A stretch of 21,735 nt of DNA from a virus: positions 1 to 21,735 of the IMG/VR virus record IMGVR_UViG_3300008450_000532. One strand, given 5' to 3'. The position numbers and the translations under genes were made by a program. The notes beneath the pieces are model-generated. The model searched no databases and was not told the origin of the DNA. It worked only from the letters and a program-made list of their open reading frames with translations. This document shows, one piece after another, positions 1 through 21,735 of the stretch. The stretch's first letter is position 1. Each line of letters opens with the position of its first letter.

Positions 1-114
1 ACCAGATGGGCGGGGAAGTTGTTTAGCCTTCTCCTCTGGTTTTGTGTTCAAGATCTTGGATAAATCCACGGCCTTGGTTATGTCGAGATTTGAAATCTCA
101 CTCGTCATCGTCAT
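1..114 (-). CDS. Start of an unidentified late gene, cut by the window edge
   Basis: An open frame starts at an ATG whose first base is 114 and stays open to base 1, giving 38 codons that begin MTMTSEISNLDITKA and end near QLPRPSG. A second in-frame ATG lies two codons later. A purine-rich AAGAAAGAG sits about 7 to 15 bases upstream. The frame overlaps the end of the 66-residue gene by 17 bases, as is common in this tightly packed operon. The visible part is hydrophilic, with no signal peptide. The N-terminus faintly recalls phage GroES-like co-chaperonins, but this is only an impression. The remainder lies outside the window. Confidence 0.5.
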   Translation of the reverse strand, partial: MTMTSEISNLDITKAVDLSKILNTKPEEKAKQLPRPSG

Positions 115-298
115 TGTGATTGACTCTTTCTTGTAGGTCTATGATGTATAAACGTGCAGTGAGTAGACCTTTAACCTCTCCGCACATTTTCTTGTACTCC
201 GCAAAGTCTTCAGCCTTGCCATCGGCTATTGACATTTGGAGTTGGGATACTTTGTCATCTATCTTTGAAGCTAGAAGTTTTAAATACTTGTCGATCAT
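98..298 (-). CDS. Small conserved-type phage protein next to the portal gene, function unknown
   Basis: A 66-residue acidic and helical protein (MIDKYLKLLASKIDD...HNDDDE) with no cysteine cluster and no membrane segment. Its ATG overlaps the portal stop codon as ATGA (295-298), so it is probably translated by coupling with the portal. A conserved small helical protein directly after the portal is common in podovirus-like late operons. Its role is not known, and a packaging or portal accessory role would be inference from position only. Confidence 0.75.
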   Translation of the reverse strand: MIDKYLKLLASKIDDKVSQLQMSIADGKAEDFAEYKKMCGEVKGLLTARLYIIDLQERVNHNDDDE

Positions 299-2721
299 TT
301 TTTGCTCCTCATTATTTCAGCCAGCATCTTGTTTTTTTCTGCTTCGGCGTCTTGAGCCAAGCTCTGCTGATCTTTTTGCACAGTAGCTTGGATCCGCGCC
401 ATATCAACTTCTTTCTGAGTAGCAATACGCTCACGCTCAATCTGTTGTTGTGACTGCTTGAGCTGGGCATCAGTTGCATCCTTCTGAGCCTTACGCTGTG
501 CATCTTGGCCTTTGAGCTGCAACTCTTGTTGTTGCATCTGAATTAAAGGATCTTGCTGCATAGCCGCCGCCTGCTGTTGCTGGGCTTGAGCGGTATTGGC
601 CTGTAACAACTGGGCGCTTGCCTGTGCAACCAATTGAGACAGTTGCACTTCCACATCTTCTGGCAATTTCTCTTCTGGGCCGGGCATAGGTACGCCCATT
701 TGCTTCTCTATCAACTGACGATAGTGGAAGCCCAAGTGTTCGGCAATGTGAGCCTGCAAAGCCGCCATGATCTGGTTGGCCATTGGGTTCTGGCCAATGG
801 TTTTCATGATCAATGGGTCTTGCATGAACGTCTGGTGGACGGCAATGTGGGCTTGTTGATCTTGGTAGATAAACGCCTTCATTGGCTCGCCTTTTAGTGC
901 GGCCATGTTCTCGCTGATTGGGTCTTTTGGTGTCTCATCGTCAGGCAAAGGCACCAGCTTCTGGGCGTTCTTAATACCAAGGACATCAAGCATCTGCCTA
1001 TGTAACTGTGGTAGATCATAGATCTGGGGAGCTTGCTGGGACAGCTGGATCACCGCCTGATACTGAACAATCTTCTGCGCCATCGTGGCCGCATTGGGAT
1101 CGCTTACAGGGATAACATCGACTAAGTCATAGTCAGACTGTTTGGCTTTGCGAGATCCTTCTTCTGGCTGGTAAGAGTACTCAGGCGGCGTGTAGTCGCG
1201 GATGATGTCTCTTAGGAGAGCTAGCTCTTGCTTAAATGAATAGTGAATGCGCGCCTGAACAGCGGTCATGACCTTAAGCTGGCGCTCAAGGATTGCTAAC
1301 GTGGTGCCAACGGGAGAATTAGCAGACATATCGGCAACTTGGATGTCAGCAGCAGAAGCAAACTTGCGGCCTTCGTCAACGATCTTGTCTAGGAGAGAAG
1401 CCAAAACCTGTGACGGCTCTTTGTAAGGCAGAGCCATGATGTTCTCTGCAATAGTACCGCTTGGTACATCCACATCTCGCCACTCAGCTGGGCCAATTGG
1501 GGTATCGTCACCTTTAACTCTAAGTCCACGGGTTTTAAAGCCACCGGGTAGGTTAGCCAAAGTGCCGGCATCCACCAATTGACGTAGGATAGACGTACCA
1601 GACTTTGCAAATGCGCCAACCAAGTGAATTAGACCAAAACAATAGAAGCCAAAGCCGGGAACGTAGCCATAATGGACGTAGTGCTGGCGCTTGGTGTGTA
1701 ACTTATCGCCTTGTCTCCAGTTTCTGCGGATAGCCAGACACTTCATGCTTCCGTATTCAACTGTAACAATGTAAGGCAGGGCAATTCCCGTAGGTTCGCC
1801 GTCTTTGTCTGTGTGCTCGTAACCTTCAAGGTCAAGCTCTACGTTCATCTCAAGGATTTTGTAGCGGTCATCCGACAAAGCGCGGAATCCCATCTTCTCG
1901 GCAATCTTTTTCTCTACTTCGTCCAGATTGTTGTTGGGCTCACCCAAGTCAATATCGGCATAGAAGCCTGCGACCTGTAACTTACGCAGTTCATTCTCTG
2001 TTTTACGCATAACGTGCGTAACACGGGGCGATGTTTGAATGTCTGACGCGCCATAAGGGACTACCAGATCTTCAGCCGGTACAAAAATAGACGTTTGGCG
2101 GTCAAAGTTGGGATCAAAGTAGACCTTCTTAAAAGCATTACCTGAAAGACCTAAACCCCACACCATTCTTTCGTGCTCTGGGCGGAACTCTGTCATCACA
2201 TCTGTCAGTTGATAGTTCATATCGTCCTGAACACGTATGGCAGCGTCCTTTTTCTCTTGGGTTTCCTTGCCAATGATCTGGGTTTTGACCGGACCAGCAG
2301 CCGGGAAGGTGCTCATCATGATTTCAGCTTGGAATTTAACCAATGCTTCAGACAAAAGTGGGTGATAAACACCGCAAGCACCAATCCAAGGATCTGCTCG
2401 CTCTTCAATCTTCATCCCTAAGAGCTCTAAACCGTCTACATAGGTCTGCATCCAGTCTTTGCGGGAGTTGACATCATCGTCATAGTCACCAATTAGGTCA
2501 GTTACGATCCCTGTGACCACTCCACTGTCCAAATAGTCTACTAAGTTGGCGTCAAAATCATCATCTTCACCGCCATCAATCTTAATTTCCATGCCATCCA
2601 TACTAATTGTGACCTCTTCAGGGTCAACAATCTCAATTTCAATGCCGCCGTCCTCTTCAACCTCTGGCATTAAAGACTCAATACCATCTGGTGCAGCGTA
2701 AAGTGATTTTTCAATGGACAT
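295..2721 (-). CDS. Portal protein
   Basis: An 808-residue protein directly after the large terminase, which is the usual place of the portal. Portals form the dodecameric ring at one capsid vertex through which DNA is packaged and ejected. The acidic N-terminus (about 1-75) is followed by a core with WIGACGVYHPLLSEAL, EIMMSTFPAAGPVK and ERMVWGLGLSGNAFKKVYFDP (about 113-210), typical of the large portals of podovirus-like phages. The last 150 or so residues are glutamine-rich and predicted coiled coil, probably the barrel or tail-facing part. Start: ATG with AAGGA five bases upstream. The gene lies 8 bases after TerL and overlaps the next gene by ATGA. I assign it by sequence pattern and position; no single catalytic motif exists. 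Confidence 0.9.
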   Translation of the reverse strand: MSIEKSLYAAPDGIESLMPEVEEDGGIEIEIVDPEEVTISMDGMEIKIDGGEDDDFDANLVDYLDSGVVTGIVTDLIGDYDDDVNSRKDWMQTYVDGLELLGMKIEERADPWIGACGVYHPLLSEALVKFQAEIMMSTFPAAGPVKTQIIGKETQEKKDAAIRVQDDMNYQLTDVMTEFRPEHERMVWGLGLSGNAFKKVYFDPNFDRQTSIFVPAEDLVVPYGASDIQTSPRVTHVMRKTENELRKLQVAGFYADIDLGEPNNNLDEVEKKIAEKMGFRALSDDRYKILEMNVELDLEGYEHTDKDGEPTGIALPYIVTVEYGSMKCLAIRRNWRQGDKLHTKRQHYVHYGYVPGFGFYCFGLIHLVGAFAKSGTSILRQLVDAGTLANLPGGFKTRGLRVKGDDTPIGPAEWRDVDVPSGTIAENIMALPYKEPSQVLASLLDKIVDEGRKFASAADIQVADMSANSPVGTTLAILERQLKVMTAVQARIHYSFKQELALLRDIIRDYTPPEYSYQPEEGSRKAKQSDYDLVDVIPVSDPNAATMAQKIVQYQAVIQLSQQAPQIYDLPQLHRQMLDVLGIKNAQKLVPLPDDETPKDPISENMAALKGEPMKAFIYQDQQAHIAVHQTFMQDPLIMKTIGQNPMANQIMAALQAHIAEHLGFHYRQLIEKQMGVPMPGPEEKLPEDVEVQLSQLVAQASAQLLQANTAQAQQQQAAAMQQDPLIQMQQQELQLKGQDAQRKAQKDATDAQLKQSQQQIERERIATQKEVDMARIQATVQKDQQSLAQDAEAEKNKMLAEIMRSKK

Positions 2722-2729
2722 ATGTATCC

Positions 2730-4316
2730 TTAATAGTAAGAAACTTTGCGTCTAAACGAACGAACTTCATCCTCTTCGTCTGTCTGCAAGCGTATAAACC
2801 CGCCTTTTCTGAACCTTATCAGAGCCTGCGTGGCAGAGTCAACTAAGTCATCGTGGTCTGAGTTGGGGAACGCCGCCATCTCTTCCATCAACTCGTCAGC
2901 CCAGCGCGTAGCTGGTGCCCAAACCTTACCGCTGGCAAATAAATCAGATACAGAATTGATCCTGACCATCTTATCATTACCCCTTGACGGCGTAAACTCT
3001 TGCACAGGTATCCCCATTGCCCGAAGTTCATAGATCAACGGCGCTCCTGAAGCTTTGGCCTCAACGATAAAAGCATCTGGCTCCCACTCTTTGTAGTGGT
3101 TAAAGGCTTTTTCTTTTAACTCAGGGAACTCCATGCGCTTCTTAAACGCATCTAACAAGATTACATTTGCGTCATTTTGGTTCTCGTTGAGATAGAACAC
3201 ACCCCAAGTTGTACAGGCAGAATAGTCAGAGCGTTCATTCTTTGTAAACGCCGTATCCCAAGACTGGATCACAAACTCACACTTAGGCGGGTCTTCGTGT
3301 GTCCACTCCTTCCACCACTCCCTCTTAACAATCGCGCCTTGCTCTGAGGTAGGGCTTTGTTGGTACTGGGCGTTCCACTTAGAGGCAGGGAGTTCAGACT
3401 GTAAGGCGTGGAGTTCTTCTAGGCTCCAAAACTCTGGCCATAGAGGATTACCACTCGGGAGAATCGCAGGGAAGTCAATTACCTCCCAATCGTCATTACC
3501 GTCTTTGTCAATCGCAGACTGAAGGATCCGGCCAGTTAAGTCCCTCTTGGCCCAGCGTGTCATCACGACAACAATCGCACCACCCGGCTGGAGTCGTTGG
3601 CGGGGACCAGAGGTGTACCACTCGTAGACTTTATCAAAGACTGTGGGATCTCCTGCGGCCAAGGCGGCTTCTTGCTCGGAGTGGGGATCATCAATGATTA
3701 AGAGGTCAGCACCTTTTCCCGTTACCGTTCCTCCTACACCAATCGCAAAATACTCTCCGTTTTTATTGGTAGACCACCGGCCCGCCGCTTTACTGTCTGA
3801 CCTTAGATTAACATTGGGGAAGATCTTAGAGAACGGCTCACTGGCTACTAAGTTACGAACCTTACGGCCAAAGCCTACGGCCAACTCTGCGGTGTTTGAG
3901 CACTGGATGATCTTCTTACTAGGATCCCGTCCCAAAAACCAAGCCGGCAGCATATAAGAGGCAAACTCAGACTTCGTATGCCGTGGGGGCATGTTGATAA
4001 TTAACCTCTTTATTTTCCCCGTAGCGATCTCTTCGAACTTCTTAGCCATTACCTTATGGTGTCGTCCGTCAATAAACCCCGGCCACATGGCGTGGGCAAA
4101 CTTGCTGAAGTCGTCAAAGGCCTCCTCTCTCTCTTGGCTTGCCTCTAGGGCATCAAGGTCATCAAGATAAGCGGCTTGCTCGTTGGGGGGTAGGGTAAAG
4201 AACTTCTTGGCAGCGGCCTCTGCCTCTAACACTGTTATAGACAAAGCGTGAGTGATCCTCCTGACAAACAGGTCGTGCTCCTCTTGCATCTCCATCTGTT
4301 GTTTTTTATTTACCAC
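2730..4316 (-). CDS. terL: Terminase large subunit (packaging ATPase and nuclease)
   Basis: A 528-residue protein with the complete terminase layout. A variant Walker A is at MPPRHTKSE (109-117), Walker B at LLIIDD (205-210) and the coupling motif at VMTRW (250-254). The RNase H-like nuclease domain shows D353 (QSWDTAF), E419 (IVEA) and the acidic DHDDLVD (488-494). It drives DNA into the prohead and cuts the concatemer. Start: the GTG at 4316 is the first start after an in-frame stop (4332-4334), and no strong Shine-Dalgarno site precedes it. It overlaps the end of the 53-residue gene by 11 bases, so translation is probably coupled. The portal gene follows after 8 bases. Confidence 0.96.
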   Translation of the reverse strand: MVNKKQQMEMQEEHDLFVRRITHALSITVLEAEAAAKKFFTLPPNEQAAYLDDLDALEASQEREEAFDDFSKFAHAMWPGFIDGRHHKVMAKKFEEIATGKIKRLIINMPPRHTKSEFASYMLPAWFLGRDPSKKIIQCSNTAELAVGFGRKVRNLVASEPFSKIFPNVNLRSDSKAAGRWSTNKNGEYFAIGVGGTVTGKGADLLIIDDPHSEQEAALAAGDPTVFDKVYEWYTSGPRQRLQPGGAIVVVMTRWAKRDLTGRILQSAIDKDGNDDWEVIDFPAILPSGNPLWPEFWSLEELHALQSELPASKWNAQYQQSPTSEQGAIVKREWWKEWTHEDPPKCEFVIQSWDTAFTKNERSDYSACTTWGVFYLNENQNDANVILLDAFKKRMEFPELKEKAFNHYKEWEPDAFIVEAKASGAPLIYELRAMGIPVQEFTPSRGNDKMVRINSVSDLFASGKVWAPATRWADELMEEMAAFPNSDHDDLVDSATQALIRFRKGGFIRLQTDEEDEVRSFRRKVSYY

Positions 4317-4467
4317 AAGGACCCAATGCTGCTAAGTACACTTCATCACTCGGCAATTGCTTCTCAAGAGTCCAGTCGCCAATTCTCTCTAACAGCTCCC
4401 TGACCTCCTCGGGCTCCAACATCTCGGCAATAACTTCAAACCTGTTTTCGCACACAGTGATCTTCAT
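4306..4467 (-). CDS. Tiny protein between the winged-helix gene and terL, function unknown
   Basis: A 53-residue open frame, MKITVCENRF...LGPCGK. Its ATG is in an ATGA overlap with the stop of the winged-helix gene, and GAGGAA lies about six bases upstream. Its stop overlaps the terL start by 11 bases. The coupling on both sides and the good ribosome site are the main evidence. The sequence is acidic (EMLEPEEVRELLERIGDW) and probably helical, with no recognisable domain. It may simply carry ribosomes from the upstream gene into terL, which has a weak site of its own. Confidence 0.65.
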   Translation of the reverse strand: MKITVCENRFEVIAEMLEPEEVRELLERIGDWTLEKQLPSDEVYLAALGPCGK

Positions 4468-4721
4468 GGCAGGTTCCTCAAACTAATATACGAAGGTCTA
4501 ACACTGCGAGCCGAGTTCTTCGCCCGCTTACAAATCTTCAGGTCGCACAGCTTCTTCACCACACGGTGTACATTCCCGCGCCCCTTGTCTCCAGTATGAA
4601 ACATGATGTCATCTATAGAAGGACCATAACCAAAGTTCCTCCAATACTCATCTATCACAAGGAACACAGTCCTTTGCTTCTCAGTCATACACGCCCCTAC
4701 ACTTTCGTCTAATGTTCTCAT
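4464..4721 (-). CDS. LexA-type winged-helix DNA-binding protein without the protease domain
   Basis: An 85-residue protein. From MTEKQRTVFLVIDEYW (residue 12 on) it follows the LexA N-terminal DNA-binding pattern: T-x-x-Q, then GYGPSIDDIM (recognition region), then GNVHRVVKKLCDLKIC and an R-rich wing. The self-cleaving serine/lysine domain of LexA is absent, so it cannot respond to RecA as LexA does. It sits between the small and large terminase genes. The start may be residue 1 or residue 12; neither has a strong ribosome site. An 18-base palindrome ends five bases before the ATG, where an autoregulatory operator would be expected. Its targets are inferred only. Confidence 0.8.
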   Translation of the reverse strand: MRTLDESVGACMTEKQRTVFLVIDEYWRNFGYGPSIDDIMFHTGDKGRGNVHRVVKKLCDLKICKRAKNSARSVRPSYISLRNLP

Positions 4722-4724
4722 GGC

Positions 4725-4743
4725 TCTATAACACTTGTTATAG
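4725..4743. promoter_or_regulatory. Palindromic operator-like site before the winged-helix gene
   Basis: CTATAACA-CT-TGTTATAG (4726-4743) is a perfect inverted repeat with 8-base arms, preceded by T to give the 9-mer TCTATAACA. It lies five bases upstream of the ATG of the LexA-type gene and takes the place of its ribosome site. It could be a protein-binding operator. In RNA it could also form a 7-base-pair hairpin hiding the start. A near-identical palindrome lies at 14821-14839. Confidence 0.6.
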
Positions 4744-4784
4744 TACCCCCACCCCTTTTTGAATAGGAATCGTAAGGGGGGGGT

Positions 4785-5507
4785 TTACGGTAGATCAAAA
4801 TCATTGACGACCTCCGAATTTTTACTAGGGGTACCCCCCTCGTTTTTATTTGGTGATTGGATGTCAGAAACAGTATGTGGGGTGCATACGGGGGCGGTCA
4901 CGGCCTCTAGGGCGGGTACGGGTGCGGTGGGTGCGCGCGCAGGCACATCCGAAACCCCATCACCCCTGATTTCCTCCATCAATGAGACACCATCATCTAT
5001 AACAGCTGTTACAGTGCCGAGTCTCTCGAGCAGTCGTGTACGTATGTCTGTGCTCTTGCGTATTGTCGTGATCTCTTTGCGTTCTAGGAATGCTCCGACC
5101 TCGAATAGATTGCCAATCATCTGCAGTGCCTTCATCCTCTGTGCAGGTGGAAAGTCCTCATCGAGTGAGTGCTGGACAAGTTGTTGTACGAGCAGTGCCT
5201 TCAGTTGAATAGGGTTTCTGTGTTTCTCTGCCTCTAAAGCCAGTTGGTAGGCCTCGACCTCCCTCTGTATTCTCTCGTCCTTCATTAGCTCATACGGCTT
5301 ACATGCCAGTGTTCTCTTGGTGGCGTTAGGTTTATATGCCTGTCTGTATGCGTTAGCCTTAGTCTCCCCTAGTGCAACGGCATGAGCGAATGCCTTCTGC
5401 TTCCCTGTAAGTTTAGGCCTCTTGCCTTGTCCGCTACTCAATAGAGTCTCTACTGGGATCTGATTAAGCCCTTCTTTGATTTGCGCGCGTGTTAGTTTCT
5501 GAACCAT
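4785..5507 (-). CDS. Terminase small subunit-like protein
   Basis: A 240-residue protein at the head of the late operon. The segment LTGKQKAFAHAVALGETKANAYRQAY (about 34-59) matches the helix-turn-helix start of phage small terminases, which bind the packaging site and hand DNA to TerL. A helical, charged middle follows (EVEAYQLALEAEKHR...). The last 75 or so residues are proline/alanine-rich and probably disordered. The ATG at 5507 is chosen because a candidate promoter has its -10 hexamer over the other possible ATG (5546), which would add 13 residues. Neither start has a clear Shine-Dalgarno site. The assignment rests on the HTH pattern plus position before terL. Confidence 0.75.
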   Translation of the reverse strand: MVQKLTRAQIKEGLNQIPVETLLSSGQGKRPKLTGKQKAFAHAVALGETKANAYRQAYKPNATKRTLACKPYELMKDERIQREVEAYQLALEAEKHRNPIQLKALLVQQLVQHSLDEDFPPAQRMKALQMIGNLFEVGAFLERKEITTIRKSTDIRTRLLERLGTVTAVIDDGVSLMEEIRGDGVSDVPARAPTAPVPALEAVTAPVCTPHTVSDIQSPNKNEGGTPSKNSEVVNDFDLP

Positions 5508-5541
5508 AGTGTTTTCATGGGTATGAAATAAGAATGTCCCG

Positions 5542-5570
5542 AACATACCAGACCAAACTATTTAATGCAA
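5542..5570 (-). promoter_or_regulatory. Candidate promoter of the leftward late operon
   Basis: On the minus strand, TTGCAT (5565-5570) and TATGTT (5542-5547) are separated by 17 bases. Transcription would begin near 5535 and leave a leader of about 28 bases before the ATG at 5507. The hexamers are imperfect, so this is a moderate call. Confidence 0.4.
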
Positions 5571-5628
5571 ACGCCCTGACCTTTCCCGATTGTGTCCGTC
5601 TATACATATGTAACAACCAAACAATCCT

Positions 5629-5808
5629 ATGAACTACCTCTATTCCGTCCTCGGTGCTTTCCTGTTCTTTACCCTGATCTGCCTACTGGCTGAGTATCGC
5701 GACCATAAGCAACGCGCCCGAAAACGCGCTGAATACCTCAAACGCCCCTGTGTCCCATCCCCTCAACGCAAGACAAACTGTGGCCTGATCTATCCGCCCT
5801 TCCGCTGA
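5629..5808 (+). CDS. Small single-pass membrane protein
   Basis: A 59-residue frame. Residues 2-22 (NYLYSVLGAFLFFTLICLLAE) form one hydrophobic helix, followed by a strongly basic tail (YRDHKQRARKRAEYLKRPC). The positive-inside rule puts the tail in the cytoplasm. No Shine-Dalgarno site precedes the ATG, so expression is uncertain. It is divergent from the TerS-like gene and precedes the promoter of the small-gene cluster. An antisense frame of 56 codons (5683-5853, minus) covers the same DNA, but its translation looks less protein-like. A phage inner-membrane protein is plausible; a function cannot be given. Confidence 0.5.
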   Translation: MNYLYSVLGAFLFFTLICLLAEYRDHKQRARKRAEYLKRPCVPSPQRKTNCGLIYPPFR

Positions 5809-5895
5809 TCCGCCTCCAGGATTTTGGGGCAAATACGCTGCTTGTTTTGTCATTACAACACCCTAAAAATATTTTCAAATAAAACATGAAAAGTA

Positions 5896-5943
5896 TTGCA
5901 ATGGAGTCAACACATGATATAGTTAAGGCGTTATTCATGTGTT
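5896..5943 (+). promoter_or_regulatory. Promoter of the small-gene cluster with an overlapping inverted repeat
   Basis: TTGCAA (5896-5901) and TATAGT (5918-5923) lie 16 bases apart, about 50 bases before the first gene. A perfect 9-base inverted repeat, AACACATGA (5909-5917) and TCATGTGTT (5935-5943), brackets the -10 box and the expected start site, where a repressor would block RNA polymerase. The same ACATGA core occurs in two other promoters of the window. The rest of 5809-5973 is AT-rich and shows no gene on the plus strand. Confidence 0.65.
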
Positions 5944-5973
5944 AATCCCTGTAACCCACTAAGGAGAGTCCCT

Positions 5974-6099
5974 ATGAAAATTGTCTATAACAAGTTGCTA
6001 AACGGATGGTACATCGTCCGTGGAGCACATCACACGCCCATCAGTGGCCGATTCGAAACCAAGGCGCAAGCCTTGGCACACCTTAACCGCAACAAATAA
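5974..6099 (+). CDS. 41-residue protein, DUF2188-like pattern
   Basis: First gene after the cluster promoter, with AAGGAGAG five bases before its ATG. The translation (MKIVYNKLLNGWYIVRGAHH...FETKAQALAHLNRNK) shows the W-x-V ... G-x-F-x-T-K-x-x-A-x-x-H layout of small DUF2188-type domains, a short beta-hairpin followed by a helix. This resemblance is by eye. The function is unknown. It contains one TCTATAACA 9-mer (5984-5992). Confidence 0.75.
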   Translation: MKIVYNKLLNGWYIVRGAHHTPISGRFETKAQALAHLNRNK

Positions 6100-6107
6100 G
6101 GAACACC

Positions 6108-6287
6108 ATGCAAATCACGATTGAACTCAAGTGGCAATACGGCAACTGTGCCTTCTATCCAATGTGCGAAACCAGTAAGAGATTCGCGCAAATTGCAGGC
6201 ACAAAGACCCTGACCCAAGACGCCCTCCGCATCATCAAGTCAATGGGCTACACGATTAACCAAACCACTAAGGAGATTGCACTATGA
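6108..6287 (+). CDS. 59-residue hypothetical phage protein
   Basis: The ATG follows AAGGA at a spacing of about six bases, 8 bases after the previous stop, and the frame ends in an ATGA overlap with the next gene. Translation MQITIELKWQYGNCAFYPMC...TINQTTKEIAL reads as a beta-strand start, a central helix (TLTQDALRIIKSMGY) and a final strand. No known family is recognised. Position and ribosome site support it as a real member of the chain. Confidence 0.75.
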   Translation: MQITIELKWQYGNCAFYPMCETSKRFAQIAGTKTLTQDALRIIKSMGYTINQTTKEIAL

Positions 6288-6475
6288 GAAAAGAATTTAT
6301 CCTAGCCATTGCCCAGAAGAACGGATACGAAGTCTGGGCTAAATGGGACGCAGACGCTGAGATCTACGAACTATTCACCGAGCGCGAGTGCGAGTGCTAT
6401 ATCGGTGCAGTTGACGAGCTAAAAGATGCAAGACCCCTTGCCATTGATTGGATTGCGGAAAGGGAGTCAACATGA
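6284..6475 (+). CDS. 63-residue acidic hypothetical protein
   Basis: Starts in an ATGA overlap with the previous gene, with AAGGAG upstream inside that gene. The translation (MRKEFILAIAQKNGYEVWAKWDADAEIYELFTE...) is acidic, mixed strand and helix, and carries two cysteines in ECECY that do not form a zinc motif. No function is recognised. Confidence 0.75.
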   Translation: MRKEFILAIAQKNGYEVWAKWDADAEIYELFTERECECYIGAVDELKDARPLAIDWIAEREST

Positions 6476-6639
6476 TCACCATAACCATTAACACTGATAA
6501 CTCTGCATTCGAAGAGAACCCGCGCGAGATGGCTGAACTGTTAGAGCGCCTCGCGAACTATTACAGAGATTGCCAAATCCTTCCCGACACCGCCCGCGAT
6601 TCCAACGGCAACACTGTTTGCCACATTACTCAGGAGTGA
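6472..6639 (+). CDS. 55-residue hypothetical phage protein
   Basis: The ATG at 6472 is used because AGGGAG lies six bases upstream and it overlaps the previous stop by ATGA. An upstream in-frame start at 6448 has no such support. Translation: MITITINTDNSAFEENPREMAELLERLANYY..., a strand followed by a conserved-looking helix (REMAELLERLANYYRD). Small proteins beginning ITITINTDNAAF with this layout are frequent in phages of Gram-negative bacteria. Function unknown. Confidence 0.75.
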   Translation: MITITINTDNSAFEENPREMAELLERLANYYRDCQILPDTARDSNGNTVCHITQE

Positions 6640-6643
6640 ACCA

Positions 6644-6808
6644 ATGACACGCGAATACACCACCAAATTGTTAGAGATGGTAGAGGAGGGAATCCTCGAC
6701 CGCGACAACGTGATCATGGCCTGTGTGAAGTACATGAGCGAAGACGATGTGCGCGACATGATGGAGTGCAACGAATTTATCAACGAAGAAGAGGAGTCCG
6801 AAGAATGA
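6644..6808 (+). CDS. 54-residue acidic phage protein (KYMSEDDV type)
   Basis: AGGAG lies 8 bases before the ATG and the frame ends in ATGA with the next gene. Translation MTREYTTKLLEMVEEGILDRDNVIMACVKYMSEDDVRDMMECNEF... is helical and acidic. The KYMSEDDV...M...NEF segment is one I recognise from many short phage proteins of unknown function. Nothing indicates a catalytic role. Confidence 0.8.
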   Translation: MTREYTTKLLEMVEEGILDRDNVIMACVKYMSEDDVRDMMECNEFINEEEESEE

Positions 6809-6954
6809 AATACTACCGCCACATTTCCACCATGCGCGAAGAATTCCTCGCACAACGCAGGCGTGACCGCATTCAGGCAGGCTATGACTTTGTTGTCATT
6901 GTGCTAGTGCCTGTGATGATCTTTTTAATCACTGTGTTTCTGTTCGCACTATGA
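6805..6954 (+). CDS. 49-residue membrane protein
   Basis: The start is the ATG at 6805, in an ATGA overlap and with AGGAG about 8 bases upstream. The basic N-terminal half (REEFLAQRRRDRIQAGYD) is followed by one hydrophobic helix, FVVIVLVPVMIFLITVFLFAL, running to the C-terminus. This is a cytoplasmic-N, single-pass layout. It could be a small inner-membrane effector. A spanin or holin role is not supported by its place in this cluster. Confidence 0.75.
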   Translation: MKYYRHISTMREEFLAQRRRDRIQAGYDFVVIVLVPVMIFLITVFLFAL

Positions 6955-7130
6955 CACAAGCCCAGTTGATCACCCTCGGCTACAAATACGAGCGAGCAAC
7001 TGGTGCAAGGGCGCAAGCCCTGCGCCAGTGCTTTAACAACGCGCTCAGGCAGACCAAAGCCCCTGAAGTGCGCGAACACTACATCTATTCATTCAACCAA
7101 GGAAGACACGAAGCAAGGACAACACGATGA
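6951..7130 (+). CDS. 59-residue basic hypothetical protein
   Basis: ATGA overlaps at both ends (6951 and 7127-7130) place it firmly in the coupled chain, although it has no Shine-Dalgarno site of its own. The translation (MTQAQLITLGYKYERATGARAQALRQCFNNALRQ...) is helical and rich in arginine and glutamine, unlike its acidic neighbours. Nucleic-acid binding is possible from charge alone. No family is recognised. Confidence 0.75.
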   Translation: MTQAQLITLGYKYERATGARAQALRQCFNNALRQTKAPEVREHYIYSFNQGRHEARTTR

Positions 7131-7489
7131 ACCTCAACCTCAATGACGCATCCTCCGCCCTGTGCGACATCTACGACATTAAACGCGCCCTGTCAAAGAA
7201 GATCAAAAGCCAACCAAAGGACAACGAAGGCACGGACATCACCATTGGTGACTGTATTGACGATTTAGTGCTTTTCCTCGAAGGCATCTACGAGCAAGGC
7301 CACGAAGACACAAACCAACAATCCGCGCGAGAGCAGAACGTTTACCTCCGATCCGCGCTCAAGAACCTTGTTTTGTCTGCTGACCGCTATGTTGAAGACG
7401 GATCATGGATTGAGCATTTATCACTGGACATTGAATTCGCAAAAGGCATTCTCAAAGCCACCAAACCCAAGAAGGAAACCACGCAATGA
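7127..7489 (+). CDS. 120-residue hypothetical protein
   Basis: AAGGA lies about 8 bases before the ATG, with ATGA overlaps at both ends. It reads as mainly helical and acidic (DASSALCDIYDIKRALSKKIKSQ, CIDDLVLFLEGIYEQGHED, WIEHLSLDIEFAKGILKATK). There is no membrane segment or metal-binding motif. It is one of the longest members of the cluster. The function cannot be inferred. Confidence 0.75.
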   Translation: MNLNLNDASSALCDIYDIKRALSKKIKSQPKDNEGTDITIGDCIDDLVLFLEGIYEQGHEDTNQQSAREQNVYLRSALKNLVLSADRYVEDGSWIEHLSLDIEFAKGILKATKPKKETTQ

Positions 7490-7662
7490 AAAAATTTAAA
7501 GTCCCATACGTTCGCATTGAACACCAAGTCTATATTTTCGAAGTGGAAGCTGAAGACCAAGAGCAAGCCGAAAACATGGCGCGAGAGCTTTACAACGGCA
7601 GTGAAAATTATGATGTAGTTTACGCTGAAGAATTTATCCAAGACGTTGAGGAGATCGAATGA
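7486..7662 (+). CDS. 58-residue protein with a DpnD/PcfM-like beta-beta-alpha-beta layout
   Basis: ATGA overlaps at both ends; AAGGA lies about 10 bases upstream. The translation has two strands (KKFKVPYVRIEHQVYIFEVEAED), a helix that begins with the typical D-x-E-Q-A-E-N-M-A-R pattern, and a last strand (VVYAEEFIQDV). This strand-strand-helix-strand form resembles the small DpnD/PcfM-like domain. Similar layouts occur in the next gene and in the gene at 9073. Strongly acidic. Function unknown. Confidence 0.75.
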   Translation: MKKFKVPYVRIEHQVYIFEVEAEDQEQAENMARELYNGSENYDVVYAEEFIQDVEEIE

Positions 7663-8111
7663 ACTACATCATTCGTATGCGCGATGACTTGGCAGAACAA
7701 GGCCTGTCCGTCCCTGCCTCGCGGACATTCGAAAGCTACGACACCATGATCGATGTGACATACATCACGGCAGAGGAGCTGGCGGGCGCGACACAAGGCG
7801 ATGACCCTGCCGAGCCCGATGACCACGCATTTTGGTACATCAAGCTAAAGGACGGAAGGTCTTTTTATTTCCTGAGTGTTGACCTCGACTTTGATGACGC
7901 AGACGCACCACCACCGCCAAACAAAGAGTATGTCGTTTACTGGAAGCGCGAAGTTATTTACAAAACGACAGTTGTTGCATATGACCCAGATGACGCAGTA
8001 GACCGCGTTTGCAATGGATTCTCTACCAACTCAAGCTACGAGGAAGACATTGACGATTATGGCGACATGTTTTTTATCTCAACCGATTTAATCGAAAAGG
8101 AAACCAAATGA
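7659..8111 (+). CDS. 150-residue hypothetical protein with a C-terminal beta-beta-alpha-beta domain
   Basis: GAGGAG lies six bases before the ATG, with ATGA overlaps at both ends. The N-terminal part (1-85) is unrecognised and acidic. A proline run (about 84-87) links it to residues 89-150 (EYVVYWKREVIYKTTVVAYDP, then DAVDRVCNGF, then DMFFISTDLIEKE). That part repeats the strand-strand-helix-strand layout of the preceding gene product. The pair may have arisen by duplication followed by fusion to a new N-terminal part. Confidence 0.75.
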   Translation: MNYIIRMRDDLAEQGLSVPASRTFESYDTMIDVTYITAEELAGATQGDDPAEPDDHAFWYIKLKDGRSFYFLSVDLDFDDADAPPPPNKEYVVYWKREVIYKTTVVAYDPDDAVDRVCNGFSTNSSYEEDIDDYGDMFFISTDLIEKETK

Positions 8112-8257
8112 ATAGCGACCTGTTAGACGAGTATTGCCAGAACATGTACGGACACACCGACTGGTCGATTGATTGGCAAGACGGCAACCAAGTTGTGACG
8201 TTCTTTAAAGACGCACGACCAGAGTATTTAGAACTTAACCAAGGAGATGAAGAATGA
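8108..8257 (+). CDS. 49-residue acidic hypothetical protein
   Basis: AAGGA lies seven bases before the ATG, with ATGA overlaps at both ends. Translation MNSDLLDEYCQNMYGHTDWSIDWQDGNQVVTFFKDARPEYLEL... is acidic and aromatic-rich, with no known motif. Membership of the coupled chain is the main support. Confidence 0.65.
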   Translation: MNSDLLDEYCQNMYGHTDWSIDWQDGNQVVTFFKDARPEYLELNQGDEE

Positions 8258-8502
8258 AAGTAAAAGACCTAATCGCAGAACTCGAGTGCTTTGACGAAGA
8301 CGCTGAAGTACACATGGCCTATGGAGCAGGAGACTACTGGAAGTCAACGCTCGCGCCAAAGATCAGAACAGTGTTCAACGGCACAGTCCAGTATGCGACC
8401 TACCACCAATCCGACAAGCTAGTCAACGCAGACGACATAGAAGAATCGGAAGATGGCGAAGAAGAAGAATTCCCTGTACGTAAAGTTGTAATCATTGAAT
8501 AA
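8254..8502 (+). CDS. 82-residue acidic protein, MKVKDLI-type
   Basis: AAGGAG lies about 8 bases before the ATG. Residues 1-21 (MKVKDLIAELECFDEDAEVHM) follow the pattern of a common small phage family (MKVKDLI-x-x-L-x-x-x-x-x-D-A-E-V). The C-terminal region is extremely acidic (DDIEESEDGEEEEF). The gene 13 bases downstream has the same N-terminal pattern, suggesting tandem duplication. The function of the family is not known to me; the acidity alone would allow protein binding or DNA mimicry. Confidence 0.8.
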   Translation: MKVKDLIAELECFDEDAEVHMAYGAGDYWKSTLAPKIRTVFNGTVQYATYHQSDKLVNADDIEESEDGEEEEFPVRKVVIIE

Positions 8503-8515
8503 AGGAGAGCTGCAT

Positions 8516-8680
8516 ATGAAAGTATTTGAACTAATCCAACAACTAAGCCAGTTGCCACAAGACCTCGATGTTTTGATCTGGGACGCAGGCAATCGCATGA
8601 ACATTGCCATGGTAGATGACGCATTCATTCATGACGAGCAGTACCCTTTTGTGGAACTCAACACAGACACGGACGACTAA
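8516..8680 (+). CDS. 54-residue protein, shorter paralogue of the preceding gene product
   Basis: The ATG at 8516 has AAAGGAGAG six bases upstream; an upstream TTG at 8495 lacks one. MKVFELIQQLSQLPQDLDVLIW aligns with MKVKDLIAELECFDEDAEVHMA of the preceding protein. The remainder (DAGNRMNIAMVDDAFIHDE...) is acidic. It is the same family without the long acidic tail. Function unknown. Confidence 0.8.
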   Translation: MKVFELIQQLSQLPQDLDVLIWDAGNRMNIAMVDDAFIHDEQYPFVELNTDTDD

Positions 8681-8682
8681 TC

Positions 8683-8874
8683 ATGAAGCATTTAATCGGC
8701 CTCTCATGGCCTTCAATCTATATCGTGACTAATCACAACGGCACAGAACTAGGCACATTCGACACACTCGAAGAAGCCAACGCTGAAGCCAAGTTTTACA
8801 AACAACAAACAGGAAACCCTGCTTTTGTTGATGAAGACCTCAAACCCCCAAGCTTTCAGGAGATCACAAAATGA
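8683..8874 (+). CDS. 63-residue hypothetical protein
   Basis: Begins two bases after the previous stop and ends in an ATGA overlap. Its own ribosome site is weak, so re-initiation from the previous gene is likely. The translation has two strands (YIVTNHNGTELGTFDT), a helix that follows L-E-E-A-N-A-E-A-K-F-Y and a polar tail. This is a small strand-strand-helix domain like DUF2188-type proteins. Function unknown. Confidence 0.72.
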   Translation: MKHLIGLSWPSIYIVTNHNGTELGTFDTLEEANAEAKFYKQQTGNPAFVDEDLKPPSFQEITK

Positions 8875-9071
8875 CTGCAATGACTAAAACACAGATGGTG
8901 AACGCCTGTGCTGAATACGAAGTGGAATGGTTTTTTAACCAGACGCTTGATGAACAGAAGATAGTGTTCCGACACCTCCAACTGCATGGGTTTGAAGGGT
9001 TCAAGAATGTATCTGACGAAAGCTTGTTTGAATCATGCGTTCACAACGGCACATTTTTAATGGAGGAATGA
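8871..9071 (+). CDS. 66-residue hypothetical protein
   Basis: ATGA overlap with the previous gene, with AGGAG nine bases upstream. Mostly helical (TQMVNACAEYEVEWFFNQTLDEQKIVFRHLQLHGF), acidic, with no recognised domain. A later in-frame ATG four codons in could be the true start. Confidence 0.7.
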   Translation: MTAMTKTQMVNACAEYEVEWFFNQTLDEQKIVFRHLQLHGFEGFKNVSDESLFESCVHNGTFLMEE

Positions 9072-9072
9072 A

Positions 9073-9438
9073 ATGAAATACAAAGTAACCGCATCATACA
9101 TAACTAACTGCGTTGCAGAAGTTACCGCCAATAACGCTGATGAAGCCTACCGAATTGCCAAGGACATGGACGGAGGCGAATTCACACAGACCAAGCAAGA
9201 CGACTGGAAGATTCAAGAAATCACGTTGTCTGAAAACAATTTCACAGAAGAGCAATTAGCCTTCATCAAAGCTTACTCTACCAATGTTGCAGTTGCTGAT
9301 GATGACGTAGTTAAGGCTTTTGTTCTGATAGATGACCATGACGAATTCTACAAAGACCATTCAGACACTTACTCAGGACTAGCCGATGCCCGAGGAGTCT
9401 GGGAAGACGCCAAACGTTTTTTTACAAAGGAGAAATGA
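9073..9438 (+). CDS. 121-residue protein with an N-terminal DpnD/PcfM-like domain
   Basis: GGAGGA lies five bases before the ATG. Residues 1-52 (MKYKVTASYITNCVAEVTAN, NADEAYRIAKDMDG, WKIQEITLSE) show the strand-strand-helix-strand form also seen in the genes at 7486 and 7659. The C-terminal half is helical and acidic (EEQLAFIKAYSTNVAVADDD, GLADARGVWEDAKRFF). Function unknown. The repeated domain suggests the cluster grew partly by duplication. Confidence 0.75.
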   Translation: MKYKVTASYITNCVAEVTANNADEAYRIAKDMDGGEFTQTKQDDWKIQEITLSENNFTEEQLAFIKAYSTNVAVADDDVVKAFVLIDDHDEFYKDHSDTYSGLADARGVWEDAKRFFTKEK

Positions 9439-9440
9439 AA

Positions 9441-9611
9441 ATGAACTGCCAACACACACGCGAAGATTCTTGGTGGGAATACGATGGACAGGGCATTCCA
9501 CTTGCCCGAGTCTGCTACAAATGCGTTGAATACGTATTGTCCAAGTATGACCCAGTGGTACTAGGCCACTACACCCAAGCTGATATTGATGAACCGATTA
9601 ACGAGGAATGA
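9441..9611 (+). CDS. 56-residue zinc-ribbon protein of a common phage family
   Basis: AAGGAG ends 8 bases before this ATG; another ATG at 9435 is too close to it. C3-x-H5 near the start and C26-x-x-C29 (VCYKC) form a probable zinc site. The W-E-Y-D-G-Q-G-I-P-L segment and the end YTQADIDEPI are ones I recognise from many small phage and bacterial proteins of unknown function. A DNA-binding or protein-binding zinc ribbon is likely by fold, not demonstrated. Confidence 0.8.
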   Translation: MNCQHTREDSWWEYDGQGIPLARVCYKCVEYVLSKYDPVVLGHYTQADIDEPINEE

Positions 9612-9612
9612 A

Positions 9613-9828
9613 ATGATTGTTTTAGATAACCCAACCCAGATCGAAGTTGCACGGATGTTAACTCTACGCAAAGGCCTACAACTAGAGATCAAGGGAATGC
9701 GACATTCGGGACGCAGTTGCTACCAGATTATCAAAAGAGACTTCGGCCTGACAGGTACACGCGCCAGAGTCCTCGAGCAATTTGAACAACTGATCCCAAA
9801 TTTCGCTGAAATAACCAGACGCGACTAA
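9613..9828 (+). CDS. 71-residue hypothetical protein, last gene of the cluster
   Basis: The ATG at 9613 has GAGGA six bases upstream and starts one base after the previous stop. Translation MIVLDNPTQIEVARMLTLRKGLQLEIKGMRHSGRSCYQIIKRDFGL... is helical and basic, and reads as a common small phage family (LEIKG...GRSCY-x-I-I-K). Helix-turn-helix-like binding is possible. Its last 4 bases overlap the end of the opposing full-length Toprim reading, and a terminator follows within 70 bases. Confidence 0.8.
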   Translation: MIVLDNPTQIEVARMLTLRKGLQLEIKGMRHSGRSCYQIIKRDFGLTGTRARVLEQFEQLIPNFAEITRRD

Positions 9829-10611
9829 ATGAACCCACGCAGGGATTCGGCAACCTTCACAGTGCCGAGTCTCTGCTCACTGTCGTTGAAGTCCTCGTTA
9901 GCCTCCCCTACCCAGTAGCGTGAGGCTATTTTTTTTGGCAGTAGCCACGCCCATAGCATCGTTGTCGGCAATCACCAGTGGGTCACGTACAGTCTTTGCA
10001 ATCTCAAGCATATTCCCCGCAGAAAAGCACACATGGATCGTGTACCTCTCCCTGAGATGCTTCATCGCTCTGCGAACCGACATCCCAGTTGCGAACCCCT
10101 CACACAAAATGTTGCGACCTTTGGCGTCAATGACGAGGCTCGCGCCCTTCGTTACTTGGCCTGACAGGAAGCGTTTTGTGCCGTCTTCTTGGATGATTTG
10201 GCAACCGACAAGATGATCCCCAACTCGCATTGGTAAGATCAGGAGGCCATTCCACACCAATCCCTTGTCCACGAACCCCTTGCGAATCAGGTAGGGATGT
10301 TGCTCTTTAACACTGTTATTGAGGATGAACGTAGCTTTGCCAGCCGCTTTTTTCTGGCGTTGCTCGCGCTCTTTCTCGGCAGCCAACCTCTTTGCTTGGG
10401 CATTTGGATCTGGGATGAACGGCTCTTCTGACTTGTAGCGTATATGCCTATCATGTACTGCGAAGTTAATGATTGCACCTTCACGACCATCAAAGATGTA
10501 CGCGCCATTCTGCTTTCTGGGATGGTCTTCTGTGCCAACTCTGACCCACCGATCTAAGATTAATTCCTTGATCAGGAGGCCATGATCTCTTGCAAACTCT
10601 TCGAACCTCAT
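9825..10611 (-). CDS. Toprim-domain primase-like protein, frameshifted near its end
   Basis: Probably makes or helps make primers at the fork; its partner is the helicase encoded just upstream (ATGA overlap at 10608-10611). The N-terminal part (20-50) resembles a primase start, but zinc cysteines are missing. The Toprim_3-type domain has HPYLIRKGF (105-113), CEGFATG (E171) and ADND (D216, D218). The frame as written stops at 9898 after K227 with a foreign tail (NSLTLLGRGG). Dropping one A from the A8 run (9929-9936) restores IASRYWVGEANEDFND and a stop at 9825, giving about 261 residues with the DFND-type ending expected of the family. This may be an assembly error, a mutation or programmed slippage. 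Confidence 0.85.
9899..9936 (+). terminator. Rho-independent terminator of the small-gene cluster
   Basis: TAGCCTC (9899-9905) pairs with GAGGCTA (9922-9928) and is followed by eight T (9929-9936), about 70 bases after the last small gene. It lies inside the opposing Toprim gene; its T8 is the A8 run at which that gene changes frame. Confidence 0.9.
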
Positions 10612-12080
10612 TTATTTGCCCTTGATTTAGCCCACGCAATGTTGCGCGATTGAATCCACGAACTGGTCTTCTGGGATGTAGGCTCTGGCTCTGCACTCAG
10701 CCCACGGGGGAATGTTCCGTACTTTTCCTTGTACTTATGCGCTGCCCAACCTTCCTTGTATCCACGCATGCGAGCAAAGTAGATCAACTCAGAGTAGAAC
10801 TTCTGATTCTCCGACAGAACCTCGCGCTTGGTGAACTCTAACTCTGTTAGAGTACCCGGCACGTTTAGGATCTGTTTCATCTCCTTTTCGTAACCGCACT
10901 CCCCACACTCACGACCCGACCAGACCCACAAAGCGCCACAAGCAGGACACTTGGCTTCCTTCTTTTCCTTCTCATCAGGCTCTTTCTTCGCAGTTTCGGT
11001 GCCGTTGTGTAACTCTGTTACACCTTCCTCGAACAAGGTATCCCACTCCTTGCGGAATCTCAAGTAGTTACCTGAATGGTCAAGCCAAAGGCCATAATCC
11101 TTACCATCGTAAGGACGCATGATCCGCCCCATCTGCTGTACATGACTGCTAAACGACTTGGAAAACGGCCTTGCACTCACTCCAATCATCACATCAGGGA
11201 CGTCAAAACCTCTGGTCAATATGTCTGTGGCCACCAGACCATTGATTAGCGTATCTGGACGCGAGAAATCCTCAATTGTTTGAGCTTTGAACTCGTCATC
11301 CTCCAAATAACTGATTGAAACAAAGTTATAGCCTGCCTCGTTGAACTGCCGAACCAAGTCCCTGCCATGCTCAACTCCCGAGCAGAACACGACTGTCTTC
11401 CTCGGCTTACCAAACACTTGCATCGTTTTGTCGATCCACTCTTGGACAATGTCGCCAGTGATTTGCATACCGCGCTTGGTAGTCTCATCTTGCGACCACT
11501 CACCAGCCACCTTCTTCGCACCACTCATGTCGATCTCTTTGGCAATATAGATCTTCAACGGGGTCAACCATTTGTTCTCAATCAACTCACCAGTAGGCTT
11601 CGCACCCACCACATTGGTATAGGTGTCACCCAACCCATTGGTGAAAGGAGTAGCCGTAAGGCCAATTACTTTCATCTCTGGGCGGTCTTTAATGAACTGA
11701 ATGATTTGCCTGCGTTGCACATGGCACTCGTCAATGATCAGCATAGAGACTTCGGGAAAGTTATCCCGACTCTCCAAAGTCTGTGCGCTGCAGACCTGAA
11801 TCTTTTCATAAGGCCGATAACGCCAATGATCAGCCTGCATGACGCCATGGTTGATGCCGTAGTTGCCAAGGCGCGTACTGGTCTGGTTGACCAACACAAT
11901 CCTGTCTAACACCATGGCAACATTCTTAAGTTGCTTGGCCTCCTCAAGCATGACGGCCATTGCAACCTCCGTCTTACCAAACCCCGTAGGGGCGTAGAGT
12001 AGCTGGCTCATGTGGCCATCCTTAAAGCCTTGGGCGAGCTTCTCCACGACTTCCGCTTGATGCGGTCTTAATTTGAGCAT
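10608..12080 (-). CDS. SF2 DNA helicase, RadD/UvsW-like
   Basis: A 490-residue ATP-dependent helicase with all main SF2 motifs: Q-motif-like RPHQ (5-8), Walker A APTGFGKT (30-37), DECH (117-120), TATP (142-145), the strand-2 motif ATDILTRGFDVP (284-295) and QMGRIMRP (316-323). A four-cysteine zinc ribbon (C378, C381, C392, C395) follows, as in RadD-type helicases. It probably unwinds or remodels replication or recombination intermediates. AGGAG lies six bases before the ATG and a hairpin lies just before that. It lies between the ParB-like gene and the Toprim gene in one leftward operon. Confidence 0.93.
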   Translation of the reverse strand: MLKLRPHQAEVVEKLAQGFKDGHMSQLLYAPTGFGKTEVAMAVMLEEAKQLKNVAMVLDRIVLVNQTSTRLGNYGINHGVMQADHWRYRPYEKIQVCSAQTLESRDNFPEVSMLIIDECHVQRRQIIQFIKDRPEMKVIGLTATPFTNGLGDTYTNVVGAKPTGELIENKWLTPLKIYIAKEIDMSGAKKVAGEWSQDETTKRGMQITGDIVQEWIDKTMQVFGKPRKTVVFCSGVEHGRDLVRQFNEAGYNFVSISYLEDDEFKAQTIEDFSRPDTLINGLVATDILTRGFDVPDVMIGVSARPFSKSFSSHVQQMGRIMRPYDGKDYGLWLDHSGNYLRFRKEWDTLFEEGVTELHNGTETAKKEPDEKEKKEAKCPACGALWVWSGRECGECGYEKEMKQILNVPGTLTELEFTKREVLSENQKFYSELIYFARMRGYKEGWAAHKYKEKYGTFPRGLSAEPEPTSQKTSSWIQSRNIAWAKSRANK

Positions 12081-12091
12081 GTAATTCTCCT

Positions 12092-12108
12092 GCTGGGATA
12101 CGCCCAGC
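12092..12108 (-). promoter_or_regulatory. Hairpin directly before the helicase ribosome site
   Basis: On the minus strand GCTGGG-CGTAT-CCCAGC forms a perfect 6-base-pair hairpin with a 5-base loop in the 35-base gap between the ParB-like stop and the helicase start. It touches the AGGAG site and has no T tract. It is more likely an RNA stability or translation element than a terminator. Confidence 0.5.
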
Positions 12109-12115
12109 TTCGGGT

Positions 12116-12943
12116 TTATTTAGTTTTCTCTGCCTTCTCAGCGCGCTTCTTCCAGTAGGCCATCTGCTTGATCATCTCAGCGTTCTTGCTCTGGAACTCA
12201 TTGCGTGATTGGGTCATCGTCCTAAGTTGGAACTCAAGATCTTTGACTTGTGTGCGTAGCGACTCAATCGTTTCCTCGATCTCTTTCTTCGCTGTTTGTG
12301 ATACAGGCAACGACTTAATCGCCAACTGGTCTTTGAGCTTTGCGTTCTCTTCAGCAATGATGGTGTGCTCTTTGGCCATCTCTTCCATCTTGTCTGCCTC
12401 TGTGTACTCAGGAGCAGCAGGCCAGAATGGCACTTCTTTTTTCTTTGTACCAATCTTAGTGACGTCTATCTTCTGGCCTTTCTTGCTGATTCGCACGTTT
12501 TTCTCAAGACCCAAGGCCTTACGAACACGACCAACTGTCATCGCAGACACATCACAGTGGGCGGCAATCTCATGATCGCTCTTCTCGCCCAACTCAATAT
12601 CTTCAAGCGCCAACTGCACAACCCAACGGCGCTCATCTGGGGTGCGTTGTTTGCCGTGCTTGCCATTTGCAAGGAGACAAGCCAAGAAAGCATCGCGCTT
12701 TGTGCCTTTATTAACATTTGCCTCAATGTCTTTGAACCCTGCGCGCTTGTGTGCGTGGTATCTGTGGAACCCATCACTAGGCCAGTAAGACTTGCCATCA
12801 AACCATAAATCAATAGGCGGGAACTTGTCTTTGCCTTCGAGCAGTATCTCTGTGTAGTGTTGAACCAAGGGCTCGTCAATCTCTTTGCGTGGTTGTGTAC
12901 CGCCATCAAGGCGGATCTTTTCTAGTTTGATTCTTTCAGTCAT
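12116..12943 (-). CDS. ParB/Srx-fold DNA-binding protein with HTH and coiled coil
   Basis: 275 residues from the ATG at 12943, which has AAAGG upstream and an ATGA overlap with the preceding gene; an upstream start at 13003 lacks such support. Residues 5-75 form a ParB/sulfiredoxin-like domain with the hallmark DGFHR (57-61). An HTH follows (about 122-143, SDHEIAAHCDVSAMTVGRVRKAL), then a basic linker and a long coiled coil (about 185-270). ParB-like phage proteins can be DNA-binding partition or replication factors, or nucleases. Its place before the helicase favours a replication or regulatory role. Confidence 0.85.
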   Translation of the reverse strand: MTERIKLEKIRLDGGTQPRKEIDEPLVQHYTEILLEGKDKFPPIDLWFDGKSYWPSDGFHRYHAHKRAGFKDIEANVNKGTKRDAFLACLLANGKHGKQRTPDERRWVVQLALEDIELGEKSDHEIAAHCDVSAMTVGRVRKALGLEKNVRISKKGQKIDVTKIGTKKKEVPFWPAAPEYTEADKMEEMAKEHTIIAEENAKLKDQLAIKSLPVSQTAKKEIEETIESLRTQVKDLEFQLRTMTQSRNEFQSKNAEMIKQMAYWKKRAEKAEKTK

Positions 12944-13128
12944 TGTTTTACCTTTGTTGATCTTCTTGATGCACGACCTGCCCAGCAGGAGGCGCAGTGC
13001 CATTTGGCGTGGTTAAGTTGGATGCCACCTTCTGGTGGTTTCATTTCATTGCAGTTGTTGCACTCCTTGTGTTGATGTACCGGCTGCTTACTTCCGATTG
13101 ATAGCTGTTGTTTTGCAAACCCATTCAC
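12940..13128 (-). CDS. 62-residue zinc-finger protein
   Basis: Starts at GTG with AAGGAGGT five to six bases upstream and a GTGA overlap with the previous gene. This is the strongest ribosome site of the operon and decides the non-ATG start. Two cysteine pairs, CNNC (23-26) and CASC (45-48), flank KPPEGGIQLNHAKWH, a form found in many small phage zinc proteins. The C-terminal tail is basic (RASRRSTKVKQ). Nucleic-acid binding is likely; the target is unknown. Confidence 0.8.
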   Translation of the reverse strand: MNGFAKQQLSIGSKQPVHQHKECNNCNEMKPPEGGIQLNHAKWHCASCWAGRASRRSTKVKQ

Positions 13129-13304
13129 CTCATACCTCCTTCACTAAATCCTTTTAACTCTGGAAATGCCGCATCTACAATCTCGCGGATTCTTTTATTT
13201 ATCTTTGACGCCATCTCAGCTTTGATTCTGAATGGTGTGACGTACCAGTGGTATTGATTGTTGTGCGCCAGCTTGGCCAGCACACGCTTGCGGTTAGTCC
13301 TCAT
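13125..13304 (-). CDS. 59-residue basic hypothetical protein
   Basis: The ATG at 13304 is preferred over an in-frame TTG at 13310. It overlaps the end of the previous gene by 11 bases. The translation (MRTNRKRVLAKLAHNNQYHWYVTPFRIKAEMASKINKRIREIVDAAFP...) is strongly basic and helical. No recognised domain. The stop overlaps the next GTG start. Confidence 0.65.
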   Translation of the reverse strand: MRTNRKRVLAKLAHNNQYHWYVTPFRIKAEMASKINKRIREIVDAAFPELKGFSEGGMR

Positions 13305-13599
13305 TTTCAAAGTTTTTCTCCTTTAGCTTGGCTTCAATTTGCTCCACTATTACGCGGTCATTCCATTCGTGCCGAATCGCATTTAACAAGATTTCGTTCT
13401 TATCTTCTTCCGTCAGACCTTCCCACTCGCGGTCATTGAGCTGCTCTACCATGTCACACAGGCCGGCAAAGCAGGTAGGACAGAAGGCCACTGGCAGGAT
13501 GCCAAGGTATCCCTGCACTCCGCCTTCGTCATCTGTGAAGTCACACTGGCAGACATTGCACACATGGTCAGTCCCAACGTGGTCAAAGCCCTCAATCAT
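13294..13599 (-). CDS. 101-residue zinc-ribbon protein
   Basis: The start at 13599 overlaps the preceding stop by ATGA; a purine-rich GGGAGG is adjacent but very close. CNVC (about 14-17) and CPTC (about 43-46) form a probable four-cysteine zinc ribbon around a glycine-rich loop. A helical, acidic C-terminus follows (MVEQLNDREWEGLTEEDKNEILLNAIRHEW). No named family is recognised. Confidence 0.75.
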   Translation of the reverse strand: MIEGFDHVGTDHVCNVCQCDFTDDEGGVQGYLGILPVAFCPTCFAGLCDMVEQLNDREWEGLTEEDKNEILLNAIRHEWNDRVIVEQIEAKLKEKNFENED

Positions 13600-13823
13600 G
13601 CCTCCCTCGCTTCCATCATGGCGTCTGCAATCCTGTAGCAACGTTTTGCCTCGCTCTTCAATTGCAACTCATTGAGCTCTACTTCGGCGTAGAAATACCA
13701 TTCCATTGTTTGCATGACTTGAGCAGCAAAGTAATCTCTGAGCTCCATACCGCCTTCACCGCCTATGGCCGTGACTCTGGCTTCATCACTAACACTGATA
13801 GAGTGGGTGGGAAATGCTTTCAT
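13596..13823 (-). CDS. 75-residue phage protein (GGMELRDYFAA type)
   Basis: The ATG at 13823 has GGAG seven bases upstream and an ATGA overlap with the preceding gene; a TTG four codons earlier has no such support. The segment GGEGGMELRDYFAAQVMQ and the helical end KRCYRIADAMMEARE are found in a widespread small phage family of unknown function. Soluble, with no metal site. Confidence 0.8.
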   Translation of the reverse strand: MKAFPTHSISVSDEARVTAIGGEGGMELRDYFAAQVMQTMEWYFYAEVELNELQLKSEAKRCYRIADAMMEAREA

Positions 13824-13987
13824 GATTTGCTCCAAAATAAAATGATTCCGGCTACGATCACAATGAAGAAGATCGCATACGTTGGCCAGACTGGCTCTTT
13901 ACCATATGGCCCACTGATGGGGTCACTGTTGCAGTTAAACGCTTCTTCCATAGTGCGTGGGAAGCGCTTTGTTGTATCATTTTCCAT
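13820..13987 (-). CDS. 55-residue single-pass membrane protein, first gene of the replication operon
   Basis: AGGAGG lies four to five bases before the ATG at 13987, directly downstream of a near-consensus promoter. The N-terminal part KRFPRTMEEAFNCNSDPISGPYGKEP is of a type common in small phage proteins. Residues 33-51 (TYAIFFIVIVAGIILFW) form one membrane helix near the C-terminus. Function unknown. Confidence 0.8.
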   Translation of the reverse strand: MENDTTKRFPRTMEEAFNCNSDPISGPYGKEPVWPTYAIFFIVIVAGIILFWSKS

Positions 13988-14005
13988 ATTACCTCCTGTG
14001 TTAAG

Positions 14006-14035
14006 AATATAACTCATGAATTGTTCATGTGTCAA
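14006..14035 (-). promoter_or_regulatory. Strong promoter of the leftward replication operon with an inverted repeat in its spacer
   Basis: On the minus strand TTGACA (14030-14035) and TATATT (14006-14011) are 18 bases apart, ending about 18 bases before the first ribosome site. The spacer contains CATGAA-TTG-TTCATG (14014-14028), a perfect inverted repeat. CATGAATTGTT is also present in the rightward promoter at 15405-15434, which suggests shared control by a repressor or activator. Confidence 0.8.
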
Positions 14036-14378
14036 CTGTTATGTTACAACCGAAAAGCCCTCTTACCCGTTGACCCTCCCTCCCCCAGACAGGCGGACAG
14101 AAGGACCAACGACTCATTATCAAGGAGCTTTGCCCAGTTGTTAAGTGAGCTACCGGCCAGCCAAGCCGCCCTCCCCTGAGATCCCGATAAGGTCAGTTTG
14201 CACCATCCTTAACGATCAACTCCCAGCGTACTAGGGTATGTGTCTGTTACGACATCCTTGTTTATTCCGTTCGATTGCTCTACTTGGAGGTGCGGGTCAC
14301 ACCGAGGTTCTGTGTTTCTTGAGTTCAGCCCATACAGGCCATTAGCTAACGCGCTCTGACGGCTACGTTGCAAGAGAA
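14036..14378. other. Noncoding region, left part, with weak secondary structure
   Basis: No convincing gene. A 68-codon TTG frame on the minus strand (14209-14415) lacks a ribosome site. Short inverted repeats are present, for example TAAGG (14188-14192) with CCTTA (14207-14211), GGTG with CACC around 14290, and the palindrome TTAGCTAA near 14342. On the minus strand, about 14090-14160 recalls part of a tRNA but does not fold as one. This stretch may be the variable half of the structured RNA to its right, or may hold an origin; neither can be shown. Confidence 0.4.
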
Positions 14379-14441
14379 GAGACTGGGACTGCTCACATGT
14401 AGCAGTGTTTTTCAAAACATTTCGTCCACTTTAAGGAGCTT

Positions 14442-14456
14442 GCGGCGCTAACCCGC
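14442..14456 (+). repeat. Hairpin repeat, copy 1
   Basis: GCGGCGCTAACCCGC, identical to the copy at 14707-14721. It forms the hairpin TTGCGG-CGCTAAC-CCGCAA (14440-14458), so both the loop and the top of the stem are repeated. Confidence 0.75.
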
Positions 14457-14706
14457 AACACAATCCCAGTCTCAAAACAAAAAGGCCACTTAAGGCTACA
14501 TTCCGGTTGCGACCTTGCCTAATGACTCTCCGACCGAAAGCATTAGGTAAAGCGGAATATAGCCATAAGTGGCCTCAAGCTGTCACTCGCAACAGTAACA
14601 ACCCGTTTATATCAGATTATTTCAACTGATGTCAACAAGTTTCAAAATAAAGTTGGTGGGCACATAAAGCAGTGTTTGTGTAAAAACCAAACCAAGAAAA
14701 CCACAA

Positions 14707-14721
14707 GCGGCGCTAACCCGC
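14707..14721 (+). repeat. Hairpin repeat, copy 2
   Basis: Same 15 bases as at 14442-14456, here within CAAGCGG-CGCTAAC-CCGCTTG (14704-14724), a perfect 7-base-pair stem with the same 7-base loop. The outer stem bases differ from copy 1 but still pair, which suggests the structure matters. Confidence 0.75.
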
Positions 14722-14820
14722 TTGCCACCAACACGACTGAGGACTGAAGCCAGCGGCATCTGGAGATTGCATAGGCTGAAACTCTGCAACCTTTATTCGA
14801 CAATCCCCATGCGTGTTAGC

Positions 14821-14839
14821 TCTATAACAATGTTATAGA
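14821..14839. promoter_or_regulatory. Perfect 19-base palindrome, operator-like
   Basis: TCTATAACA-A-TGTTATAGA: 9-base arms around one base. It is nearly the same as the palindrome before the LexA-type gene (4726-4743). It lies between the structured RNA candidate and the terminator of the RuvC-like gene. It could control a promoter for the RNA on the minus strand, but I cannot place one with confidence. Confidence 0.6.
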
Positions 14840-14841
14840 TG

Positions 14842-14871
14842 AAAAAACTCCCGAGTGATTAGCCCGGGAGT
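14842..14871 (-). terminator. Rho-independent terminator after the RuvC-like gene
   Basis: On the minus strand ACTCCCG (14865-14871) pairs with CGGGAGT (14847-14853) across an 11-base loop and is followed by a T6 tract (14842-14847). It lies 55 bases after the resolvase stop and separates that gene from the noncoding region. Confidence 0.85.
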
Positions 14872-14926
14872 AAAGGACAACCCAACAAAGGAGAGGCAAC
14901 TGCATGTTACCGGAATTAATTCTACA

Positions 14927-15385
14927 TCATTCTCCGTAAAGTGCAATGAATGCCGCATCTGAATACGCTTGACCTACGCCTTTTTTATCCAGCTCACGCC
15001 AGCTTGGCCACATCTGGATGGCCTTTGTCCTCGAGGCATCCTTGTCCTGACCCACTAACCCCGCGCGCTTCTTCCATTGACTGGGTGTTACCATCGTTAC
15101 AGGGATCTCAAACGCGCCCAGTACACCTTGGATAACACCAGCAGAATGTCCAAACGAGAACATCGAAGCCACGCCTTGGCCGGGCATACTACCTACCAGC
15201 TCGACATAGGCTTTGATCTCTTCCCCATAAATTGATGGCCGAATAATCGCAGCCAACGCTGGCGCATTCACACGATTAGCCGAGCCCGTCTTCATTGTCG
15301 GCATCCGATACCACGCAACAGGCGTATCCCCATCCATGATGACTATGGCGCCAGATAATCCGGGGTCTATTCCAATCTTAATCAT
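14927..15385 (-). CDS. RuvC-like Holliday junction resolvase
   Basis: A 152-residue RNase H-fold endonuclease. MIKIGIDPGLSGA carries the first catalytic Asp (D7). YVELVGSMPGQGVASMFSFG gives E62 and the conserved MPGQG...SFG segment, and QAYSDAAFIALYG gives a C-terminal acid (D143). The family cuts four-way junctions or branched DNA, here probably to trim replicated concatemers before packaging or to finish ERF-driven recombination. It is a single gene with its own promoter and terminator, divergent from the recombination operon. The ribosome site is weak. Confidence 0.93.
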   Translation of the reverse strand: MIKIGIDPGLSGAIVIMDGDTPVAWYRMPTMKTGSANRVNAPALAAIIRPSIYGEEIKAYVELVGSMPGQGVASMFSFGHSAGVIQGVLGAFEIPVTMVTPSQWKKRAGLVGQDKDASRTKAIQMWPSWRELDKKGVGQAYSDAAFIALYGE

Positions 15386-15404
15386 AAAATTCTTTCAAAA
15401 GGTA

Positions 15405-15434
15405 TTGCAAGACATGAATTGTTGTGGGTATAAT
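15405..15434 (+). promoter_or_regulatory. Promoter of the rightward recombination operon
   Basis: TTGCAA (15405-15410) and a perfect TATAAT (15429-15434) are separated by 18 bases, about 33 bases before the GTG start. The bases just before the -35 box (GGTAT) resemble those of the promoter at 5896. The spacer contains ACATGAATTGTT, half of the inverted repeat in the promoter at 14006-14035. Confidence 0.75.
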
Positions 15435-15443
15435 GTGTTGCCG

Positions 15444-15473
15444 ATTATAACCCAAAGGAGAAAACAGTGTTAA
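15444..15473 (-). promoter_or_regulatory. Promoter of the RuvC-like gene
   Basis: On the minus strand TTAACA (15468-15473) and TATAAT (15444-15449) are 18 bases apart. Transcription would start near 15437, inside the opposing promoter, so the two promoters overlap face to face and may exclude each other. Confidence 0.6.
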
Positions 15474-15808
15474 AAACAATTCCGGGCATCTTTCTTGAGG
15501 CTGGCGTCTATAGCTTATACGACCTTAAAAGGTTGATGGAGTGCGCCACCCTGATAAAAACTTGCTCTAACGAAGCAAACGAACGCTCAATTTACCCAGC
15601 GCCAGACCCAACAGTTTCATTGTCGGGATGGGATCTTCCCGTGCGATGCGTAAATGTATTGAAGGCCGAGGGCATATTTACACCGTCTGAACTGATTCAG
15701 TACACATACACTGATCTTTTAAAGTTGGTAAACATGGGACGCAAGTCAGCAAATGACATTGTTGCCGAGGCAAACAAGCGCGGCTTTAAATTGAAGGGTC
15801 AATTGTGA
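15467..15808 (+). CDS. Protein with an RNA polymerase alpha C-terminal-like domain
   Basis: 113 residues, GTG start with AAAGGAG seven bases upstream. Residues about 52-110 follow the bacterial alpha-CTD pattern closely: L-S-G-W-D-L-P-V-R-C-V-N-V-L-K, then LLKLVNMGRKSANDI. The residues that touch DNA in E. coli alpha (R265, N268, G296, K298, S299) align with R60, N63, G91, K93 and S94. Alpha-CTD binds A/T-rich upstream elements and activators, so this protein could bind DNA or redirect transcription. It cannot act as a full subunit. The N-terminal half (GVYSLYDLKRLME) may be a second, worn helix-hairpin-helix unit. It is the first gene of the operon, so it is likely made early. Confidence 0.85.
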   Translation: MLKTIPGIFLEAGVYSLYDLKRLMECATLIKTCSNEANERSIYPAPDPTVSLSGWDLPVRCVNVLKAEGIFTPSELIQYTYTDLLKLVNMGRKSANDIVAEANKRGFKLKGQL

Positions 15809-16683
15809 TCATCACAAACAAATACAACCTACCACAGACCTTCGTGAACATCATGAAGCGCCCTACCTACTCAAAGGGTAAGGCCAACATCTCTGCCACA
15901 GAGCTGATTAACTCACCACGCATTGTGCAATTACGCAAACTGCATGAGGACAAGATCGAGACAGACGTTACCGAAATGGTCTGGTCTATCTTTGGTACAG
16001 CCATCCACGGCGTCCTCGAGCATGGCAAAGACGAGAACCACCTGATCGAAGAGCGCCTCCACGCAAAGATTGATGGATGGTCTATCTCTGGTGCGATTGA
16101 CCTGCAGATCATCAACGCAGACGGCACAGTCACAATCAACGACTACAAAACCACAGGCGCTTGGTCTGTTATGAATGAGAAGGTTGACTGGGAGTACCAG
16201 CTCAACATCTACGCATGGTTGGTTGAGTACGTCAAAAAGGTTGAGGTTTCCAAGCTCGAGATCGTAGCCATCATTCGTGATTGGTCACGCAGAGATGCAG
16301 CCCTCAAGCCCGGCTACCCAGAAGCCCCCATCAAAGTGATCTCAGTGCCGTTATGGTCGATGGAACGGCGCGAAGCCTTCATCATGGGAAAGATTAAAGA
16401 ACACTCCAACGCATTGTTTGACTTGGAGACAGGAGATGAACTGCCATTTTGTACGCCCGACCAGATGTGGGAGAAGCCTACAACATACGCAGTGAAAAAG
16501 ATTGGTAATGTCAAAGCACGTAATGTTTGCAATACCGATGAAGAAGCTCAGGCCAAGGTGGCCGAGTATGGGAAAGAGTACGAGATAGAGGTCCGTCAGG
16601 GTGAAAGGACGCGATGCGCGAACTTCTGCTCTGTCAGTGGCTTCTGTAACCAGTACAAAGACTATTTATCAACAAAGGAGTAA
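15805..16683 (+). CDS. PD-(D/E)XK nuclease, RecB/Cas4-like
   Basis: 292 residues, GTG start in a GTGA overlap with the previous gene. Nuclease motifs in order: FGTAIHGVLEHG (H68), SGAIDLQ (D99), INDYKT (D113-x-K115) and YQLNIYAWL (Q132, Y136). The C-terminus carries C216 and the cluster C271, C275, C281, as in enzymes with a 4Fe-4S staple (Cas4, AddB type). It probably works as an exonuclease giving single strands to the ERF protein encoded two genes downstream. The pairing of a RecB-like nuclease with an annealing protein is a usual phage recombination module. Confidence 0.92.
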   Translation: MIITNKYNLPQTFVNIMKRPTYSKGKANISATELINSPRIVQLRKLHEDKIETDVTEMVWSIFGTAIHGVLEHGKDENHLIEERLHAKIDGWSISGAIDLQIINADGTVTINDYKTTGAWSVMNEKVDWEYQLNIYAWLVEYVKKVEVSKLEIVAIIRDWSRRDAALKPGYPEAPIKVISVPLWSMERREAFIMGKIKEHSNALFDLETGDELPFCTPDQMWEKPTTYAVKKIGNVKARNVCNTDEEAQAKVAEYGKEYEIEVRQGERTRCANFCSVSGFCNQYKDYLSTKE

Positions 16684-16685
16684 TC

Positions 16686-16982
16686 ATGTTTATATCAAAA
16701 GCAGAAAAAGATCTAATCCAAAAAACATTGGATGACTGTGCCAAGGCAATGTCAGCGGCCATGATCGACATCAAAATCTTGAAGGCCAAAGTGGAGCAGC
16801 TTGAAAGAGATGCCGTCAAGCTAGTCAAGGTCAACAAACCTAAGAAGGTTATGACACCAGCGCAGAAGGCCAAGCAACGCGAGTACCAGAGAATGTACAA
16901 AGCGCGCAAGAAGCAAGAAGAAAACGATTGGAAATTGGTACAACAATTAGCAACAGAAGGAACACCTAATGTCAGTGCATAA
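16686..16982 (+). CDS. 98-residue coiled-coil, basic hypothetical protein
   Basis: AAAGGAG lies six bases before the ATG. A heptad-like helix (ILKAKVEQLERDAVKLVKV) is followed by a strongly basic helix (TPAQKAKQREYQRMYKARKKQEE). This form suggests an oligomer that binds nucleic acid or a partner. It lies between the nuclease and ERF genes and overlaps ERF by 14 bases, so a recombination accessory role is plausible by position. Confidence 0.75.
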   Translation: MFISKAEKDLIQKTLDDCAKAMSAAMIDIKILKAKVEQLERDAVKLVKVNKPKKVMTPAQKAKQREYQRMYKARKKQEENDWKLVQQLATEGTPNVSA

Positions 16983-17688
16983 GAAACTCATGTCCGCCCG
17001 AGTCAAGCTTCAGTCCGTAGAGATGAAGAAGTCGGGCAAGAATGCCTACCAAGGGTATTCATACTTTGAGTTGGGTGACTTCATCCCACACATTCAGACC
17101 ATCTTTCATGAGGTTGGTTTGTGTGGGGTAGTCTCCTTTAACACTGAATATGCCCAGCTCTGTATCACTGATACAGAAGACGGCACAGTCATTGTGATCA
17201 CCAGCCCAATGGCCGAGGCATCTCTCAAGGGTGCCCAGCCTATCCAGCTCATGGGTAGCATACAGACTTATCAGCGCCGTTACCTTTGGATGGCAGCCAT
17301 GGAGCTGACCGAGCACGACTCAATAGATTCTGCACCACCCGTAGAAGCCGTTAAGGAAGCGCCAAAGCCTGCACCTAAGCCAAGCCCCGTCCAAGAGCTA
17401 AAAGCGCCTACAAAGCCCGTTAAAGGCAAAGTAGACCCTATTCCGCCACAGTATGTAGAGACAAAGCCTGAGTGGACCATGATCATTGATGCGCCCGATG
17501 ACGAATCATGGGTTGACATGATGGTTGAAGTGAACAATCTGAAGATCAGCATGGCCACCGATGCCGATCAGCTCAAGCAGATGTTCCAAGTGAACAAAGC
17601 TTTGTACGACAAGCTCAAAGCCTTGAACCCTTCTGTCTATGCTGACGTCATAGAAAACTTTACAAACGCAAAACGATCATTTTTTTAA
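16969..17688 (+). CDS. ERF-family single-strand annealing protein
   Basis: 239 residues with AAGGAA seven bases upstream. The ERF core is in residues 1-120: GYSYFELGDFIPHI (29-42), the strand region with LCITDTEDGTVIVITSP, then GSIQTYQRRYLWMAAM, matching the family's G-x-x-x-T-Y-x-R-R-Y signature. A proline/lysine-rich linker (125-165) leads to a helical C-terminal domain. ERF proteins form rings that anneal complementary ssDNA, which lets a phage circularise or recombine its genome without RecA. The nuclease upstream and the possible ssDNA-binding protein downstream fit this. Confidence 0.9.
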   Translation: MSVHKKLMSARVKLQSVEMKKSGKNAYQGYSYFELGDFIPHIQTIFHEVGLCGVVSFNTEYAQLCITDTEDGTVIVITSPMAEASLKGAQPIQLMGSIQTYQRRYLWMAAMELTEHDSIDSAPPVEAVKEAPKPAPKPSPVQELKAPTKPVKGKVDPIPPQYVETKPEWTMIIDAPDDESWVDMMVEVNNLKISMATDADQLKQMFQVNKALYDKLKALNPSVYADVIENFTNAKRSFF

Positions 17689-17697
17689 GGAGTAATG

Positions 17698-17958
17698 ATG
17701 GACTATCCAAATCGCGGTACTTTGTGGAGCAACAAGTACAAAAAGAAAGACATGCAGCCGGACATGGTTGGTGACATCAAGATTGAGTTGGCCTTGATGA
17801 AGGAACTCATGGCCAGTGCTGAGTCAGATCACGTTGTGATCAAGCTTGACGCATGGCTTTCCAAGGACAAAGACGGCAATCGTAAGGTTGGCTTGAAGGT
17901 CAACACTTACAAGAAGCCAGAAGAGTCTGCACCCGGAAAGGACCCATGGGATGACTAA
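17698..17958 (+). CDS. 86-residue DUF736-like protein, possible ssDNA-binding protein
   Basis: The second of two adjacent ATGs is preferred because AAGGAG lies five bases before it and only two before the first (17695). N-R-G-T-L-W-x-N-K-Y-K-K-K-D-x-x-P-D and IKLDAWLSKDKDGNRKVGLKVN recall DUF736-type small beta-barrel proteins. The end DPWDD resembles the acidic tip with which ssDNA-binding proteins recruit partners. The place after ERF supports this. The match is by eye. Confidence 0.7.
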   Translation: MDYPNRGTLWSNKYKKKDMQPDMVGDIKIELALMKELMASAESDHVVIKLDAWLSKDKDGNRKVGLKVNTYKKPEESAPGKDPWDD

Positions 17959-18160
17959 GCCTAAAACAATTAAGCAGTGGGAGAAAGTCTGCAATGTTCT
18001 TGATGATGCCTTGCAGGCGTCAATTAAAGACGAAGCCAAGCTTGAGGCAAAGATTGATAATCTTGAAGAGCAGATCGGCAAGCTTGAAGAACAGTTGACC
18101 ATGTCTGTTGGCGTGATCAAGTACTTGGAGTTAAAAATTGGCCGATCCAATTCAATTTGA
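17951..18160 (+). CDS. 69-residue coiled-coil protein
   Basis: Overlaps the previous gene by 8 bases; AAAGGA lies about 8 bases upstream. Residues about 15-62 form an almost continuous coiled coil (DEAKLEAKIDNLEEQIGKLEEQL). No other motif. Probably a small oligomer. Function unknown. Confidence 0.72.
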   Translation: MTKPKTIKQWEKVCNVLDDALQASIKDEAKLEAKIDNLEEQIGKLEEQLTMSVGVIKYLELKIGRSNSI

Positions 18161-18560
18161 AGCAATCAAGACAGGCCTAAAGCAATCCAAGGACGGCTAC
18201 ATGCTGTCTTTGGCTGTTCACCCTGACGAGCTTCACAACGACCTTATGCGAGACTTTGTGGGCTCGCGCTACGTTGTTGTGATGGTGCGTCTGGGTGATG
18301 ACGAACAACCGATGAACCGAGAGAACGAATTTCCGGGCGATCATGCGGTGAAGCTGGCCGGCATCATGTGCCGTGACCCAGAGTTTTGGGAGTGGCTGCA
18401 CCAAAAAGAGTGGCTAATGGAAAAGAATGAGAAGGCTTGTGCCCAGTGGATTTCATCTTACTTGGACATAGAGTCTCGCAAAGAGCTTAAGACCAACGAA
18501 GAAGCCCGCCATTTATTTAATCAATTGCGAACCAGCTTCGAAGCTTGGAGGAAAGCATGA
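18138..18560 (+). CDS. 140-residue hypothetical protein in the recombination operon
   Basis: Starts at TTG with GGAG seven bases upstream, overlapping the previous gene by 23 bases. No in-frame ATG would leave the conserved-looking start PIQFEAIKTGLKQSKDGYMLSLAVHPDEL. A strand-rich first half (VGSRYVVVMVRLGDDEQP) is followed by helices rich in tryptophan (DPEFWEWLHQKEWLM, LRTSFEAWRKA). The pattern PIQF...DGYMLSL-x-x-H-P occurs in proteins beside phage recombination genes, but I know no function. Confidence 0.75.
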   Translation: MADPIQFEAIKTGLKQSKDGYMLSLAVHPDELHNDLMRDFVGSRYVVVMVRLGDDEQPMNRENEFPGDHAVKLAGIMCRDPEFWEWLHQKEWLMEKNEKACAQWISSYLDIESRKELKTNEEARHLFNQLRTSFEAWRKA

Positions 18561-18829
18561 AGAAACTAATCCCTTACAGCGTCTACTTACCAGTGGAGTA
18601 TCACGACAAGATCAAAGAGCTTGCCAAACAACGTAAAGCATCTAGTATGGTGCGGGACGCCATTTGCATGATCGTTGATGGTGACGATACCTTTAAGTCT
18701 GGGTATAACAAGGCGCTCAAAGACTGTATCAAAGAGATAGATGCCTGCAAAGAGATTGAGCACATTGCCGTTCGCGGTAAGTACTTGGCCGATGTGTTGG
18801 CTGATCAAATCAAAGAACTGGAGATGTGA
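18557..18829 (+). CDS. Ribbon-helix-helix-like DNA-binding protein
   Basis: The ATG at 18557 has GGAGG five bases upstream and an ATGA overlap. Residues 5-42 (PYSVYLPVEYHDKIKELAK, RKASSMVRDAICMIVDG) match the Arc/CopG ribbon-helix-helix layout: a strand that enters the DNA groove, helix, turn with S-S-M-V-R, helix. The C-terminal half is helical and would help oligomerise. Such 90-residue proteins usually act as dimeric repressors. It is a candidate regulator of the repeated operators in this window. Confidence 0.75.
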   Translation: MKKLIPYSVYLPVEYHDKIKELAKQRKASSMVRDAICMIVDGDDTFKSGYNKALKDCIKEIDACKEIEHIAVRGKYLADVLADQIKELEM

Positions 18830-19059
18830 TGGACACTAACGATGACGAAATCAAATACACCAGCAAGTTGGCCGATGACATCCTTGCTGTTGTTATGAAC
18901 GCTGAAAACGTTCCGCCAGAAGCCGCTATCTCAGCTTTATCCCATGTGGCAAGCTTGATCGCCCTTGAACTAAAGATGCCAGAGCAAGTGTTTGCATACT
19001 GCATGACGCATTCTTTTCGCGCCGTCTTAGAAGCGGAACAAGATAAAGAGGTTCACTGA
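18829..19059 (+). CDS. 76-residue acidic hypothetical protein
   Basis: Start ATG at 18829, overlapping the previous stop by one base, with GGAG five bases upstream; the GTG at 18826 is too close to that site. Mostly helical (SKLADDILAVVMNAENVPPEAAISALSHVASLIALEL...). Acidic, no metal site. Function unknown. Confidence 0.72.
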   Translation: MDTNDDEIKYTSKLADDILAVVMNAENVPPEAAISALSHVASLIALELKMPEQVFAYCMTHSFRAVLEAEQDKEVH

Positions 19060-19268
19060 TGGAGCATGACACCAATCTGCGTGATCTGGCGTCTATGTTT
19101 GCTTTGGCTGGGCTCATCATCCGTAACAGGGAGGGTGAGAACCTAGCCGAAGCAGCTCATGACATAGCCGATCAATGGATGAAAGCGCGCGATAAAGAAC
19201 CTGAAGAAGGACTGGCTGCAATCAAAAAGGAAAAGCGCAATGTCAGAAAACATGAGGATATACGGTAA
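19059..19268 (+). CDS. 69-residue hypothetical protein
   Basis: Begins on the last base of the previous stop, with AGAGG about 8 bases upstream. Helical: LRDLASMFALAGLIIRN, GENLAEAAHDIADQWMKARDKEP, then a basic tail (IKKEKRNVRKHEDIR). The A-L-A-G-L-I ... A-x-x-I-A-D-x-W-M pattern is familiar from short phage proteins of unknown role. Confidence 0.75.
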   Translation: MEHDTNLRDLASMFALAGLIIRNREGENLAEAAHDIADQWMKARDKEPEEGLAAIKKEKRNVRKHEDIR

Positions 19269-19443
19269 GCGATACTGCGCTACGTGTGAGCACCTTAAAT
19301 CATTAGACAACGGCAAAGTTGTAGACCGCAACAGTAATCGCTGGGTCTGCTTTGATTGCAAACCAGAGAAGAAAAATGTATCGCAACGAAAAAATGCTAA
19401 AAGCCGCAAGGCTCCTACCGTGCCAACACTGCGGAGTGAGTGA
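19240..19443 (+). CDS. 67-residue zinc-finger protein
   Basis: ATG with AAGGA about nine bases upstream, overlapping the previous gene by 29 bases. CATC (13-16) and CFDC (37-40) frame a short ribbon (HLKSLDNGKVVDRNSNRWV), a likely four-cysteine zinc site. The tail is basic (QRKNAKSRKAP). It overlaps the next gene by 68 bases, a long but not unusual overlap for phages. Nucleic-acid binding is likely. Confidence 0.7.
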   Translation: MSENMRIYGKRYCATCEHLKSLDNGKVVDRNSNRWVCFDCKPEKKNVSQRKNAKSRKAPTVPTLRSE

Positions 19444-19663
19444 TGGAACAGTGGTAGCCGCCCACAGTAACCAACTACGGGACGGCAAAGGCCGTGGGCT
19501 CAAGGCTCACGACTACCGTATAGCGTCATTATGTTTTAGGTGCCACAGCGACTTAGACCAAGGCTCTAAGATGGATAAAGCCCAGAGGATTGAGATGTGG
19601 GAGGAAGCACATCGCAAAACTCTGGGTTTATTCTTTGAGCAAGGGATTATTGGACCTTGCTAA
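19376..19663 (+). CDS. YbcO/DUF1364-like putative nuclease (HNH-type zinc fold)
   Basis: 95 residues from the ATG at 19376 (another ATG at 19394 would also keep the domain). KAARLLPCQHCG, DGTVVAAHSNQLRDGKGRG and LCFRCHSDLDQG give the C-x-x-C, AH and C-x-x-C-H pattern of the treble-clef YbcO/DUF1364 proteins. They lie in phage recombination or late-early regions and are thought to cut DNA. The helical end K-A-Q-R-I-E-M-W-E-E-A-H fits the family. It closes the recombination operon and its last 17 bases overlap the opposing virion gene. Confidence 0.82.
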   Translation: MYRNEKMLKAARLLPCQHCGVSDGTVVAAHSNQLRDGKGRGLKAHDYRIASLCFRCHSDLDQGSKMDKAQRIEMWEEAHRKTLGLFFEQGIIGPC

Positions 19664-21735
19664 CTTGTTTGTTAAACGCATCCATCTTCTCTTTGATGGC
19701 TTCATCTTTGCGTTTAATCTGGGCCTCGGGGGCATTGCGTTCCTTCAAGGCCTTTTTCTCTTTCTTGAGGCGAGCAATCTCATTCTCAACGTAGTTAGCG
19801 CGCCGCCACAGTCTGGCTTCAGGTGACTCTTTGTAGTAAGCCTCTACGCCCTTACCCTTCATGTCTTTAATGATCCGTTCGTGGTTGGACATTACCTTAA
19901 TGTTCTCGTAGAACACGCCTGCGATAGCTGCCGGCGTTTTGATGTCGCCATAGAGCTTGCCTGCTACTGGTATTTGATAAGTCTCTACCTTTTCACCAGT
20001 GAATAAGCTCTTGACGTATTCGCCCGTCTGAATGGCAAGCTTACCCACACCACCAGCGTACTGGCCAGCTACATAACTGATCTGATCTGCCGTAGGACTG
20101 ACCAAACCTATGCCCTTGTCGCCACCACCAGTGATGAAGTTCAGCGCGTAAGCCAAGCCTTGGGACACAAAGTTTGCAGTCTCACGGCTACGCTCATATC
20201 CGGGCGAAGGAGCAAGAGCTTTGTCTTCTCTTGAGATAGGACGTCCGAAGGCATCCCTGTTCTCGGCAATCGCAACGAATGGATCAACAATGGTTGGCGC
20301 CAGTGTCTGAGCAAACGTGCTAGTTCCTAGCGGGTTAACAGAACCAAGTATTGCATTAAAGATGTTTGTGATGGTTGTCTGAAGGTCGCGTCTACCATTC
20401 ATCGCGCCAGCTTGAACCATCATGTACTCGGCAATCAGTCTACCAACGTTAGGGAAGACGTTAAATCCAAGCGGCATTGGGATGGTCAAGTACTTGCCAT
20501 CGCCTACTGGGATGATCAAGTTCTTGGACTTCACCCACTCAGGAGGCTCATCTGCACCGAGGCCAGCCATCGCCAGAATAGCGGTCTGCATGACGCCAAG
20601 GAACATACCGCCGGCAATGATTTTCTTGCCGAGGGAGCTTAACTTGATCTTGCCAGTCTTGTCCTTTGTGAACAGTGTTTCAACCAAACGCTTTGTACCT
20701 TGGACAGCGGCGTTAAAGAACGCATACAAGGCGGCAATCGTCTGAGTGCTTGCACCCTTACGGTTAAAGTTAACAGTGATGTTCTTAGCTAAACTTGCTG
20801 CCTGATCCTCAGACATCTCTTTGTCCAACGCAGCTTTGAACGAAGCCAAACGGACAGCATTCTCTAGTGCATCGTTATAGTCAGACAGCCAATCAAAGAC
20901 AGCATAGGCGGCTTGCTTGACGTTGCTACGGCTCAAACGTCCCAGCTCACGGGCAACAATCGTATCTTTACCCTGACCACGGCTGAACTGCTCGCGGAAT
21001 CCAGTCTGGCCACCAGCTTTTTGGAACTGCTCAAACAGGTCCATCCACTTCTGCATCTCTGGATTTGTGGCTGGCTTACCGCGCAGGACGCGATAGATGG
21101 CTCTAACAGCAGTCATAGAGTCAGCAATAACCTGACCCTTTTTATCCGCAAGAGGCGTACTAGAAAGGTTGATGGCAGCACCCTGTAAGTCGCGTGTAAA
21201 GTTCCACGCACCGAACACAGGGTTGTACTGGGTATTCACAGCCGCCATGAAGCGGGTGATCTCAGCAACGCTACCAAGTACTTCGTCTAGGTCATTGATG
21301 CCGATGTTCTTTAAGGTTTCCACCATGCGCTTGGCGCTTGGGTTGCCGGGGTTAAAGAACACGTAGCGGTCTTCACCATTGATACGCAACGCCAATACGT
21401 TAGGCGAGTTACGCATGTTTGGATTGATTTCGTACTTAACCAAGCCAGTCTTCTTATCAATCGCACCGGTCTTTGGCTCTTGGAAGATGTTGTTTGCGTC
21501 ATTGGGGTTCATTCCCAAAGCAACAATCTCATCAATCAACTTAGCCTTGTTCTTAATGGCGTCAGGGTTGATTGGCTTCCAGAAGTTGGGGTTAGGATTC
21601 TGAATGGCCAGCGCATACAGCGCCCGTCCAACACGAACCTTCTCTGCACGGACGATGGCACGTTCACGCGCAAGTGCCAAACTTCCGATGATGTCGCTGA
21701 CAGTCTTGAACGAACCTACTGCGGCTTTAGTAAAT
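19647..21735 (-). CDS. LPD38-type large virion protein, C-terminal part
   Basis: The frame is open across the right edge, so the start is outside. About 695 residues are visible. NPVFGAWNFTRDLQGAAINL, WLSDYNDALENAVRLASFKAAL, ITVNFNRKGASTQTIAALYAFFNAAVQGTKR and IPMPLGFNVFPNVGR match the LPD38 domain of polyvalent phage proteins, long multi-domain proteins thought to be packed in the virion and injected with the DNA. A hydrophobic stretch (IIAGGMFLGVMQTAILAMAGLG) may cross or enter a membrane. The C-terminus is a charged coiled coil (NYVENEIARLKKEKKALKER). It is on the same strand as the terminase operon and probably ends the late operon. Confidence 0.85.
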   Translation of the reverse strand, partial: FTKAAVGSFKTVSDIIGSLALARERAIVRAEKVRVGRALYALAIQNPNPNFWKPINPDAIKNKAKLIDEIVALGMNPNDANNIFQEPKTGAIDKKTGLVKYEINPNMRNSPNVLALRINGEDRYVFFNPGNPSAKRMVETLKNIGINDLDEVLGSVAEITRFMAAVNTQYNPVFGAWNFTRDLQGAAINLSSTPLADKKGQVIADSMTAVRAIYRVLRGKPATNPEMQKWMDLFEQFQKAGGQTGFREQFSRGQGKDTIVARELGRLSRSNVKQAAYAVFDWLSDYNDALENAVRLASFKAALDKEMSEDQAASLAKNITVNFNRKGASTQTIAALYAFFNAAVQGTKRLVETLFTKDKTGKIKLSSLGKKIIAGGMFLGVMQTAILAMAGLGADEPPEWVKSKNLIIPVGDGKYLTIPMPLGFNVFPNVGRLIAEYMMVQAGAMNGRRDLQTTITNIFNAILGSVNPLGTSTFAQTLAPTIVDPFVAIAENRDAFGRPISREDKALAPSPGYERSRETANFVSQGLAYALNFITGGGDKGIGLVSPTADQISYVAGQYAGGVGKLAIQTGEYVKSLFTGEKVETYQIPVAGKLYGDIKTPAAIAGVFYENIKVMSNHERIIKDMKGKGVEAYYKESPEARLWRRANYVENEIARLKKEKKALKERNAPEAQIKRKDEAIKEKMDAFNKQVSKVQ

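Follow-up and report, generated by a model that had tools for sequence, protein, structure and literature searches.

A conserved, structured minus-strand RNA candidate in phages, with a shared 5' module and differing downstream cores

The gap between the RuvC gene (14927-15385, minus strand) and the next leftward gene of IMG/VR virus record IMGVR_UViG_3300008450_000532 very probably encodes a conserved structured RNA, read from the minus strand, of a class absent from Rfam. The stretch analyzed, here called the window, covers positions 1 to 21,735 of that record (21,735 nt in total). No convincing genes were present in the gap, and parts of the locus recur, differently combined, in hundreds of other phage sequences in IMG/VR. 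Few large structured phage RNAs are known; by kind alone ("large ornate phage RNA") the locus is one more of them, and it adds a widespread class with strong comparative support. The sequence class had no counterpart in the Rfam scans, and an architecture of a constant module and exchangeable cores was not found in the accessible portions of the openly licensed literature. The whole reading, a trans-acting phage RNA built from a constant 5' module and exchangeable 3' cores, has in our estimate about an even chance of being right, judged from sequence comparison. The parts of the locus, listed leftward, were as follows.

14821-14839, minus strand: palindrome TCTATAACA.TGTTATAGA behind the RuvC terminator; its letters vary and the palindrome is kept in the relatives aligned
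14730-14817, minus strand: motif B, a ACGCAUGGGGAUUG...CAGUCCUCAGUCGUGUU stem that adjoins module A in other phages too
14652-14732, minus strand: module A copy 1 (A1), with P1 GTTGGTGG/CCACCAAC; covariance-model match 14651-14733
About 14705-14723, minus strand: P2 hairpin of A1, GCGG-GUUAGCG-CCGC
14661-14674, minus strand: P4 of A1, CACUGCUUUAUGUG
14643-14651, minus strand: U-rich, terminator-like tract right behind A1 (UUUUUUUU in several relatives)
14606-14635, minus strand: sigma-70-like promoter TTGACA-18-TATAAA, predicted start about 14599; kept in several aligned relatives
14582-14599, minus strand: hairpin D at the predicted 5' end; its loop GUUGCGA (14593-14587) pairs with 14512-14506 within T
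14483-14576, minus strand: element T, a long interrupted hairpin; R2 model match 14480-14605
14473-14484, minus strand: U run UUUUUGUUUU behind T, intrinsic-terminator-like
14379-14473, minus strand: module A copy 2 (A2), with P1 of up to 14 bp, P2, and P4 at 14394-14407; covariance-model match 14384-14468
14058-14362, minus strand: conserved core of type III, CCGUCAGAGCGCGUUAGC..., with covarying hairpins at 14289-14303, 14154-14168, and 14132-14150
14007-14035, minus strand: next promoter, TTGACA-17-TTATAT, of the leftward operon (gene from 13987); largely kept in the relatives aligned

Alignment of the window with 11 relatives gave the order RuvC terminator, palindrome, motif B, A1, promoter, D, T with its U run, A2, core, and next promoter, and some of the 11 relatives lacked individual parts. 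The window's own matches to the covariance models R1 and R2 hold by construction, the window being a row in both. One relative (L014) lacks 14426-14643, a segment that contains the promoter, D, T, and half of A2 (its 5' half), and matched the window at 100% in both flanks; either the core stands there without these parts or the contig is misassembled. At another locus (L119, 3576-3960), a natural deletion fuses the core to the ribosome-binding site of the next gene and removes the second promoter.

An earlier note, made from the letters of the window, had placed a large structured RNA at 14379-14732. Its stems were all recovered: the 10-bp stem pairs 14379-14388 with 14464-14473 (arms extending to 13 nt at 92%), the 23-position helix has arms 14483-14508 and 14550-14575 (26 nt, 88% complementary), and the 8-bp stem joins 14652-14659 to 14725-14732 around a hairpin. 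Its impression of unusually dense folding was borne out over 14036-14842, which on each strand folded better than all 20 of its dinucleotide-shuffled versions (z, -6.03 for minus and -3.49 for plus), and ORFs of ≥50 aa inside that interval reached at most 68 aa, in agreement with its description of the region as gene free. The stems stand, whereas 14379-14732 as a single molecule does not: within this stretch an upstream element (A1) comes to its end, a promoter follows, and the RNA starts, with D, T, and A2 as its 5' portion. The 10-bp stem is P1 of A2 and the 8-bp stem is P1 of A1, two copies of one module, and the 23-position helix is the separate element T; the promoter at 14635-14606 between A1 and D had been missed, and the most conserved part (14058-14362) lies outside the interval proposed. 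The large structured RNA itself was upheld by compensatory changes in module A, D-T, and the core.

Module A was traced from a repeat, GCGGCGCTAACCCGC, that occurs twice in the window, 265 nt apart, and that retrieved at least 119 stretches from IMG/VR. In 77 of these 119 stretches, the minus-sense hairpin GCGGGUUAGCGCCGC was followed by CRCUGCUnnAUGYG, which is the whole module A pattern, and the stem enclosing both differed from locus to locus; the remaining loci were mostly chance matches of the 15-mer. The IMG/VR scans (with the repeat, the spaced module A pattern, and the T 3' arm) each gave at least about 120 loci, and the abundances are lower bounds. In all, 191 copies of module A were found in 177 loci, and 107 copies remained after dereplication. 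P2 pairs -1 to -4 were paired in 106, 101, 96, and 89 of the 107 copies, by pairs of several kinds; in the middle of P4, the pair was A-T in 90 and G-C in 17, with no mismatches. In an alignment of 32 rows, 97.7% of 576 cells were paired (shuffles, 65.6%) and covariation was 0.828, compared with 0.182 in shuffles and at most 0.196 in slid controls; the 32 rows are those of a 58-row alignment in which a single spacer base follows P4 (the window rows were cut anew), and since the 56 nonwindow rows of the 58 were picked for P1 of ≥7 pairs and for exact P2 and P4 seeds, P1 pairing and loop invariance are biased in that set. Fifteen distinct copies from loci not picked for module A, which are free of the seed bias but were aligned to the covariance model, were 95.9% paired, with covariation of 0.671 versus 0.177 and a P4 middle pair of A-U in 11, G-C in 2, C-G in 1, and U-A in 1. 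The covariance model detected further copies in loci not picked for module A and, on 37 whole records, one copy in 31 and two in 6. In a divergent copy (L333:7630-7709, minus), the P2 loop changed from AGC to GGC and the P4 loop from GCU to GCC together, a single compensatory hint of loop-loop pairing between P2 and P4.

The loop of hairpin D is complementary to a strand within T, and the paired sequences differ widely among loci (window, GUUGCGA/UCGCAAC; L067, GUCGGAG/CUCCGAC; L105, UCGUCGUGG/CCACGACGG; L187, CUGAGAAACC/GGUUUCUCAG). A perfect complement of ≥7 nt was present at all 122 sites found by the T 3' arm, compared with 17% when partners were swapped, some complements among the 122 being chance or hairpin-internal matches. 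A -10 box was recognized at 76 of the 122 sites (none at the other 46) and ended 11 to 13 nt before the D loop in 74 of the 76, a spacing that places D at the predicted 5' end. Over 33 aligned sites (32 of the 33 collected, with mislocated L233 dropped, plus the window), 90.8% of positions were paired and covariation was 0.304 versus 0.157; the pseudoknot is shifted by one in part of this alignment and was 69.3% paired there. Of 52 records searched with the R2 model, 24 had a D-T locus, never more than one; one of these records gave a second match, which lies over the first on the opposite strand. D-T was detected by R2 in 12 of 37 records bearing module A and in none of the other 25; among 15 records selected for a core or T, D-T was present in 12 and module A in 1. 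The T pattern applied to host genomes, which describes the common form of T and does not fit T of the window, had no match among 399 genomes of the order to which a Pseudorhodoferax genome belongs. Two other long hairpins with U runs occupied the place of T before the same kind of core, one with AACCCCGCAGG... or AACCCCATAG... and the other with AACCCATTGGTGAGC... (L214, L240, L249, L257, L261, and L265; L152, L163, L263, L300, and L302). With other hairpins in that position, the 5' module seems to be exchangeable as well.

A search with the pattern of the window core returned 91 stretches, 29 of them distinct. Cores of types I and II form a compact domain of two hairpins, an ACCAG/CUGGU hairpin, and a long variable hairpin. 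The first two hairpins vary by compensatory change (GGG/CCC to CCG/CGG; GUC/GAC to GCC/GGC or ACC/GGU), and the loop of the ACCAG/CUGGU hairpin pairs with a strand further 3' to form a pseudoknot, in which 6 of 6 pairs were changed on both sides and 100% were paired, none being broken. Across 25 rows of these types (24 of the 25 collected, with divergent L101 dropped, plus L240), 97.0% of 669 cells were paired and covariation was 0.646 versus 0.185. The window core, type III (24 distinct loci), keeps the first hairpins of types I and II, which account for most of its likeness to them, and adds covarying hairpins of its own. One of these, GGYGUGACCCGCRCC, has C-G in 10 and U-A in 14 of the 24 loci; another alternates between CGGC/GCCG and CGGA/UCCG; a third appears as GCUCA/UGGGC, GUCCA/UGGAC, GUCAA/UUGAC, and GUUGA/UCAAC, the last two read by eye. 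Compensatory change among related loci, for which the earlier note had proposed a test, was strong in both module A and the core. Of 26 loci with cores of types I to III that could be evaluated, 24 had a stem with a U run within 260 nt upstream of the core; another 3 loci were truncated. Two candidate interactions were set aside: a pseudoknot GUUAAG/CUUAAC in the window core is not claimed, being lost in L066, and a kissing interaction through a palindromic loop of core hairpin 2 was rejected because UGCAUG varies to UGUAUG and UGAAUG and the palindrome is not kept. Some core motifs may resemble RNase P or 23S rRNA, and no claim is built upon this presumed likeness.

Behind T, or behind A2, other loci carried dissimilar cores. 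The U run began 14 to 38 nt before the core at 67 sites and 96 to 125 nt before it at 18 sites, the longer spacing matching an inserted module A. Clustering of 122 regions downstream of D-T gave groups of 83, 14, 12, 5, and 3 and five singletons; the group of 83 is chained and mixes types, and the number of core types is not fixed by the clustering. Of 44 records selected for T or a core, the window among them, 3 carried Betaproteobacteria-1 RNA (RF02932) in the core slot, and the other 41, again counting the window, had no match. These matches lay right behind D-T (L141:3442-3558, minus; L313:356-474; and 29720-29837 in the record of L367), each starting 16 to 20 nt behind the T motif. RF02932, reportedly one of 224 candidate RNAs in a survey of 2017, is one alternative core of this locus type; it differs from the locus described here in that its family model spans 120 positions and D-T at the same loci lies outside the match. 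At one locus (L339), a weak tRNA match (33.6 bits) stood about 50 nt behind T, where ARAGORN called none.

The strand was assigned from noncanonical pairs. GU cells outnumbered AC cells in module A (36:4), the core (39:3), and D-T (78:10), and the RNA strand is therefore minus in the window, in agreement with the slight argument for minus that the earlier note had drawn from a C-A mismatch that becomes G-U. A 68-aa ORF that looks spurious lies over the core (window 14209-14415, minus) and weakly matched phrog_10570 in PHROG, a family of unknown function (E value, 0.0013). A protein gene was rejected: in 16 of 24 related loci, the longest frame through the window core ended no more than 44 nt from a fixed anchor, and in the other 8 it continued for 71 to 110 nt. 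The core match in MW202484 (33624-33798) bears the annotation "hypothetical protein"; this annotation and the ORF in the window may be miscalled RNA. The next ORFs downstream of D-T fell into 62 families over 104 sites (largest family, 15), at a median distance of 350 nt from T. This diversity of flanking genes favors a free-standing trans-acting RNA over the leader of one gene.

The window had no Rfam match by cmscan at gathering score, which accords with the earlier suggestion of a possibly new class. The covariance search against Rfam that had been suggested along with it was run over 13980-14960 and, at E values up to 10, yielded nine matches, all far under their thresholds, the best being mir-4796 on the T hairpin (E value, 0.091; 22 of the 90 bits needed). 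Among 57 distinct related loci, only RF02932 (L141) and tRNA (L339 and L102) were matched at gathering score. GOLLD had no match at E values of ≤10 in 13980-14960 or in L240 1-2000 and none at gathering score in the 57 loci, and the ROOL covariance model had none in the window, 13980-14960, L240, or the 57 loci. ARAGORN called no tRNA or tmRNA in the window. Against cultured and other deposited phages, the gap had no DNA match and a query with L029 had none, and a query with L240 had one (MW202484, from a spring metagenome; 82.6% over the core part of the L240 query). A query with the neighborhood gave five matches, four restricted to the RuvC region and a fifth in the same region without annotation. 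No description of this locus was found in the accessible parts of the openly licensed literature on phage structured RNAs, metagenomic noncoding RNA, and put-type RNA.

Under the preferred reading, a noncoding RNA of roughly 540 nt would be transcribed leftward from the promoter at 14635-14606. From about 14599, this RNA would comprise the pseudoknotted D-T with its U run, then A2, and then the structured core. D-T would set the 5' end and work as a partial terminator or a stabilizing cap, with two predicted products, a short one of about 125 nt that holds D-T and, by read-through, the full RNA. The U run just before the core might stop most RNA polymerase, and expression of the core might be slight or bound to certain conditions. 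The core would be the working domain and would bind a target. D-T is constant and the core type varies from phage to phage, so that a changing partner, such as a host factor or defense, probably dictates which core is used. Action in trans is somewhat more likely than not from the sequence context; the exchangeable-core mechanism is put forward more tentatively, the chances being somewhat against it. Also somewhat short of even is the chance of a cassette system in which a constant pseudoknotted 5' module would express any of several unrelated structured cores, Betaproteobacteria-1 RNA among them, as trans-acting effectors, plausibly directed at fast-changing host factors such as defense or translation factors. 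If true, such a system would be the RNA counterpart of swappable protein effector cassettes. The predicted 5' boundary, the compensatory pairs of its separable modules, and the context gained for the orphan Rfam candidate RF02932 make expression, deletion, core-swap, and structure tests of the locus possible.

Other readings account for part of these observations. Module A and D-T could be cis-acting leaders that control transcription in the manner of HK022 put or other processive antiterminators, with T as an attenuator and A or D modifying polymerase to pass terminators. This is unlikely on balance, and several features suit it: D stands at the predicted start, T ends in a U run, and same-strand ORFs flank D-T on both sides at 71 of 104 sites, which leaves room for a cis leader role of D-T. 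As for module A alone, 99 copies had a clear P1; a -10-like hexamer fell in the 16 nt preceding P1 in 36 of them (7 of 99 in a control window 300 nt upstream), a start codon followed P4 by 19 to 54 nt in 41 of the 99, and a tRNA stood within 20 nt behind the module in 4 of 25 loci scanned (L007, L023, L102, and L158), a context that suits a cis role. HK022 put is likewise a short phage RNA near a promoter start; in the accessible text of PMC9378689, put RNA is about 70 nt long and cis-acting, with putL just downstream of its promoter, and consists of two stem-loops without an enclosing P1 or a described core. Module A, in contrast, is a closed three-helix module with an enclosing P1, A2 in the window stands behind T rather than before it, and an antiterminator by itself leaves the conserved cores of several hundred nucleotides, and their exchange, unexplained.

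An RNA like GOLLD or ROOL, assembling into a homo-oligomer or cage with A and the core giving intermolecular contacts, is a somewhat less likely reading still. Size, phage setting, pseudoknots, and conserved loops are alike, and the tRNAs behind module A and the weak tRNA match behind T recall the tRNA links of those families. According to the accessible text of PMC12286853, both are phage RNAs of still open function that often lie near tRNA islands; GOLLD is large, ornate, and pseudoknotted, with one constant and one variable end and, in some linkers, tRNAs, and ROOL is about 600 nt long with multiple pseudoknots. The earlier note had pointed to these families, and the setting of a large phage RNA holds; no covariance match to either was found in the scans made. 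The conserved end is 3' in GOLLD, while the part shared here is the 5' D-T and the cores differ, and the one part-palindromic loop examined, UGCAUG, varies. A site that acts as DNA, for instance an origin of replication or a packaging site with inverted repeats that only resemble RNA, would fit one D-T locus per D-T-bearing record and strong conservation without a gene; it is very improbable given that paired positions hold far more GU than AC, a bias that DNA hairpins would not favor, and that the spacing from promoter to D is nearly fixed while stem sequences change freely. Chance foldback with ordinary terminators, or a missed small gene, would draw on the terminator-like T and U run and on the weak PHROG match of the 68-aa ORF. 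It has next to no probability and is refuted by covariation far beyond shuffles and slid controls, and the ORF frame is cut early in most of the related loci.

By a crude ORF call, 86 of 107 module A sites lay between ORFs and 20 overlapped an ORF on either strand, and both flanking ORFs were on the strand of the module at 52 of the 107. Another structured motif that recurs is motif B (ACGCAUGGGGAUUG...CAGUCCCCAGYCG), which stands on either side of module A in several loci; module A seemingly is nested inside it in L136, L161, and L179. The module A pattern also occurred in 12 loci among 84,980 species genomes, 11 of which, all except that of Roseovarius, were confirmed by the covariance model. 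The 12 bacterial genome or metagenome-assembled genome loci (L221-L232) included Comamonas, Pseudorhodoferax, Curvibacter, Achromobacter, Bordetella, Variovorax, and others; these loci are perhaps prophages.
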